Source: Streptomyces sp. NBC_00539
Lineage (GTDB): Bacteria; Actinomycetota; Actinomycetes; Streptomycetales; Streptomycetaceae
NCBI RefSeq assembly: GCF_036346105.1
Contig: NZ_CP107811.1
Location: forward strand, 1,178,001-1,242,000
Length of the DNA: 64,000 nucleotides
Direction of reading: 5' to 3'
This document shows, piece by piece, positions 1 through 64,000 of the stretch. A program made the translations under genes and the position numbers. Below the pieces are notes generated by a model. That model saw only the letters and a list, made by a program, of their open reading frames with translations, did not search any database and was not told the DNA's origin. Position 1 is the first letter of the stretch. Each line of letters opens with the position of its first letter.

Positions 1-1122
1 TGGCTGCTGTACCTGTCGATCGTGAACGTGGGGCAGACCTGGTACTCCTTCGGCTGGGAGTCGCTGCTGCTGGAGGTGGGCTTCCTCGCCGTCTTCCTCG
101 GCAACGCCCGGACGGGGCCGCCGGTGCTGGTGCTGTGGCTGCTGCGGTGGGTCGTGTTCCGGGTGGAGTTCGGCGCCGGGCTGATCAAGATTCGGGGCGA
201 CGCCTGCTGGCGCAAGCTCACCTGCCTCTACTTCCACCACGAGACGCAGCCGATGCCGGGACCGCTGAGCTGGTTCTTCCACCACCTGCCGAAGCCGCTG
301 CACCGGGTGGAGTGCGCCGCGAACCACGTGACGCAACTGGTCGTCCCGGTCCTGCTGTTCACCCCGCAGCCGGTGGCCTCGTACGCCGCCGGGATCATCG
401 TCGCGACGCAGCTGTGGCTGGTGCTGTCGGGGAACTTCGCCTGGCTGAACTGGATCACGATCGCGCCGGCGCTGTCCGCCATCGACTTCACGGGGCTCGC
501 CGGGCCGCCCCCGGCCGCGGCCTTCCGCCCGGCGCCACTGTGGTACGTGGTCCTGGTGTGCGCGGTGACCGCGCTGGTGCTCGTCCTCAGCCGGCATCCG
601 GTGGCCAACATGCTCTCCCGGCGCCAGGTGATGAACCGCTCCTTCGATTCCCTGCACCTGGTGAACACCTACGGGGCCTTCGGCACCGTGGGCCGGATCC
701 GGGACGAGGTCGTGGTGGAGGGCACGGCCGAACGGACGCCCCGCACTGACGGCGACTGGCTCGAGTACGGCTTCAAGGGCAAACCGGGCGATCCGCGCCG
801 CGCGCCCCGCCAGTTCGCCCCCTACCACCTGCGGCTCGACTGGCTGATGTGGTTCGCGGCCCTCTCCCCCGGTTACGCGCGGGACTGGTTCGGGCCGTTC
901 GTGGAGCGGCTGCTGTCGGGTGACCGGGACACCCTGCGCCTGCTGCGCCACAACCCCTTCCCCGACGCGCCGCCGGTGTACGTGCGGGCCAGGCTGTACC
1001 GCTACCGGTTCACGACCTGGCGTGAGCTCCGCGCGACGGGCGCCTGGTGGCACCGGACGCTGCTGCGCGAGTACCTGCCGCCCACCCGGCTCGCGGAGGC
1101 GGCCTGGTCAGAGCCCGAGTAG
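1..1122 (+). CDS. Lipase maturation factor family membrane protein (5' end missing)
   Basis: Polytopic membrane protein of the LMF1 family, which in animals helps lipases fold in the ER; the bacterial role is not established. The frame is open from base 1, so the start lies upstream. The visible part carries the family hallmark region: W-Y-S-F-x-W-E-S near the left edge, R-V-E-F-G-A-G-L-I-K-I-R-G-D, the Y-F-H-H-E-T-Q-P-M-P segment, then several hydrophobic helices and a soluble C-terminal domain rich in W, R and P. The TAG stop lies inside the 3' end of the convergent epimerase gene (15-bp overlap). Family assignment is confident; function is inferred only from the family. Confidence 0.88.
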   Translation, partial: WLLYLSIVNVGQTWYSFGWESLLLEVGFLAVFLGNARTGPPVLVLWLLRWVVFRVEFGAGLIKIRGDACWRKLTCLYFHHETQPMPGPLSWFFHHLPKPLHRVECAANHVTQLVVPVLLFTPQPVASYAAGIIVATQLWLVLSGNFAWLNWITIAPALSAIDFTGLAGPPPAAAFRPAPLWYVVLVCAVTALVLVLSRHPVANMLSRRQVMNRSFDSLHLVNTYGAFGTVGRIRDEVVVEGTAERTPRTDGDWLEYGFKGKPGDPRRAPRQFAPYHLRLDWLMWFAALSPGYARDWFGPFVERLLSGDRDTLRLLRHNPFPDAPPVYVRARLYRYRFTTWRELRATGAWWHRTLLREYLPPTRLAEAAWSEPE

Positions 1123-2091
1123 CGCCGCCTCCTCTTCCGGCGTCACGCCCTTGGCCGGCCGGTCGGGACGCTGCGGGGCGATACCGCCGAGGCCGCGGAG
1201 CCAGGCCCAGGTGTCGGCCACGGTCTCCTCGACGGGCCGGCAGTGCAGACCTGCGGCGAGGGCCTTGGTGACGTCGCCGCCGAACATGTACGCGTGCAGT
1301 TCGCCCGGCGGGAGCCAGACGGGCAGGGACGTCCACGGCTCGATGCCGGCTTCCGCGATCCTGGCCGGGTCGGTCCAGCGGAGCTCCGCCCCGCCTCCGG
1401 TGACGCGCACGCAGGCTTCCAGCAGGCCGGCCATCGTGGTGTGCCCGGGCGGGGACGCCAGGTCGTACGCGCCGCCGAGCCCGGCCCGGGCGGCTCGCAG
1501 GGTCCAACGGGCCAGGTCCCGTACGTCGATGTACTGGATCGGAAGGTCGCGCGGGCCGGGGGCGAGCATCGGGCCGCCCCGCGCGGCGCGGTTCAGCCAC
1601 CACGGCAGGCGGCCGACGTTCTCGTACGGGCCGAGGATCAGCCCGGCGCGCACCAGCAGGGCACGCCCGCCGAAGGCGTCGAGCGCGGCGAGTTCACCGC
1701 CCCGCTTGTCCTCGGCGTAGGCGGTGGCCTCCGCGTCGGGCGAGCCCCCGACGAGCGGGCCGTCCTCGGCCAGGCCTGCGGGGCCGGGGAACCCGTACAC
1801 CGAGCGGCTGGAGACGTAGGCGTACCGCCCGGCCCGGTCCGCGAGCAGCCGGGCGGTGTCGCGCACGGCGGTGGGGGCCCCGCTCCAGGTGTCGACGACG
1901 AAGTCCCACTCCCCCTCGGCGAGCGCGGCCAGGCCGTCGGGGGCGGTGCGGTCTCCGTGGAGCGCGGAGGTTCCCGGAGGGGGCGCGTGGCGGCCGCGGT
2001 GGAAGACGGTGACGTCCCAACCCAGGTCCACGGCTTCTTCGGTGAGGGCGCGTCCGACGAATTCGGTGCCGCCCAGCATCAGTAGTCTCAT
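1108..2091 (-). CDS. NAD-dependent epimerase/dehydratase family protein
   Basis: Atypical SDR of about 327 residues. It begins M-R-L-L-M-L-G-G-T-E-F-V-G, a nucleotide-binding loop at the extreme N terminus, which supports the ATG at 2091. A Y-V-S-S-R-S-V-Y-G segment follows around residue 95 and an I-Q-Y-I-D-V-R-D-L-A-R-W segment near residue 190, both typical of NDP-sugar epimerase/reductase-like proteins. Substrate cannot be read. It is convergent with the lipase-maturation-factor gene and stands alone; upstream lies the terminator of the small gene at 2256-2429. Confidence 0.88.
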   Translation of the reverse strand: MRLLMLGGTEFVGRALTEEAVDLGWDVTVFHRGRHAPPPGTSALHGDRTAPDGLAALAEGEWDFVVDTWSGAPTAVRDTARLLADRAGRYAYVSSRSVYGFPGPAGLAEDGPLVGGSPDAEATAYAEDKRGGELAALDAFGGRALLVRAGLILGPYENVGRLPWWLNRAARGGPMLAPGPRDLPIQYIDVRDLARWTLRAARAGLGGAYDLASPPGHTTMAGLLEACVRVTGGGAELRWTDPARIAEAGIEPWTSLPVWLPPGELHAYMFGGDVTKALAAGLHCRPVEETVADTWAWLRGLGGIAPQRPDRPAKGVTPEEEAALLGL

Positions 2092-2192
2092 GCCGGTCAG
2101 CCTGCCCGCCGGGGACCCGGTCCGGAACCCTTGATCGCTTTCAGCGATGACGCCCAGGGCGTACGGGGCCCGGGACCCGTCGGGGACGTGGG

Positions 2193-2224
2193 GCGCCCCC
2201 GCCGCCGGGTCGGCGCGGGGGCGC
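2193..2224 (-). terminator. Hairpin after the 57-codon gene
   Basis: GCGCCCCCGC at 2193-2202 pairs perfectly with GCGGGGGCGC at 2215-2224 across a 12-nt loop. It lies about 30 bp past the stop of the small minus-strand gene and reads as its transcription terminator. No long T-run follows, as is usual in high-GC actinomycetes. Confidence 0.6.
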
Positions 2225-2255
2225 TGTGTCACCGAGGCCGCCAGGGCCGGTCGCT

Positions 2256-2429
2256 CTAGTCGATGCCGGGCAGGATGTGCGGCTCCGCCAGGTCGTCTTC
2301 GTAGCCCGCCAGCCGGATCGGCGCGGAACGGGCCCACACCTCGAGGCTGCCGAGTTCGTCGGAGCGGGCCTTGCCGTGCCGCCCCGAACGTTCCAGCAGG
2401 ACCTGGTCGGACTTCGTCAGTTCTGTCAC
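2256..2429 (-). CDS. 57-residue small protein, unknown function
   Basis: I do not recognise this family. The frame starts with GTG at 2429 behind a strong ribosome site (AAAGGAG, 7-nt spacing) and ends with TAG. The product is highly charged, has no Cys and no hydrophobic segment, and runs from VTELTKSDQVLLERSGRHGK to a hydrophobic/acidic end ...HILPGID. The third-position GC pattern is normal for a real Streptomyces gene, and the gene has its own 3' hairpin. Length and layout (charged N-terminal part, short distinct C-terminal part) would also fit a peptide precursor, but no modifying enzyme is adjacent, so that is only a possibility. Confidence 0.7.
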   Translation of the reverse strand: MTELTKSDQVLLERSGRHGKARSDELGSLEVWARSAPIRLAGYEDDLAEPHILPGID

Positions 2430-2852
2430 CGCGCACTCCTTTGTGTCGCGTAACCCGGCGGGCGAACCCCGCGTCGGGCAGGAATAAAGGGATACCGGAC
2501 GCGGTGGCGCCGTGATGGAGCGAGGGAGGGCCGTGGTGGGGCCCTTTCATGCGCTCAAGAGTACACATATGAGCGGGCCCCCGCTCGATGGAAAGGCAAA
2601 ATTCACTCGCGCCCTCTTGTGTCCTTCCCCTCTTCCCTGGGTCGGGAAGTCGTGTTCCCCGGGTCGGGAAGTCGTGGCACGGCGTGTCGGCGGCCGGTGC
2701 TCCGCCCGGGCCCGCGTGGGGGAGGACGGGCGAGCGGTACCGGAACCGGTGGCGCCGGGACGTGCGCGCGTACGACCGCCCGCCGCACGGCCCGGGACGA
2801 CCGCGCCCCGGCCTCCACGAGGGAGACCGGGGCGCGAGCAGGGCTGTACCGC
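2430..2852. other. 423-bp intergenic region with a 22-bp-spaced direct repeat
   Basis: No convincing gene. Contains the ribosome site and presumably the promoter of the small minus-strand gene, a 16-bp palindrome GAGCGGGCCCCCGCTC at 2573-2588, and a 16-bp direct repeat GGGTCGGGAAGTCGTG at 2639-2654 and 2661-2676 (22 bp apart, two helical turns). The locally AT-richer stretch around 2555-2615 is the likeliest promoter position. Confidence 0.5.
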
Positions 2853-4334
2853 TTACCAGTTGGCGGGCGCGTAGTCCTTGAGGAAGACGCCGTACAGATC
2901 CTCGCCCGCCTCGCCGCGGACGATCGGGTCGTAGACCCGGGCCGCGCCGTCCACCAGGTCGAGCGGGGCGTGGAAGCCCTCCTCCGCGAGACGGATCTTG
3001 TCCGGGTGCGGGCGCTCGTCGGTGATCCAGCCGGTGTCCACGGCGGTCATCAGGATCTGGTCCTTCTGGAACATCTCCTGGGCGCTGGTCCGCGTCAGCA
3101 TGTTGAGGGCGGCCTTGGCCATGTTGGTGTGCGGGTGCCCGGCGCCCTTGTAGCCGCGGCTGAACACGCCTTCCATCGCCGAGACGTTGACGACGTAGCG
3201 GCGGCCCGCCTCGGCCGCGGCCATCGCCGGACGCAGCTTGCTGATCAGGATGAAGGGCGCGGTGGAGTTGCACAGCTGCACTTCGAGGAGCTCGATCGGG
3301 TCCACCTCGGACACCGTCTGGATCCAGCTGTTGGTGTCGTGCAGGTCCGGGACCAGGCCGCCCGCGTCGATGGCGGTACCGGCCGCGATGCGCTCCAGAG
3401 AGGCGGAACCGGAGACCAGCGCGAGTTCGGTGATGTCCTGCGCGCTGAGCTTCTCGCCCTTGCCGGTGGGCAGGGCGGCGACCCGGTCGACGGTGCCGCT
3501 GCCGAACGTGCCGATCACCTCGGCGGAGGGCAGCTCGCCGGCCGGCAGCGGGGCGCTCTCGGCGGCGACCAGCTCGCTGTAGGCGCCCGGGGACCGGCGC
3601 ACGGTCTGGGCCGCGTTGTTGATCAGGATGTCGAGCGGACCCTCTGCGGCGACCGAGTCGGCGAGCGCGACGACCTGCGCGGGGTCGCGGAGGTCGATGC
3701 CGACGATCTTGAGGCGGTGCAGCCACTCGGAGCTGTCCGGCATCGCCTTGAAGCGACGGATCGCGTCATTGGGGAAGCGGGTGGTGATGGTGGTGTGGGC
3801 GCCGTCGCGCAGTAGCCGCAGCGCGATGTACATGCCGATCTTGGCGCGGCCGCCGGTGAGCAGGGCGCGGCGGCCGGTCAGGTCGGTGCGGGCGTCGCGG
3901 CGCGCCCGGTTGAAGGCGGCGCAGTCCTGGCACAGCTGGTGGTAGAACGCGTCGACCTCGACGTAGCGCGTCTTGCAGACGTAGCAGGAGCGCGGGCGCT
4001 GGAGTATCCCGGCGATCGGGCCCTTGGTGGCGGCGGTCAGGGCGTTGCCCTGGGTCTCGTCGTCGATGCGCTCGGCGGAGCCGGTCGCGGTCGCCTCGGT
4101 GACGGCCTTGTCGTTGGCGGTCTTGGCGGCGCGGCGCTCTTGGCGGCGGCGCTGCTTGACCGTGCGGTACAGGCCGGCGGTGGCACGGCGTACGGTGACG
4201 GCGTCCGGGTGGTCGACGTCGAGCTTGTCCAGCTCGTCGAGGACGCTGAGGCAGAGGGCCAGCCGGTCGGGGTCGATGCCCGGGCCGTACGCCTGGTCGT
4301 CCCCGGTCACAGGGTTGTCTTCGGTCACCGTCAT
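2853..4334 (-). CDS. SDR-family protein with N-terminal Cys4-type segment
   Basis: A 493-residue protein. Residues 1-100 are helical and charged. A C-Y-V-C ... C-x-x-C segment follows at about 118-145, resembling a small zinc ribbon. Next comes a Rossmann fold opening with T-G-G-R-A-K-I-G (about residue 162) and an N-N-A-A motif. Where SDRs carry YxxxK, this protein has T-N-M-A-K, so the usual catalytic Tyr is not at that spot. Much longer than a classical SDR (250). ATG 4334 was chosen; an in-frame ATG at 4367 has no better ribosome site. It could be an oxidoreductase or a non-catalytic SDR-fold protein. Divergent from the DMT permease. Confidence 0.85.
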   Translation of the reverse strand: MTVTEDNPVTGDDQAYGPGIDPDRLALCLSVLDELDKLDVDHPDAVTVRRATAGLYRTVKQRRRQERRAAKTANDKAVTEATATGSAERIDDETQGNALTAATKGPIAGILQRPRSCYVCKTRYVEVDAFYHQLCQDCAAFNRARRDARTDLTGRRALLTGGRAKIGMYIALRLLRDGAHTTITTRFPNDAIRRFKAMPDSSEWLHRLKIVGIDLRDPAQVVALADSVAAEGPLDILINNAAQTVRRSPGAYSELVAAESAPLPAGELPSAEVIGTFGSGTVDRVAALPTGKGEKLSAQDITELALVSGSASLERIAAGTAIDAGGLVPDLHDTNSWIQTVSEVDPIELLEVQLCNSTAPFILISKLRPAMAAAEAGRRYVVNVSAMEGVFSRGYKGAGHPHTNMAKAALNMLTRTSAQEMFQKDQILMTAVDTGWITDERPHPDKIRLAEEGFHAPLDLVDGAARVYDPIVRGEAGEDLYGVFLKDYAPANW

Positions 4335-4547
4335 GGCCGCTGCCGTTCCTTGCTCACTCGTCCGCATCCGCCTGCTGCGGAGGTCCCAAAACCGCAACTG
4401 TACGACAGGGCACACGTCCGGCACCAAACCCGCGGGCGGGCTCCTCACGGAGTGCGAGGAACCATCACGGTACGCAAGGGAGCCGGGGTCGAAGCCGGGC
4501 GGGGCAGGGTCAGGAATAGGCCGGTCGGGTGGGGCATTGTGGACAAC

Positions 4548-5813
4548 ATGAGTGCCTTGGCGCTGTCGGTCCTGCTCTGCCTCGCGTCGGCCGTGGCGTA
4601 CGCCGCGGGCGCGATCGTCCAGGAGCGGGTCGCGGACGGCTCGCCGGACCGTTTCTACGCCCCGCTCCACCGGCCCGTCTGGTGGGTGGCGGTGGCACTG
4701 AACGGCCTCGGCGCGGCACTCCACGTCCTCGCGCTGGCCTACGGGCCACTGAGCCTGGTGCAGCCGCTCGGTGCGCTGACCATCGTCTTCGCGCTCCCGA
4801 TGGCGGCCGTGTTCGTACGGCGCCGGGCGGGCGCGGCGGCCTGGCGCGGGGCGCTGCTGGCGACGGCCGGGCTGGCCGGGCTGCTGGCGCTGACGGGCGG
4901 CGACCGGGACCCGGGGCGGACCCTGACGGGCGGCGAGCAGGGCCTGCTGATGAGCGTGACGGCGGCGGGGGTGACGGCGCTGGTCCTGGTGGCGCGCCGG
5001 GTGCGCCGGGTGGTGCTGCGCGGTGTGCTGCTGGCCGCCGCCGCCGGAACCGCCTTCGGCATGGCCTCGGTGTTCACCAAGTCGGTGGCCGACGGCTTCT
5101 CCCTGGACGCGCCGTTCTCCCGCTGGCCCGAACTGCTGGCCATCGCCGTCCTGGCGTCCGGCGGCCTGCTGCTGTCGCAGGCCGCCTACCGGGGTGCGGG
5201 GCTGACGGCGCCGCTGGCGACGGTCACGGTGGTGGACCCGGTGGTGGCCGCGGTGGTCGGCCTCTCGCTGTTCGACGAGGGCTTCCGGTACGGGTACGCG
5301 GGGACGGCGGCGGCCCTGGTGAGCGGCGCGGCGGCGGCGGCCGGCCTGATCCTGCTCACGGCCGCGCCGCCGCCCGTACGGGGGTCAGATGTCGACGCCC
5401 CGCCCGCGGAGGTACTTGAGGGGGTCGATGTCGGTTCCGTACCCGGGCCCGGTGCGCATCTCGAAGTGGAGGTGCGGTCCGGTGGTGTTGCCGGTGGAGC
5501 CGGAGCGGCCGATGCGCTGACCGCCGGAGACCTGCTGCCCGGCCTTGACGCCGAGGGCGGAGAGGTGGGCGTACTGGGAGTACCGGCCGTCGGCGTGCCG
5601 GATGACGACCTGGTAGCCGTACGCCCCGGCCCAGCCGGCGGAGAGGACGGTGCCGGGCCCGACGGCCTTGATGCTGGTGCCGGTCGGGACGGGGAAGTCG
5701 ACCCCGGTGTGGTAGCCGCTGGACCAGGAGGAACCGGCGACGTGGTACGCCGTTCCGAGCGCGGCGTCGACCGGCGCGGTGAAGCCCGCGGACGCCGTCC
5801 CCTGCTTCGCTGA
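4548..5813 (+). CDS. DMT/EamA-like permease with an abnormal antisense C-terminal tail
   Basis: About 275 residues of alternating hydrophobic helices with two related halves, as in drug/metabolite transporters: M-S-A-L-A-L-S-V-L-L-C-L-A-S start, then Q-P-L-G-A-L at the end of the first half and a matching second-half segment. The substrate is unknown. The recognisable protein ends near base 5370, where relatives stop. The frame then stays open for about 145 further codons of low-complexity Gly/Ala/Asp sequence lying antisense to the M23 peptidase domain of the next gene. A lost stop or a base-call frameshift near 5370 is likelier than a real tail. GTG 4539 is an alternative in-frame start. 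Confidence 0.65.
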   Translation: MSALALSVLLCLASAVAYAAGAIVQERVADGSPDRFYAPLHRPVWWVAVALNGLGAALHVLALAYGPLSLVQPLGALTIVFALPMAAVFVRRRAGAAAWRGALLATAGLAGLLALTGGDRDPGRTLTGGEQGLLMSVTAAGVTALVLVARRVRRVVLRGVLLAAAAGTAFGMASVFTKSVADGFSLDAPFSRWPELLAIAVLASGGLLLSQAAYRGAGLTAPLATVTVVDPVVAAVVGLSLFDEGFRYGYAGTAAALVSGAAAAAGLILLTAAPPPVRGSDVDAPPAEVLEGVDVGSVPGPGAHLEVEVRSGGVAGGAGAADALTAGDLLPGLDAEGGEVGVLGVPAVGVPDDDLVAVRPGPAGGEDGAGPDGLDAGAGRDGEVDPGVVAAGPGGTGDVVRRSERGVDRRGEARGRRPLLR

Positions 5814-6632
5814 CGCGGACTCGGCGGCCTTCGTCTGTTCGGGCTTGGCCTGCTCGGGCTGCGTCTTCTGCGGCTGTGTCTTCTCGGGTCGGGGGGCGGC
5901 CGGCTGTACGGGCTTGACCGGCTCGGCGACCCGCGGCGGCTTCTCCGGGTTCTGGGAGGGCGGCGCGACGGGGGCGGCGGTGATGCGCAGCGTGAGCCGC
6001 TGGCCGGGGAAGATCAGGTTCGGGTTGCCGCCGATGGTGTCCCGATTGGTCTCGTACAGCGCCTGCCAGCCGCCTTCGACGTGCTGGCCGGTGGCGATCG
6101 CCGAGAGCGAGTCCCCGGGGGCGACGACGTACGGGTTCGGCAGGACCGTGGTGTCGGTCGGTCGGGTCGGGCTCGGGGCCTGCACCCGGGTGGCCTCGGG
6201 AGCCGCCTGCTTCTGGCGCGGGATCGCGGCGGGTGCCCCAGCGGGGGCGGGGCCGCTGCGGCTCAGCCCGGCCTGCGGTCCGCAGGCGGGCCAGGCGCGG
6301 GGCCCCTGGCCCTTGAGCACCTTCTCGGCCACCGCGATCTGTTGGTCCTTGGTGGCCAGGTCGGCGCGGGCCGCGAAGGCGGTTCCGCCGAAGGCGCGCC
6401 AGGTGCTCTGGCTGAACTGGAGGCCGCCGTAGTAGCCGTTGCCGGTGTTGACGTGCCAGTTGTTGGTCGACTCGCAGGCAGCGACCTTGTCCCAGGTGCC
6501 GATGGAGGCCGCGTGGGCGGCCCCGGCTCCGATGAGCGGCAGCGCGATCCCGGCGCCACCCGCGGTGACGGCGAGCGAGGCGCGGTTGATGCTGCTCGGC
6601 TGGTACCGGCGGTGCCGGCCCCGTACACCCAT
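5385..6632 (-). CDS. Secreted Rpf-like transglycosylase / LysM / M23 peptidase
   Basis: Cell-wall hydrolase of 415 residues. A signal peptide ends around A-A-H-A-A-S (about residue 43). The resuscitation-promoting-factor-type transglycosylase domain follows (W-D-K-V-A-A-C-E-S ... G-G-L-Q-F, about 45-115). Then a Pro/Ala linker, a LysM domain with Y-V-V-A-P-G-D-S-L-S (about 170-225), a Lys/Pro/Gln-rich spacer, and a C-terminal M23 (LytM) endopeptidase with H-T-G-V-D and H-L-H-F zinc motifs intact. It should cut both glycan and peptide cross-links. The start is ATG 6632 with AAGGGGG five bases upstream. Tail overlaps the DMT frame. Confidence 0.92.
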   Translation of the reverse strand: MGVRGRHRRYQPSSINRASLAVTAGGAGIALPLIGAGAAHAASIGTWDKVAACESTNNWHVNTGNGYYGGLQFSQSTWRAFGGTAFAARADLATKDQQIAVAEKVLKGQGPRAWPACGPQAGLSRSGPAPAGAPAAIPRQKQAAPEATRVQAPSPTRPTDTTVLPNPYVVAPGDSLSAIATGQHVEGGWQALYETNRDTIGGNPNLIFPGQRLTLRITAAPVAPPSQNPEKPPRVAEPVKPVQPAAPRPEKTQPQKTQPEQAKPEQTKAAESASAKQGTASAGFTAPVDAALGTAYHVAGSSWSSGYHTGVDFPVPTGTSIKAVGPGTVLSAGWAGAYGYQVVIRHADGRYSQYAHLSALGVKAGQQVSGGQRIGRSGSTGNTTGPHLHFEMRTGPGYGTDIDPLKYLRGRGVDI

Positions 6633-6812
6633 GGGAGCCCCCCTTGAAGACGTGCCGGAACCGCACAAGCTAACGGCGCCGGTGGAGGCTGACAATAGCG
6701 ACAACCGGCTGTCTCCGAGGGGGAATTGACGCTTTGCCCGCTGACCTGCCCCGACGGCGCCGCGAGGTGCGGTGTCGGGCGGCGCGGGCCAGGGAGGATC
6801 CGGAAGAGACGG

Positions 6813-7049
6813 CTAGCCCGCGGCGCGGCCCAGCGGCCCGGGCTGCGGGATCGGGGCCGGCCCCGGGGGCGGCGGCACCGGATCGGGCTCCGGCACGGGA
6901 CCCGGGATCGGGGGCGCGGGACGCGGCACCGGGTCGGGCTCGGGGAAGGGTCCGGGCCCCGGCCGGGGCGCGGGGACCGGGTCGGGCTCCGGGGTGGGGG
7001 GCTGCGTCTGGTCTTCGTCTTCGTCGAGCACCACGAGGTTGAGCACCAT
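6813..7049 (-). CDS. Small acidic proline-rich protein with PEPDPVP repeats
   Basis: A 78-residue frame starting M-V-L-N-L-V-V-L-D-E-D-E-D and then almost wholly repeats of P-E-P-D-P-V-P type, ending G-R-A-A-G. A good ribosome site (GGAAGG, 8 nt) precedes ATG 7049; GTG codons just upstream are alternatives. No signal peptide or helix is visible. The repetitive tail is probably extended and flexible. Function unknown; the hydrophobic/acidic head followed by a polyproline tail is the only structural clue. Confidence 0.6.
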   Translation of the reverse strand: MVLNLVVLDEDEDQTQPPTPEPDPVPAPRPGPGPFPEPDPVPRPAPPIPGPVPEPDPVPPPPGPAPIPQPGPLGRAAG

Positions 7050-7104
7050 ACGCACCACCTTCCCCGGAACCGGGCGGGTACGCCCGTCGGCGTCCGTCGG
7101 CCGC

Positions 7105-7725
7105 CTACGGGCGCAGGGCCGCGGCCAGCCCGGTGGAGGGGCTGCTCAGGACGGGCACCGCCGTCCGCACCAGGTCCGCCGCGCCCGCCATCGACGCCTG
7201 GGCGAGGAGGATGACGTCCGCGTCGGCGACCTCGTCCGCCGCGCGGGCCACCCGGCTCAGGTACCCGTCGGTGTCCCCCGCCTCGAAGCACTCCCACGCC
7301 TCCGCGACCAGGTGCGTGCGTACGGTGACGGCCCGGCCGGCGGCCTCCTGCTCCAGCAGCTCCAGCGTCGGGGCGACGGTGGACCGGACGGCGGCGAGTA
7401 CGACGATCCGGGGGCCGGCGTCCACGGCCGCGGCCGCCATGGGCCGGTCCACGCGGAGCACGGGCCGTCCGAGGGCGGGTGCGAGGGACTCGGCGACGGC
7501 CCCGATCGTCGAGCAGGTGACCAGCACCGGCCCGTTCGCCCCGGCGAGGGCCTCCCGCACGCCGGGAGCCACCGACGCGGGCCCGTGCGTACGGGCCCGC
7601 TCCAGCAGCTGCGGGACGACGAGGTGCCGCAGCACCGCCCCGGCGTGGTCGCGGTCCCGCAGCGCGTCGAAGACCGGGACGTGGACCGGGGAGGTGTGCA
7701 GCAGGGTCAGGGCCCGGCCGCTCAC
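7105..7725 (-). CDS. Aspartate/glutamate racemase-family protein
   Basis: A 206-residue protein of the Asp/Glu/hydantoin racemase fold. The first active-site Cys is present in V-T-C-S-T-I-G (about residue 67). The second site, normally G-C-T/G-C-A, reads A-Q-A-S-M-A-G, so the second catalytic Cys is absent. It may be a degenerate racemase or act by another mechanism. The GTG start at 7725 overlaps the TGA of the GNAT gene (GTGA), making it the third gene of panD-GNAT-racemase. A role in aspartate supply for PanD would fit, but is inference. Confidence 0.85.
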   Translation of the reverse strand: MSGRALTLLHTSPVHVPVFDALRDRDHAGAVLRHLVVPQLLERARTHGPASVAPGVREALAGANGPVLVTCSTIGAVAESLAPALGRPVLRVDRPMAAAAVDAGPRIVVLAAVRSTVAPTLELLEQEAAGRAVTVRTHLVAEAWECFEAGDTDGYLSRVARAADEVADADVILLAQASMAGAADLVRTAVPVLSSPSTGLAAALRP

Positions 7726-8075
7726 CAGCGGCCGGAGTCCGCGATCAGCTGGGCCTTCGCCGCCTCGGCCACCCCGGCGGGGGCGGCGGGAGCCTCGTCG
7801 GGATGTTTGGCGGCCCAGGCCGCCGCGTAGGGACACAGCGGGACCACGGGAACCCCTTCGGCTGCGGCGATCGCGTAGAAGGTCCTCACCAGCTGCCCGC
7901 CGATCCCGCGGCCCTCGTGGCCCGGCTCGACGATGGTGTGCACGGCGACCAGCGCGCCGGGCTCCCCGGCGAGCACGAAGTAGGCGATGAACCCGACCAC
8001 CGCCCCGCCCTCGATGGCGAGCAGCCGCCCCGCCTTCCGGTCGTCCTCGAACTCGATCGCCTGGTTCTCGGCCAT
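7722..8075 (-). CDS. GNAT-family N-acetyltransferase
   Basis: Compact 117-residue acetyltransferase. It shows the acetyl-CoA loop in H-T-I-V-E-P-G-H-E-G-R-G-I-G-G-Q-L (about residues 46-62), preceded by G-F-I-A-Y-F-V. The C-terminal part P-L-C-P-Y-A-A-A-W-A-A-K-H-P matches the YjdJ-like short GNATs. It lies 15 bp after panD and shares a 4-base overlap with the racemase. In enterobacteria a GNAT-fold protein, PanM/PanZ, promotes PanD maturation; adjacency here invites the comparison but sequence similarity was not tested. Ribosome site GGGGGAGC directly before ATG. Confidence 0.9.
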   Translation of the reverse strand: MAENQAIEFEDDRKAGRLLAIEGGAVVGFIAYFVLAGEPGALVAVHTIVEPGHEGRGIGGQLVRTFYAIAAAEGVPVVPLCPYAAAWAAKHPDEAPAAPAGVAEAAKAQLIADSGRW

Positions 8076-8090
8076 GCTCCCCCGCTCCCC

Positions 8091-8510
8091 TCAGACAGCC
8101 ACCGCGTGGGGGCTGCGCTCCTGGTCCGTTCCGGGAACCGGGGCGGAGGGATCCGCCCCGAGTTCGATGATGCGGTTGTCGGCGTCGACGTGCACGACCC
8201 GGGGCTTCAACGCCCGCGCCTCGGCGTCCTCGACCTGCGCGTAGCTGATGAGGATGACGAGGTCCCCGGGATGCACGAGGTGCGCGGCGGCCCCGTTGAT
8301 CCCGATGACCCCGGACCCCCGCTCCCCCTCGATGACGTACGTCTCCAACCGTGCCCCGTTGGTGATGTCCACGATGTGGACGAGCTCCCCGGGCAACAGG
8401 TCGGCGGCGTCCAGCAGGTCGGCATCGATGGTCACGGAGCCGACGTAATGCAGATCGGCCTGCGTGACGGTGGCCCGGTGGATCTTGGACTTGAACATGG
8501 TACGAAGCAT
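8091..8510 (-). CDS. panD: Aspartate 1-decarboxylase
   Basis: Pyruvoyl enzyme that makes beta-alanine from L-aspartate for pantothenate and CoA. The 139-residue proenzyme starts [13 protein letters not shown]. The self-cleavage site Gly24-Ser25 is in Y-V-G-S-V-T-I-D, so Ser25 becomes the pyruvoyl group. Also visible are the N-G-A-R-L-E-T-Y and [14 protein letters not shown] segments. Length is normal. Ribosome site GGAG 7 nt before ATG 8510. First gene of a three-gene operon. Confidence 0.97.
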
Positions 8511-8654
8511 GCGGAAACTCCCGGAATGTCAGCTCCCTGCCTGCTCCTCGCAGGTCAAGGGCGGTCTCCGGAGCCTACAACGACTCGCCGGCGTACGCAC
8601 TGGGCCAGGGGACGGCCACGGCGACCGGCGCCGACGTGACGACCGGCTCGCGGG

Positions 8655-9056
8655 TCAGGGGTGGTCGTGCCAGGAGAGGGCGGCGATGCGCCAGCCCTCG
8701 GGGGTGCGGACGAACTGGAGGGTTTTGGTGCCGGCGCCCTCGAAGGGGGCGCCGTCCAGGATTCCGGACTTGCGGTAGCCGCCGAAGCGCGAGGCGATGT
8801 CCCCCTGGATCTCGGTGCTTTCGGAGGTCTCCCACTCCGAGAAGTCGACCAGTCGGCCCTCGGCCAGCAGCCGTTGGCGGGGTTCGATGAATTCCTCCAC
8901 CGTGTAGACCGTGAAGTCCGGGCCCGTCTTGACGATGACACCGCCGGGGAGGAACAGTCGGCGGAGCCTGTCCACGTCGGCGGTCTTGCCGTCCCGGTTG
9001 TCGAAGGCGCCGAAGAAGTCGGCGGTCAGGGCGTCGAGTTCGGGCTTGTGCGACAT
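8655..9056 (-). CDS. SnoaL/NTF2-like (DUF4440-type) protein
   Basis: A 133-residue alpha+beta cone-fold protein. It starts M-S-H-K-P-E-L-D-A-L-T-A-D-F-F-G-A-F-D, with a V-Y-T-V-E-E-F-I-E-P-R middle and L-Q-F-V-R-T-P-E-G-W-R-I-A-A-L-S-W-H at the end, the usual layout of NTF2-like proteins with a calcium/calmodulin-kinase-association-like C terminus. No catalytic residues can be named. GGGGGAG precedes ATG 9056. Monocistronic. Confidence 0.82.
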   Translation of the reverse strand: MSHKPELDALTADFFGAFDNRDGKTADVDRLRRLFLPGGVIVKTGPDFTVYTVEEFIEPRQRLLAEGRLVDFSEWETSESTEIQGDIASRFGGYRKSGILDGAPFEGAGTKTLQFVRTPEGWRIAALSWHDHP

Positions 9057-9171
9057 GTCTTGCTCCCCCGGGTCGGATCGCCGGCCGCCTTCCGCGGGCC
9101 GGGCGCCGACCCATTGTCCACTTGTCCACGGCCCCGGACCCTGTCCGAGCGGCCTCCCGGGCCGGACCGGC

Positions 9172-9519
9172 CTAGCGCAGCAGGACCAGCACGGCGAGGA
9201 GCAGGGCCGGCAGCACCGGGACCGCTGCCACCACAGTGGCCGTCAGGCGTCGGCGCAGCACGCTGTAGCGGTGCTCGTACGCGGTCGCGAGTTCCTCGCC
9301 CCGGGCCACGACGGCGGCCAGCATCTGCCGCTTGAGGCGCAGGTGGTGCTCCGCGAAGAGGCCCGCGACCTCCTGCCGTTCGCCCGGGCCGAGCCAGGTC
9401 AGGCGTCCGGCGAAGGCCTGCGCCTCGGCGTGTGCCTCATGGAGGGCCGCCTGGCTGATCAGGTAGCCCTCCAGGCGCGCGAGGCCGGCCGCGGCCTCCC
9501 TCTGGGCCTTCTCGTCCAT
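9172..9519 (-). CDS. Small membrane-anchored helical protein next to ctaD
   Basis: A 115-residue protein: about 85 residues of charged amphipathic helix (M-D-E-K-A-Q-R-E-A-A-A-G-L-A-R-L-E), then a single C-terminal hydrophobic segment V-V-A-A-V-P-V-L-P-A-L-L-L-A-V-L-V-L-L-R. This suggests a tail-anchored cytoplasmic protein. It begins 20 bp after the cytochrome oxidase subunit I gene on the same strand, so probably co-transcribed. I do not recognise the family; a role in assembling or accompanying the oxidase is a guess from position. Confidence 0.75.
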   Translation of the reverse strand: MDEKAQREAAAGLARLEGYLISQAALHEAHAEAQAFAGRLTWLGPGERQEVAGLFAEHHLRLKRQMLAAVVARGEELATAYEHRYSVLRRRLTATVVAAVPVLPALLLAVLVLLR

Positions 9520-9539
9520 CGTCGCTCGCCGCCGTCCTG

Positions 9540-11279
9540 CTACCCGGCGGCCGTCGGTCCGGCGGAGTCGTCGCGGGGCGGGGAGACGGCCCTGTCCTGG
9601 TCGACCACGTCGCGCTGGCCCTCGTTCTCGATGCGCTCCAGTTCCGAGACCTCGAAGTGGTGCAGGTCGAAGGCCGGTGATTCGGAACGTACCCGCGGCA
9701 GCGTGACGAAGTTGTGGCGCGGCGGCGGGCAGGAGGTGGCCCATTCCAGCGAACGGCCGTACCCCCACGGGTCGTCGACGGTGACGCGCGGCGCGTACTT
9801 CGCGGTCTTCCACAGGTTGTAGAGGAAGGGGAGGGTCGATCCGCCGAGCAGGAACGCGCCGATGGAGGAGACGGTGTTCAAGGTGGTGAACCCGTCGGCG
9901 GCGAGGTAGTCGGCGTAGCGGCGCGGCATGCCTTCGGCTCCCAGCCAGTGCTGGACGAGGAAGGTGAGGTGGAAGCCGACGAACAGCGTCCAGAAGTGGA
10001 TCTTGCCGAGGCGTTCGTCGAGCATGGTGCCGGTCATCTTCGGCCACCAGAAGTAGAAGCCGGCGAACGTCGCGAACACCACCGTGCCGAAGACCACGTA
10101 GTGGAAGTGGGCGACGACGAAGTAGGAGTCCGTGACGTGGAAGTCCATCGGCGGCGAGGCCAGGATGATGCCGGTCAGACCGCCGAAGAGGAAGGTCACC
10201 AGGAAGCCGATGGACCACAGCATCGGCGTCTCGAAGGACAGCGAGCCCTTCCACATCGTGCCGATCCAGTTGAAGAACTTCACCCCGGTCGGCACCGCGA
10301 TCAGGAACGTCATGAAGGAGAAGAACGGCAGCAGCACGGCCTGCGTGGCGAACATGTGGTGCGCCCACACCGTCACCGACAGCCCCGCGATCGCGATCGT
10401 CGCCCCGACCAGGCCGAGGTAGCCGAACACCGGCTTGCGGGAGAAGACGGGGAGGATCTCGGTGATGATCCCGAAGAACGGGAGGGCGATGATGTAGACC
10501 TCCGGGTGCCCGAAGAACCAGAACAGGTGCTGCCACAGGATCGGCCCGCCGTTGGACGGGTCGAAGACGTGCGCACCGAACTTGCGGTCCGCCTCCAGCA
10601 CCAGCAGCGCCGCCGCCAGGACCGGGAAGGCGAACAGGACCAGCACCGAGGTCAGCAGGATGTTCCAGGTGAAGATCGGCATCCGGAACATCGTCATCCC
10701 GGGCGAGCGCATGCAGATGATCGTGGTGACGAAGTTGACGGCGCCCAGGATCGTCCCGAATCCCGACATGGCCAGCCCCATGATCCACATGTCGCCGCCG
10801 ATGAACGGGGTCCGCTCCACGCTGCTGAGCGGGGTGTAGGCGGTCCAGCCGAAGTCGGCCGTGCCCTGCGGCGTGAGCAGGCTCCCCACGACGATGATGC
10901 CGCCGAACAGGAACAGCCAGAACGACAGCATGTTCAGCCGGGGGAACGCCACGTCCGGCGCCCCGATCTGCAGGGGCATGATCGCGTTGGCGAACCCGGC
11001 GAACGTCGGCGTCGCGAAGAACAGCAGCATGATCGTGCCGTGCAACGTGAAGATCTGGTTGTACTGCTCGTTGGAGACGATCTGCATACCCGGCCGGGCC
11101 AGCTCCGCCCTCAGCAGGAGGGCGAGCACGCCGCCGATGACGAAGAAGACGAACGAGGCGATCAGGTAGAGGTGCCCGATCTTCTTGTGGTCCGTCGTCG
11201 ACAGCCAGGCCACCACGACCTGTCCCACGGTTCTCCCCCGCGTGGGAATGGGCGCGATCGGCTCGGTGACAGTGGTCAT
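9540..11279 (-). CDS. ctaD: Cytochrome c oxidase subunit I
   Basis: A 579-residue heme-copper oxidase subunit I: reduces O2 to water at the heme a3-CuB centre and pumps protons. Signature segments are intact: S-T-T-D-H-K-K-I-G near the N terminus, W-F-F-G-H-P-E-V-Y with the His-Tyr crosslink, W-A-H-H-M-F for the CuB histidines, and [12 protein letters not shown] for the heme ligands. About 12 membrane helices. ATG 11279 starts M-T-T-V-T-E-P. No subunit II or III gene lies in the window, so this is probably an additional copy outside the main cta-qcr cluster. Confidence 0.96.
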
Positions 11280-11324
11280 GCGGATCCCCTGGACATCATC
11301 GGACGGCGACGGGCGGTCTGCCGC

Positions 11325-11350
11325 GCGGGCAGCCGGCTCGGGCTGCCCGC
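11325..11350 (-). terminator. Hairpin between M50 protease gene and ctaD
   Basis: GCGGGCAGCC at 11325-11334 pairs with GGCTGCCCGC at 11341-11350 over a 6-nt loop. It lies downstream of the protease stop and upstream of ctaD, so it likely separates the two transcripts. Confidence 0.5.
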
Positions 11351-11449
11351 ACACGTCGTCCCTGTCTACTGCCACGGCCGGGCGGACGCGCGGCGGCGTG
11401 CACGCGCGTACGGGTGAAGGTGGCGCCGGGTGAAGGTGGCGGCGCGGCG

Positions 11450-12580
11450 TCAGTCCCGCTTCTCGCCGCCCAGCAGGTTGCGGCGCATCAGGCGGGTGAT
11501 GTCCTTCGCGGTGACGATGCCGACGAGACGGCCGTCGTCGACCACGAGGAGGCGGGTACCGGTGGCCGTGCTGAGCCGGTCGAGGGCCTCGGTCAGGAAC
11601 TCGTCGGCGGAGGCGACCGCACACCTCGCGAGCGGGGTCGCCACGTCGCGCACCTGGGTGGTGTCCCGCAGCGGGTCCTGGACCGCTCCCAGCCTGCGCA
11701 GTTCGACGATGCCGCTGGGGCGGCCGTCGAAGTCGAGCAGCGGCACGGCGGAGTGGCGGGACGGGAGGGCCACCTCGTCGATGAAGCGGCGGACGGTCAG
11801 CCAGTCGGCGCCGGTGGCGACCGGGCTGCTCATCGCGTCGGCGACCCGGACGCCCTGCAGGGCCGTGCCGATGACGGCGCGCTGCCGTTCCGCGCCCGCG
11901 ACCACCATGACGAACAGGCCGGTGAAGACCAGCCACAGTCCGCCCGAGGACCCGCGCAGCAACGAGACCCAGCCGGCGCCCATCAGCAGGACTCCGAGCA
12001 CCTGGCCGCTGCGCGACGCCGCGCGGTCGGCGCGGTCGCGGTCCCCGGTGCGCCACCACAGCAGGGCCTGCACGACGCGACCGCCGTCCAGCGGAGCCGC
12101 GGGCAGCAGGTTGAACACCCCGAGGGCCAGGTTCACCCAGCCGAGCCATCCGAGGACCGCTGCGGGCACTGCCCAGCCCGAGAGGGTGTTCAGGCCGATG
12201 CCGGCGCCGAGGGCCGCCCCGCCGATGACCAGGCTGGTCAGCGGCCCGCTCACGGCGACCGCGAAGGCCGCCGCCGCGCTCTGGGGGCGGCCCATGCGGG
12301 TCATCCCGCCCAGGGCCCACAGCGTCACGTCCTGTACGGAAATCTTCTTGCGGCGGGCCGTCGCGGCGTGCGCCGCCTCGTGCAGCAGCAGGCTCGCCAT
12401 CAGCAGCAGGGCCCCGACGGCGCTGGCGAGGGTGTACACGGCGTTCGAGTATCCCGGTGTCCAGAGGGGGAGGGTCCGGCGGCCGAGGCCGTACGCGAGG
12501 AAGACCGCCAGCAGCGGCACGCTCCAGTGCATGCGCAGCGGTACGCCGACCACGCGTCCCACGGGGACAGAGCCGTTCAT
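11450..12580 (-). CDS. Site-2-protease (M50) family membrane protein with CBS pair
   Basis: Intramembrane metalloprotease of 376 residues. The zinc site is L-L-L-H-E-A-A-H-A (HEAAH, about residue 67) and the second metal-site motif is [12 protein letters not shown] (about 153-165), both complete. About six membrane helices occupy residues 15-230, followed by two CBS domains (about 245-365) ending [20 protein letters not shown] domains bind adenine nucleotides and may gate activity. Start at ATG 12580 chosen for GGAG five bases upstream. Substrate unknown; no anti-sigma gene adjoins. Confidence 0.92.
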
Positions 12581-12691
12581 GGCCTCTCCAGCCGGCCCGG
12601 CGTACCGGTCCACCCGGGGCGCACCGCGCGTCCCGTACCCCGTGGACCGGACGGCCGGGGCCTCACCTCCAGTGTCCCTCTCGCCGTGCCG

Positions 12692-13288
12692 CTACCCGGG
12701 TGACGGACCGTGCCCGGGGCTGTGGGAGGCGTCGCCCTGCGGGGCATCGCCGTGTGCGGCGTCGTGGCTCGCGTCCCCGTGGCTCGCGTCCCCGTGGCCG
12801 GGGGCGTCGTGGCCGGAGTCGGCGTGGCCGGCGCCCCCGTCGTGACCGGCGTCCCCGTGCTCGGGGCCGTGCGCGTCGCCGGTCTCCACCTTGCCGCCGA
12901 GGCGCTCCCGCAGCGGCGCCAGGGCTTCGGCGGAGGCGGCGGTGACCACCCACCGGTCTCCGACCAGGTAGGTACCGCCGTACCCGCGGGACTCCGCCAG
13001 CCACTCGCGCTGGCCCTCGTCGGCGGTGAAGGTCGCGATCCGGTAGCCGGCCGCCCCCGCCCCGCACGCCCCTTCCCGCAGTTCTTCGGCGTCGACGGTG
13101 ATCTCGGCGGTGCAGCCGAGGGCCGCCGCCAGGTCCTGGACGCTGACGCCGTTGGCCCGGGCGGAGGCGGCGGCGACCGGGCGGACCTTCGCGTGTCCCG
13201 TGGCGCACCCGCCGCACAGCAGGGAGGCGACCAGCACGGCCACGCAGGGCGCCAGGTGGCGGGCGGTGACGCGGGGTGGTTGCGGCAT
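12692..13288 (-). CDS. Lipoprotein with His/Asp-rich C-terminal tail
   Basis: A 198-residue predicted lipoprotein: signal peptide with lipobox L-C-G-G-C (about residues 24-28). A compact domain of about 105 residues contains V-Q-D-L-A-A-A-L-G-C-T and Y-L-V-G-D-R-W-V-V-T-A. The final 60 residues are built of G-H-D, S-H-G-D and A-H-G-D units holding about a dozen His. Such tails bind Cu, Ni or Zn, so a surface metal-binding or storage role is inferred. It follows the YxFxxD-repeat lipoprotein by 31 bp. The family of the folded part is not recognised. Confidence 0.82.
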   Translation of the reverse strand: MPQPPRVTARHLAPCVAVLVASLLCGGCATGHAKVRPVAAASARANGVSVQDLAAALGCTAEITVDAEELREGACGAGAAGYRIATFTADEGQREWLAESRGYGGTYLVGDRWVVTAASAEALAPLRERLGGKVETGDAHGPEHGDAGHDGGAGHADSGHDAPGHGDASHGDASHDAAHGDAPQGDASHSPGHGPSPG

Positions 13289-13319
13289 GTCTGGTCTCCC
13301 TCGCAGAGGTGGATGTGCC

Positions 13320-14405
13320 CTACCGGTCCGCGGGGACCTTCTTGCCGGCGTCGTCGACGGCGAACCACAGGCCCTGCTTGTTGTGTCCGTTGGTCTGGCC
13401 GGGCTGGGTGTCGCCGGTGAACAGGTAGACGGGCCAGCAGTCGATCGTCAATTGCTGTGACCCGTCGGGCCGCTTCACCGATCCGACGAGTCCGGCGGCG
13501 ATTCCGGACACCTTCGTCTTGTCCACCGGCGCGGCGGGCTTCCAGGTGTCGAGGCAGGCGTCGAGGCAACCGAATTTCATGGGCCACGCACTGTCCTTGT
13601 TGAACCGGTAGAGGGTGCGCCCCTGTGCGTCGACGAGGATCTTCCCGAGTTTCGTGTCGGTGGCGACGGAGAGTTCCGTTCCCGTCCGGGCGTTCATATC
13701 GCCCATCCCGCTCCCCATTCCGCTGCCCATTCCCGAGCCCATGGCCCCGGTAGCGGGCGTGCCGGGTTTTTGGCCGCCCTTCTGGTCGACGGCCTTCTTG
13801 CCGTCGGCGGCCAGCGCGTGCCAGGTGCCGCCGACGCCTTCGCCCTTGGCCTCCCCGGCCTGGGTGTCCTTGGCGTAGCGGTACACGGGCCAGCCGCCGA
13901 GGGTGAGCTGCTTGCTGCCGTCGGCGCGGGTGACCTCGCCGAGCTGGGAGGCGTCGATGCCCTGGGCGGCGGAGGCGTCCGCCGCGGGGACGGGCGGCCA
14001 GGCGGTGGCGCAGTCGCCGGAGCAGTTCGATGTGGGGGGCTTGGCGGTGTCCTTGTCGAACCGGTAGAGGGTGAGGCCGGCGCTGTCGGTGACCACGCTG
14101 CCCACGTTCGCGATGTCCCGTACGGCGAGCTGGCCGGCCCGCACCGACGTCCCGGGCTCCACGCCGCCGTAGCCGGATCCGGCGGCGCCGGCCGCCCCGG
14201 CCGCGCCGGCCGCCGGGTCCGCCCCCGAGCCGCCGGAGCCGTATCCGCTGCCGTACCCGTTCCCTATCGCTTTGCTGTCCCCGACCGGCTGTACGGCATT
14301 TCCCGAGCGGCCGGCGTTGGTCCCGCCGCTCCCGCATCCGGCCGCCAGTACCAGTACCGCCATCACCGATCCGGCGGCGGCCGCCCCACGACGCTTGTTG
14401 TTCAC
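13320..14405 (-). CDS. SCO0930-type lipoprotein with two YxFxxD repeat units
   Basis: A 361-residue exported lipoprotein (lipobox L-A-A-G-C, about residue 24). A Gly/Ser/Ala-rich stalk with G-Y-G-S repeats follows. Then two copies of the secreted-repeat unit (COG4315) with L-T-L-Y-R-F-D-K-D and R-T-L-Y-R-F-N-K-D, each followed by paired Cys (N-C-S-G-D-C and F-G-C-L-D-A-C) and G-W-P-V-Y-R-Y / C-W-P-V-Y-L-F. A Gly-Met-rich linker separates the units. GTG 14405 has GGGAG upstream. Function of the family is unproven; context with a membrane cytochrome and a flavoprotein suggests extracytoplasmic redox or metal work. Confidence 0.88.
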   Translation of the reverse strand: MNNKRRGAAAAGSVMAVLVLAAGCGSGGTNAGRSGNAVQPVGDSKAIGNGYGSGYGSGGSGADPAAGAAGAAGAAGSGYGGVEPGTSVRAGQLAVRDIANVGSVVTDSAGLTLYRFDKDTAKPPTSNCSGDCATAWPPVPAADASAAQGIDASQLGEVTRADGSKQLTLGGWPVYRYAKDTQAGEAKGEGVGGTWHALAADGKKAVDQKGGQKPGTPATGAMGSGMGSGMGSGMGDMNARTGTELSVATDTKLGKILVDAQGRTLYRFNKDSAWPMKFGCLDACLDTWKPAAPVDKTKVSGIAAGLVGSVKRPDGSQQLTIDCWPVYLFTGDTQPGQTNGHNKQGLWFAVDDAGKKVPADR

Positions 14406-14728
14406 GGTTGCTCACTCCCTGCGTTTCCATTCGGCGTTCACTCTTCCTGGGTCATTCATAAAGCCTGGGAAGCCCCCGGAATTCGAATGGACGGGAATTT
14501 GTCAGATCACGCCAAAGGCTGAACTGGGGCCGGCCGCAGCCGTTCACGGCCGGCTCGTTCCCGGACGCGCTCGTGGCCGGCGGCGCCCATTCCTGGCCGC
14601 GCCGATTCCTGGCCGCGCCGATTGCCGGCCGCACGCATTGCCGACCGTGCGCGAGGCCGGCCTCGCGCGAGGCCGGCCTTCCATTCCTGACCGTGGTCAT
14701 TCCTGACCGTGCTCATTCCTGACCGTGC
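14406..14728. repeat. 323-bp intergenic region carrying two 16-bp tandem arrays and a hairpin
   Basis: Four 16-bp units fill 14589-14652 (ATTCCTGGCCGCGCCG twice exact, then two diverged copies). A second array of three units of CATTCCTGACCGTGCT type fills 14682-14729 and continues as a half unit into the 3' end of the NuoF-like gene. Between them GAGGCCGGCC is repeated around 14653-14680 and folds on itself. The two array units are related over CATTCCTG. The right part of the region (14406-14480) has the AT-richer promoter-like sequence of the lipoprotein gene. Confidence 0.7.
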
Positions 14729-16177
14729 TCATTCCTGGATGCGCAGCGCCAGCGCCGGGCAGCGGCGGACCGCGCGCAGCGCCTTCGGCCGCAGCCGGCC
14801 CGGGACGGGCATGACTCCCTGGGCCGGGTAGCCGTCGGCGTCCAGCCGGACGATGTCGGGCAGCAGGTCCACGCACAGCCCGTGGCCCTTGCACAGCGTC
14901 CAGTCCACGACGAGCCGTTCGGGGTTCTCGTCGGCCGGCAGCGGCAGGGCGCCCAGGACGCGCCGCCCGCAGCCGCTGCCGAGCGCGTGGTCGCGGAACT
15001 CGTCGGGGAACACGGCGAGGGCGGAGGCCACGAAGGCGGAGGTTCCGTCGGGGTGGCTGCACGCCCCGCGGCCGAGCACCGAGCGCATCCGCGCCTGGAC
15101 GGCTTCGAGGGCCGGCCGGCCGCCACCGCCGACGAGGGCGTCGACCGCGTCCGCGAGCGAGGGCAGCCCCCGCGCGCACGGCCCGCACTGCCCGGCGGAC
15201 TCGTCCGCCATCCAGCGGGTGACGCGGGCGACTTCCCCGGCCGGGCAGGTGTCGTGGGGCAGCGGCAGCACGGCGCCCGCCCCCAGTACGGCGTCGTACG
15301 AGGCGAGCGAGTTGCGGGAGAGCGCGGCGGAGCGGGCGGCGGGCGGGGCCAGCCAGCGGCCGTGATAGCCGCCTACCAGGACGCCCTGGCCGGGTTCCGA
15401 TCCGCACAGGTCCAGGACGTACGCCAGGGACGTCCCGGTCGGCACTTCGACGACCGTGGCTCCCCCGACGGTCAGCAGGACGGTGCCCGGCTCGTCGTCG
15501 AGGCCCGCCATGCGGTACTCGGCGGCTCCGAGCCGGGCGGCGACGGCCAGTTGGGCGTAGGTCTCGGTGTTGGACAGCAGGGTCGGCAGCCCGCCGAGGC
15601 CCCTTTCGCTGGTCCGCACCTTCTGCCCGGACGGCAGCGCGGGTCCGCCCTCGATCCCGTTGATCAGGGCGGTGCCCTCCCCCGTGACGAAGCGTTCGGG
15701 GAGGCGGGCCACCCGGACCCGGCGGTCCGCCGCGGCGCGTTCGGCGACGGCGGCGCGCAGCGAGCCCTCCACGTCGTCGCGGGTGACGCCGATGACCACG
15801 TCCTCGGCGCCGAGCGCGTCGGCGGCCAGGAGTGCCCCGTCGAGCACCAGGTGCGGGACGTGCAGCAGCAGGGCGGTGTCCTTGAGACAACTCGGCTCGC
15901 CCTCGCTGCCGTTGACGACGACGGCGGTGCGGCCGTCGCGGGCCCGGGCCGAGCGGGTGACGGCGCGGAGTTTGCGGGCGAAGGGGAAGCCCGCTCCGCC
16001 GCGCCCCTTGAGGTCCACGTCCTCGGCCAGCCGCACCAGTTCCTCGACGGGGTAGCGGGGCAGCGTCCCGTGCACGGTCAAGTGCCCGGCGAGGTCGAGG
16101 CGGGGTGCGGCGTCGAGCCCGGCCAGCAGACGGGGCATGCCCACGCAGCCGAGGGCCGGGCGGGACACGCCGGTCAC
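14729..16177 (-). CDS. NuoF-like FMN/iron-sulfur flavoprotein fused to a C-terminal ferredoxin
   Basis: A 482-residue soluble electron carrier. Residues about 55-75 hold the NADH/FMN loop L-K-G-R-G-G-A-G-F-P. N-G-S-E-G-E-P-S at about 90 completes the flavin site. S-A-G-Q-C-G-P-C-A-R-G (about 325) plus a later Cys supply one 4Fe-4S cluster as in complex I subunit F. The last 70 residues are a ferredoxin-like domain with C-K-G-H-G-L-C and a distal C-P. The HC-motif spacing suggests a single cluster. It is not part of a nuo operon. GTG 16177 overlaps the TGA of the membrane-cytochrome gene. Likely moves electrons from NAD(P)H toward that membrane protein. Confidence 0.88.
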   Translation of the reverse strand: MTGVSRPALGCVGMPRLLAGLDAAPRLDLAGHLTVHGTLPRYPVEELVRLAEDVDLKGRGGAGFPFARKLRAVTRSARARDGRTAVVVNGSEGEPSCLKDTALLLHVPHLVLDGALLAADALGAEDVVIGVTRDDVEGSLRAAVAERAAADRRVRVARLPERFVTGEGTALINGIEGGPALPSGQKVRTSERGLGGLPTLLSNTETYAQLAVAARLGAAEYRMAGLDDEPGTVLLTVGGATVVEVPTGTSLAYVLDLCGSEPGQGVLVGGYHGRWLAPPAARSAALSRNSLASYDAVLGAGAVLPLPHDTCPAGEVARVTRWMADESAGQCGPCARGLPSLADAVDALVGGGGRPALEAVQARMRSVLGRGACSHPDGTSAFVASALAVFPDEFRDHALGSGCGRRVLGALPLPADENPERLVVDWTLCKGHGLCVDLLPDIVRLDADGYPAQGVMPVPGRLRPKALRAVRRCPALALRIQE

Positions 16178-17319
16178 TGGCGCCCCCGCGCGCCGCCGAG
16201 CGGTTCACCCGGGCGGTCTGCCACGCCGAGCCTGCTCGGTATGAACACCGCGGGATAGGGCGGCGCGCCGTACGGGGGTGCGGGGTACGGCGGGGGCGGA
16301 TACGGCGGCGGGGCCGGCCTGGACTGCGTCCCCGGCCCGGCAGCGGCCCGGGCGGTGAGCAGCGGATCTCCGGGCAGCGGGTCTCCGGGCAGCAGGTCTC
16401 CGGGCAGCGGACCGGAGCCCGCCCCGCCCGCGGCGGCCGGCTGCGTCTGGCGGGCCAGCCGTGCGGTGAGGCGGGCCGCCGCCCATTCGGCGGGTTTGCG
16501 GACGAACGGCCTCGGCGTGCGCGGCGGCCCCTGGCCGGGCGTGCGGGACGGGGGCGGCGCCACGACGGCCGGGCGGGCCGGGAGTGCGCGCAGCCGCGCC
16601 CGCAGCCGGATGACGAGGACGGCGGCGACACCGGCCAGGCAGAGCCCGTACGCCACGGTCACCCAACCGGCCGCGGCGCGCCCGGCTTTGAGGCCGTGCA
16701 CCAGTGAGGCGCCCCAGGCGGGGTACGCGCCCATGTGCAGGGCCCGCCACCACAGCGAGCGGCCTTTGGTGGCGAAGGCGCTGCGGGCCGCGCCCGAGAC
16801 GGCCACGGCGACGAAGAGGTACCCGGCCAGTGTGCCGAGCCCGATCAGCAGGGGCCGGTCGGGGTCGGCGAACGGCAGGACGGCGGATGCGGCGCCGGTC
16901 TGCGACTGCGCGACCTTGACCCATATGTGCAGGGCGAGGAAGCCCAGGCCGGCGACGCCGAGTCCGCGGTGCACACCCTGGGCGACGAGCCGGTGGCCGG
17001 AAGCCAGGAGCGTGCGATCGGTGGCGGCCAGGCCCCACAGGACCGTGGAGGTGAGTGAGACGAGGGACAGGACGCCCGCGCCGTAGTCCAGGAATTCCCA
17101 CAGCCTGGTCAGCGCTCCCGCCCGGACCGCCACCGTCAGCGAGACGAGGCCGGCGAGGGCCGCGGCGGACAGTGCGGCGGGGTGCAGCCCTCCGGCGGCG
17201 GACAGCAGCGGCGGCCGGCGCACGGCGCGCCGTCCCGCCGCCGCGGTGGCCGCACCGGCGTGGCGTCTGGTGTGGCGGGCCCGGTGAGAGCGTGGCGTAC
17301 GGGGCTGGGACAAGGGCAT
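16174..17319 (-). CDS. Ferric-reductase-like / cytochrome b-type membrane protein
   Basis: A 381-residue protein. An Arg-rich cytoplasmic head is followed by about six membrane helices (residues 45-245) with His pairs in G-H-R-L-V-A-Q-G-V-H-R-G-L-G, L-A-L-H-I-W and A-L-H-M-G-A-Y-P-A-W-G-A-S-L-V-H-G, suitable as bis-His heme b ligands. The C-terminal third is cytoplasmic-looking low complexity: P-G-D-P-L-P-G-D repeats and a Pro-Tyr-rich stretch. No FAD/NAD domain of its own, so the coupled NuoF-like protein probably feeds it. ATG 17319 with GGGAG upstream. Confidence 0.85.
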   Translation of the reverse strand: MPLSQPRTPRSHRARHTRRHAGAATAAAGRRAVRRPPLLSAAGGLHPAALSAAALAGLVSLTVAVRAGALTRLWEFLDYGAGVLSLVSLTSTVLWGLAATDRTLLASGHRLVAQGVHRGLGVAGLGFLALHIWVKVAQSQTGAASAVLPFADPDRPLLIGLGTLAGYLFVAVAVSGAARSAFATKGRSLWWRALHMGAYPAWGASLVHGLKAGRAAAGWVTVAYGLCLAGVAAVLVIRLRARLRALPARPAVVAPPPSRTPGQGPPRTPRPFVRKPAEWAAARLTARLARQTQPAAAGGAGSGPLPGDLLPGDPLPGDPLLTARAAAGPGTQSRPAPPPYPPPPYPAPPYGAPPYPAVFIPSRLGVADRPGEPLGGARGRQ

Positions 17320-17778
17320 GTGGTTCTCCCATACGCCCGGGCCCGAGCACTCCACCTCACGCTCGGCGCCCGGGGTAGTCGTCGGAACTGCTCAGCGGCG
17401 GGCGGGAGATGAGGCCTCGCCCGGCCGGGGAGCGGGGGCCGGAGTGCAGAAGCATCGTGGAGCTTCGCAGCACCTCCACGGGATTTATCGAAACGTGATA
17501 ATTTCTGGCGCCCGCGCAGTCATCGCATCGAACATCCCCGGAAGATTCCCTTCCAGTGGTGCGGTTGCGACGAGGTTGACGCCTTGTCCGCCGCCACACC
17601 TCCCCGACGGCAAAATTCAGGCAAGGTCGCGGGACTGCAAGTGGATGGCACGCTCCTGGAGGGAGTACGAGGCGCCCGAACCGCTGCCGGCACTGACGCC
17701 GGCGGGGAGCCGGGCGGCCCCGACAGGCCTGTCACCCTCCCACGGGGCAGGCCATACCCCGGCACGAACGAGGTAACG
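17320..17778. other. 459-bp divergent intergenic region
   Basis: Separates the membrane-cytochrome operon (left, minus) from the PucR-type regulator gene (right, plus). No credible gene. The only AT-rich patch is 17483-17510, with GAAACGTGATAATTTC (GAAA-N8-TTTC symmetry), which is the most likely site of a promoter or operator. The rest is high-GC without strong structure. Confidence 0.45.
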
Positions 17779-18918
17779 ATGTGCGAACTGCTGAACCGCA
17801 TCTGGTCCCGCCCGCGCGGCGAATGGACCCGGGTCCTGCGAAGGGAACTGCCCGCGCTGGCCGCAGGGATCGTGGAGGAGCTCCAGGAGAGCATCCCCGG
17901 ATTCCGCGAGCTGATCGCCGACTCCGACGAAGAGGTGGTCAGACAGCGGGTGGAGACGGCGCTGCTCACCGCTCTCGGGTACCGGGAGCCTTCCTGTCAC
18001 CCTGAGGGCGAGCGGTCGGGAACCGCCGCGCGGCCCGAACGGGAACCTTCCGAGAGCGGGCAGCTGGTGCCCCTCAAGGCCATTCCCTCACAGCGTTCCC
18101 CCGAGGCGGCCGTCACCGCTGCCGAACGCGCTCGGCGGGAGCTCTTCACCGGCCTTACAGGTGACATGCCCATGTCTGAAATTGCCCTCTCGGAACTGGC
18201 CGCCACGGCCGGATGGCCCCTGCCGGCCACCGTACGCGCCGTCGCCCCGGCCACTCCGGGGGAGATGCAGCAGCTGGCGGGCGTACTGGACGACGCCCTC
18301 ACCGGCATGGTCGGCGGGCAGCCGTGCCTGCTGGTCCCCGCCCCCGATCCGGAAGCCCGCGGGCCCTTGGAATGCGCGCTGCGCGGGCGGTTCGCCGCCG
18401 TCGGGCACCCCGTCGCCCTGCGGGACACCGCCTCCTCGCTGCGCTGGGCGCTGCGCCTGCTCAACCTGACGCCGGCCCGGCCCGGCACCGAGGCCCGCGC
18501 CGTCTTCGTGGACGACCACCTCTCGACCCTGCTGCTGCTCCAGGACGAACCCCTGGCCCACGCGCTGGCCGCGCGGTGGCTGCGGCCGCTGGCGGACTTG
18601 ACCCCGCGCCAGAGCGAACGGCTGGAAGTGACCCTGCTGGCCTGGCTGGAGGGGGGCGGTGCGCCGGAGGCCGCCAAGGCGCTGAGCGTGCACCCCCAGA
18701 CGGTGCGCTACCGCATGCGCCAGCTGGAGAAGCTCTTCGGAACGGGCCTGCGTGACCCGCGGACCCGCTTCGAACTGGAGATGGCCCTGCGCACCCGCCG
18801 TCTGATGGCGCAAGTACGGCGCCAGCACTCACGGGTGAGCCGCCGGGCCCGTGTCGTGACCGCCGAGTTCCGGCCTCCGCTGGGCGCGGGCCGCATGGCC
18901 CGGGTCAACGGGCTGTAG
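17779..18918 (+). CDS. PucR/CdaR-type helix-turn-helix regulator
   Basis: A 379-residue regulator. The C-terminal domain carries the conserved PucR HTH: A-A-K-A-L-S-V-H-P-Q-T-V-R-Y-R-M-R-Q-L-E-K-L-F-G (split here over about residues 297-320) and the following D-P-R-T-R-F-E-L-E-M-A-L. The N-terminal 110 residues resemble the RsbRD-like helical sensory region often found in these actinomycete proteins, with an undefined central domain. ATG 17779 has GAGG five bases upstream. Ligand not readable. Divergent from the redox operon, so it may regulate it, but no operator is proven. Confidence 0.87.
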   Translation: MCELLNRIWSRPRGEWTRVLRRELPALAAGIVEELQESIPGFRELIADSDEEVVRQRVETALLTALGYREPSCHPEGERSGTAARPEREPSESGQLVPLKAIPSQRSPEAAVTAAERARRELFTGLTGDMPMSEIALSELAATAGWPLPATVRAVAPATPGEMQQLAGVLDDALTGMVGGQPCLLVPAPDPEARGPLECALRGRFAAVGHPVALRDTASSLRWALRLLNLTPARPGTEARAVFVDDHLSTLLLLQDEPLAHALAARWLRPLADLTPRQSERLEVTLLAWLEGGGAPEAAKALSVHPQTVRYRMRQLEKLFGTGLRDPRTRFELEMALRTRRLMAQVRRQHSRVSRRARVVTAEFRPPLGAGRMARVNGL

Positions 18919-18928
18919 ATCCCGCCGT

Positions 18929-18975
18929 CCGGCCCCGGTTCCCTCCTCGTCAACGCGGGGAGGGCCCGGGGCCGG
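18929..18975. terminator. Bidirectional hairpin between converging regulator and sigma genes
   Basis: CCGGCCCCGG at 18929-18938 pairs with CCGGGGCCGG at 18966-18975, extended inward by CCCTCC/GGAGGG. The sigma-factor stop codon (18950-18952) sits in the loop region. It can serve both converging transcripts. Confidence 0.6.
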
Positions 18976-19897
18976 ACGCGTGTGCGGCCAGGGCCGCGTT
19001 GAGGTCGCGCAGTTCCTCGTACGCCCGGGAGCAGGAACGGCATCCCGCCAGATGCCGGCGGAGCCCCGCGCCCCGGGGTGCGGCCCGGCGCCGGACGGCC
19101 GAGCCGAGCAGCGGCGCGTACGGCCGGCACCGCTCGTCGCCGACCGCGGCCGCACCGAGGTGGGCGCACAGGTAGGCCTCGCGCAGCCCCTCGCGGGCGC
19201 GGAAGGCGAGCGAGGTCACGGCGCTGGGGGTGATCCCGAACAGCACCGGCATCTGGTGGGGGCAGTCGTCCTCGACGAGCGTGTGCCACAGGACGGCCTT
19301 CCAGCGCCGGGGCAGGGAGTGGAAGGAGCGGGCGGCCAGCCGGCGCTCCTCCTCCGACAGCAGCCGCTGCTGCGGGTCCTCGCCGCAGGGGCCCGGGTGG
19401 CACCAGGCTTCGACGTCCGGGGTCAGGACGGTCCGGCCGTCTCCCGCCCGCCATTCGACGGCGGTGTGACGGACCACCGCCAGCAGGTACGGGCGCCAGT
19501 GCTCCCGCGGCCCGGCGCCGGAACGGACGGCCTGGAGGGTACGGACGAAGGCCTCCGAGACGAGGTCTTCGGCGTCCTGCGGGGCACGGCAGCAACCGCG
19601 CGCGCAGGCCAGCAGGGCAGCCCGGTGGCGCCGGTACAGCAGGTCGCAGACGTCGGCGTCCGCGGCGCCGCGAGCGTACGAGCGTCTGAGCCGCCGGATG
19701 AGTTCCCGGTCACTGGGCGTCGCCCCACCGATCGGCGGCGCGCCGTCATCGGCCGCTGCCCCGCCCTCGGGCGGTGCGACGTCGCCGGGCGGTGCGACGT
19801 CGCCGGGCCGTGCAGCGTCGTCGGGCCGTGCAGCGTCGTCGGGCAGCGCGCAGTCGTCGGACAGCGCGCGCGCCGTGGGGCCGTGGGAGCCGGACAT
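18950..19897 (-). CDS. ECF-like RNA polymerase sigma factor with C-terminal zinc-binding segment
   Basis: A 315-residue sigma-70-family protein. The N-terminal 70 residues are low complexity with hexapeptide repeats (P-D-D-A-A-R, P-G-D-V-A-P). Region 2 follows (L-L-Y-R-R-H-R-A-A-L-L-A-C-A-R ... D-A-E-D-L-V-S-E-A-F-V-R-T-L), then region 4 (I-T-P-S-A-V-T-S-L-A-F-R-A-R-E-G-L-R). At the end H-L-A-G-C-R-S-C resembles the HxxxCxxC of zinc anti-sigma proteins. So sensor and sigma may be one polypeptide. ATG 19897 has GAGGAG 8 nt upstream. No separate anti-sigma gene is adjacent. Confidence 0.87.
   Translation of the reverse strand: MSGSHGPTARALSDDCALPDDAARPDDAARPGDVAPPGDVAPPEGGAAADDGAPPIGGATPSDRELIRRLRRSYARGAADADVCDLLYRRHRAALLACARGCCRAPQDAEDLVSEAFVRTLQAVRSGAGPREHWRPYLLAVVRHTAVEWRAGDGRTVLTPDVEAWCHPGPCGEDPQQRLLSEEERRLAARSFHSLPRRWKAVLWHTLVEDDCPHQMPVLFGITPSAVTSLAFRAREGLREAYLCAHLGAAAVGDERCRPYAPLLGSAVRRRAAPRGAGLRRHLAGCRSCSRAYEELRDLNAALAAHASGPGPSPR
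19765..19872. repeat. Six imperfect 18-bp tandem units inside the sigma gene
   Basis: Units begin at 19765, 19783, 19801, 19819, 19837 and 19855. The first pair and the second pair are nearly identical within themselves. They encode the hexapeptide repeats of the N-terminal extension and are in frame, so unit loss or gain would change only its length. Confidence 0.75.
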
Positions 19898-19952
19898 GAC
19901 GATCGCTCCTCGTTCGTGTCGGTGCCGGCCGCCGCAGGGGCGACGGCACGGC

Positions 19953-20032
19953 GCGGTGCCGGTCCGAAGTCGGCTTCGGACCGGCACCGCTCTCGGGGCG
20001 ACGCGGGGAGTGGGAGGGGGCGTCGCCCCGAG
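19953..20032 (-). terminator. Tandem double hairpin after the DUF1996 gene
   Basis: Hairpin A at 19953-19990 has a perfect 17-bp stem and 4-nt loop. Hairpin B at 19992-20032 has a perfect 13-bp stem (CTCGGGGCGACGC with its complement) and a 15-nt loop. They are separated by one base and start 5 bp past the DUF1996 stop. Two strong stems in series suggest a high-efficiency terminator insulating the sigma gene downstream. Confidence 0.75.
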
Positions 20033-20036
20033 GGTT

Positions 20037-21419
20037 TCAGCGGCAGGCCCGCCCGCCGTTGATGCAGCGCACGGCACCGGCCATCAGCCCGTCCGACATG
20101 ACGTTGATGAAGTCGCCGTGGTCGGTCACCGGCTTGTGCAGCTGTTCGGGGAAGCTGTCCACGGCGAACCGCGCACCGGGCGGCACCGCGTAGGTGATCC
20201 GCTGCACGAGCTGCGGGATGGCCTTGAACCCGGACGGGCAGGAGCCGTCGCGGCGGGCGAAGGCCACGTGGGTGCGGTGGTTGGCGCTGTCGGCGTTCTT
20301 CCCGTCCCAGCAGCTCTGGAAGTTGAAGGTCCGTACGACGTCACTGCCCTTCGGGCAGACCGGGTACTTGTCCTTCAACTGGCGGTTCTCGAACCCGGTG
20401 CAGCTCCAGGAGGCGTTCGCGTTGGCCGTGCCGTTGGTGAGGGCCTTCGCGTCACCGGTGATGATCCGCAGGAAGCGCGGCATCGCGGTGACCGGTCCCG
20501 TGGCACTGCCCTTGTAGTCGATCGTCACCTGCTTCGGCTGGAGGATGGTGCCGACGTTGGCGTCCTGGCCGCCGCCCGGCGCCTTCGCGTCCTTCTCCGC
20601 CCGGCCGTCGCGCAGCCGCAGCACCGGCCAGTAGTAGGTGGACTGGTCCCCGTTCGTGCAGGTGGTGCCGGACGCCGCGAGGCTGTTGTTGGTGGAGAAC
20701 CCGTCCGTGGTCTTGTTGCCGACGTAGTCGTGCATGTGGTGCGCGCCGTTGCCCACGCCCGGCGCCACGATCACGTTGTCCGGGTTGAGGTGGCGGTTCT
20801 CGTTGCGTCCGCACTGGACGGAGAAGGACCCCTTCGACGCCCTCGCCTGGGGGGCGGGGGTGCGCACGTTGGGCTTCACCGTGCCGATGACGACGAAGTC
20901 GGAACGGGCCGGGCCGCCGGCCTTGCTCTTGGCGAGGCCCTGTGCGTCGGCGGGAGCGCCCGCCTCGGCGGCGGCATCGCCGGCGTCGGCGGCCGGCGCC
21001 TGCTTCATCGAACAGCCGCTGAGCGCCTCCAGCCCCTGCGGGCGGGCGGCGGACCGGCCGATGGCGTCGGCCATGCCGGTGATCGTCTTCTGCCGCTTGT
21101 CCTTCAACTCGCCGAGCAGGGCGTCACCCTGGGCGCGGCCGGTGGCGAGGCGCTGGTAGGAGTCGGCTATCTGGGTGTCCAACTGCGCCAGGTTCTGGTC
21201 GACTTCCGCCCGTACGGGCTCCGGCACCTCGCGGAGCCGGTCGCCCACGTCGGGACAGTCGATGGTGGCGGTCACCGGCGCCGAGCGCGCGGAGTCCTGT
21301 CCCGCGGAGGCCGCCTGTTCGACGATCACGACTCCGCCGCCGCCCAGGACGAGGGCGGACACGAGGGCGAGGGCCTTGTGGGACGGCCTCAGTCGGCGTT
21401 TGTGGCCTTTTGGGCTCAT
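20037..21419 (-). CDS. Secreted DUF1996 domain protein
   Basis: A 460-residue exported protein. A signal anchor V-S-A-L-V-L-G-G-G-G-V-V-I-V covers about residues 18-32. A helical N-terminal segment of about 100 residues follows, then the DUF1996 domain with N-P-D-N-V-I-V-A-P-G, H-H-M-H-D-Y-V-G-N and C-W-D-G-K-N landmarks (about 215-455). Function of DUF1996 is not established. It begins 9 bp after the DUF4142 gene, so the two are co-transcribed and both are exported. Confidence 0.9.
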   Translation of the reverse strand: MSPKGHKRRLRPSHKALALVSALVLGGGGVVIVEQAASAGQDSARSAPVTATIDCPDVGDRLREVPEPVRAEVDQNLAQLDTQIADSYQRLATGRAQGDALLGELKDKRQKTITGMADAIGRSAARPQGLEALSGCSMKQAPAADAGDAAAEAGAPADAQGLAKSKAGGPARSDFVVIGTVKPNVRTPAPQARASKGSFSVQCGRNENRHLNPDNVIVAPGVGNGAHHMHDYVGNKTTDGFSTNNSLAASGTTCTNGDQSTYYWPVLRLRDGRAEKDAKAPGGGQDANVGTILQPKQVTIDYKGSATGPVTAMPRFLRIITGDAKALTNGTANANASWSCTGFENRQLKDKYPVCPKGSDVVRTFNFQSCWDGKNADSANHRTHVAFARRDGSCPSGFKAIPQLVQRITYAVPPGARFAVDSFPEQLHKPVTDHGDFINVMSDGLMAGAVRCINGGRACR

Positions 21420-21428
21420 GCGATCACT

Positions 21429-22127
21429 TCACTTCGTCGGTCGGGGAACGGTGGAAGGGGCGGGCGAGACGTCCGCCAGCCCGTCGAAATCGACGAGGCC
21501 GCTGGCTTCGAGGACCGAGATGTGGTCCAGGACGGTGTTGTTGGCGTCCGTGGCCAGGTCCCGCACCATCGAGTTGCGCGTCTGCGCGCGGATCTGGGCG
21601 ACCAGGGTGAACACCTTGCCGTGCGCCCGGCGCAGCAGCTGGACGAACAGGCGCTCGTACTCGTTGCCCTGGGCCCTGTCGAGCTGGTCGAGCCAGCCCT
21701 GTTGCTGGGCGCTGGGCCGGTCGGGCAACTCCATGCCGAGGGCCTGGCCCACGTCCCGGACGTGGCGGTCGAGAGCGGTGTGGCCTTCGATGAGGTGCTC
21801 GCCGGCGGTGCGGACGGCGGGGCGCGTGGCCCGCTGTTGCGCCTGCCGTCCTGCGGGAAGTTCCCACAGCCCGGCGAGCCGCACTTTGCGGACGAAGTCC
21901 CGGTCCTGGGGCGTCAGCGGCCCGAAGGCGGTGCTCAGCGTGCCGGCGCCGTCGTCGTCGGGGGACGGGGCGGTGGCGGCCGAGGCCGTGGTGCCGCCGA
22001 ACTTCTGCACGGGGACCAGCAGCGCGACCAACGTGAACGCGAGGGCGCCGATGACGATGAGCGTCCCCATCACGTGCCGCGAGGCGACCGACATGGCGGC
22101 GACGTTCGACCGGCGGAATGACAGCAC
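21429..22127 (-). CDS. DUF4142 exported protein
   Basis: A 232-residue protein with an N-terminal membrane/signal segment (V-M-G-T-L-I-V-I-G-A-L-A-F-T-L-V-A-L-L-V) and a helical DUF4142 domain (ferritin-like bundle in related proteins): D-R-D-F-V-R-K-V-R-L-A-G-L-W-E and H-I-S-V-L-E-A-S-G-L-V-D-F motifs. GTG 22127 was chosen because AAGGAGG stands four bases upstream. Operon with the DUF1996 gene. Role unknown. Confidence 0.88.
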   Translation of the reverse strand: MLSFRRSNVAAMSVASRHVMGTLIVIGALAFTLVALLVPVQKFGGTTASAATAPSPDDDGAGTLSTAFGPLTPQDRDFVRKVRLAGLWELPAGRQAQQRATRPAVRTAGEHLIEGHTALDRHVRDVGQALGMELPDRPSAQQQGWLDQLDRAQGNEYERLFVQLLRRAHGKVFTLVAQIRAQTRNSMVRDLATDANNTVLDHISVLEASGLVDFDGLADVSPAPSTVPRPTK

Positions 22128-22483
22128 TGTGCCTCCTTGCTGCGTGGGCAGGGAGGGGCGGCGTGGCCGGAGTGTCCGGCAGCGACGCCGTGTGCACCCG
22201 CGCTCCCTGGGTGCCAAAGGACGCTAGCGCCAGTCGGGGCACCCGTTCGGAAGGACCATCACGAACGGACAAAGATCCGGGCAACACCTCGTACGGCTGG
22301 TACGGTGCCGCGTTCGGCCTGTGCCGAGTGGCCGGTCAAACTCCATGGCGTGTCGGCCAGTTGTCCGGAATTGCCATCATTCGCGGGGACGAGGCCGATC
22401 AGCACTCGGGGAGGATCCGCCCCCGGCCCGGGTGCCACAGGGTTAACGGGAACCGTCGCCCCTCCGAAAGGAACGGCTTCCCT
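22128..22483. other. 356-bp divergent intergenic region with inverted repeats
   Basis: Lies between the DUF4142 gene (minus) and the secreted hydrolase (plus). CCGTTCG at 22243-22249 is inverted as CGAACGG at 22262-22268, and GGGTGCC near 22210 is inverted as GGCACCC near 22238. The rest includes the AT-richer stretch 22360-22390 that could hold the hydrolase promoter. No gene seen. Confidence 0.45.
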
Positions 22484-24028
22484 GTGCGCAGGAACCGCCT
22501 CACCCCGCTGCTCGCCGCAGCCGGCCTCGTCGCCACCGCCGTCCCCCTGCTGACCGCGCCCCCGGCGTCCGCCGCCCCGGCCGCCGAGTTCGTCGCGCAG
22601 CGGCCCGCATGGCACCGGTGCAGCCCGGACCAGCCGGCGTCGTACGAATGCGCGTCCGTCAAGGTCCCGCTGGACTACCGGCGCCCCTCGGGGCGCACCA
22701 TCGAGCTCGCGATATCCCGGATGAAGAGCGAGAACCCGGCGAAGCGGCACGGCGTGATGCTGCTGAATCCGGGCGGTCCGGGCGGCCCGGGACTCGACCT
22801 GCCGCTCCAGGCGAACGAGCAGATGCCCAAGGACGTCCGGGAACATTACGACCTGATCGGATTCGACCCGCGCGGAGTCGGCGCCAGCAGTCCGGTCAGC
22901 TGCGGACTGCGACCGGAGGAGGAGAACATCCTGCGGCCCTACCGGCCGGAGAACTTCCCCTCCGACGTGGCCTGGGCGCGGACCGTGGCCGACAAGTGCC
23001 GTGAGAAGGCGGGGGCGGTGCTGCCCTTCATCACCACCCGCAACACCGCACGGGACATGGACGCGATCCGTTCGGCACTGGGCGAGCGGAAGATCTCGTA
23101 CCTGGGCTACTCCTACGGTACCTACCTGGGCGCGGTGTACACGCAGATGTTCCCGGCCCGCACGGACCGCTTCGTACTGGACAGCGGCGTGGACCCGCAG
23201 CGGATCTGGCGCGGCATGTTCCAGGTGTGGGCGAGCGAGGCGGAGCCGGCTTTCGCGCGCTGGACGCAGTGGACCGCGCAGCGTTCGGCGGAGTACGGGC
23301 TCGGCGATACCCCGCAGGCGGTGTCGCAGACGTTCTGGGCGCTGGTGGCCCGCGCCGACAAGGACCCGATCCCCCTCGACGGCATGAAACTGACGGGTGA
23401 TGACATCCGGGCGCGACGGGCGCTGTTCTTCTACCCCGCCCAGGCGGCCCCCGCCGTCAAGGCGCTCAAGGACGCGGCCGACGGCAAGCCGGCGACGCTT
23501 TCACCGGCGCAGCGGGAACTGCTGGCTCCCGCTTCCGGGCCGGCCTCCGACAACGGCACCGCCGCGATGCTGGCCGTCGTGTGCGGGGACACGGAGTGGC
23601 CGCGCTATCCCGAGCAGTACGAGCGGGAGACGGTCCTGGACAAGGCGCGGTACCCGCTCTACGGGGACTTCACGTCCGGGATCAAGCCTTGTGCCTTCTG
23701 GTCGAGGCCGATCGAGGCCGCCACCCCGATGAGGACCGGCGCCCCGGTCCTGACCGTGCAGAACGAGTGGGACTCACAGACCCCCCTGGTCAGCGGCCAG
23801 GGCCTGCACCGCGCGCTGGGCGGCTCGCGGATGGTGCTGGCGGAGGGGGGCGAGGGCCACGGCGTGTACCTGGTCGATCCCGCCTCGTGCGTCAACGCGC
23901 CGGTCGGCGCGTACCTCACCACGGGCCGGCTGCCCGCGCGGGACGTGACCTGCCGTAGCGCGCCGGGCTCGGCCGAACGGCGCGCGGCCTCGCCGCGGCC
24001 GTCGCTGCCGTCGCCGTTCCTGTTCTGA
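22484..24028 (+). CDS. Secreted alpha/beta hydrolase, tripeptidyl-aminopeptidase (SlpD/E, Tap) type
   Basis: A 514-residue exported serine hydrolase. The signal peptide ends around P-P-A-S-A-A-P (about residue 30). Landmarks: L-N-P-G-G-P-G-G-P-G oxyanion region, F-D-P-R-G-V-G, nucleophile Ser in G-Y-S-Y-G-T-Y-L-G, acid Asp in Q-N-E-W-D-S-Q-T-P and His in G-E-G-H-G-V-Y near the C terminus, all intact. The C-terminal TAP-like domain is present. It releases N-terminal tripeptides from extracellular peptides. GTG 22484 follows AAAGGAAC. Confidence 0.93.
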   Translation: MRRNRLTPLLAAAGLVATAVPLLTAPPASAAPAAEFVAQRPAWHRCSPDQPASYECASVKVPLDYRRPSGRTIELAISRMKSENPAKRHGVMLLNPGGPGGPGLDLPLQANEQMPKDVREHYDLIGFDPRGVGASSPVSCGLRPEEENILRPYRPENFPSDVAWARTVADKCREKAGAVLPFITTRNTARDMDAIRSALGERKISYLGYSYGTYLGAVYTQMFPARTDRFVLDSGVDPQRIWRGMFQVWASEAEPAFARWTQWTAQRSAEYGLGDTPQAVSQTFWALVARADKDPIPLDGMKLTGDDIRARRALFFYPAQAAPAVKALKDAADGKPATLSPAQRELLAPASGPASDNGTAAMLAVVCGDTEWPRYPEQYERETVLDKARYPLYGDFTSGIKPCAFWSRPIEAATPMRTGAPVLTVQNEWDSQTPLVSGQGLHRALGGSRMVLAEGGEGHGVYLVDPASCVNAPVGAYLTTGRLPARDVTCRSAPGSAERRAASPRPSLPSPFLF

Positions 24029-24083
24029 CCCTTCCCCGCCCCAGTTCCGACCCTGCCCCGCCTCCGCACGCGCGGCACCGGCG

Positions 24084-24120
24084 GAACGCCCCCGACGCCT
24101 CGAACGGCGCGGGGGCGTTC
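24084..24120. terminator. Bidirectional terminator between hydrolase and TetR genes
   Basis: GAACGCCCCCG at 24084-24094 pairs perfectly with CGGGGGCGTTC at 24110-24120; inside it CGCC-TCGAAC-GGCG forms a further stem. It sits between converging genes and should stop transcripts from both sides. Confidence 0.75.
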
Positions 24121-24138
24121 GCGTGTGTACGGGAGGCC

Positions 24139-24834
24139 TCAGGCCGGTCGGGAGTTGCGGGCCCGGGCCAGCAGTCCCGACAGCAGGACCTCCAGCGTCC
24201 CGCGCAGCGTGGGGGCGAAGTCGACGCACAGCGCGGCCAGCGACGGGTCGGCTTCGTAGGCCGCCAGCATGGCGGCGGAGGGGTGGGCGTGGGCCCAGAC
24301 CGCGCCGCTGATCATGGTCGCGGACAGGACGAAACGGAAGGCGTCCTGCTCCCCCAGCTCCGGAAGGTGATGGGTGATCCGGCCGGCCAGGGCGGTGGCG
24401 TGGGCCATGGCGGCCCGCTTGTAGGCGGCGGCGACCTGAGGGGAGACGTTGCGCTCCAGCACGGCGGCCTGGGCGCTGATCAGGTCGCACAGCACCGGGC
24501 GGGCGACGAGGGCCTGCGCGAGGCAGGCCGCGATCCGGTCGGCCCGCTCGGGCGCGGGGGCGTCGTCCACCGCCCGGGCGAGCGCGCCGTCGAGGTGGAC
24601 GACGAGCTCGTGGGAGGCGTCGTCGAGCAGTTGCAGCAGGACGGCCTCGCGGGACTCGAAGTAGCGCAGCACGTTCGACTTGGCGAGGCAGACCCTGCGC
24701 GCGAGCTCGTTCAGCGTCAGCTGGGCGACCGGCATCTGCGTCAGCATGGCGGCCGCGGTGTCCAGGATCGCCTGGCGGCGGGCGGCGCGCTGCTCCTCGC
24801 TGCGGGCGCGCTGGAACTTCGTAGGCAGGGTCAC
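24139..24834 (-). CDS. TetR-family repressor
   Basis: A 231-residue regulator with an N-terminal HTH (I-L-D-T-A-A-A-M-L ... [25 protein letters not shown], about residues 24-62) and a TetR C-terminal ligand domain. GTG 24834 is the start. It is divergent from the SDR gene, and three copies of CAGACC-N3-GGTCTG fill the gap between them, so it very probably represses both itself and the SDR. Inducer unknown. Confidence 0.92.
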
Positions 24835-24846
24835 GCCACCAGCGTA

Positions 24847-24916
24847 CAGACCTGCGGTCTGTTGTTATCAGACCAGCGGTCTGCTAGCTTCGGGGCAACA
24901 TCAGACCAGCGGTCTG
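24847..24916. promoter_or_regulatory. Three phased TetR operators CAGACC-N3-GGTCTG
   Basis: Perfect 15-bp inverted repeats at 24847-24861 (spacer TGC), 24869-24883 (spacer AGC) and 24902-24916 (spacer AGC). Start-to-start distances are 22 and 33 bp, i.e. two and three helical turns, so bound dimers would lie on one face of the DNA. The first overlaps the region just upstream of the TetR start and the third lies 28 bp before the SDR start. Confidence 0.88.
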
Positions 24917-24943
24917 TTATCGCGCTTCCCCGAGGAGTACGCC

Positions 24944-25882
24944 ATGTACGCCGTTCCCGACCAGTCCGGAAAGCTCGCCGTCGTCACCGGCTCCAACAGC
25001 GGTACGGGCAAGGAGGCCGCCCGCCGGCTCGCCGAGGCGGGTGCGCGCGTCGTGCTCGCGGTGCGTACGCCCGCCAAGGGAGAGCAGGCCGCCGCGGAGA
25101 TCCTGGCCCGGCACCCGCACGCCCGGGTGGAGGTGCGCCGGATCGACCTGGCCGACCTCGCCTCGGTCGCCGACTTCGCCGACGCGTTCCTCGCCGACGG
25201 CGTCCCGCTCGACCTGCTGGTGAACAACGCCGGGGTGATGGCGCCCCCGACCCGGATGACCACCGCCGACGGCTTCGAGCTCCAGTTCGGCAGCAACTTC
25301 CTCGGCCCGCTGGCACTGACGGTGCGGCTGTTGCCGGCCCTCCTCGCGGCGCCCGCCCCGCGCGTGACGACGATGAGCAGCGCCACCGCCAACTTCGGCA
25401 AGATCGACTTCACCGACCTCCAGTGGGAGCGGCGGCGTTACGTCCCGATGCTCGCCTACGCCCAGTCCAAGCTGGCCGACCTCGTGCTGGCCCGCCATCT
25501 GGCCGTCCTCGCCGAGGGGCAGAAGTGGCCGCTGCTCAGCACCGCCGCCCATCCCGGTTACACGAAGACGAACCTCCAGACCGCCGGTGCCAGCCTCGGC
25601 CGGGGCAGGCCCTCGCGGCTCCACGGCCTCGTCAGCTCGGTGGACTTCCTCCCGAAGCAGGAGGTCGGACCGGGCACGGAACCGCTGCTGTACGCCGCCA
25701 CGAGCCCGCAGGCGAGCGCCGGGGGCTACTACGGCCCGACCCGGATGTTCGGCCTCGTCGGCCCGGCCGGTGAGTCCCGCATCACCCGGCGCGCCCTGGA
25801 TCCCGCCGCCAACGCCCGGCTCTGGGCCGAGGCGGAGCGCCTCACCGGTGTGGGCCCCGCAGTGGCCGCCGCAGCCGGCTGA
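24944..25882 (+). CDS. SDR-family oxidoreductase under TetR control
   Basis: A 312-residue retinol-dehydrogenase/oxidoreductase-like SDR. Cofactor loop T-G-S-N-S-G-T-G-K (about 15-23), N-N-A-G (about 94-97), catalytic Ser in T-M-S-S-A-T and Y-A-Q-S-K (YxxxK) all intact. C-terminal extension carries [11 protein letters not shown] 24944 has CGAGGAG upstream. The 3' end overlaps the convergent MFS gene by 41 bp. Substrate unknown; induction through the TetR operators is inferred. Confidence 0.92.
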
Positions 25883-27128
25883 CCGGCGGGGGCGCGGCGG
25901 CGGGGGCGGTGGCGGCTCCGGAGCCCCGCAACGGGGTGAGCACTCCCGCGCCCACGAGCAGCAGACAGAACGCCCCGCCGGCCAGGCTGACGGCGGGGAC
26001 CCCGTGTCGCGCGGCCAGTGCGGTGAGCGCGGCGGCCCCGGCCGGGCCCGAGGCGTTGTGCACGGTCCAGAAGGCGGAGGTGACCCGGCCCAACAGGTGA
26101 GGAGGAGTGACCTCCTGGCGCAGGGTCATGGAACAGACACCGCCCACGGTCAGCCCGAACATGAACAGGGCGGCCAGTACCGCGACGACCGGGACACTGC
26201 GGCTGACGCCCATCCCGGCGAACCCCACCGCCGTCGCGGCGACCGAGCCCAGCCAGCAGACCCCGAATCCGAGCCTGCCCCGCAGGGCTCCGGCGGTGAC
26301 GGCGCCGACGAGCGTGCCCAGACCGCTCGTCGCCATCACGTAGCCGAGGGTGGCGGAGCCCTGGTGCAGATCGTGCCCGACCCGGTAGATCAACAGGTCG
26401 GTCGCGCCGACGGTGACGAAGGTCAGCAGCGTGAGCAGGACGGTCAGCGGACGCAGCAGCGGGTGCGCCCACAGGAACCGGAAGCCGGCCGCGAACACCT
26501 CGCGCAGCATTCCGGCTCCGCCCGGTCCGGGCCGCCGCTCCTGCTCCTCGTCGGGCCGTGGGGTGAACCGGACCCGCAACAGGCTGACGGCGGACACCAG
26601 GAACGTCGCGCCGTCCAGCCCCAGGGCCCAGGCCGCGCCCACCCCGCCCGTGACGACCCCGGCGATCACCGGCCCGAGCAGGGTCCCCAGGGCGAAGGTT
26701 CCCATCAGCCGCCCGTTGGCCCGTACCAGGTCCTCGGGCGGCACCAGGCTCGGCACCGCCGTCACGTAGGCCACGTCGAAGAGGCCCTGCAACACGCCGA
26801 CCGGCGCGGTCAGCAGGAACAGCAGCCAGATGCGGGGCCCGGCGAGCCACAGGAAGGGCACCGCCCCCAGCAGCAGGGCCCGCGCCAGATCGCAGACGAT
26901 CATCAACCGACGGCGGTCCACCCGGTCGACCACGTAGCCGGCGAAGGTTGCGGTCACCACCGAGGTGGCGGCGCAGACCACCGTGACGAGGCCCATCCGG
27001 AAGACGGAACCCGTCGCGGTCAGTACCAGCAGCGGCAGCGCCACCGCGGAGGCGGAGCCGCCGAGGACGGACAGGGCCTGCCCGAGCCAGAAGACGTTGA
27101 AGTCCCGGTTGCGGGAGAGCGGCCTCAA
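25842..27128 (-). CDS. MFS transporter (probable TTG start)
   Basis: A 428-residue permease with 12 predicted helices, starting [20 protein letters not shown], the usual opening of MFS exporters of the EntS/MdfA-like actinobacterial group. The V-D-R-V-D-R-R loop 2-3 motif is present. There is no ATG or GTG where the family begins. TTG 27128 overlaps the TGA of the thioesterase gene (TTGA), so translation is probably coupled. The alternative would be a much shorter protein from an internal GTG. Substrate unknown. Confidence 0.87.
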
Positions 27129-27538
27129 CCGAGGAGGGCGTAGACCGTGGAGGCCGTCGCGGCCGGTTCGGGCGAGCCCTCGGGGGTCATGGTGATGTCG
27201 GCGAAGGCCATCCGCTTGCCGAGCTTGGTGATCCGTACGTGGATCAGCACATCGGCGCCGGTCACGGGCCGCTGGAAGCTCGTGGACTGCTGGACGGTGG
27301 TCATCGGCCCGTACCCGCCGCGGGCGCCGGAGACGGCGATGACGGTGGCGGTGTCGGCAGCGGCCATCAGGGCCTGGCCCGAGAGCCCGCCGCCGTCGCG
27401 GGCCAGCGCCTCGGACCACGGCAGCCGCAGGACGGCGTCCCGCTCGCCGGTCTCCTCGACGGTGAGGCCGAGAGCGAGCACCCAGGGGGCGAAGTTCTCG
27501 GCGAGGATCTGTTCCGCGTCTGCCGGTGTGAAGGTCAT
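27125..27538 (-). CDS. PaaI-type hotdog thioesterase
   Basis: A 137-residue hotdog-fold protein, starting M-T-F-T-P-A-D-A-E-Q-I-L. The family core is present: D-G-G-G-L-S-G-Q-A-L-M-A-A-A-D-T-A and T-V-Q-Q-S-T-S-F-Q-R-P-V-T-G-A-D. Likely hydrolyses acyl-CoA thioesters. It is transcribed with the MFS gene by stop/start overlap and lies just 55 bp downstream of fadH, a fatty-acid enzyme, which fits a lipid-related role. Confidence 0.87.
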   Translation of the reverse strand: MTFTPADAEQILAENFAPWVLALGLTVEETGERDAVLRLPWSEALARDGGGLSGQALMAAADTATVIAVSGARGGYGPMTTVQQSTSFQRPVTGADVLIHVRITKLGKRMAFADITMTPEGSPEPAATASTVYALLG

Positions 27539-27593
27539 CAGGGGATTGTGGCGGCCCGAGCGGGGCCGCCACAACACCCTTTTCCCTACCGGT

Positions 27594-29648
<2,055 letters not shown>

Positions 29649-29668
29649 CTAGCGAGGGGCGCAGTGTT

Positions 29669-29686
29669 TTGCAACTAGGTGCATAA
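29669..29686 (-). promoter_or_regulatory. Near-palindromic operator candidate upstream of fadH
   Basis: GCAACTAGGTGC at 29671-29682 is symmetrical except for one base pair and is flanked by TT and AT-rich bases, in an otherwise GC-rich gap 62 bp before the fadH start. The TTGCAnCTAG type of sequence resembles operators of MarR-family repressors. No such gene is adjacent. Confidence 0.4.
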
Positions 29687-29819
29687 CCGGTCGGGGCCCC
29701 GGACCCCCGGTATTACCGGGCCCGGCGCCCCGGCCCGCCCGGCCCTGTGGCGCAGTTCACGCGCTCGGGCGGGACGGGGCGGCCGGGCCTGCGGGCGGGC
29801 GGCCCGGACGAACCGGGGC

Positions 29820-32800
29820 TCAGGCCCGGTGCAGGCGGACCGTGACGAGCTGGAACGGGCGCAGGGTCAGCGGGAGCGCGCCGCCGGACGTGAGGGCGCC
29901 GAGCGCGGTGCGCGGCAGGGGCCGCTCCAGCAGGTCGCACTCGGTGGCCCCCCTCGGCGCGAAGTCCGCCGTCAGGGTGGCCGTGGCCCGCCCGCCCAAG
30001 GACTCGTACAGCCGGACGACGACGTCCCCGCTGCGGTCCTCGGCCAGCTTGACCGCCTCCACCACCACCGCGTCGTCGTCCACCGCCACCAGCGGCGCCA
30101 CCGGACCCTCCCCGGACACCACCCGCTCCGGCAGGTTCAGCGCGTGCCCCTCGCGTACGGCGTCGGCGATCGACGCGCCGGGCGCGAGCGAGAAGGCCAC
30201 GGTGTGGGTGCCCTGGTCGGTCTCCGGGTCGGGGTAGCGCGGGGCGCGCAGCAGCGAGAGCCGGATGGTGGTGGTCTGCCCGCCGTCGGGGCGCACGTCC
30301 CGGGTCACGTCGTGGCCGTACGTGGAGTCGTTGAGGACGGCGGCGCCCCAGCCGGGTTCCTCGGCGTGGATCCAACGGTGGGCGCAGATCTCGAACTTGG
30401 CCGCCTCCCACGAGGTGTTCGTGTGGGTGGCCCGGTACACGTGCCCGAACTGGATCTCGGCGGCGGAGCGGTCGGCCTTCACGTCGAGCGGGAAGGCCGC
30501 CTTGAGGATCTTCTCCGTCTCGTACCAGTCCACCTCGGTGCGGATGTCGACCGTCTTGGCGCCCGCCCGCAGCCCGATGGACTGCACCACGCCGGACGAA
30601 CCGAAGGAGCGCACCACCCGGACCGTCGCCGAATCCCTCCCGGCTCCGGCCGCTTCCAGTGCGTCCAGCTCCACCAGGTCGGTGACCCGGTGGCGGTAGG
30701 AGGCGTCGAGGTCCCAGGCGTCCCACATGTTCGGGAAGTCGGGGTGGATCTGCAGCAGGTTGGCGGCGGCGCCCGGCGCGACGGTTTCCCGGCCGGCCTC
30801 CAGGTCGTACGCGGACACGATCAGCCCGCGCCCGTCGACCTCCACCCGCAGCCGCCCGTTGCCGAGCACGTACCCGCCGCCCGCCCGCTCCCCGACGGTG
30901 ACGGGCGCCCCGGCCGGCTCCGGTGTCCCGGCCCCGCCGGCCGGGACACCGCGCCGGGTGTGCGGGGCGCAGTTGAAGACCAGTTCCCGTGTCCCCTCGC
31001 CCGCCAGTGCGCGCTGCGCGGCCAGGGTGATCGCGCCGAGCTCCTCCCGTACGCGGGCGTACGTCCCGCGTGCCTCGCGGTGCACCCAGGCGATGGAGGA
31101 GCCGGGCAGGATGTCGTGGAACTGGTGGAGCAGCACGGTCTTCCAGATCCGCTCCAGCTCCTCGTACGGGTACGCGTACCCCGCCACCCGCACGGCGGCG
31201 GTCGCCGCCCACAACTCGGCCTCGCGCAGAAGGGATTCGGACCGACGGTTGCCCTGCTTGGTCTTGGCCTGCGAGGTGTAGGTGCCCCGGTGCAGTTCCA
31301 GGTACAGCTCTCCGGCCCAGACGGGCGCGTCGGGGTACTCCGCGTGGGCCTTCTCGAAGAAGGCGTCGGGCCGTTCGATCTCCACGCGCGGCGCGCCCTC
31401 CAGGTCCCGCTGGCGCCTCGCCCTCGCCAGGTGCTCCCGGGTGGGGCCGCCACCGCCGTCACCCCAGCCGAAGGGCACCAGGGAACGCGAGCCGCGTCCC
31501 TTCTCCCGGTAGTTGCGGGCGGCGTGGGCCAGTTGGGCGCCGCCGAGGTCGCTGTTGTAGGTGTCGACGGGCGGGAAGTGCGTGAAGACGCGCGTGCCGT
31601 CGATGCCCTCCCACCAGAAGGTGTGGTGGGGGAACGCGTTGACCTGCGACCAGGAGATCTTCTGGGTCAGGAACCAGGTGGAGCCGGAGAGCTTGACGAT
31701 CTGCGGCAGGGCGGCGGTGTAGCCGAAGGAGTCGGGCAGCCAGACGTTGCGGGTCTCGATTCCGAACTCGTCCAGGAAGAACTTCTTGCCGTAGAGGAAC
31801 TGGCGGACCATCGCCTCGCCGCCCACCATGTTGGTGTCGGACTCCACCCACATGCCGCCCACCGGCACGAACTGCCCGTCGGCGATCTTCTTCTTGATCC
31901 GCCCGAAGAGTTCGGGCCGGTGGGTCTTGATCCAGTCGAGCTGCTGGGCCTGCGACATGGCGAAGACGAACTCCGGGTGCTCGTCCATCAGGTTCACCAT
32001 GTTCGACGTCGTCCGCGCCACCTTGCGGACCGTCTCGCGCAGCGGCCACAGCCACGCGGAGTCGATGTGCGCGTGGCCGACCGCGCTGATCCGGTGCGCG
32101 CAGGCGTGGGCGGGGGCGGCGAGCACCCCGGCCAGCCGGGCCCGGGCGGCGGCGGCCGTTCCGGGAACGTCTTCGAGGTCCAGGGCGTCCAGCGAGGCGT
32201 CCAGGGCGCGCAGGACCTCGTACCGCCGGGCGTCGCCCTCGTCGAGCTGTGTCATCAGGGCGTAGAGGACGTCGAGGTCCTGTACGAGTTCCCACACCTC
32301 GCTCTCGAAGACGGTGAGGTCCATGCGGGCGAGGCGGTAGAGCGGCCGGTCCCCGCTGGTCTGCCGGTCCCCCTCGTAGGTGGGCCGGTGCTCGACCAGG
32401 ACGGGGTTGGCGGCGGCTTCGACGTACCACTCGATCCGCTCGCCGCCCTCGGCACGGTCGGCGACGCGCACCCAGTCGTTGTACGGGTTGAGCGCCTTGA
32501 GCTCGCAGCCGTCCGGCCCGTGGACCAGGCCCTCGCACTGGAAGCCCGGCATCATGCGGTCGAAGCCGAGGTCGAGGACGGCTTCGACGGTGCGGCCCGC
32601 CCAGTCGGCCGGGACGGTGCCGGTGACCTTGAACCAGGTGGTGTTCCAGGCCGGACCCCACGGGTCCCCGGCCTGGCAGGGCTCGTAGCGGGCCGCCAGC
32701 GCCTGCGCCACCGGGACGGGCTCGTCCGGCGCGTCCCAGCGCTCGACGGTCAGCGGGAGCGAGCGGGAGTGGACGGCGGGTGCGACGCGCTCCTTGAGGA

Positions 32801-32843
32801 CCCGGCGGAGGCGGTGTTCGGCAACGCTGCGGTCGTCGTGCAT
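29820..32843 (-). CDS. GH38 alpha-mannosidase
   Basis: A 1007-residue glycosidase that removes alpha-linked mannose from N-glycan or mannan fragments. The zinc/active site motif G-H-A-H-I-D-S-A-W is at 256-264 and the nucleophile Asp is about 371 in V-W-L-P-D-S-F-G-Y. H-Q-F-H-D-I-L-P-G-S-S lies further on. No signal peptide, so it works on imported oligosaccharides, matching its place as last gene of a sugar ABC importer operon. ATG 32843 has GGAG 8 nt upstream. Confidence 0.95.
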   Translation of the reverse strand: MHDDRSVAEHRLRRVLKERVAPAVHSRSLPLTVERWDAPDEPVPVAQALAARYEPCQAGDPWGPAWNTTWFKVTGTVPADWAGRTVEAVLDLGFDRMMPGFQCEGLVHGPDGCELKALNPYNDWVRVADRAEGGERIEWYVEAAANPVLVEHRPTYEGDRQTSGDRPLYRLARMDLTVFESEVWELVQDLDVLYALMTQLDEGDARRYEVLRALDASLDALDLEDVPGTAAAARARLAGVLAAPAHACAHRISAVGHAHIDSAWLWPLRETVRKVARTTSNMVNLMDEHPEFVFAMSQAQQLDWIKTHRPELFGRIKKKIADGQFVPVGGMWVESDTNMVGGEAMVRQFLYGKKFFLDEFGIETRNVWLPDSFGYTAALPQIVKLSGSTWFLTQKISWSQVNAFPHHTFWWEGIDGTRVFTHFPPVDTYNSDLGGAQLAHAARNYREKGRGSRSLVPFGWGDGGGGPTREHLARARRQRDLEGAPRVEIERPDAFFEKAHAEYPDAPVWAGELYLELHRGTYTSQAKTKQGNRRSESLLREAELWAATAAVRVAGYAYPYEELERIWKTVLLHQFHDILPGSSIAWVHREARGTYARVREELGAITLAAQRALAGEGTRELVFNCAPHTRRGVPAGGAGTPEPAGAPVTVGERAGGGYVLGNGRLRVEVDGRGLIVSAYDLEAGRETVAPGAAANLLQIHPDFPNMWDAWDLDASYRHRVTDLVELDALEAAGAGRDSATVRVVRSFGSSGVVQSIGLRAGAKTVDIRTEVDWYETEKILKAAFPLDVKADRSAAEIQFGHVYRATHTNTSWEAAKFEICAHRWIHAEEPGWGAAVLNDSTYGHDVTRDVRPDGGQTTTIRLSLLRAPRYPDPETDQGTHTVAFSLAPGASIADAVREGHALNLPERVVSGEGPVAPLVAVDDDAVVVEAVKLAEDRSGDVVVRLYESLGGRATATLTADFAPRGATECDLLERPLPRTALGALTSGGALPLTLRPFQLVTVRLHRA

Positions 32844-32890
32844 GACGGCTGCTCCAGGAGGGGGAAGGGCGGCGGGTGACGGGCGGTGGC

Positions 32891-33766
32891 TCAGAACTTG
32901 ACGGCTCCCTCTCCCACGCCCTTGAAGAAGAAGCGCTGGAGGGCGAAGAAGAGGAGCATCATCGGGATCAGCGCGGCCATCGCGCCTGCGGCGATGATCC
33001 GCTGGTCGTTGACGGTGGTGGCGCCGGCCAGGGTCTTCAACCCGAGTTGAAGGGTGTAGTGCTCGCTGTCGGTCAGGACCAGCAGGGGCCACAGGAAGTC
33101 GTCCCAGGCGCCCATGAAACTGGTGATGCACACGACGGCCAGGGCGCCCTTGGCGGACGGCAGGAACACCCGGGTGAACCGGGTCCACTCGCCCGCCCCG
33201 TCCAGCAGTGCGGCCTCCTCGATCTCCCGGGGGACGGCGAGGAAGGCCGCCCGCATGACCATGATGTTGAGGACGGAGACGGCGCCCGGCAGCCACACCC
33301 CGACGAGCGTGTCGACCAGCCCCATCCCGCGCACGGTGAGGAACATCGAGATCATGACGGACTCGAAGGGGAACATCAGGGTCGCCACCAGCACGGTGAA
33401 CACGCTCCTGCGGCCCTTCCAGCCGGTGCGGGAGAGCGCGTAGCCCGCCATCGAGCCGAAGACGACGTTCGAGGTGACGGCGAGGGCCGCCACCACCAGC
33501 GTATTGCCGGCGTACTGCACGAGTGGGAACGACTGGGCGACGCGGACGTAGTTGTCGAGGGTGGGCCGGGACGGCAGGACGCCGTCGTACACGTTCTCCG
33601 TCCGGCCGCGCAGCGAGGTCAGGAACTGCCAGACGATCGGCCCGAGCATGACGACCAGCACCAGGGTCAAGGTCGCGTACCGGCCGGCCAGTGCGGCCCG
33701 GCGGCGCCGGCGCCCCGCGCGTCGGTCCGCAGCCTCCCCGGCCCGGGCCGCGGCTCGTGTGCTCAC
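32891..33766 (-). CDS. Carbohydrate ABC transporter permease (MalG-like)
   Basis: A 291-residue inner-membrane permease with six helices. The coupling loop E-E-A-A-L-L-D-G-A-G-E-W-T-R-F (EAA motif, about residues 190-205) contacts the ATPase. GTG 33766 overlaps the TGA of the first permease gene. No ATPase gene is present in the operon; Streptomyces sugar importers commonly share the MsiK ATPase encoded elsewhere. Confidence 0.93.
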   Translation of the reverse strand: MSTRAAARAGEAADRRAGRRRRRAALAGRYATLTLVLVVMLGPIVWQFLTSLRGRTENVYDGVLPSRPTLDNYVRVAQSFPLVQYAGNTLVVAALAVTSNVVFGSMAGYALSRTGWKGRRSVFTVLVATLMFPFESVMISMFLTVRGMGLVDTLVGVWLPGAVSVLNIMVMRAAFLAVPREIEEAALLDGAGEWTRFTRVFLPSAKGALAVVCITSFMGAWDDFLWPLLVLTDSEHYTLQLGLKTLAGATTVNDQRIIAAGAMAALIPMMLLFFALQRFFFKGVGEGAVKF

Positions 33767-34683
33767 CCCTCGTCCCCTCTCGAAAGGCGGCGGCCCAGCA
33801 GGCTGAACACCAGCGTCAGGAGGAACAGCAGGAGGGAGACGGCGGAGGCGTAGCCGGTCTCGCCGGCGAACCCGAGGCCGACCTGACGGATCAGGAAGGG
33901 CAGGGTGCGGGCTCCCCCGCCCGGGCCGCCGCTCTCGCCGCCCAGGATGTAGATCTCGGTGAACACCCGCAGCGCGGAGATCGCCGAGAGCGTGCCCACG
34001 AGGAGCATCATCGGTTTGACCTGGGGGACGGTGACGCTGAAGAACCGCCGGACGGCGCCCGCGCCGTCGAGGGCGGCGGCCTCGTAGAGGGAGACGGAGA
34101 CGTTCCCGAGGGCCGCCAGGTAGAAGACCATGTAGTAGCCGAGGCCCTTCCACACCGTCACGATCATGGCGGAGACCAGCAGCATCGTGCTGTCCGTCAG
34201 GAACGGGACCGGCTCCGAGACGGCGTGGAGACCGCGGAAGACGGTGTTGAGCAGGCCGTCGCTGCGCAGCACCCACTGCCACATCAGGCCGACGACCACC
34301 GCCGAGGCGATCACCGGGGTGTAGAAGGCCGAACGGAAGAACCCGATGCCGGGGATCTTCGTACGCACGAGGACGGCCAGGGCCAGTGGGAGCAGGACCA
34401 GGCAGGGCACGACGACCAGCAGGTACAGGACGCTGTTGCCGGTCGCGAGCCAGAAGTCGCGATCGGCGAAGGCGCGGCGGTAGTTGGCGAGGCCGGTGAA
34501 GTGGCCCCCGCGCAGGATCCGGGCGTCCGTGAAGGAGAGGATCACCGTGTTGAGGAACGGCCAGATGCCGAACACGAGCACGAGCAGCAGCCCGGGGGCG
34601 AGGAAGAGGTAGGGGGCCCAGCGCGCGGGCCCGCGCGGCGGGTGAGGGCCCGCGGCTGCGGCCGGGCCGGGCGCCGCCGTCAT
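33763..34683 (-). CDS. Carbohydrate ABC transporter permease (MalF-like)
   Basis: A 306-residue permease, starting M-T-A-A-P-G-P. Six helices with the EAA loop Y-E-A-A-A-L-D-G-A-G-A-V-R-R-F-F (about 210-225). Its ATG overlaps the stop of the binding-protein gene (ATGA) and its stop overlaps the GTG of the next permease, so all three are translationally coupled. Confidence 0.94.
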   Translation of the reverse strand: MTAAPGPAAAAGPHPPRGPARWAPYLFLAPGLLLVLVFGIWPFLNTVILSFTDARILRGGHFTGLANYRRAFADRDFWLATGNSVLYLLVVVPCLVLLPLALAVLVRTKIPGIGFFRSAFYTPVIASAVVVGLMWQWVLRSDGLLNTVFRGLHAVSEPVPFLTDSTMLLVSAMIVTVWKGLGYYMVFYLAALGNVSVSLYEAAALDGAGAVRRFFSVTVPQVKPMMLLVGTLSAISALRVFTEIYILGGESGGPGGGARTLPFLIRQVGLGFAGETGYASAVSLLLFLLTLVFSLLGRRLSRGDEG

Positions 34684-36014
34684 TTCCGCGCCGCGCCGGC
34701 GAGCAGCCTGTTCGCCTCCTCCTGCGCCTTCCTCACCGCCGTCCTGGCGTCCTGCTCACCCTTGATGGCCTTCTGTACCTCGCGGACGACCGCGTCGCCG
34801 ACCTGGCTGGTCCACTGGACGGGGGTGTTCGCGTCGAGCTGGGCGCTCCTCAGCTCCTCGGCGCCCACCGCCCGGGCCAGCGTCTCGGCGTCCGTGCCGT
34901 CGCCCCTGTCGGAGAAGTACGGGTCCGCCAGGCCCTGGGCGTTGGACGGGTAGATGGTGGCCTTCTTTGAGAAGGCGACCTGGTTGGGGCCGTTGGTGAC
35001 CCACTTGGCGAATTCCGCCGCCGCGTCCGGGTGCGGTGTGTCCTTGCGGATGCCGAGCGACTGGGCGTAGATGCCGATGTGGCCGAGCTGCCCGGTGACG
35101 GCGCCCGCGACCCGGGTGGTGGCGTAGACCTGGGGGGCGTTCTGCTTGATGTCCTTGACGAAGCCCGGTGAGCCGGGGCCGAACACGAGTTTGCCCGCGC
35201 CGTAGAGCTGGTTGATGTCATCGGACTTGAGGAGGGATTCCTTGGGCATGGCGCCCTTGGCGTAAAGGGATGTCATCCGCTCGACCCACGCGACGGCCTT
35301 GGGGGTGTCGAAGGTGAAGGCGTCCTTCGCGCCGTTCAGGATCGGGACGCCCATCTTCTGCCAGTCCCCGGGGAGCCGTCCCTTGGGGTCGGCCATGAAG
35401 GCGGAGTACCGGCCGCCGGACCGTGCGGCGATCTGCTCGGCGTAGTCGAAGAACTGCTCCACGCCGGCCGGTGGCTTGGCGGGGTCCAGTCCGGCCTCCC
35501 GGAAGAGGTCGGTGTTGTACGTGAGGATCTCGGGCGTCACGTACCAGGGGTAGGCGTACACGCTGTCGCCCTTGCCGGGCAGTTTGAACTGCTCCCAGGC
35601 TCCGGGGACGTACTCCCGGGCGATCTGCGGGTCGAGTACGGCGACGTCGGCGAGCATGCCGCGGTCGCCGAGGAGCTGGAAGGAGTCGGTGGAGAGGTTG
35701 ACGACGTCGGGCAGGGCGCCGGCCTGGGCGTCGGCGACGAGCTTCTCGTTGTAGCCGTCGCCCGGCACGTCCTCCCACTTCACCTTCACGTCGGGGTATT
35801 TCCGCTCGAAGGCGTCGATGACTTCCCGGACGTAGGTGGTGAACACCGGTTTCAGCTGGAGGGTGCGGAAGGTGATGTCGCCGGCCACCTTCCCGGTCCT
35901 TACCGCTTCGTGTGCTTCTCCCGGGCCGCCGCTGACCCCGCATGCGGCGGTCGACAAGAAGGTGCCCGCCGCGAGGGCGGCGAGGACCGTGCGCGTCAGG
36001 GGGGAACGGGGCAT
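34680..36014 (-). CDS. Sugar-binding lipoprotein of ABC transporter
   Basis: A 444-residue solute-binding protein. The lipobox is L-S-T-A-A-C (Cys at about 25). The mature part has the two-lobe extracellular solute-binding type 1 pattern: F-E-R-K-Y-P-D-V-K-V-K-W-E-D-V-P-G, A-Y-P-W-Y-V-T-P-E-I-L-T-Y-N-T-D-L-F. The paired GH38 enzyme suggests mannosyl oligosaccharides as ligand. GGAGG 8 nt before ATG 36014. Operon head; a repeated ACTAATGCGCTTTA element lies upstream. Confidence 0.94.
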   Translation of the reverse strand: MPRSPLTRTVLAALAAGTFLSTAACGVSGGPGEAHEAVRTGKVAGDITFRTLQLKPVFTTYVREVIDAFERKYPDVKVKWEDVPGDGYNEKLVADAQAGALPDVVNLSTDSFQLLGDRGMLADVAVLDPQIAREYVPGAWEQFKLPGKGDSVYAYPWYVTPEILTYNTDLFREAGLDPAKPPAGVEQFFDYAEQIAARSGGRYSAFMADPKGRLPGDWQKMGVPILNGAKDAFTFDTPKAVAWVERMTSLYAKGAMPKESLLKSDDINQLYGAGKLVFGPGSPGFVKDIKQNAPQVYATTRVAGAVTGQLGHIGIYAQSLGIRKDTPHPDAAAEFAKWVTNGPNQVAFSKKATIYPSNAQGLADPYFSDRGDGTDAETLARAVGAEELRSAQLDANTPVQWTSQVGDAVVREVQKAIKGEQDARTAVRKAQEEANRLLAGAARK

Positions 36015-36322
36015 CGTCGCGGCCTCCAGGGGGGATTCCGGCAGCGCTGCCGGAGAGCGGTGACCACGCTCGCCCGGATCCCGGGGCCCGTCAACGTGGC
36101 CGGGGAGGCACTGGCCGGGCCGCGGCGGGTCCCCCGTTCCCCCGGTCGGCTCCAGGCAGAGGCAGGCCTTTTCGTCAATACCGCGGCCACCTGGACTAAT
36201 GCGCTTTAGTCAGCCACTCTCCGGCCGGTGTGCCCATTCCATGACGCATGCGCTTTCCCGCCGGATGTTGGCTCCTTGTGGACGTCTCCCCGCCGGGGAT
36301 CCGGATCCCGCACTAATGCGCT
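36015..36322. promoter_or_regulatory. Promoter region of the mannosidase/ABC operon with repeated operator
   Basis: GACTAATGCGCTTTAGTC at 36194-36211 is a near-perfect inverted repeat with centre GCGC. The 14-mer ACTAATGCGCTTTA recurs at 36312-36325, over the stop codon of the neighbouring dehydratase gene. TGCGCTTT occurs a third time at 36249-36256. Such spaced operators fit a LacI-, GntR- or ROK-type sugar repressor, possibly with looping. No regulator of those families is encoded in the window. Confidence 0.7.
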
Positions 36323-37258
36323 TTACCCTGCGGCCGGCGAAAGGTCGGCCGGGTCGGTGTTGGCGCCGCAGAGGACCACGGTGACCCGCGCTCCCGGCGC
36401 CCGCCGGATGCGGCCGAGCGCCGCCAGGGCCGTTGCGGCGCCGGGCTCGACCACGATCCGGTGGTCCTCCCACAGCCCGCGGCGGGCGGCCGTGATGTCC
36501 GCGTCCGGCACGAGCACCGAGTCGACGCCCTCGTACCGGGCCGCGGCCAGCGCGTCGGCCGAGACCCGGGGCGCCCCGAGCGAGTCGGCGGCCACGGAGT
36601 CCACCGGCACGTCGACCGGCCGGCCCGCCTCCAGCGCCGCGTTGAGCGCCCGGCAGTGCTCCGGTTCGGCGGCGACGACCCGCACGCCGTGTTCGCGGGC
36701 GGCGGTGGCCACGCCCGCGAACAGCCCTCCCCCACCGACCGCCACGACGACCGTGTCCAGGCCGGGCAGAGCGGCCCGGACCTCGTCGAGCAGGGTTCCG
36801 GCGCCCGCCGCGATCAGCGGATGGTCGTAGGCGTGACTGCTCAGGGCGCCACTGTCGGCCGCGAACTCCCGGCACGCGGCGAGGGCTTCGCCGTAGCGGT
36901 CACCGACGAGGCGTACGTCGGCCCCGTAGCCGCGCAGCCGTTCCACCTTGACCCGGGGCGCGTTGGCGGGCAGGAACACGGTGGCGGGCACGGCCTGGGC
37001 GCGCGCCGCCCAGGCGCAGGCGAGGCCGGCGTTGCCCCCGGAGGCGATGGTGACGCCGGCGGGCGGGAGGGTGCCGGCGGCGCGGTGCGCGGCGAGGAAG
37101 TTGTGGGCGCCGCGGGCCTTGAAGGAGCCGGTGTGCTGGAGGTACTCCAGCGCGTAGAAGACGCCGTCACCGGCGGCCACCACTGCGGCGGGCCGGGTCA
37201 CCCCGGCTATCCGGTCGGCGGCGGCGCGTACGGCGGCGTAGTCGAGCTGCTGTTCCAT
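36323..37258 (-). CDS. PLP-dependent serine/threonine dehydratase-like enzyme
   Basis: A 311-residue fold-type II PLP enzyme. The cofactor lysine is in T-G-S-F-K-A-R-G-A (about residue 47). I-A-S-G-G-N-A-G is the substrate loop and V-A-V-G-G-G-G-L-F-A-G the phosphate-binding Gly run. No regulatory ACT domain. Probably deaminates Ser or Thr. It follows the TetR gene by 15 bp, so TetR likely controls it. Confidence 0.9.
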   Translation of the reverse strand: MEQQLDYAAVRAAADRIAGVTRPAAVVAAGDGVFYALEYLQHTGSFKARGAHNFLAAHRAAGTLPPAGVTIASGGNAGLACAWAARAQAVPATVFLPANAPRVKVERLRGYGADVRLVGDRYGEALAACREFAADSGALSSHAYDHPLIAAGAGTLLDEVRAALPGLDTVVVAVGGGGLFAGVATAAREHGVRVVAAEPEHCRALNAALEAGRPVDVPVDSVAADSLGAPRVSADALAAARYEGVDSVLVPDADITAARRGLWEDHRIVVEPGAATALAALGRIRRAPGARVTVVLCGANTDPADLSPAAG

Positions 37259-37273
37259 GGGCGTCGGCCCCTT

Positions 37274-37918
37274 TCAGGAGGCGTCGGGACGGGCCGCTTC
37301 GATGAGTTGGCGCAGGGCGCCGTAATACACCTCGTGGTCGGTCAGGGCGGGCAGCACGTCGGTGATCCCGGCGGAGAGCACCGGGAACTCGGCGGGGTCC
37401 AGGGCTGCCAGCGCGGCGCGCGAGGCGGCCGTGGCTCCCGCCGGGTCGCGGTGGTCCACGAATGCGGCGCTGCCGAGGGTGAGCAGGTACATCCGGCGGT
37501 AGACGGTCATCGCCTCGGCGGCGCCCATGCCGGCGGCGACGCTGTCGGCGAGGGCCGGTTCGACGAGCCGGGCCAGCAGCTGGCGGCCGAGCCAGGGCCG
37601 GCCGCCGCGCAGCACGAGCAGCCCCGGGTGTGCGACGAGCAGGCGGTAGAGGGCGCCGAAGCGCAGCTCGGTGGCCTCGGCCCAGTCGGTGGTGGGCGGG
37701 ATCTCGGGCAGTCGGGCGGCCAGGTGCTCGGTGCAGAGGTCCAGCAGTCCGGCAAGGTCGACGCAGCGCCGCTGGACGGTGGCGTGCGAGACGTCGAGCC
37801 GGTCGGCGAGGGCGCGGAAACTCAGGGCGCCGGGGCCTTCCTCGTCCAGGATCGACAAGGCGGCTTCGGCGATCGCCCCGGGCGTGGCGCGGTCGAGGGC
37901 GGCTGATCTGCGCGGCAT
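37274..37918 (-). CDS. TetR-family regulator
   Basis: A 214-residue protein. The HTH lies at about residues 14-48 (A-I-A-E-A-A-L-S-I-L-D-E-E-G-P-G-A-L-S-F-R-A-L-A ... V-S-H-A-T-V-Q-R-R). The C-terminal part resembles the TetR_C_1 tetracycline-repressor-like domain. The symmetrical site 37926-37950 ends 8 bp before its ATG and suggests autorepression. First gene of the pair with the dehydratase. Confidence 0.88.
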   Translation of the reverse strand: MPRRSAALDRATPGAIAEAALSILDEEGPGALSFRALADRLDVSHATVQRRCVDLAGLLDLCTEHLAARLPEIPPTTDWAEATELRFGALYRLLVAHPGLLVLRGGRPWLGRQLLARLVEPALADSVAAGMGAAEAMTVYRRMYLLTLGSAAFVDHRDPAGATAASRAALAALDPAEFPVLSAGITDVLPALTDHEVYYGALRQLIEAARPDAS

Positions 37919-37925
37919 GGATACA

Positions 37926-37950
37926 CCGTAACAGACAACGTCACATACGG
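37926..37950. promoter_or_regulatory. Interrupted palindrome CCGTA-N3-GAC-N3-GTC-N3-TACGG
   Basis: All four half elements are symmetrical about the centre: CCGTA pairs with TACGG, GAC with GTC, each separated by 3 nt. It is 8 bp from the TetR start codon, where a bound repressor would block transcription. It also lies upstream of the divergent GH27 gene, 160 bp away. Confidence 0.65.
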
Positions 37951-38109
37951 CGCCACACATCCTTCCACCGCCTCTAACGTGTGACGCGACTGCGCCCATA
38001 TTGCTGGTGATCGGGACGAAAGCCCCCGACGCCGTTGACAGCGGGTAGTCGCACCGCTGCACTGAGCGCTCGACAGCCCGTCGGTACCTCCCCCACTCAA
38101 GGAGATCCC

Positions 38110-39804
38110 GTGCCGCCTCGCCCGCGTGCGTCGCTCCCCTGTCTGACCGCGGCCGCCCTGCTCGCCCTCGCCCTCGGCGCCGCGCCCGCGGCCGCCGGGC
38201 CCGCGGCCGCCGGGCCCACCACCACCTCCGACACCCCGCTCGCACTGACCCCGCCGATGGGCTGGAACAACTGGGCGCACTACATGTGCGACATCAACGA
38301 GGCCAAGGTGGTCGCGAACGCCGACGCGCTCGTGTCCACCGGGCTCGCCGCCAAGGGCTACGACACGGTGACCGTCGACGACTGCTGGATGACGAAGTCC
38401 CGCGACGCGGACGGCGATCTGGTCACCGACACCCGCAAGTTCCCGCACGGCATGGCATGGCTCGGCGACTACCTGCACGCCAAAGGGCTGCGGTTCGGCA
38501 TCTACCAGGACGCCGGCTCCCTCACCTGCGAGGGCTACCCCGGCAGCGGCGCCCCCGCGGGCGGCGGCGCGGACCACTACGCCCGCGACGCCCGGCTGTT
38601 CGCGTCCTGGAACGTGGACTACGTCAAGATGGACGGCTGCAACCTGCAGGTGCCGCCCGGTGCCACGAAGGAACGGGCCTACCACGACGCCTACCACGCA
38701 GTCGCCGGGGCCCTGCGCGACAGCGGCCGGGACATGGTGCTGGCCGCGTCCGCGCCCGCCTACTTCCAGCAGGGCGAATGGGGCGGATCGGACTGGCACA
38801 AGGTGCTCCACTGGGTCGGCGAGACCGGCCAGCTGTGGCGCGAGGGACGGGACATCAAGGTCTACAACCCGAAGGCGCCCAACACCTCCCGCTGGAGTTC
38901 GGTCCTCGGCAACTACGGCTACAACCGCTGGCTCGGCCGGTACGCGGGTCCCGGCAACTGGAACGACCCGGACTTCCTGATCGCGGGCGCACCCGGGCTG
39001 AGCGCGGCCGAGAGCCGCAGCCAGGTCGGCCTGTGGGCCATGATGGCGGCCCCCTTCATCCTCTCCTCGCAGGTCTCCCAGCTGAGCCCGGCCGGGCTCG
39101 CCGCCCTCGGCAACACCGATCTGATCGCACTCGACCAGGACCCGATGGGCCGTCAGGGGGCCGTCGTCTCCTCGAACCCCACCTTCGACATCCTGGTGCG
39201 GCCGCTGGCGAACGGCGACCGCGCGGTGGCCGTCCTCAACCGCTCGGGCGCCGCCCGCGACATCAACGTGCCGCTCGGGGAGGTCGGCCTGCCCGGGTGC
39301 ACCGCCGACGCCAAGGACCTGTGGAGCGGTCAGCGCCGCCTGGTCGGCGGTTCATTGACCGGAAGGGTGGCCGCCCACGACACCGGCGTCTGGCGGCTCA
39401 CTCCGCGCGGCTGCGCCGGGGCGGTGCCGACCGGGCAGATCGCCGGAGCCGGCGCCAGGTGCGCCGACGGGGCCAACACGACCGCGGCCGGAGCCGTCGT
39501 CATGGCGGCCTGCACCGGCGCCCCCGACCAGCGGTGGAGCCTCGGCAACGGGCAGACACTGCGGCTGGCCGGCGCCTGCCTGTCGGCGGGCGACGGCGGC
39601 CTGGTGGAGCTGGCCCGCTGTGCGCCCGGTCAGCCGGGGCAGAGCTGGGAGCACGACCGCAGCGGCACCCTGACCGACACCGTGAGCGGGCTGTGCCTGA
39701 CCGCCCCCGCCGCGACGACCGCCCCGGACGCCCCCGCCGAGCGGCTCCGGCTCGCCGCCTGCGGTGACCACCGGATCGACCAGACCTGGGCCCTCCCGGT
39801 CTGA
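38110..39804 (+). CDS. Secreted GH27 alpha-galactosidase with ricin-B lectin-like module
   Basis: A 564-residue exported glycosidase. Signal peptide through about residue 35. Catalytic barrel starts T-P-P-M-G-W-N-N-W. Nucleophile Asp175 in Y-V-K-M-D-G-C; probable acid/base Asp248 in L-W-R-E-G-R-D-I; N-D-P-D-F-L near 285-290. Residues about 430-564 form a ricin-type trefoil (repeats ending Q-R-W-S, Q-S-W-E, Q-T-W-A) that would bind galactose-containing glycans. GTG 38110 follows AAGGAGATCCC, an excellent ribosome site. Confidence 0.95.
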   Translation: MPPRPRASLPCLTAAALLALALGAAPAAAGPAAAGPTTTSDTPLALTPPMGWNNWAHYMCDINEAKVVANADALVSTGLAAKGYDTVTVDDCWMTKSRDADGDLVTDTRKFPHGMAWLGDYLHAKGLRFGIYQDAGSLTCEGYPGSGAPAGGGADHYARDARLFASWNVDYVKMDGCNLQVPPGATKERAYHDAYHAVAGALRDSGRDMVLAASAPAYFQQGEWGGSDWHKVLHWVGETGQLWREGRDIKVYNPKAPNTSRWSSVLGNYGYNRWLGRYAGPGNWNDPDFLIAGAPGLSAAESRSQVGLWAMMAAPFILSSQVSQLSPAGLAALGNTDLIALDQDPMGRQGAVVSSNPTFDILVRPLANGDRAVAVLNRSGAARDINVPLGEVGLPGCTADAKDLWSGQRRLVGGSLTGRVAAHDTGVWRLTPRGCAGAVPTGQIAGAGARCADGANTTAAGAVVMAACTGAPDQRWSLGNGQTLRLAGACLSAGDGGLVELARCAPGQPGQSWEHDRSGTLTDTVSGLCLTAPAATTAPDAPAERLRLAACGDHRIDQTWALPV

Positions 39805-39869
39805 CGACGGCCGCCCCCTCAGCCCCGACCCGTCACAGCACCCCCACACCAGAGGACGACGCACACCCG

Positions 39870-42146
39870 ATGCCACGCGTTCCCCGCCCCCGCAGGCGCC
39901 GGTCCGTCGCGCTCGCGACGCTTCCCACCGCGCTGCTGACCCTGATCCTCTCCGGCACCACCCCCGGGACCGCCGCCCCCGCCGCTGCCTCCCCCGCACG
40001 AGCGGACGTACGCGAGGCCCCGCGTCCCGCCGCCCGGCCGCGCAGCTTCGACACCGGCCCGGCGCGCGACGCCCTCCGGCGGCTGCTGCCCCGCCACGCC
40101 GGCCAGTTCACCCTGGTGCCCGACACCTCCGCCGGGGCCGACACCTTCACCGTCTCCGGCACCCCGGGCGCCGTCACCGTACGCGGCTCCACCGGTGCGA
40201 CCCTGCTCACCGGCGTCGGCTGGTACCTCCAGCACGTCGCCGGCGCCGACATCGGCTGGCCCGGCGACAGCCTCGGCATGCTGCCCGCCACGCTGCCCGG
40301 CGTGCCCGCCCCCGTCACCCGCAGTGCAAAAGTCCCCCACCGGTACGCCCTCAACGACACCGACGACGGCTACTCGGGCCCGTACCGCACCTTCGAGGAA
40401 CACCAGCGCCAGATCGACCTGCTCGCGCTGCACGGCGTCAACGAGGTGTTCGTCCAGACCGGCGCCGAGTACCCGTACTACCGGGCCCTCCAGCGGTTCG
40501 GGTACTCCGCCGACGAGCTGCGCACGTGGATCCCGGCCCCCGGCCACCAGAGCTGGTGGCTGCTGCAGAACCTCAGCGGCTTCGGCGGCCCGGTCACCGA
40601 GCGGCTGATGCGCGAGCGCGCCGACCTGGGCGCCCGGATCGCGGACCAGCTGCGGGGCCTCGGCATGACACCGGTACTGCCCGGCTACTTCGGCACCGTC
40701 CCGCCGGGCTTCGCCGCGCGCCACCGGGGCGCGACCACCGTGGCACAGGGCGACTGGGCCGGCTTCGACCGGCCGGACTGGCTCGACCCGGCCTCCCCGG
40801 CGTTCGGGGAACTGGCCGCCGCCTACTACGACGAGCAGCGGGAGGTCTTCGGCGACAGCGCCATGTACCGGATGAGCCCGCTGCACGAGGGGGGCCGGAC
40901 GGGCTCGGTGGACGTCCGGGCCGCCGCGGGGGCCATCCAGCGGGCGCTCTGGGCGGCCCACCCGGGCGCCCTGTGGGCGGTGCTGGGCTGGCAGGACGAC
41001 CCGACGAAGGAACTGCTGGCCGGGGTCGACACCTCGAAGCTGCTGATCCTGGACGGTCTGTCCGACCGGTACAACCGCCTGGACCGCGAGGCCCGCTGGG
41101 GTGGCACCCCGTACGCGATGGGCACGATCTACAACTTCGGCGGCCACACCACCATCGGCGCCAACACCTCGGTGTGGACCGAGCGGTTCGACACCTGGCG
41201 CGACAAACCGGACAGCGCCCTCCGGGGCACCGCGTACCTGCCCGAGGCCACCGGCACCAACCCGGCCGCCTTCGACCTCTTCACCGACCTGGCCTGGGAG
41301 CCGGGGCCGGTCGACCAGCGCAAGTGGTTCGCCGACTTCGCGGCCCGCCGCTACGGACGCCCCGACGCCCATGCCGCCGCGGCCTGGGAGGAGTTGCGCA
41401 AGGGCCCGTACAGCACCTCGTCGGGACTGTGGTCGGAGTCGCAGGACAGCCTCTTCACCGCCCGGCCGAGCCTGACGGCGACCGGAGCGGCCCACTGGAG
41501 CCCCCGATCCATGCGCTACCAGGCCGATTCGGTCCGCCGGGCCCTGGACCAACTGCTGGCGGTGCCCCCGGCGCTCAGGTCCTCCAGCGCCTACCGCTTC
41601 GACCTCGTGGACACCGCCCGCCAGGCCCTCGCCAATCACTCCCGGGTGTTGCTTCCCAAGATCCGGGCCGCCTACGAGGCCAAGGACCTGACGCGGCTGC
41701 GGCAGCTGACCGCCCAATGGCGCGACGGAGAGCGGAAGCTGGACGCCGTGACCGGCTCCGACCCCCACTTCCTGCTGGGCCACTGGCTGGCCGCGGCCCG
41801 CTCGCACGGCGCGGACCGCGCCGAGCAGGACCGGTACGAGTACGACGCGCGCTCGCTCCTGAGCGTGTGGGGCGGGCGGAGCACCAGCGAGGGCGGTTTC
41901 CTGCACGACTACGCGAACCGCGAATGGAGCGGCCTCGTATCGGAGTTGTACGCCGCCCGCTGGGACCGGTACTTCGCCTCGCTGGAGGAGGCACTGGTCA
42001 AGCGCGCCGCCCCGAAGGCGATCGACTGGCACGCCTTCGAGGAGGCGTGGGCGCGGCGCACCACCCGCCACCCGACGAGCCCGAGCGGGGACCCGCACGC
42101 GCTGGCCGCCTCCGTGGCGGCGGCCCTGCCGAAGGCCGGCGCCTGA
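39870..42146 (+). CDS. Secreted GH89 alpha-N-acetylglucosaminidase
   Basis: A 758-residue NAGLU-family enzyme. Signal peptide about 1-36. N-terminal small domain with G-V-G-W-Y-L-Q-H-V. The catalytic domain contains Y-R-T-F-E-E-H-Q-R-Q-I-D-L-L-A-L-H-G-V-N and M-S-P-L-H-E-G-G, followed by the all-helical C-terminal domain. It removes terminal alpha-GlcNAc, found on gastric-type mucins and heparan fragments. It begins 66 bp after the GH27 gene, probably co-transcribed. Confidence 0.95.
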   Translation: MPRVPRPRRRRSVALATLPTALLTLILSGTTPGTAAPAAASPARADVREAPRPAARPRSFDTGPARDALRRLLPRHAGQFTLVPDTSAGADTFTVSGTPGAVTVRGSTGATLLTGVGWYLQHVAGADIGWPGDSLGMLPATLPGVPAPVTRSAKVPHRYALNDTDDGYSGPYRTFEEHQRQIDLLALHGVNEVFVQTGAEYPYYRALQRFGYSADELRTWIPAPGHQSWWLLQNLSGFGGPVTERLMRERADLGARIADQLRGLGMTPVLPGYFGTVPPGFAARHRGATTVAQGDWAGFDRPDWLDPASPAFGELAAAYYDEQREVFGDSAMYRMSPLHEGGRTGSVDVRAAAGAIQRALWAAHPGALWAVLGWQDDPTKELLAGVDTSKLLILDGLSDRYNRLDREARWGGTPYAMGTIYNFGGHTTIGANTSVWTERFDTWRDKPDSALRGTAYLPEATGTNPAAFDLFTDLAWEPGPVDQRKWFADFAARRYGRPDAHAAAAWEELRKGPYSTSSGLWSESQDSLFTARPSLTATGAAHWSPRSMRYQADSVRRALDQLLAVPPALRSSSAYRFDLVDTARQALANHSRVLLPKIRAAYEAKDLTRLRQLTAQWRDGERKLDAVTGSDPHFLLGHWLAAARSHGADRAEQDRYEYDARSLLSVWGGRSTSEGGFLHDYANREWSGLVSELYAARWDRYFASLEEALVKRAAPKAIDWHAFEEAWARRTTRHPTSPSGDPHALAASVAAALPKAGA

Positions 42147-42282
42147 GCCGCACCGGCGCGGGCGCCGACCGCCGGGGGTGAGCGTCACCCTCCCGTGGGA
42201 AATTCGGCACTCGTGCGAGGGAGAGGGCGCGCAGCGCGGCGGCGTGCGGTCCGGGTCGTCGGTTCACTGACCCGGACCCGAC

Positions 42283-42320
42283 AGGGGCGGCCACCCGGAG
42301 TACTCCCGGTGGCCGCCCCT
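42283..42320 (+). terminator. Hairpin after the GH89 gene
   Basis: AGGGGCGGCCACC at 42283-42295 pairs with GGTGGCCGCCCCT at 42308-42320, with one imperfect pair and an outward-facing TAC loop. It lies 137 bp past the GH89 stop and 28 bp before the next small gene. Confidence 0.65.
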
Positions 42321-42347
42321 TCCGACGCCGTCAGGAGTGCATGGGGC

Positions 42348-42539
42348 ATGTCCGAGACCGAACGCGAGCGGCCCTCCGCGACGCTGGAGCTGCTGGCGCT
42401 GCTCGCGGCCACCGAGGGGGTGGTGGAGCTGCGCAAGCGGGGTGGACCGGCGGCCCGCCCGACCGCCGCCGGCTGTGAGGACTGTCTGGAGACCATGGCC
42501 CGGCGGGCCGCCGAGCGGGCCGGTCATCCGCTCGCCTGA
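42348..42539 (+). CDS. 63-residue small protein with a CxxC
   Basis: Not recognised. ATG 42348 gives M-S-E-T-E-R-E-R-P-S, then a hydrophobic helix T-L-E-L-L-A-L-L-A-A-T-E-G-V-V-E-L and a C-E-D-C pair near residue 43-46. GGAG lies 10 nt upstream, and coding bias is good to the TGA stop. An ATG at 42341 opens another frame and is less likely. The CxxC could bind metal or act in redox. Confidence 0.6.
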   Translation: MSETERERPSATLELLALLAATEGVVELRKRGGPAARPTAAGCEDCLETMARRAAERAGHPLA

Positions 42540-42569
42540 CAGGGGCGGCCGCGCGGCCCGCGGGCTCGT

Positions 42570-42627
42570 ACAGTCGTAGAGGGACAGTCGTGGACGAACA
42601 GTCGTAGTCGTAGGGGGACAGTCGTAG
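42570..42627 (+). repeat. Four direct repeats of ACAGTCGTAG before the molybdoenzyme gene
   Basis: Copies at 42570, 42584, 42598 and 42618 (one has a single change), spaced 14, 14 and 20 bp. They end about 20 bp before the start of the molybdoenzyme. May be a regulator-binding array or slippage repeats; no evidence decides. Confidence 0.55.
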
Positions 42628-42648
42628 GGGGGCCGGTCTCAGGGGCCG

Positions 42649-44310
42649 GTGCGAGCCCGGGCGGTGACCCTGATGAGCGATGTGCGGTCGGCGTCGGGGC
42701 GTCCGCGGGCCCGGACGGGCCTCGGCGCGCTCTGTGGAGTGCTCGCCGCCTTCGCAGGGCTGGCGGCGGCGCAGTTGGCAGCCGCGCCCATCCGTCCCGA
42801 GGCGTCCCCGGTGACCGCTGTCGGCGGGGCCGCGGTGGACCGTACGCCGGCGGCCGTCAAGGAGTGGGCGGTGCGGACCTTCGGCACGGCCGACAAGACG
42901 GTCCTGACCCTCGGCATCGTCCTGGTTCTGGCCCTGATCGCCGTGGCGGCCGGAACGCTCGCGGTGCGCCGGCCGCGCGCAGGCATCGCGGTCGCCGCGT
43001 GCTTCGGTGTCGTCGGAGCCGTGGCCGCGCTCGGTCGGCCCGGGGCGGCCTGGCCGGACGCCCTGCCCTCGCTGCTGGGCGGCCTCGTCGCGGCCACAGT
43101 GCTGTACCTGCTGGTCAGGGCCTTGAACCGGCCGCGTACGGGAGGCGCGCCGGCCGGTGGGGCCGGCGTGATGGACCGGCGGGGCTTCGGGCGGCTGGTG
43201 CTGGGCACCGCGGCCGTCTCGGCGGGCGCCTGGTACGCCGGGCGGCGCCTGGGCGCGTACGGGTCGGCCGGGGCGTCGGCCTCCCGGGCCGGCCTCGTCC
43301 TGCCGGCTCCCGCGGTACCGGCCCCGCCGGTGCCGGCCGGGGCGCAGGCGCGGGCGCCCGGGGTGTCGCCGTTCCTCACTCCCGCCCGTGACTTCTACCG
43401 GGTGGACACCGCGCTGGTCGTGCCGCGCGTCGACGCCGACGACTGGCGGCTGCGGATCCATGGGGACGGGGTGACGAGGCCGCTGACCCTCGGCCTGCGG
43501 GAGCTTCTCGCGCGCCCCCTGGTCGAACACGACATCACCCTCACCTGCGTGTCGAACGAGGTGGGCGGCCCGTACGCGGGCAACGCCCGCTGGCTCGGCG
43601 TCCGCCTCGCCGACCTGCTGCGGGAGGCGGGGGTGCGGCCGCCGTCGCAGGGCGGCCGGGCCGACCAGCTGGTGGCGCGATCGGTGGACGGGATGACGAT
43701 CGGCACCCCGGTCGAGGCCGTGATGGACGGCCGGGAGGCACTGCTGGCGGTGGGGATGAACGGCGAGCCGCTGCCTTTCGCGCACGGCTTCCCGGTGCGG
43801 ATGGTGGTGCCGGGCCTGTACGGGTACGTGTCGGCCTGCAAGTGGCTGCGCGAGCTGCGGCTGACCACCTTCGCCGCGTACGACGCGTACTGGGTGCGCC
43901 GGTCCTGGGCGCAGCAGGGTCCGGTCAAGACACAGTCGCGGATCGACACGCCGCGTGCGGGCGCGCAACCCGCGGCGGGCCGGGTGGCGGTGGCCGGGGT
44001 GGCGTGGGCGCAGCACCGCGGCATCACCCGGGTCGAGGTACGGGTCGACGGCGGCCCCTGGCACGAGGCCCGGCTGGCGGACGCGGACGGCGACGACACG
44101 TGGCGCCAGTGGCTGTGGCCCTGGGAGGCGGCGCCGGGCCGCCACACCCTGGAGGTCCGGGCCACGGACCGTACCGGCGCCGTACAGACGGGCGAGCGCA
44201 GGGGGACGGTCCCGGACGGGGCCACGGGATGGCACGCGGTGACGGTGCGGGTGCGGGCCGCCGACACGGTGCGTTCCGCCGCCCGCTCGGGCGGGGGCGC
44301 CGTACATTGA
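42649..44310 (+). CDS. Membrane-anchored sulfite-oxidase-family molybdopterin enzyme
   Basis: A 553-residue protein. The first 240 residues hold about five membrane helices, then a linker with M-D-R-R-G-F-G-R-L-V-L-G-T-A-A-V. The molybdopterin domain follows (about 245-425) with the Mo-ligand Cys in L-T-C-V-S-N-E-V-G-G and a P-V-R-M-V-V-P-G-L-Y-G-Y motif. It ends in a dimerisation-like Ig domain with V-E-V-R-V-D-G-G-P-W. Natural substrate unknown. GTG 42649 chosen; ATG 42673 is also possible. Coupled to the next gene. Confidence 0.9.
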   Translation: MRARAVTLMSDVRSASGRPRARTGLGALCGVLAAFAGLAAAQLAAAPIRPEASPVTAVGGAAVDRTPAAVKEWAVRTFGTADKTVLTLGIVLVLALIAVAAGTLAVRRPRAGIAVAACFGVVGAVAALGRPGAAWPDALPSLLGGLVAATVLYLLVRALNRPRTGGAPAGGAGVMDRRGFGRLVLGTAAVSAGAWYAGRRLGAYGSAGASASRAGLVLPAPAVPAPPVPAGAQARAPGVSPFLTPARDFYRVDTALVVPRVDADDWRLRIHGDGVTRPLTLGLRELLARPLVEHDITLTCVSNEVGGPYAGNARWLGVRLADLLREAGVRPPSQGGRADQLVARSVDGMTIGTPVEAVMDGREALLAVGMNGEPLPFAHGFPVRMVVPGLYGYVSACKWLRELRLTTFAAYDAYWVRRSWAQQGPVKTQSRIDTPRAGAQPAAGRVAVAGVAWAQHRGITRVEVRVDGGPWHEARLADADGDDTWRQWLWPWEAAPGRHTLEVRATDRTGAVQTGERRGTVPDGATGWHAVTVRVRAADTVRSAARSGGGAVH

Positions 44311-44314
44311 GGCG

Positions 44315-45385
44315 ATGGAGCTGACCAGTACGTCGTTCCTGGTGACCCTGGTGGCGATCACCGCGCTCGCCATGCTCGCGGCGCTGCTGCTGTGGAACCG
44401 GCTGCCCGGGCCCGGCTGGCTGCGCTGGACCGCGCGGGTGCTGATGATCGGGCTGTGCCAGCTGACCGCCATCTGTGTCGTGGCGGCCTGGATCAACGGC
44501 AGCTACGGGCTCTACGCCTCCTGGGACGACCTGCTGGGCACCCCGGCCGGGAACGACTCCACGATGACGGGCCCCCCGGTGGGCCGGGCCACCTTCACGC
44601 TGGGCGAGGACGGCACCCGCAGCACGTACTTCCGGGGCTCGCACTCCAAGCTGGCCGGGCAGGTGATCGTCTGGACTCCCCCGGAGTACAACGCGGCGGG
44701 CGCGGCGAAGACCCGCTTCCCGGTGCTGACGCTGCTGCACGGTTATCCGGGCTCGCCGCGCTCGTGGATGGAGCTGGGTGACATGCCGGGGGCGCTGGAG
44801 GACCTGGTCCGGCTGGGCGCGGCGCACCCCTTCATCCTGGTGATCCCGGAGATCTACCCGGGCGGGGTGAACACCGACTGCAGCGACGTGCCGGGGCACA
44901 AGGTGGCCACCTGGCTGGCGGACGACGTGCCGGGGCTGGTCGCGCGGCACTTCCGTACGCTGCCCCAGCCCAAGGGGTGGGCGGTGATGGGCATCTCGAC
45001 GGGGGCGTTCTGCGCGGCGAAGCTGCCGCTCCAGTACCCCAAGGCGTTCGGGGCCGGGGCGGCGCTGGACCCCGACGCGCTGACGGGTGACGCCGGGGTG
45101 CTGGCCGACCGGAGCCTGCGCGAGCGCAACAGCCCCATGTGGCTGGTCACGCATGCGAAGAAGGCGGACGTCGGCCTGTTCCTGGCCACGTCCGCGCAGG
45201 ACAAGGACAGTCCGCCGCGACAGCTGGAGGCTTTCGCCAAGGCCGCCGCGGGGACGGGGGTGCGGGTCAAGACGCTGGTCCGCCCGGCGGGCGGCCACAA
45301 CTTCCAGACGTGGACGGGGATGTACCCCGACGCCCTGGGCTGGCTGAGTTCGCAGGTTCCGGCCCCGTCCGCGCCGCCTCACTGA
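44315..45385 (+). CDS. Esterase-D/antigen-85-like alpha/beta hydrolase with membrane anchor
   Basis: A 356-residue protein. Residues 5-65 hold two to three hydrophobic helices; the hydrolase domain spans about 95-350. L-L-H-G-Y-P-G-S-P-R-S-W is the oxyanion region, nucleophile Ser is in G-I-S-T-G-A-F, and His is in P-A-G-G-H-N-F. The ATG comes 4 bp after the molybdoenzyme stop, with GAGG overlapping that stop, so they are coupled. Substrate unknown; probably acts outside the membrane. Confidence 0.88.
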   Translation: MELTSTSFLVTLVAITALAMLAALLLWNRLPGPGWLRWTARVLMIGLCQLTAICVVAAWINGSYGLYASWDDLLGTPAGNDSTMTGPPVGRATFTLGEDGTRSTYFRGSHSKLAGQVIVWTPPEYNAAGAAKTRFPVLTLLHGYPGSPRSWMELGDMPGALEDLVRLGAAHPFILVIPEIYPGGVNTDCSDVPGHKVATWLADDVPGLVARHFRTLPQPKGWAVMGISTGAFCAAKLPLQYPKAFGAGAALDPDALTGDAGVLADRSLRERNSPMWLVTHAKKADVGLFLATSAQDKDSPPRQLEAFAKAAAGTGVRVKTLVRPAGGHNFQTWTGMYPDALGWLSSQVPAPSAPPH

Positions 45386-45466
45386 CCGGGCTCCACGGCG
45401 GCCGGTGCGGCATCCACGGGCTGATGGCCGGCCGAGCCCCGACGCCGTCACGGACATTCCGACCAC

Positions 45467-45500
45467 ATCTACAGGCAGACTTGCAAGTCTGCCTGTAGAT
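45467..45500. promoter_or_regulatory. Perfect 34-bp palindrome, MarR operator over a leaderless promoter
   Basis: The half-site ATCTACAGGCAGACTTG at 45467-45483 is followed without gap by its exact complement. The right arm overlaps TAGATC at 45496-45501, which sits 7 nt before the GTG of the MarR gene, the spacing of a -10 box for a leaderless transcript. A bound MarR dimer would therefore block its own promoter. Confidence 0.88.
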
Positions 45501-45508
45501 CATTTAGC

Positions 45509-45946
45509 GTGGGGCGCATAGCCGAAGCCCCGCCCCGCGACACCGCCGAGGAGCTCCAACTGGCCGTCGCCATGCTGGTCCGGCAGTGGCGGGCGGCCGC
45601 CGGGGACGGGGTGAGCCTGTCCCGGATGTCCGTGCTCAAGCGGCTGGACCGGCTCGGGCCGTCCACGGCCTCCGAGCTGGCGCGGGCCGAGAAGATCCGG
45701 CCGCAGTCCGTCATCGCCACCGTGAACTCCCTCCAGGCCGAAGGCCACGTCGCCCGCAGCCCGCACCCCACCGACCGGCGGCAACAGCTGATCGCCCTGA
45801 CGCCGCAGGGGCGGGCCCTCGTACAACGGCGGCGCGAGGCGGGACACGGGCGGCTCGCCGAACTCATCGCCGAGCGGTTCGGCCCGGCGGAACAGCAGCT
45901 GCTCGCCGAAGCGGTTCCGCTGCTGCGGCGCCTGGCCGAGGACTGA
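45509..45946 (+). CDS. MarR-family regulator
   Basis: A 145-residue winged-helix protein, V-G-R-I-A-E-A-P-P at the start. The recognition region G-P-S-T-A-S-E-L-A-R-A-E-K-I-R-P-Q-S-V-I-A-T-V spans about 50-72, and the wing has D-R-R-Q-Q-L-I-A-L-T-P-Q-G-R. GTG 45509 has no ribosome site but a -10-like box 7 nt upstream, implying leaderless mRNA. Next comes an isochorismatase-like gene 25 bp downstream, its likely target partner. Confidence 0.93.
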   Translation: MGRIAEAPPRDTAEELQLAVAMLVRQWRAAAGDGVSLSRMSVLKRLDRLGPSTASELARAEKIRPQSVIATVNSLQAEGHVARSPHPTDRRQQLIALTPQGRALVQRRREAGHGRLAELIAERFGPAEQQLLAEAVPLLRRLAED

Positions 45947-45971
45947 ACGCCCACCGAACCGAGGAGCCCTC

Positions 45972-46580
45972 ATGACCGCCCCCGCGCCCGCCCTCACCCT
46001 GGACCGCGGCACCGCGCTGGTCCTCATCGACCTCCAGCAGGGCATCCTGGCCCTGCCCACCGCCGCGCCGGCGGCGCGGATCCTGGAGAACGGCATCGCC
46101 CTCGCCGAAGCCTTCCGGGCCCACCGGCTGCCGGTGGTCCTGGTCAAGGTGGCCTGGTCCCCCGACGGCGGCGACCTGCCCACCGCCAATGTCGACCGGC
46201 CCGGCCCCGCCTCGGCTCCGCCCGCCGCCTTCTCCGAGCTCCCCGCGCAGCTCGCGGCGCTCGGGGACGTCGTCGTCACCAAGCGGCACTGGGGCGCCTT
46301 CACCGGAACGGAACTCGACCTCCAGCTGCGCCGTCGCGGCGTCCACCGGATCGTGCTGGGCGGCATCTCCACCAGCATCGGGGTCGAATCCACCGCCCGC
46401 ACCGCCTGGGAGCACAGCTACGACCTGGTCTTCGCCGAAGACGCCACCACCGACATGGACGCCGACTCCCACGCCCACAGCTTCGGCAAGATCTTCCCCC
46501 GCCTGGGCAAGGTGAGCGCGACGCAGGACATCGTCACGGCCCTCAAGGCCCTGGACGACGAGCCGGTCAGCCGGAACTGA
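45972..46580 (+). CDS. Isochorismatase-family hydrolase lacking the usual Cys
   Basis: A 202-residue protein. The catalytic Asp lies in L-V-L-I-D-L-Q-Q-G and Lys in V-V-T-K-R-H-W-G-A-F. The third position of the cysteine-hydrolase triad, in G-I-S-T-S-I-G-V-E-S-T-A-R, is Gly where amidase-type members have Cys. True isochorismatases (EntB, PhzD) also have Gly there, so a vinyl-ether-type hydrolysis is possible. Ribosome site and MarR context suggest induction by a small aromatic or similar ligand (inference). Confidence 0.9.
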   Translation: MTAPAPALTLDRGTALVLIDLQQGILALPTAAPAARILENGIALAEAFRAHRLPVVLVKVAWSPDGGDLPTANVDRPGPASAPPAAFSELPAQLAALGDVVVTKRHWGAFTGTELDLQLRRRGVHRIVLGGISTSIGVESTARTAWEHSYDLVFAEDATTDMDADSHAHSFGKIFPRLGKVSATQDIVTALKALDDEPVSRN

Positions 46581-46965
46581 CCTCCAGCCAGACGCACTTC
46601 CCGCCGTTGCCGGGGTGCGAGCCCCAACTGCGGGACAGGCGGTCCACGATGAGCAGCCCGTGCCCGCCCGGCCGCCCCGGATCGGCGGCCCGGGCGCGTA
46701 CCGGCGGCGCCGGGTTGCCGTCGGTCACCTCTATCCGCAGCCGCTCCGGCGTCCAGTGCATGAGCAGCGTTCCGGCGCCCCCACCGTGCAGGGAGGCGTT
46801 GGACACGAGCTCGGACACCAGAAGCAGGACGTCCTCGGCTGCTTCGGGGAGCCATTTCCAGGAAGCGAGCGCCCGGCGCGCGAAGTCACGGCTGCGGGAC
46901 ACCGGGTCCGCCGCACCCTCCAGCAGCAGGACCCGCGCCCGGCCGGGGGACCCTCGCTGCGGCAT
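46567..46965 (-). CDS. RsbW-like ATP-binding anti-sigma kinase
   Basis: A 132-residue GHKL ATPase. N box in S-E-L-V-S-N-A-S-L-H-G, G1 in V-T-D-G-N-P-A-P-P, G2 in G-G-H-G-L-L-I-V-D-R-L. No transmembrane or phosphoacceptor domain. Such proteins phosphorylate a STAS partner or bind a sigma factor. The STAS gene 60 bp upstream on the same strand is the natural partner. GAGGAG precedes ATG 46965. The stop overlaps the end of the convergent isochorismatase gene. Confidence 0.9.
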   Translation of the reverse strand: MPQRGSPGRARVLLLEGAADPVSRSRDFARRALASWKWLPEAAEDVLLLVSELVSNASLHGGGAGTLLMHWTPERLRIEVTDGNPAPPVRARAADPGRPGGHGLLIVDRLSRSWGSHPGNGGKCVWLEVSSG

Positions 46966-47025
46966 GGCTCATCTCCTCGTGTCGCCCCGGCCCCACGGGC
47001 CTCCTTGCGCCGGCCGCCCGAGTGG

Positions 47026-47388
47026 CTAGCCGGGCTGTCGTTCCAGTGCTTGCGCCACGTCCGCGTACACCGGGAACACACCGTCCGCCCCGGTGATGCG
47101 GAACATGCGTGCGACCGGTCCGCTCAGACCAGCCAGCTCCAGCGCGCCGCCGGCCTCCTGGACCGCGATCCTGCCGTGCAGCAGCACGTTGAGTCCGGTG
47201 GAGTCGCAGAAGCCCAGCCCCGACACGTCGACCAGCAACCGGCCACCCGGGGTGACCGCCGCGTCCAAGGCGTCCCGCAGCGGCTGGGCCGTGTCATGGT
47301 CCAGCTCTCCGGCGAGCGCGAGGACGACGGTTCCGTCCACGGCCCGCACATCGACCGTGAACCGCTCATTGCCCGCTCCCGGCACCAT
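47026..47388 (-). CDS. STAS-domain anti-sigma-factor antagonist (RsbV-like)
   Basis: A 120-residue STAS protein with the phosphorylation-site region L-G-F-C-D-S-T-G-L-N-V-L-L; the Ser is the expected target of the kinase. Start ATG 47388 has GGAAGG 8 nt upstream. It pairs with the RsbW-like gene downstream to form a partner-switch unit. No sigma factor gene is next to them. Confidence 0.9.
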   Translation of the reverse strand: MVPGAGNERFTVDVRAVDGTVVLALAGELDHDTAQPLRDALDAAVTPGGRLLVDVSGLGFCDSTGLNVLLHGRIAVQEAGGALELAGLSGPVARMFRITGADGVFPVYADVAQALERQPG

Positions 47389-47497
47389 CGGCACCACCTT
47401 CCGTCCAGCTGTGGGTGCACCTGCCCGGATCCCGCCGGTATACGCGTGGGCGGCTGCCACGCCACCGACGACCACCCCAGACGCCCCCGAAAACGGT

Positions 47498-47533
47498 CAG
47501 GGGCCGTTTCAGATTGCTCTGAAACGGCCCCTG
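47498..47533 (-). terminator. Intrinsic terminator of the tRNA-Pro gene
   Basis: Perfect 16-bp stem (CAGGGGCCGTTTCAGA with its complement) and 4-nt loop, 18 bp past the tRNA 3' end. On the minus strand it is followed by ACCGTTTTC, giving a short T-run. Confidence 0.85.
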
Positions 47534-47551
47534 AACTGCGACTTCGAAAAG

Positions 47552-47625
<74 letters not shown>

Positions 47626-47748
47626 TTGTGCCTCGGCACTGTGCCCCCCACCAGGGGTTTCCCCCTCCGCGGCGGGCACATGCAGAACATTACCGCACGC
47701 CGGGGGGTGTACGTGCACGGGTGATCGACGGGGAGGCACGATGGGCGG

Positions 47749-48291
47749 GTGAACGTACGGGATCGCGATGACGAAGGGCGGGCGCGCAGCGCGCGGCCGC
47801 GGGACGGGCTGGGGCGGCCGTTGCCGTACGGGGCGCCCGGGGTGGAGCGGCAGCCCGAGGGGGTGGTGCGGACGCCGGCCGAGACGGTGGCCGAGGCGCA
47901 GCGGCTGCTGCACGACGGGATGCCCTTCCACGCGCACGAGGTGTTCGAGGACGCCTGGAAGTCCGGGCCGGGGGCGGAGGCTCCGTTGTGGCGGGCGCTC
48001 GCGCAGCTGGCGGTGGGGCTGACGCACGCCGCGCGGGGGAACGCGGTGGGCGGGGCGCGGCTGCTGCGGCGCGGAGCCGATGCCCTGGCCGGGCTGGAGG
48101 GGGCGGGGGCAGCGGGCCTGACCGGGGTGGATGCCCGGGGTGGGGTAGCTGCCCCGTACGGGATCGAGGTGGCCGGGCTGGTCCTGTGGGCACGGGAGCT
48201 CGCCGGGCGGGTGGAGGCCGGGCAGAAGGTTGACGCGGCGGCCGAGGCCCCGCTCCTCACCTCGCCGCCGGACCGGCCGGACTCCGCCTGA
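47749..48291 (+). CDS. DUF309 domain protein
   Basis: A 180-residue protein. The DUF309 signature F-H-A-H-E-V-F-E-D-A-W-K is at about residue 62, followed by L-W-R-A-L-A-Q-L-A-V-G-L-T-H-A-A-R-G-N. The N-terminal 45 residues are charged and poorly conserved in type. GTG 47749 starts V-N-V-R-D. Metal-coordinating His/Glu are likely but the function of the family is not known. Confidence 0.88.
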   Translation: MNVRDRDDEGRARSARPRDGLGRPLPYGAPGVERQPEGVVRTPAETVAEAQRLLHDGMPFHAHEVFEDAWKSGPGAEAPLWRALAQLAVGLTHAARGNAVGGARLLRRGADALAGLEGAGAAGLTGVDARGGVAAPYGIEVAGLVLWARELAGRVEAGQKVDAAAEAPLLTSPPDRPDSA

Positions 48292-48363
48292 TCGGCGGCC
48301 CGCCGGGCCGCCCCGCCGAGTCGGCCCGTGCTGGCCGGCCCGGAAAGAGTCCCGCGGACAGGG

Positions 48364-48753
48364 CTACGCCGGCTGGAGCAGGTCCCAGCGGTTGCCGTAG
48401 AGGTCCTCGAAGACGGCGACGGAGCCGTACGTCTCGTGGCGCGGCTCCTCCAGGAAGCGGACGCCCTCGGCGGTCATCCGGGCGTGGTCGCCGGCGAAGT
48501 CGTCGGTGTACAGGAAGAAGCCGACGCGCCCGCCCGTCTGGTCGCCGACCCGGGAGCGCTGCGCGTCGTCCTTGGCGCGGGCCAGCAGCAGCGCGGATTC
48601 GGTGGCGCCGGACGGGCGGACCACGACCCACCGCGAGCCGTCGGGCCGGGCGGTGTCCTCGACGAGGGTGAAGCCGAGGGCCCGGGTGTAGAAGTCGATG
48701 GCCTCGTCGTAGTCGTGGACCACGAGGGCGGTGAGGGCGAGGTGTGCGGACAT
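48364..48753 (-). CDS. VOC-family (glyoxalase/bleomycin-resistance-like) protein
   Basis: A 129-residue protein, M-S-A-H-L-A-L-T-A-L-V-V-H-D-Y-D-E-A-I-D-F-Y. Two beta-alpha-beta-beta-beta repeats typical of VOC metalloenzymes; the C-terminal half ends with A-V-F-E-D-L-Y-G-N-R-W-D-L. A second start at 48762 overlaps the lutC stop (ATGA) and would couple the two genes. Substrate unknown. Confidence 0.88.
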   Translation of the reverse strand: MSAHLALTALVVHDYDEAIDFYTRALGFTLVEDTARPDGSRWVVVRPSGATESALLLARAKDDAQRSRVGDQTGGRVGFFLYTDDFAGDHARMTAEGVRFLEEPRHETYGSVAVFEDLYGNRWDLLQPA

Positions 48754-48758
48754 GCCCC

Positions 48759-49442
48759 TCATTGTGCGGGTGCGTCGATCAGGACGACCTCCAGGGTACG
48801 GGGGCCGTGGACGCCCTCCACCCGGTCGAGTTCGATGTCACTGGTCGCGGAGGGCCCGGAGATCCAGGTCAGCGGCCGGGTGGGGTCGAGGCGTTCGAGT
48901 GCCTGCGGAACGGAGTCCACCAGCTGGCCGGGGACGCGGACCACGCAGATGTGGTGGTCCGGGATCAGGGTGATCCGCCGTCGCCCCTGGTCGGGGCCGC
49001 CGTCCAGGACGATCGTGCCCGTCTCGGCGACGGCCAGGGCGCAGCCCGTCACCACGCTGTCCACGGCGTCGAGTGCGTACGGGGTGGAGTCGGCCCGGTC
49101 CTCGACGCGGACGGCCTGCGCCCCGTCGAGCCAGGACGGGGGCAGGCCGGGCGGTACGAGTACGGTCCGCGCGCCGCGTGCGGCGAGCAGCCGGGCCAGG
49201 AGGGGCGCGAGGCCGTCCTCGTCGGTGCGGTGGACCTTCGCGCGGTACTCGCGAAGGTGGGCGGCGAGGAGGTCCGCGGACTCGGCGGGCGTGCGGTCGC
49301 CGTGGACGCGGAGGTAGTCGCGGGGGATCCCGTCCTCGCCGGCGGCCGCCTCCACCGGCGCCCGCCCGGTCCCGGCCCCGCCCGCGCCCGGCTCGCCCAG
49401 GGCGCGCCGGATCCGGCCCAGCACGCGGTCCCTGCCGCTCAT
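48759..49442 (-). CDS. lutC: Lactate utilization protein C (LutC/YkgG)
   Basis: A 227-residue LUD-domain protein. R-D-R-V-L-G-R-I-R-R-A-L-G opening, V-V-T-G-C-A-L-A-V-A-E-T-G-T-I-V-L-D signature (about 130-150) and I-P-D-H-H-I-C-V-V. Third gene of lutABC, ATGA overlap with lutB. LutABC oxidises L-lactate to pyruvate. Confidence 0.93.
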   Translation of the reverse strand: MSGRDRVLGRIRRALGEPGAGGAGTGRAPVEAAAGEDGIPRDYLRVHGDRTPAESADLLAAHLREYRAKVHRTDEDGLAPLLARLLAARGARTVLVPPGLPPSWLDGAQAVRVEDRADSTPYALDAVDSVVTGCALAVAETGTIVLDGGPDQGRRRITLIPDHHICVVRVPGQLVDSVPQALERLDPTRPLTWISGPSATSDIELDRVEGVHGPRTLEVVLIDAPAQ

Positions 49443-50923
49443 GCGCGTCCTCCCCGCTCCCGGGCCCACCAGTCGCGGAACGGTTCCCGTGGCGGCCGGG
49501 GCAACTCCCGGCTGTCGGTCCAGGCGCTCCCCGGTCCGGGCAGCCGGCGCGGCCGCAGCCGCCGGGCCCGGGACAGCAGCCGCTCCCCCGCGCGCAGCGC
49601 GCCCGGGCGTTCCAGCAGCAGCCGGGCGGCGCGCATCGCGGCCCGCTCGGCGGTGTGGCCGCGCGCGGGGCGGATCCGTACGCGGATGCCCTCGCGGGTC
49701 ACCGGGCCTCCCTGGGCCACGCGTTCGCGCAGGTGGAGGAGGACTTCGGGGATGTCGATGGCGACGGGGCACACCTCGTAGCAGGCCCCGCACAGGGTGG
49801 AGGCGTAGGGCAGTGACGCGTCGATCCCGCTGCCCGTGCCCCGCAGTTGGGGGCTGAGGATCGCGCCGATGGGGCCGGGGTAGACGGAGCCGTAGGCGTG
49901 GCCGCCGGCGCGTTCGTAGACGGGGCAGACGTTCAGGCAGGCGGAGCAGCGGATGCAGCGCAGGGCCTGGCGGCCCACCTCGTCGGCGAGGGTGTCCGTA
50001 CGGCCGTTGTCGAGGAGGACGAGGTGGAAGGCGGCGGGCCCGTCGCCGTCGGCCCCTTTCGACGGGCCCAGTCCGGTCCACATCGTCGTGTACGGGTTCA
50101 TCCGCTCGGCGGTGGAGGAGCGCGGCAGCGTCTGGAGGAAGATCTCCAGGTCCCGGAAGGTCGGCACCACCTTTTCGATGCCCACGACGGAGATGAGCGT
50201 CTCGGGCAGGGTCAGGCACATCCGGCCGTTGCCCTCGGACTCGAAGACGACCATCGTCCCGGTCTCGGCGACCATGAAGTTGGCCCCCGAGACGGCGACT
50301 TTGGCGCGCAGGAACTTCTCGCGCAGGTGCAGGCGGGCCGCTTCGGCCAGTTCCCGGGGGTCGTCGCCCAGCCCGTCGGGGGCGGGCCGTCCCCAGCGGC
50401 CCATTTCGGTGCGGAAGACGTCGCGGATCTCGGCGCGGTTGCGGTGGATGGCCGGGACGAGGATGTGCGAGGGCCGGTCGTGGCCCAGTTGCACGATGAG
50501 TTCGGCCAGGTCGGTCTCGTACGCGGCGATCCCCGCCGCCTCCAGTGCCTCGTTGAGGCCGATCTCCTGGGTGGCCATCGACTTGACCTTGACGACTTCC
50601 CGCTCGCCGGTGGCCCGCACCAGCTCGGTCACGATCCGGTTGGCCTCGGTCGCGTCCGCCGCCCAGTGCACGGTGCCGCCGGCGGCGGTCACCGCCGCCT
50701 CCAGCCGCAGCAGGTAGTGGTCGAGGTGGCGCAGGGTGTGGTCCTTGACGGCCTTGCCCGCCGCGCGCAGCCGGTCCCAGTCGGCGAGTTCGGTGACGGC
50801 GCGGGCCCGTTTGTCGCGGATGGTGTGCGTGGCGCGGCGGAGGTTGGCGCGCAGCACGTCGTCCCGTACCGCCTCGCGGGCGGCGGCGGGGAAGGCGGGC
50901 ATGCCGAGGTGGGTGGCCGTCAT
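49439..50923 (-). CDS. lutB: Lactate utilization protein B (LutB), iron-sulfur protein
   Basis: A 494-residue LUD protein with two 4Fe-4S clusters in C-I-R-C-S-A-C-L-N-V-C-P (about 330) and C-G-A-C-Y-E-V-C-P (about 380). V-K-V-K-S-M-A-T-Q-E-I-G-L-N and V-A-E-T-G-T-M-V-V-F-E-S-E-G-N are family hallmarks. ATGA overlaps at both ends couple it with lutA and lutC. The last 60 residues are Arg-rich and variable. Confidence 0.95.
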   Translation of the reverse strand: MTATHLGMPAFPAAAREAVRDDVLRANLRRATHTIRDKRARAVTELADWDRLRAAGKAVKDHTLRHLDHYLLRLEAAVTAAGGTVHWAADATEANRIVTELVRATGEREVVKVKSMATQEIGLNEALEAAGIAAYETDLAELIVQLGHDRPSHILVPAIHRNRAEIRDVFRTEMGRWGRPAPDGLGDDPRELAEAARLHLREKFLRAKVAVSGANFMVAETGTMVVFESEGNGRMCLTLPETLISVVGIEKVVPTFRDLEIFLQTLPRSSTAERMNPYTTMWTGLGPSKGADGDGPAAFHLVLLDNGRTDTLADEVGRQALRCIRCSACLNVCPVYERAGGHAYGSVYPGPIGAILSPQLRGTGSGIDASLPYASTLCGACYEVCPVAIDIPEVLLHLRERVAQGGPVTREGIRVRIRPARGHTAERAAMRAARLLLERPGALRAGERLLSRARRLRPRRLPGPGSAWTDSRELPRPPREPFRDWWARERGGRA

Positions 50924-51696
50924 CGCGGGTGCTTCCCCTCTGTCGCGGTGGCGGTGGTGTCCGTCGAGGCCAGGATCTCGGCGAGGTGCAGGGTCCGCAG
51001 GGGGGCGCCGGCCCGGCGGAGCGTTCCGTCGAGGTGGGCGAGGCAGGAGTTGTCCGCGCCGCAGAGCACTTCGGCGCCGGTGGCCCGGGCGGCGCGGATC
51101 TTGTCGGCGCCCATCGCGGCGGACACGTCGGGGTTCTTGACGGCGAAGGTGCCGCCGAACCCGCAGCACTCCTCGGCGCCGGGCAACTCGATCAGGTCCA
51201 GGCCCCTGACGGCGGCCAGGAGGCGCCGGGGACGGTCGCCGAGTCCCAGGGCGCGCAGACCGTGGCAGGAGGGGTGGTAGGTGACGGTGTGGGGGAAGTG
51301 GGCGCCGACGTCGGTCACGCCGAGGACGTCCACCAGGAACTCGGTGAGCTCGTACACGCGCGGTACGAGGCCGGCCGCGAGGTCCGCCAGCTCGGTGCCG
51401 CGCCCCTCTGCCGCCGCCCTGGCGCCGATGCGGGGGTAGTGCTCGCGGATCATGGCGACGCAGGAGCCGGAGGGCGCGACGACGTACGGATGGCCGGCGA
51501 GGGCCTCGGCGGTGCGGCGCAGCAGCGGTTCGCTCTCGTACCGGTAGCCGGTGTTGTACTGGGGCTGACCGCAGCAGCTCTGCGCCGCCGGGAAGTCCAC
51601 GGCGACGCCGAGCCGCTCCAGCAGGCGTACGACGGCGACGCCGGTGCGCGGGTACAGCGCGTCGTTGACGCAGGTGACGAACAGGGCGGCACGCAT
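50920..51696 (-). CDS. lutA: Lactate utilization protein A (LutA), CCG-type iron-sulfur oxidoreductase
   Basis: A 258-residue protein with two cysteine-rich CCG modules: C-V-N-D ... Q-S-C-C-G-Q and P-S-C-H-G ... E-E-C-C-G-F-G-G, as in heterodisulfide-reductase-like subunits. ATG 51696 has no ribosome site, but TATTGT lies 7 nt upstream, the geometry of a leaderless transcript. Head of lutABC; only 18 bp from the divergent cobF start. Confidence 0.95.
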   Translation of the reverse strand: MRAALFVTCVNDALYPRTGVAVVRLLERLGVAVDFPAAQSCCGQPQYNTGYRYESEPLLRRTAEALAGHPYVVAPSGSCVAMIREHYPRIGARAAAEGRGTELADLAAGLVPRVYELTEFLVDVLGVTDVGAHFPHTVTYHPSCHGLRALGLGDRPRRLLAAVRGLDLIELPGAEECCGFGGTFAVKNPDVSAAMGADKIRAARATGAEVLCGADNSCLAHLDGTLRRAGAPLRTLHLAEILASTDTTATATEGKHPR

Positions 51697-51714
51697 GACG
51701 GGCACAATAGCGGC
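51697..51714. promoter_or_regulatory. 18-bp divergent lutA/cobF start region with overlapping -10 boxes
   Basis: For lutA (minus) a TATTGT at 51709-51704 is 7 nt before ATG. For cobF (plus) a CACAAT at 51703-51708 is 6 nt before GTG. Both boxes occupy the same few base pairs, so one nearly symmetrical element may fire both leaderless promoters; -35 sequences would lie inside the opposite gene. Confidence 0.55.
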
Positions 51715-52467
51715 GTGAAGAAGTTCTCGGTTATCGGCATAGGCGCGGGCGACCCGGACCACCTGACCCTCCAGGCGGTCAAGGCGATCGGTGCCACGGA
51801 CGCGTTCCTCATCCTGGAGAAGGGCGAGGAGAAGGCGGACTTGACCGGGCTGCGGCGGGCGATGCTCGAAGCGCACGCCCGCCCGGACCACCGGCTGGTG
51901 GAGGGCCGCGACCCGGATCGCGACCGGACACCGGCCGACTACGCCCCGACGGTGGACGGCTGGCGCAGCGCGCGGGCGGAGATCTTCGAGCGGTTCATCG
52001 CCGAGGACCTCGCGGACGGGGAGACGGGCGCGTTCCTGGTCTGGGGCGATCCCTCGCTGTACGACTCCACCCTCGCGATCCTGGACGAGGTGCTGGAGCG
52101 CGGTCGGGTGGCCTTCGCGCACGAGGTGGTGCCGGGCATCAGCAGCATCTCCTCGCTGCTGGCCCGGCACCGCACCCAATTGAACCGGGTGGGGCGCCCG
52201 GTGCAGATCACCACCGGCCGGCGGCTGGCCGAGGGCTGGCCGCAGGACGTGGACGACGTGGTGGTGATGCTGGACGCGCGGCACGCCTTCACCGCGCACC
52301 TGGACAAGGACCTCTTCATCTACTGGGGCGCCTACGTCGGCACGCCGGACGAGATCCTGGTCTCGGGGAAGCTGGCGGAGGTCGCGGGCCGGATCGAGGA
52401 GCTCCGGACCGAGGCCCGGGCCCGCAAGGGCTGGATCATGGACACCTACCTGCTGCGGCGCGGCTGA
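51715..52467 (+). CDS. cobF: Precorrin-6A synthase (deacetylating)
   Basis: A 250-residue methyltransferase of aerobic cobalamin synthesis: SAM-dependent C-1 methylation with loss of the acetyl group. Tetrapyrrole-methylase motifs: I-G-I-G-A-G-D-P-D-H-L-T-L-Q-A at the N terminus, L-V-W-G-D-P-S-L-Y-D-S-T and E-V-V-P-G-I-S-S. Length is as in the family. GTG 51715 opens V-K-K-F-S-V-I. No other cob genes are in the window, so it is a detached copy. Confidence 0.95.
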   Translation: MKKFSVIGIGAGDPDHLTLQAVKAIGATDAFLILEKGEEKADLTGLRRAMLEAHARPDHRLVEGRDPDRDRTPADYAPTVDGWRSARAEIFERFIAEDLADGETGAFLVWGDPSLYDSTLAILDEVLERGRVAFAHEVVPGISSISSLLARHRTQLNRVGRPVQITTGRRLAEGWPQDVDDVVVMLDARHAFTAHLDKDLFIYWGAYVGTPDEILVSGKLAEVAGRIEELRTEARARKGWIMDTYLLRRG

Positions 52468-52470
52468 GGC

Positions 52471-53652
52471 CTACCGCGCGAGCTGGGCGGGGAGTTCGGC
52501 GGCGAGGCGTTTGTACTCCTCGGGCCGGGTGTAGAGCTGCCCGCAGACCCGGATGCCGCCGCCTCCCGGCCAGGGCCAGACCAGCACCCTGATCCGCAGC
52601 TCCCGCGCGATCCGCTCGCGCAGCTCCCGGGCGCTGTCGGGGGTTTCGGCGACGCCGGGCGGCAGCCGCAGGGCGCGCATGGCGAGCCCGGGGGTGTGCG
52701 GGAGCGGGGTGAGCCCGGGGAGTTCGGCGAGCAGGGCCGCGCCGTAGGCGGCGAGGGCGCTGTTGTGGGCCCGTACCTTGGCGGCGTCGAGCCGTTCCAG
52801 GAGGTCCAGTCCCTCGGGGGCGGCGAGCCAGCCGGTGTAGTCGGCGGTGGCCCGGTTCTCGACGGAGCGGGGGAAGCCGTCGCCGTCCTCCCAGGAAGGC
52901 ACCAGTGCCCTGACGCGGCCGCGGTGGCGGGGTGCGACGGCTAGGAGGGCGCTGCCCGAGGGGGCGTAGCCCCACTTGTGCAGGTTCCCGAACCAGAAGT
53001 CGGCGCCGCCTGCGAGGGGGTCGGCCAGCATGCCGGGGGCGTGGGCACCGTCGACGATGGTGGTGACGCCCCGGGCGGCCAGGTCGGCGAGGAGCGCCGG
53101 GGTCGCGATGAGGCGGGCGGTGGGCGAGCTGATGTGGTCGAGCAGCGCCACCTTCGTGCGGGGTGTCAGGCCGGCCAGGACGGCTTCCCGGACGGCGTCC
53201 TCGTCGGGCAGGCCGGGGTCGAGCGCGACGGTGGTGACCGGGGCCCGGCGCGCGGCGGCGGCCACCACCGTGCCGTAGCCGTGGTCGGTGACGAGGATCT
53301 CGTCCCCGTCGGCCAGTTCGACGGCGTTCAGCGCGAGGTTGGCCCCTTCGGTGGCGTTGGAGATGAAGGCGATCCCGTCGGGTTCGGCCCCCAGGTGGGC
53401 GGCGACCCTGCCGCGGGCGCCGGCGATCCGGTCGGCCACGTCGACGAAGAAGGTGTCGGGGTCGGCGTGCACCTCCTCCAGCAGCGCCGCCTGGACCTCC
53501 TGCACGGCGATGGGCACGGCGCCGAACGACCCGTGGTTGAGGTGGGCGATCCCGGGGTCGAGGCGGAACAGCTGCGGCCCGCCCGGGAACGCCGAGGGGC
53601 GGGTCGGTGCGGCGGTCGGCGCGCTCTTCGGGTCGGTGGTCGGCTGGGTCAC
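52471..53652 (-). CDS. Class V PLP aminotransferase (CefD-like)
   Basis: A 393-residue fold-type I enzyme. H-L-N-H-G-S-F-G-A-V-P near residue 40, S-N-A-T-E-G-A-N-L-A-L, D-G-A-H-A-P-G-M and the cofactor lysine in N-L-H-K-W-G-Y-A-P-S-G are typical of isopenicillin-N-epimerase-like aminotransferases. No beta-lactam genes are nearby, so that reaction is unlikely; cysteine-desulfurase-like or racemase roles are open. GTG 53652 has GGAGGAG upstream. It converges on cobF with 3 bp between the stops. Confidence 0.92.
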   Translation of the reverse strand: MTQPTTDPKSAPTAAPTRPSAFPGGPQLFRLDPGIAHLNHGSFGAVPIAVQEVQAALLEEVHADPDTFFVDVADRIAGARGRVAAHLGAEPDGIAFISNATEGANLALNAVELADGDEILVTDHGYGTVVAAAARRAPVTTVALDPGLPDEDAVREAVLAGLTPRTKVALLDHISSPTARLIATPALLADLAARGVTTIVDGAHAPGMLADPLAGGADFWFGNLHKWGYAPSGSALLAVAPRHRGRVRALVPSWEDGDGFPRSVENRATADYTGWLAAPEGLDLLERLDAAKVRAHNSALAAYGAALLAELPGLTPLPHTPGLAMRALRLPPGVAETPDSARELRERIARELRIRVLVWPWPGGGGIRVCGQLYTRPEEYKRLAAELPAQLAR

Positions 53653-53761
53653 GATGCTCCTCCGGGACGGCGGCGGGCGGTGGGCGGTCCTGCGGAGCAT
53701 GCGGGTGTCTGCGAGCCGACCGCCAGGGCCAATTGCGCCAGTGTGGCCGGGCGCCCCGGCC

Positions 53762-55441
53762 CTACTCGCGCCCGCTGGTCGCGCCGTAGTACTGGAGGTC
53801 CTGCACGTCCACCGTCCGGTCCACCGGGTACGGCAGTCGCACTTCCGCAGCGGTGCGGCCGTCCCGGACCACGCGGGCCGCACTCGTGCCCGGTTTCAGG
53901 GGCAGCAGCTCGCAGTGCAGGCCCGCGGGTGCCTCGTGCGCGGCCTGGACGGGGCCGACGGTCGTACGGAGGGTCGCGGGCTCCGTGAGGAAGCTGAGCA
54001 CCTCCACCGTGTCGCGGGGTGCGGCGCTGCCCTTGCGCGGCGTCATCACCAGCGACTGCCCGCCCGTGGGGCCGGCGGCGGCGAACTGGGTGCGGGCCGT
54101 GAGGTAGAGGGTGTCCCGCACGATCCTGGGCGCGCTGCCGGTCTTGAACCGGGTCAGGTAGTAGGAGGTCAGGTCCAGGTACGTGTAGCCGTTGTGCAGG
54201 GAGGGAGCGAACTGGGTGCCCTCCGAGTAGTCGTTCCAGGTGGTCAGCTGCACCCAGTCGGCGCCGTCGTCTATGGCGTGCGCCCACGTCGAGCGGAGGG
54301 TGGCGGTGTTGCCCGCCTCGTCGTAGACGCCCTGGTTGGGGCGGCTGTCCTGGACGGACACGGGCTGCATCCAGATCTTGCCCGCCTGGTGGGCCCGGCG
54401 CACGTCGGCCGGGGCGCCCTCCTGGCCGACGTAGCTGCGGGTGCCCCATTCGGAGAAGCCGTGACTGATCGGGGCGAACGCCGCCTGGTTCGTGTCGAAG
54501 TCGAGGAAGAGCGGCACGAGGGCGGTGCGGATGCCGTGCCGGGCTTTCAGCAAGTCCATGACACGGGACCACCAGCCCGCGCTCTTGGCCTCCGCCTTGA
54601 AGGGCGACACCACGAGCCGTCCGTCACCGAGCCGGTGCGCGGCGGGGTAGGCGGCCAGAGCGGCGAGGGCGTCGGCGAGGACCGCCGGGTCGTCGGAGGT
54701 CAGGGAGGTCATGTCGGGCATCAGCATGACCTTGAAGGCGGGGTCCACCGAGTGGGCCGCGGACATCAGCAGTTCGGCCCGGTCCCAGTTGCTCCCGGAC
54801 AGCGACAGCAGGTCGAGGGTGAACCCGTCGATGCCGGCGTCGCGGGCGGTGCGCACCTCCTGCCGGAGGTTGGCCGACTCCCAGTCGCCGGATTTGGGCG
54901 GCACGGGCAGCGGGCGGTCGCGCAGCAGGCCGCCGTAGCGCTGGTGCTTGCCGTTCTCGCCCGCGGCGTTCAGGTAGTTGCGGGTGTAGTAGTCGGCGTC
55001 GGCGCTCGCGTTGTCGAGGGAGAGCGGGTAGGGGGTGAAGTAGTGCGCGAACACCAGCTTCTTGCCCGCGGCGCCGGAGCGCAGCGCGGCCGGTGCGGGC
55101 AGGTCGAAGGGCAGCGCTCCGGTCGGACGGGGCGCGCCGGTGTCGACCTCCTCGCGGGGCAGCGCCTTCGGCGGGGTTCCGGGGCTCGGGGCGTTGCTGG
55201 GGCTCGGCGTGGGGGTGGTGGTGGGGGCGCCGGACCAGGGGCCGCCGACGGCGGGCGCCGAACGTTCCTGGTGGGCTTCGGCGGTGAAGGGGTCCCAGGC
55301 GATGCCGGTCGCGGCGCAGACGCCGATGAGCAGGAACGCCGAGATCAGCAGTACCAGGAGGGGTCTGCGCCCCCGGAAGCGGGGGCGGCGCCGGTGCGAG
55401 GAGGGCCGCGCCGCCCGCTCTGCCCGCCGGTCCGCTCTCAT
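53762..55441 (-). CDS. Signal-anchored GH71-like protein
   Basis: A 559-residue protein: Arg-rich cytoplasmic head, one membrane/signal segment (L-L-V-L-L-I-S-A-F-L-L-I-G-V-C-A-A, about 27-43), a Thr/Pro/Ser spacer, then a glycoside-hydrolase domain with F-A-H-Y-F-T-P-Y-P, D-G-F-T-L-D-L-L-S, and T-T-W-N-D-Y-S-E-G-T, all characteristic of GH71/GH99-type alpha-glucan enzymes. Probably cleaves alpha-1,3-glucan at the surface. ATG 55441 with GGGAGG upstream. Confidence 0.87.
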   Translation of the reverse strand: MRADRRAERAARPSSHRRRPRFRGRRPLLVLLISAFLLIGVCAATGIAWDPFTAEAHQERSAPAVGGPWSGAPTTTPTPSPSNAPSPGTPPKALPREEVDTGAPRPTGALPFDLPAPAALRSGAAGKKLVFAHYFTPYPLSLDNASADADYYTRNYLNAAGENGKHQRYGGLLRDRPLPVPPKSGDWESANLRQEVRTARDAGIDGFTLDLLSLSGSNWDRAELLMSAAHSVDPAFKVMLMPDMTSLTSDDPAVLADALAALAAYPAAHRLGDGRLVVSPFKAEAKSAGWWSRVMDLLKARHGIRTALVPLFLDFDTNQAAFAPISHGFSEWGTRSYVGQEGAPADVRRAHQAGKIWMQPVSVQDSRPNQGVYDEAGNTATLRSTWAHAIDDGADWVQLTTWNDYSEGTQFAPSLHNGYTYLDLTSYYLTRFKTGSAPRIVRDTLYLTARTQFAAAGPTGGQSLVMTPRKGSAAPRDTVEVLSFLTEPATLRTTVGPVQAAHEAPAGLHCELLPLKPGTSAARVVRDGRTAAEVRLPYPVDRTVDVQDLQYYGATSGRE

Positions 55442-55666
55442 CCGCCGCCCCTCCCGGAATATGCCCCGTGCGGGGCTGCACAGCAGTAGAGCGGATTCCC
55501 GGTGCCCGGACAACCGTTCGCGGAGGACCGGGCCGCGGCGCGTACGTCAGGGGGGCGAGGGCCCCTACGCCGACCGCAGGCCCCCGCCCGCGGTGCGACG
55601 GGCGGCAGACGGGCCGCGCGGACGGGCCCGGGAAGGGGTCCGGGAACGAGGCCGGGAACGGGGCCG

Positions 55667-55694
55667 CCCCGGCCGGGCGCTTGGCCGGCCGGGG
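55667..55694 (-). terminator. Hairpin after icd
   Basis: CCCCGGCCGG at 55667-55676 pairs perfectly with CCGGCCGGGG at 55685-55694, 8-nt loop, 25 bp past the icd stop. Confidence 0.6.
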
Positions 55695-55719
55695 CGGAAC
55701 ACGCAGGACGCGGGGGCTG

Positions 55720-57993
<2,274 letters not shown>

Positions 57994-58074
57994 TCAAGAT
58001 ATCTCGTGATCGGGCCGGTCTGGACAGCCCCCCGGCCGCGAGGTCGCGAGAGACATGTCACCAGGCACGCGAAA

Positions 58075-58111
58075 GCGCCGCCTCCGGTTCGGTTGCGACC
58101 GGAGGCGGCGC
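58075..58111 (-). terminator. Strong hairpin after the DUF805 gene
   Basis: Perfect 14-bp stem (GCGCCGCCTCCGGT with its complement), 9-nt loop, 20 bp past the DUF805 stop; minus strand continues TTTCGCG. Confidence 0.8.
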
Positions 58112-58130
58112 CGGGAGTGAGCGGTGCGGG

Positions 58131-58487
58131 TCAGGCGGCTATGACCTGCTTGGGGTCCTGCCCGTACTCGTTCGCGCCCCGGTGGCCTTCGGTGGCCATG
58201 AGGATGAGCATCCAGATCCCGCCGATGAAGGGGACCAGGCTGATGAGGTACCACCAGCCGGACTTGCCGGTGTCGTGCAGCCGGCGGACGGAGACGCCCA
58301 GGCTGGGCAGGAAGACGGCGAGGGTGTAGATCCAGGTGATGACCGGGTAGCTGTCCAGCGCGAAGTCGATGACCATCAGGACGACGACGACCGGGATGTT
58401 CCACAGGACGAACATCCAGTACTCCTGCCGGCGGGCCCTCCCGTCGAAGTCGGCATAGCGCTTGAGTACGTCCGTGTAGTAGTGCAC
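58131..58487 (-). CDS. DUF805 membrane protein
   Basis: A 118-residue protein, V-H-Y-Y-T-D-V-L-K-R-Y-A-D-F-D-G-R-A-R-R-Q-E-Y-W, the usual DUF805 head, with three to four membrane helices and R-R-L-H-D-T-G-K-S-G-W-W between them. GTG 58487 stands behind GGGGGGA; a TTG at 58499 is in frame but lacks a site. Role unknown. Confidence 0.92.
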   Translation of the reverse strand: MHYYTDVLKRYADFDGRARRQEYWMFVLWNIPVVVVLMVIDFALDSYPVITWIYTLAVFLPSLGVSVRRLHDTGKSGWWYLISLVPFIGGIWMLILMATEGHRGANEYGQDPKQVIAA

Positions 58488-58555
58488 GGGTCCCCCCAAG
58501 GAGCGGATTCGGCCACTCCTCCCGCAGGAGCGACCACAGGCCGGATTTATGCCCT

Positions 58556-58731
58556 CCTTACGGCGCTCTCAAGCCGTCCGCGAGCCGGAAGATGCCCCGG
58601 TTCCCTTACGGTGACGGGGAGTTGACGCTTCCGTGACACGGGCCGCGGTCGGCCGGGCGGCGCGCGAGAAGTGACGGAACCCTTACGGCGGCGCGCGGCG
58701 GACACCGGCGGCGCGGCGGACTCCGTAGCGT
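58556..58731 (+). promoter_or_regulatory. Three CCTTACGG boxes and leaderless promoter of the epimerase
   Basis: CCTTACGG at 58556-58563, 58604-58611 and 58681-58688 precede the epimerase. TAGCGT at 58726-58731 stands 7 nt before its ATG, fitting a leaderless transcript. The same box, inverted (CCGTAAGG), is at 61847-61854 before the GT2 gene. Candidate binding sites of the response regulator encoded between them (inference). Confidence 0.6.
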
Positions 58732-58738
58732 CCGGTGC

Positions 58739-59803
58739 ATGCGCGTACTCGTCACCGGAGGAGCCGGGTTCATCGGCTCGCACATCGTCACTGCCCTGCG
58801 CCGGCGCGGGCACCACCCCGTGGTCCTGGACTCCCTGCTGCCGGCCGCCCACCCCGTCCCGCTGGAGGCCCCGGGCCCGGATTTCGTACGGGCGGACGTG
58901 CGGGACCGCGATGCGGTGCTGGCGGCGCTGCGCGGGGTGGACGCGGTCTGCCACCAGGCCGCCATGGTCGGGCTCGGCAAGGACTTCGCCGACGCGCCCG
59001 CCTACGTCGGGGCCAACGACCTGGGTACGGCGGTCCTGCTCGCGGCGATGGCCGAAAGTGGTGTCCCCCGACTCGTCCTCGCGGGCTCGATGGTCGTCTA
59101 CGGGGAGGGCCGCTACGAGTGCCCCCGCCACGGGGCCGTCCGGCCCGGGCCGCGCCGGGTGGCGGACCTGACCGAGGGCCGTTTCGAGCCGCGCTGCCCC
59201 TCTTGCGGTGCGGATCTGGCCCCGGGCCTGGTGTCCGAGGACGCGCCCGCCGACCCGCGGAACGTCTACGCGACCACGAAGCTGGCCCAGGAGCACCTGG
59301 CCGCCGCCTGGGCGCGCTGCGTGGACGGCCGGGCGGTGTCGCTGCGCTACCACAATGTGTACGGGCCGGGGATGCCGCGCGACACCCCGTACGCGGGGGT
59401 GGCCTCGTTCTTCCGCTCCGCGCTGGCCAGGGGCGAGGCGCCACGGGTCTTCGAGGACGGGGCGCAGCGGCGCGACTTCGTCCACGTCGGGGACGTCGCC
59501 GCGGCCAACGTGGCGGCCCTGGAGGCGCTGGAGTCCCCGGGCGCCCTCCCGCAGGGCGCCTGCACCCCCTACAACACGGGCAGCGGTGAACCGCACACCG
59601 TCGGGGAGATGGCCTCGGCCCTCGCGGCCGCCCACGGCGGCCCGGACCCGGTCGTGACGGGTGAGTACCGCCTGGGCGACGTCCGGCACATCACGGCCGA
59701 CTCCCGCCGGCTCCGCGCGGAGCTGGGCTGGCGCCCGGAGGTGTCCTTCGCGAAGGGCATGACGGAGTTCGCCCACGCGGCGCAGCGCGCCGTCGCCGTG
59801 TAG
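58739..59803 (+). CDS. NAD-dependent epimerase/dehydratase with Cys-rich insertion
   Basis: A 354-residue extended SDR. V-L-V-T-G-G-A-G-F-I-G-S-H opens it, Y-A-T-T-K (YxxxK) is intact, and V-Y-G-P-G-M-P-R and D-F-V-H-V-G-D-V-A follow. Unusually, residues about 125-160 carry Y-E-C-P-R-H-G and R-C-P-S-C-G, a pair that could bind zinc, inserted ahead of the catalytic Tyr. No ribosome site precedes ATG 58739. Acts on an unknown NDP-sugar. Confidence 0.92.
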   Translation: MRVLVTGGAGFIGSHIVTALRRRGHHPVVLDSLLPAAHPVPLEAPGPDFVRADVRDRDAVLAALRGVDAVCHQAAMVGLGKDFADAPAYVGANDLGTAVLLAAMAESGVPRLVLAGSMVVYGEGRYECPRHGAVRPGPRRVADLTEGRFEPRCPSCGADLAPGLVSEDAPADPRNVYATTKLAQEHLAAAWARCVDGRAVSLRYHNVYGPGMPRDTPYAGVASFFRSALARGEAPRVFEDGAQRRDFVHVGDVAAANVAALEALESPGALPQGACTPYNTGSGEPHTVGEMASALAAAHGGPDPVVTGEYRLGDVRHITADSRRLRAELGWRPEVSFAKGMTEFAHAAQRAVAV

Positions 59804-59859
59804 CCGTGTAGCCGTGTGGCGGTATGGCGGTATGGGTGTGCCGTCCCGGGCGGGGGACC

Positions 59860-60969
59860 TCACGCCGTGAGCGGCAGCGTCACCTCGAAGCGACAGCCGC
59901 CCGGGACGTTGTGGACCGTGGCGCGCCCGGCGTGGGCCTCGACGATGCCACGGACGATGGCGAGGCCGAGGCCCGCCCCGGCCGGGGGGGTACGGGCGGT
60001 CGTGCCGCGCCAGCCGGTGTCGAAGACCCGGGGCAGGTCATCGGCCGCGATGCCGCCGCAGCCGTCGGTGACGGACAGGACGACCGCCCCGGCCTGCCGC
60101 TGGGCGGCGATGGCGACGGTCCCGTCGGCCGGGGTGTGGCGGATCGCGTTGACCAGCAGGTTCGCCAGGACCCGGGTCATCTCCTTGCCGTCGACCTCCA
60201 CCGGCACCCGCTCGACGGTGTCCCCGACCAGCCGGACCCCGTGTGCGCGCGCGAGCGGGTCCACTCCCGACAGCGCGTCCCCGACCAGGTCGTACACCGA
60301 CATCCGGCTCGGGGTCAGGCAGAGCGCGCCCGCGTGGATCCGGGACAGTTCGAACAGGTCACCGACCATCGAGTTGAGCCGCTCGACCTCGGTGCGGATC
60401 TGCCGGTGGTAGCGGGCCGGGTCGGCGGCCATGCCGTCCTCCAGCGCCTCCGACATGGCCCGCAGTCCCGCCAGCGGGGTCCGCAGGTCGTGCGAGATCC
60501 AGGCCACCAGCTCGCGCCGCGAGGTCTCCAGGGCCCGCTCCCGCTCCCGGGAGGCGGCCAGCTTGGCGCTGGTGGCCGCCAGCTCGCGCGACAGCGCGTC
60601 CAGTTCGGCGGTGGTCTGGCCGGGCGGGGCCGCGAAGCTGCCGCCGTCACCGAAGTCGCGTGCCGCGCGGGACAGTTCCCTGCTGCGGGCGACCACCCAC
60701 CGCCCCAGCAGGAGCGCGGTCCCCAGGGAGACCACCGCCGCCATCGCCGCGACGAGGGTGACCACGCCGAGGTCGTGCGGGGACAGGAACATGGCCTGGG
60801 CGACGGCGAGGGTGCCGGCCAGCATCGCGGTGACGGTGACGGCGGCGACGACCGTGAGCGAGACGGCGACCGAGCGGTGCCGCACCAGGCGCAGGGCGCC
60901 CGCGCCGAGCACCCCGGCGCAGGCGGCCCCGCCGAGGGCGAACAGCGCGATGAGCAGGGTGTCGGTCAT
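59860..60969 (-). CDS. Membrane sensor histidine kinase
   Basis: A 369-residue kinase. Two membrane segments (about 7-28 and 33-60/70-92), a HAMP-like linker, H box W-I-S-H-D-L-R-T-P-L-A-G-L (about 160), N box L-L-V-N-A-I-R-H-T-P and G boxes G-A-G-L-G-L-A-I-V. ATG overlaps the response-regulator stop (ATGA), so the pair is coupled. Little periplasmic loop, so it may sense the membrane. Confidence 0.94.
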   Translation of the reverse strand: MTDTLLIALFALGGAACAGVLGAGALRLVRHRSVAVSLTVVAAVTVTAMLAGTLAVAQAMFLSPHDLGVVTLVAAMAAVVSLGTALLLGRWVVARSRELSRAARDFGDGGSFAAPPGQTTAELDALSRELAATSAKLAASRERERALETSRRELVAWISHDLRTPLAGLRAMSEALEDGMAADPARYHRQIRTEVERLNSMVGDLFELSRIHAGALCLTPSRMSVYDLVGDALSGVDPLARAHGVRLVGDTVERVPVEVDGKEMTRVLANLLVNAIRHTPADGTVAIAAQRQAGAVVLSVTDGCGGIAADDLPRVFDTGWRGTTARTPPAGAGLGLAIVRGIVEAHAGRATVHNVPGGCRFEVTLPLTA

Positions 60970-61775
60970 GCCGTCCGACCCGTCGCGGCGGACTGCGCGT
61001 CGGCGGCCCCGCCGGGGGCCGTGGGGTCGGCGGCGCCCGGGGGGTCACCGGGGTCGGGCAGCTCCGTGGCGCCGGTGGGGTCGAAGCGGTAGCCGACGCC
61101 CCACACCGTCTGGATCAGCCGCGGCCGGCCCGGGTCGGTCTCGACCTTGGCGCGCAGCCTCCGTACGTGCACGGTCACCGTCGACAGGTCCCCGAAGTCC
61201 CAGCCCCACACCTCGCGCATCAGCTCCTCCCTGCCGTGCGCCCGCCCGGGGTGCCGCAGGAAGTGCGCGAGCAGGTCGAACTCCCGCAGGGTCAGGGTGA
61301 GTTCACGTCCGCCCTTGGTGGCGCGGTGGGTCGCGGGGTCGAGCGTGATCCCGGCGCCCGCGAGGGTCCCCGGTGCGCCGACGGGTCCGGCGGCGGCCCT
61401 GCTGCGCCGCAGGACGGACGTCACGCGCAGCACCAGCTCGCGCGGGCTGAACGGCTTGGTCACGTAGTCGTCCGCGCCCACCTCCAGGCCCGCGATCCGG
61501 TCGTCCTCGTCGCCCCGGGCCGTCAGCATGATCACCGGTACGGGACCGGTCTCGCGCAGCCTGCGGCACACCTCCAGCCCGTCCAGCCCCGGCAGCATCA
61601 GGTCCAGGACCACCAGATCGGGGCGGACCCGCCCGGCGCGGTCCAGGGCGGACGGCCCGTCACCGGCCTCCTCGACGGTGAACCCGGCGCGCCTGAGGTA
61701 CTGGGCGACGACCTCGGAGACGGTCGGGTCGTCGTCCACGACGAGGACCCGGGCGGGGGGTGCTTCCATGCTCAT
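60966..61775 (-). CDS. OmpR/PhoB-type response regulator
   Basis: A 269-residue regulator. Receiver: V-D-D-D near 14-17, phosphorylation Asp in D-L-V-V-L-D-L-M-L-P-G, T-A-R-G switch and K-P-F-S. Winged helix at about 155-250 with V-W-G-W-D-F-G-D and V-H-V-R-R-L-R-A-K. A 20-residue Pro/Ala tail follows. ATG 61775 has GGA four bases upstream; 61769 is the alternative. Confidence 0.94.
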   Translation of the reverse strand: MSMEAPPARVLVVDDDPTVSEVVAQYLRRAGFTVEEAGDGPSALDRAGRVRPDLVVLDLMLPGLDGLEVCRRLRETGPVPVIMLTARGDEDDRIAGLEVGADDYVTKPFSPRELVLRVTSVLRRSRAAAGPVGAPGTLAGAGITLDPATHRATKGGRELTLTLREFDLLAHFLRHPGRAHGREELMREVWGWDFGDLSTVTVHVRRLRAKVETDPGRPRLIQTVWGVGYRFDPTGATELPDPGDPPGAADPTAPGGAADAQSAATGRTA

Positions 61776-61846
61776 GCCGTCCAGCCTCCCATCCGGCGCC
61801 CCGGCCCGGGGCCGCGCCCCGGCCCGGCCGGGGAGACGTCCGCGTT

Positions 61847-61892
61847 CCGTAAGGAGTGGCGGGCCCGATCCGGGCCCCCGGCTTCCTACGGT
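61847..61892 (+). promoter_or_regulatory. Inverted CCGTAAGG box and leaderless promoter of the GT2 operon
   Basis: CCGTAAGG at 61847-61854 is the complement of the three boxes upstream of the epimerase. TACGGT at 61887-61892 lies 6 nt before the GTG start, with no ribosome site, so the mRNA is probably leaderless. Confidence 0.55.
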
Positions 61893-61898
61893 GGACCC

Positions 61899-62597
61899 GT
61901 GACCATGACCGCGACCGTAGACGTCGTACTCCCCTGTCTGAACGAGGCCGAGGCCCTGCCCTGGGTGCTGGACCGCATCCCCGCCGGCTGGCGGGCCCTG
62001 GTCGTGGACAACGGCTCCACCGACGGCTCCGCCGGGATCGCCCGCGGGCTCGGCGCCACCGTGGTGCGCGAGGAACGGCGCGGGTTCGGCGCCGCCTGCC
62101 ACGCCGGGCTGCTCGCCGCCGAGGCGGAAGTCGTCTGCTTCTGCGACTGCGACGCCTCCCTGGACCCGGGGCTGCTGACCGGGTTCGTGGCGGCGGTGGC
62201 GGCCGGCGAGGCCGATCTGGTGCTGGGCCGGCGCCGTCCGCAGGGCCGGGGCGCCTGGCCCGCGCACGCCCGGGCCGGGAACCTGGCGCTGGCCCGGATG
62301 CTGCGCCGCCGGACCGGGCTGGAACTGCGAGACCTGGGCCCGATGCGCGCGGCGCGGCGGACCGGCCTGCTGGGGCTCGACCTGACCGACCGGCGCTCGG
62401 GGTACCCGCTGGAGATGGTGGTACGGGCGGCCGACGCGGGGTGGCGGGTCCGGGAGGTGGACGTGCCGTACCTGCCGCGGTCCGGGAAGTCGAAGGTGAC
62501 CGGCACCTGGCGGGGCACCTGGCACGCGGTGCGGGACATGAGCCGGGTGCTGACGGAGCCCGCCGCCGGCCGTCCGGTGGCCGGGGGTGCGCGGTGA
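61899..62597 (+). CDS. GT2 family glycosyltransferase
   Basis: A 232-residue GT-A enzyme without membrane helices. V-V-L-P-C-L-N-E-A-E-A-L, V-V-D-N-G-S-T-D-G-S and C-D-C-D-A-S in the D-x-D position are visible. R-S-G-Y-P-L-E-M-V-V-R-A follows. It resembles dolichyl-phosphate-sugar-synthase-type enzymes. GTG 61899; an ATG at 61905 is in frame. Its stop overlaps the next start (GTGA). Confidence 0.93.
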   Translation: MTMTATVDVVLPCLNEAEALPWVLDRIPAGWRALVVDNGSTDGSAGIARGLGATVVREERRGFGAACHAGLLAAEAEVVCFCDCDASLDPGLLTGFVAAVAAGEADLVLGRRRPQGRGAWPAHARAGNLALARMLRRRTGLELRDLGPMRAARRTGLLGLDLTDRRSGYPLEMVVRAADAGWRVREVDVPYLPRSGKSKVTGTWRGTWHAVRDMSRVLTEPAAGRPVAGGAR

Positions 62598-63211
62598 GCA
62601 CGCTGATGGTGATCGCGAAGGAGCCGCTGCCGGGCCGGGTCAAGACCCGGCTGACGCCGCCGTTCACCGCCGCCGGGGCGGCCGAGCTGGCGGAGGCCGC
62701 GCTGGCGGACACCCTGGAGGCGGTGGCCCGGACCCCCGCCGAGCGACGGGTGCTGGTACTGGAGGGGCGGCCCGGTCCGTGGCTGCCGCCCGGGTTCGAG
62801 GTGGTGCCGCAGGCGGCCGGGGGCCTGGACGAGCGGCTCGCGGCCGCCTTCGCGGGGTGCACGGGGCCGGCCCTGCTGATCGGGATGGACACCCCGCAGG
62901 TCACGCCCCAGCTGCTGACGGTCGACTGGTCGCAGTACGACGCGTGGTTCGGGCCGGCCGTGGACGGGGGGTTCTGGGCGCTCGGTCTGGCCGTGCCCGA
63001 TCCCCGGTTGCTGCGGGGCGTGCCGATGTCCGTACCGGTGACGGGCGCCGTCCAGTACGAGCGGCTGCGAGCGGCCGGGCTGCGGATCGGGCGGCTGCCG
63101 GTGCTGCGGGACGTGGACAGCGCCGAGGACGCCCGGCTGGTGGCGGCCGACGCCCCGGCGGGTGCGTTCGCCGCCCGCCTGGCGCGGCTCGTCCCGGCGG
63201 TCCGCCGATGA
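62594..63211 (+). CDS. DUF2064 (TIGR04282-type) nucleotidyl-/glycosyl-transferase-like protein
   Basis: A 205-residue CofC-like transferase fold. The family hallmark A-K-E-P-L-P-G-R-V-K-T-R-L-T-P-P is at residue 7-22; G-M-D-T-P-Q-V and G-P-A-V-D-G-G-F-W-A-L-G follow. Members occur beside a GT2 in several bacterial clusters of unknown product. Coupled on both sides by 4-base overlaps. Confidence 0.92.
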   Translation: MSTLMVIAKEPLPGRVKTRLTPPFTAAGAAELAEAALADTLEAVARTPAERRVLVLEGRPGPWLPPGFEVVPQAAGGLDERLAAAFAGCTGPALLIGMDTPQVTPQLLTVDWSQYDAWFGPAVDGGFWALGLAVPDPRLLRGVPMSVPVTGAVQYERLRAAGLRIGRLPVLRDVDSAEDARLVAADAPAGAFAARLARLVPAVRR

Positions 63212-63894
63212 GCGCGCGGGGGGTGGTCGCGGCCGCGGCCTGGACCGCGGACCCGTACACCGTCGCACTGCGCAGCGGTCGCGGGCCGCTGTTCCTGCGG
63301 CGCGGGGACGGCTGGCTGTTGCCGCTGGACGTGGAGCGCTGGTGCGAGGAGCCCGACGGGGCGGACCGGACGGTGCTCGACCGCTGCCGGGGGGCGGTCC
63401 TGGACATCGGCTGCGGTCCGGGCCGGCTGGTGTCGGCGCTGGCCGCCCGGGGGCACCGCGCGCTGGGGATCGACGTCAGCCCGGAGGCGGTGGCCCGTAC
63501 GGCCCGCTCGGGCGGCACGGCACTGCACCGGTCGGTCTTCGACCCCCTTCCCGGCGAGGGGCGTTGGGACACGGCGCTGCTGATCGACGGGAACATCGGC
63601 ATCGGCGGCGACCCGGCGGCGCTGCTGCGGCGGATGGCCGAGGTACTGGCCGGGGCGGGGACGCTGGTCGTCGAGTGCGCGGAGGTGGAGGTGGACGAGC
63701 GCTGCGAGGTCCGCGTCGCGGACGGCCGGGGCGGCCTCGGCTCCCCGTTCTCCTGGGCCCGCGTCGGCACGGCGGCGCTGGCCGCCCACGCGCGGGCCTC
63801 CGGCTGGACCCCGGCCCACCACTGGGCGGCCCGGGACCGGGTGTTCGTGGAACTGACCCGTACCCGCCCGCCGCGTCGGCCGGTCCGCTTCTGA
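63208..63894 (+). CDS. Class I SAM-dependent methyltransferase
   Basis: A 228-residue enzyme. V-L-D-I-G-C-G-P-G-R-L-V (motif I, about 68-79), G-I-D-V-S-P-E-A-V-A (motif II) and a Rossmann core. The N terminus has a T-A-D-P-Y-T-V-A-L-R segment and the C terminus no membrane helix. ATG overlaps the DUF2064 stop (ATGA). Acceptor unknown; probably decorates the same sugar product. Confidence 0.92.
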   Translation: MSARGVVAAAAWTADPYTVALRSGRGPLFLRRGDGWLLPLDVERWCEEPDGADRTVLDRCRGAVLDIGCGPGRLVSALAARGHRALGIDVSPEAVARTARSGGTALHRSVFDPLPGEGRWDTALLIDGNIGIGGDPAALLRRMAEVLAGAGTLVVECAEVEVDERCEVRVADGRGGLGSPFSWARVGTAALAAHARASGWTPAHHWAARDRVFVELTRTRPPRRPVRF

Positions 63895-63915
63895 CCCGCT
63901 CGCTCCGGTGCCCGG

Positions 63916-64000
63916 TCAGGCCGTTGCGGTGCCCGGTGACGGCCGCGGCAGCCGGTGGGCGTAGCGGATGGCCGGGCGGCCGTCGACGCGGGTGTCTCCG
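63916..64000 (-). CDS. C-terminal end of a minus-strand gene (cut by the window edge)
   Basis: On the minus strand an open frame runs in from the window end and reads ...G-R-P-A-I-R-Y-A-H-R-L-P-R-P to a TGA at 63916-63918. Only 27 codons are visible and no family can be assigned. Codon usage looks coding. Convergent with the methyltransferase gene. Confidence 0.5.
   Translation of the reverse strand, partial: GDTRVDGRPAIRYAHRLPRPSPGTATA

Follow-up and report, generated by a model that had tools for sequence, protein, structure and literature searches.

The locus raises the question of whether a membrane protein with candidate heme ligands, a NuoF-like flavoprotein fused to a ferredoxin and two exported lipoproteins form a single electron pathway across the membrane, and whether such a pathway is of a known kind. 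We analysed a stretch of 64,000 nucleotides from Streptomyces sp. NBC_00539 (hereafter the window), for which the initial annotation had proposed a four-gene module carrying electrons from NAD(P)H over FMN and Fe-S centres to membrane heme and to the outside. The cluster is probably a transmembrane electron-export system that runs from the NuoF-ferredoxin protein (NuoF-Fd) through the cytochrome b-like protein (cytb) to exported acceptors, its likeliest purpose being the reduction of extracytoplasmic metal or disulfides. The proposed route is kept as the best reading and the co-occurrence of its genes is conserved, but the unit is larger than four genes and its core is of a known type.

Table 1. 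Features of the cluster in the window, with the number of loci matched by tblastn among the best 80 of 130 related loci.
Feature	Coordinates	Strand	Description	Loci matched (of 80)
His-tail lipoprotein	12692..13288	-	198 aa; exported, lipoprotein-like	57
SCO0930-type lipoprotein	13320..14405	-	361 aa; four PF03640 stretches	78
Possible terminator between cytb-NuoF and lipoprotein pair	14640..14737	-	16-bp tandem repeats, G+C-rich hairpin; spans and follows the NuoF-Fd stop
NuoF-Fd	14729..16177	-	482 aa; NuoF-like with fused C-terminal ferredoxin	80
GTGA start/stop overlap, cytb/NuoF-Fd	16174..16177	-	4 nt
cytb	16174..17319	-	381 aa from ATG at 17319; membrane protein	77
PucR-type regulator	17779..18918	+	C-terminal HTH; divergent	77 (3 at another place)
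ECF-type sigma factor	18950..19897	-	Sigma70 region 2	33
DUF1996 (PF09362)	20037..21419	-	exported; HxHDYVGN and Cys conserved	66
DUF4142 (PF13628)	21429..22127	-	N-terminal hydrophobic stretch	67

An ORF check and conservation in relatives placed all four reading frames on the minus strand, where they had initially been annotated. Relatives were collected by scanning the NuoF protein against genome contigs and keeping the best 80 of 130 as loci, which by title belong to Streptomyces (77), Kitasatospora (2) and an 'Actinobacteria bacterium' (1); the set was thus picked by NuoF similarity, its loci are non-independent and several end at contig ends. The closest named relative among the loci listed is S. 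cirratus (NuoF 99%), and in nearly all of the best 80 of 130 loci synteny is kept among cytb, NuoF and the SCO0930-type gene. The GTGA overlap, on which the initial annotation had built a translational coupling of cytb and NuoF-Fd, proved genuine: an A/GTGA start overlaps the cytb stop in 70 of 75 parsed relatives (GTGA in 54, ATGA in 16), and the overlap is exactly 4 nt in 62 of the 75 with the starts as chosen in this analysis. At the other end of cytb, a gene finder favours a start at 17223, downstream of the ATG at 17319, and the MPLxQ...TPRS start at 17319 is retained in near relatives.

cytb is a helical membrane protein with long helices in its structure model and a Pro-rich C-tail. Four histidines, H117, H131, H195 and H208, are invariant in 75/75 relatives, with spacings of 14 and 13, the same spacings as in NOX2. 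Model and alignment together give about six transmembrane helices and two candidate heme-ligand His pairs, as expected of an MsrQ-like protein. Profile scans of the window protein found no Pfam or NCBIfam family above its cut-off. In fold, the model is close to heme proteins of the NADPH-oxidase and b561 types, the bacterial SpNOX being the top neighbour, tied with b561.

The partner of cytb was more readily classified. Pfam and NCBIfam confirmed the NuoF 51K FMN, NADH_4Fe-4S and Fer4_15 domains in NuoF-Fd, and its scores against PF01512 and PF10589 (105.2 and 54.6 bits, cut-offs 31.2 and 23.5) place it in the NuoF-type 51K family, whereas against the NCBIfam equivalog of complex I NuoF (TIGR01959) it reaches 150.9 bits, below the cut-off of 558.65. 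Its best PDB match is HydB (8a6t, E 2.2e-47). At the N3-like Fe-S site, Cys331, Cys334 and Cys373 are invariant, as is Cys311, and the first canonical Cys of the N3 motif is replaced by Ala (11 usable aligned rows; 79-row alignment). The Fer4_15 domain bears out the fusion to a ferredoxin that had been read from the sequence, although this ferredoxin has three ligand Cys and not four: its motif is C429-x2-H432-x2-C435 ... C473-P (CxxHxxC...CP), in which C429, C435, C473 and H432 are invariant in 79/79 rows and P474 is found in at least 97%. By its motif of the form CxxXxxC...CP, with three ligand Cys and CP, it is a candidate for the [3Fe-4S] type.

Given a fold whose top neighbour is SpNOX, the electrons could instead be passed to outside O2, making the system a NOX-like generator of superoxide or peroxide for oxidative remodelling of the hyphal wall, with DUF1996 and DUF4142 as wall proteins; a DUF1996 domain is reported in a fungal wall or membrane stress sensor (PMC9148135). 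We consider this improbable, as the donor is NuoF-Fd and no FAD/NADPH domain is present, and as no oxidase or peroxidase was found among the conserved cluster proteins scanned with Pfam.

The two lipoproteins carry conserved candidate redox or metal residues. The paired Cys noted at the outset in the YxFxxD (PF03640) lipoprotein, C125/C129 and C281/C285, are each conserved in 73/74 sequences. Like members of the SCO0930 family (NF040526), the protein scores above the family cut-off (385.1 bits, cut-off 275). A second NF040526 protein elsewhere in the genome of the window (L193) reaches 428 bits and outscores the window copy, which is therefore probably a cluster-linked paralog, S. coelicolor SCO0930 probably being the counterpart of the unlinked copy. 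SCO0930 appears in a table of genes that differ between first and second mycelium (values 0.9/4.4/4.3; PMC3610822), is tabulated among afsS-affected genes (PMC2267785) and has been placed in the SigU regulon (PMC6295645), so a function for this family would bear on Streptomyces development. The His-tail protein reached no Pfam or NCBIfam cut-off in profile scans; it has a small alpha-beta domain with invariant C59, C75 and H140. Its tail is conserved in character, with 2 to 11 His within the last 60 residues in 54 parsed relatives, and Met is also present in some.

Half of the unit had been missed in the four-gene module, whose own genes are conserved: the PucR-type regulator, the ECF-type sigma factor, DUF1996 and DUF4142 recur beside them (Table 1) and belong to the same unit, which covers 12.7-22.1 kb. 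Its boundaries were set at about 12.7 and 22.1 kb because the genes on the far sides, for an M50 protease and ctaD, were matched at only 2 and 3 of the best 80 of 130 loci. The conserved neighbours also bear on the idea that the same electron path serves a metal reductase for uptake, with Fe(III) or Cu(II), free or bound to siderophores, being reduced at the surface and then imported while the His tail loads the metal. STEAP and NOX are fold neighbours of cytb, the tails are rich in His and Met, and a VIT1-type iron transporter is reported in 153 MsrQ-like clusters (PMC8238504). However, the conserved neighbours that were tested at the best 80 of 130 loci included no metal transporter that we noticed, and we hold an uptake role to be somewhat unlikely.

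The set was also found elsewhere. In another actinomycete family (f84), cytb and the fused NuoF-Fd occur with DUF4142 and DUF1996 in 13/13 loci read, and a PF03640 protein in 7 of the 13, in gene orders that differ from the window; Pfam scans of part of these loci gave the same content. This family may be Streptosporangiaceae, because in Nonomuraea gerenzanensis (Streptosporangiaceae) DUF4142, DUF1996, cytb and NuoF are consecutive. On a 223-kb linear plasmid of Streptomyces sp. NBC_00648, genes for DUF1996, PF03640, His-tail, cytb, NuoF-Fd and DUF4142 proteins are present, as is a helix-turn-helix gene. That content stays constant though the order is rearranged, in f84 and on the plasmid, argues for a single functional unit. 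In the annotation of the plasmid, cytb and both lipoproteins are entered as hypothetical proteins.

At both f6 loci, cytb-NuoF-Fd is followed, in the place of the partners, by a ResA/TlpA-like protein of thioredoxin fold and a DsbD_TM protein; at one locus (L113), the DsbD_TM score lies under its cut-off. These partners again point to extracytoplasmic redox chemistry. They would also fit a line of thiol/disulfide or methionine-sulfoxide repair in which cytb would supply electrons to conserved Cys in the PF03640 and His-tail proteins, in the way that MsrQ and CcdA do for their partners, and the Cys are indeed conserved in both lipoproteins. However, none of these Cys is part of a thioredoxin-type CxxC, and they may form structural disulfides, which leaves repair, to our mind, an unlikely function of the window cluster.

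Whether the genes belong together functionally was also followed across 296 Streptomyces genomes, in which cytb was present in 239, the His-tail gene in 215 and the SCO0930 type in 259 (236 after 23 weak matches were dropped). Both cytb and the His-tail gene were found in 214 genomes, cytb only in 25, the His-tail gene only in one and neither in 56; for cytb and SCO0930, the numbers were 227, 12, 9 and 48. With our own cut for window-type cytb (type A, E ~1e-77), 45 genomes were type A, of which 31 had the His-tail gene and 44 the SCO0930 type. The 194 genomes with only a lower-scoring cytb copy still had the His-tail gene in 183 cases. At six lower-scoring loci read (L118-L122, L196), no lipoprotein lies near the cytb-NuoF pair, which adjoins a leucyl-tRNA synthetase gene (by Pfam in L118, by eye in the other five); in one such genome (L194-L196), the His-tail gene adjoins DUF1996, with SCO0930 and cytb-NuoF elsewhere. 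In a gene tree built from isocitrate dehydrogenase (identified by eye) of 59 hand-picked genomes, the cytb state changes at least 12 times. Over 10 independent pairs, the His-tail gene changed in the same direction as cytb 7.5 times on average and never in the opposite one (median p 0.008), and SCO0930 5.6 times in the same and 0.1 times in the opposite direction (median p 0.06). For His-tail and cytb, an earlier set of 29 genomes pointed the same way and was not significant. The His-tail gene is thus gained and lost together with cytb across Streptomyces, also where the two are unlinked. A lack of conserved co-occurrence of the families had been named beforehand as one outcome that would refute the proposal, and co-occurrence is conserved in relatives, in another family and across Streptomyces genomes.

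These data also speak to the simplest alternative, that an independent redox pair merely shares a region and regulators with lipoproteins and DUF proteins of envelope stress. The gap between nuoF and SCO0930 is 323 bases in the window and 71-403 bases in 71/73 parsed relatives, the window gap holds a hairpin, and the genes are dispersed in one type B genome. The lipoprotein pair may indeed be a transcript separate from cytb-nuoF, since the hairpin in the 323-base gap is strong (z -2.4) and accompanied by 16-bp tandem repeats. However, another family and a plasmid have the same set in other arrangements, and the His-tail gene co-varies with cytb while mostly unlinked, so we regard mere neighbourhood as quite unlikely.

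Under the electron-export reading, NuoF-Fd would take electrons from NADH (or NADPH) onto FMN and pass them along its Fe-S sites, the fused 3-Cys ferredoxin among them. It would then hand them to cytb, in which two hemes b would conduct them across the membrane. On the far side, the PF03640 and Cys/His(Met) lipoproteins would receive them, as, probably, would DUF1996 and DUF4142. The likeliest purpose would be to keep extracytoplasmic metal or disulfide centres reduced; a role in metal reduction or copper handling had been suggested from the start, and we favour copper-centred acceptors in view of the His/Met tails and of the HxH and Cys that are conserved in DUF1996.

The cytochrome and NuoF core can be placed among known systems, since MsrQ-like/NuoF clusters have been reported: PMC8238504 describes 1797 clusters that it calls 'MsrQ-like', a type widely conserved across Actinobacteria, and 31 of them have a NuoF-like (PF10589) protein. 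NAD(P)H is suggested there as donor, the MsrQ-like systems are tied to ApbE flavinylation, and the MsrQ-like/NuoF clusters are proposed to export electrons (PMC8238504). The operational definition of MsrQ-like in that paper is a match to the PF01794 profile, which we found neither in cytb (hmmscan) nor anywhere in the genome (whole-genome search, positive in 4/14 control genomes, 3 of them above the cut-off). Likewise, a whole-genome search found no ApbE in the genome of the window (7/14 control genomes were positive), and none was found at the best 80 of 130 related loci, the Nonomuraea locus or the plasmid locus; the cluster proteins scanned with Pfam gave no match to the FMN-binding PF04205. 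A wider sample of 43 loci comprised 21 with a fused NuoF-Fd, 10 with a separate ferredoxin, 10 with cytb without NuoF and two others (one PF03640 gene only, one His-tail gene with DUF1996). ApbE was present at 0/21 of the fused loci, 10/10 of those with NuoF and a separate ferredoxin and 9/10 of those with cytb without NuoF. In a NuoF tree of 42 rows with the ferredoxin columns excluded, 32/32 fused rows are set apart from the others by a branch with an SH-aLRT of 99%, and the same split is obtained with these columns included. Since the fused loci and the window genome have no ApbE and one branch splits off the fused rows, the best reading is that the window system belongs to NuoF-linked transmembrane electron export as a branch that does without flavinylation and has exported partners of its own, which would occupy the place of the ApbE-flavinylated carriers of related MsrQ-like/NuoF systems.

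More tentatively, the fused NuoF-Fd lineage could be a distinct flavinylation-free class of electron export in Actinomycetes, with the PF03640, His/Met-tail, DUF1996 and DUF4142 proteins as terminal extracytoplasmic electron or metal carriers. If so, four uncharacterised exported families would be linked to one electron source and receive their first common function, probably in copper-centred surface redox chemistry of hyphae. ApbE with a separate ferredoxin versus no ApbE with a fused one also provides a natural contrast for studying how reducing power is exported without covalent flavins.

Compared to the 51-kDa subunits of complex I NuoF, HydB and HoxF, NuoF-Fd shares the FMN/NADH domain and the Fe-S region, but differs by the Ala at the first N3 Cys and by failing the NCBIfam NuoF cut-off. 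The NADPH oxidase/ferric reductase superfamily (SpNOX, NOX5, STEAP) provides the fold neighbours of the cytb model; unlike its members, cytb lacks an FAD/NADPH domain and a PF01794 match, and its donor is the separate NuoF-Fd. The initial annotation knew of no characterised Streptomyces system of this make-up; the cytochrome/NuoF pairing is published as 'MsrQ-like' (PMC8238504), and the terms DUF4142, DUF1996, PF03640, PF09362, PF13628 and 'lipoprotein' are absent from the main text of that paper. Like the MsrQ-like/NuoF systems of PMC8238504, the window system combines a membrane protein with paired heme-ligand His and a NuoF-like electron input. Unlike them, it has a 3-Cys ferredoxin fused to NuoF, no ApbE in the cluster or the genome, and PF03640, His-tail, DUF1996 and DUF4142 proteins as its partners on the outside.

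The cytochrome oxidase subunit I and M50/CBS protease genes, which lie past the cluster, were found in three and two, respectively, of the 80 related loci (the best kept of 130 NuoF relatives). The cluster gene set itself is carried on a 223-kb linear Streptomyces plasmid (NZ_CP109039.1, 72512-85373; locus L277), and three further plasmids, each of about 220 kb, also bear NuoF relatives.

Features within and past the cluster
Feature	Window position	Location
Cytochrome oxidase subunit I gene	9540-11279	past cluster
M50/CBS protease gene	11450-12577	past cluster
16-bp repeats and hairpin	14640-14737	cluster
18-bp tandem repeats	19734-19870	cluster
DUF4142 protein	21429-22127	cluster

Within the cluster, a 16-bp unit repeated 3.5 times in tandem lies directly at the stop of NuoF-Fd, the NuoF-like protein with a fused 3-Cys ferredoxin, and is followed by a long G+C-rich hairpin (z -2.4). 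The 18-bp tandem repeats fall inside the ECF-type sigma gene, in the stretch that encodes the N-terminal region of its product. The DUF305 match of the DUF4142 protein is weak (21.6 bits, below the cut-off). Elsewhere in the genome, a second SCO0930-family lipoprotein (C1:5772572-5773264; L193 8540-9487), near a response-regulator-like gene, fits the NCBIfam model better (428 bits) than the cluster copy does.

A second type of Streptomyces pair of NuoF-Fd and cytb, the candidate heme membrane protein, adjoins a leucyl-tRNA synthetase gene (L118-L122, L196) and is without lipoprotein neighbours. At two other loci (L113, L210), the genes next after cytb-NuoF-Fd encode a protein with a thioredoxin fold and a membrane protein of the DsbD_TM type. 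In L114, L115, L117, L127 and L130, the flavinylation enzyme ApbE comes after small exported proteins of low complexity which, judging from their sequences, could be unusual flavinylation targets. In L129 (6001-9193), a different electron-input module for the cytb-type membrane protein comes after ApbE-cytb; it consists of a Pyr_redox_2/Reductase_C protein together with small genes of ferredoxin type.
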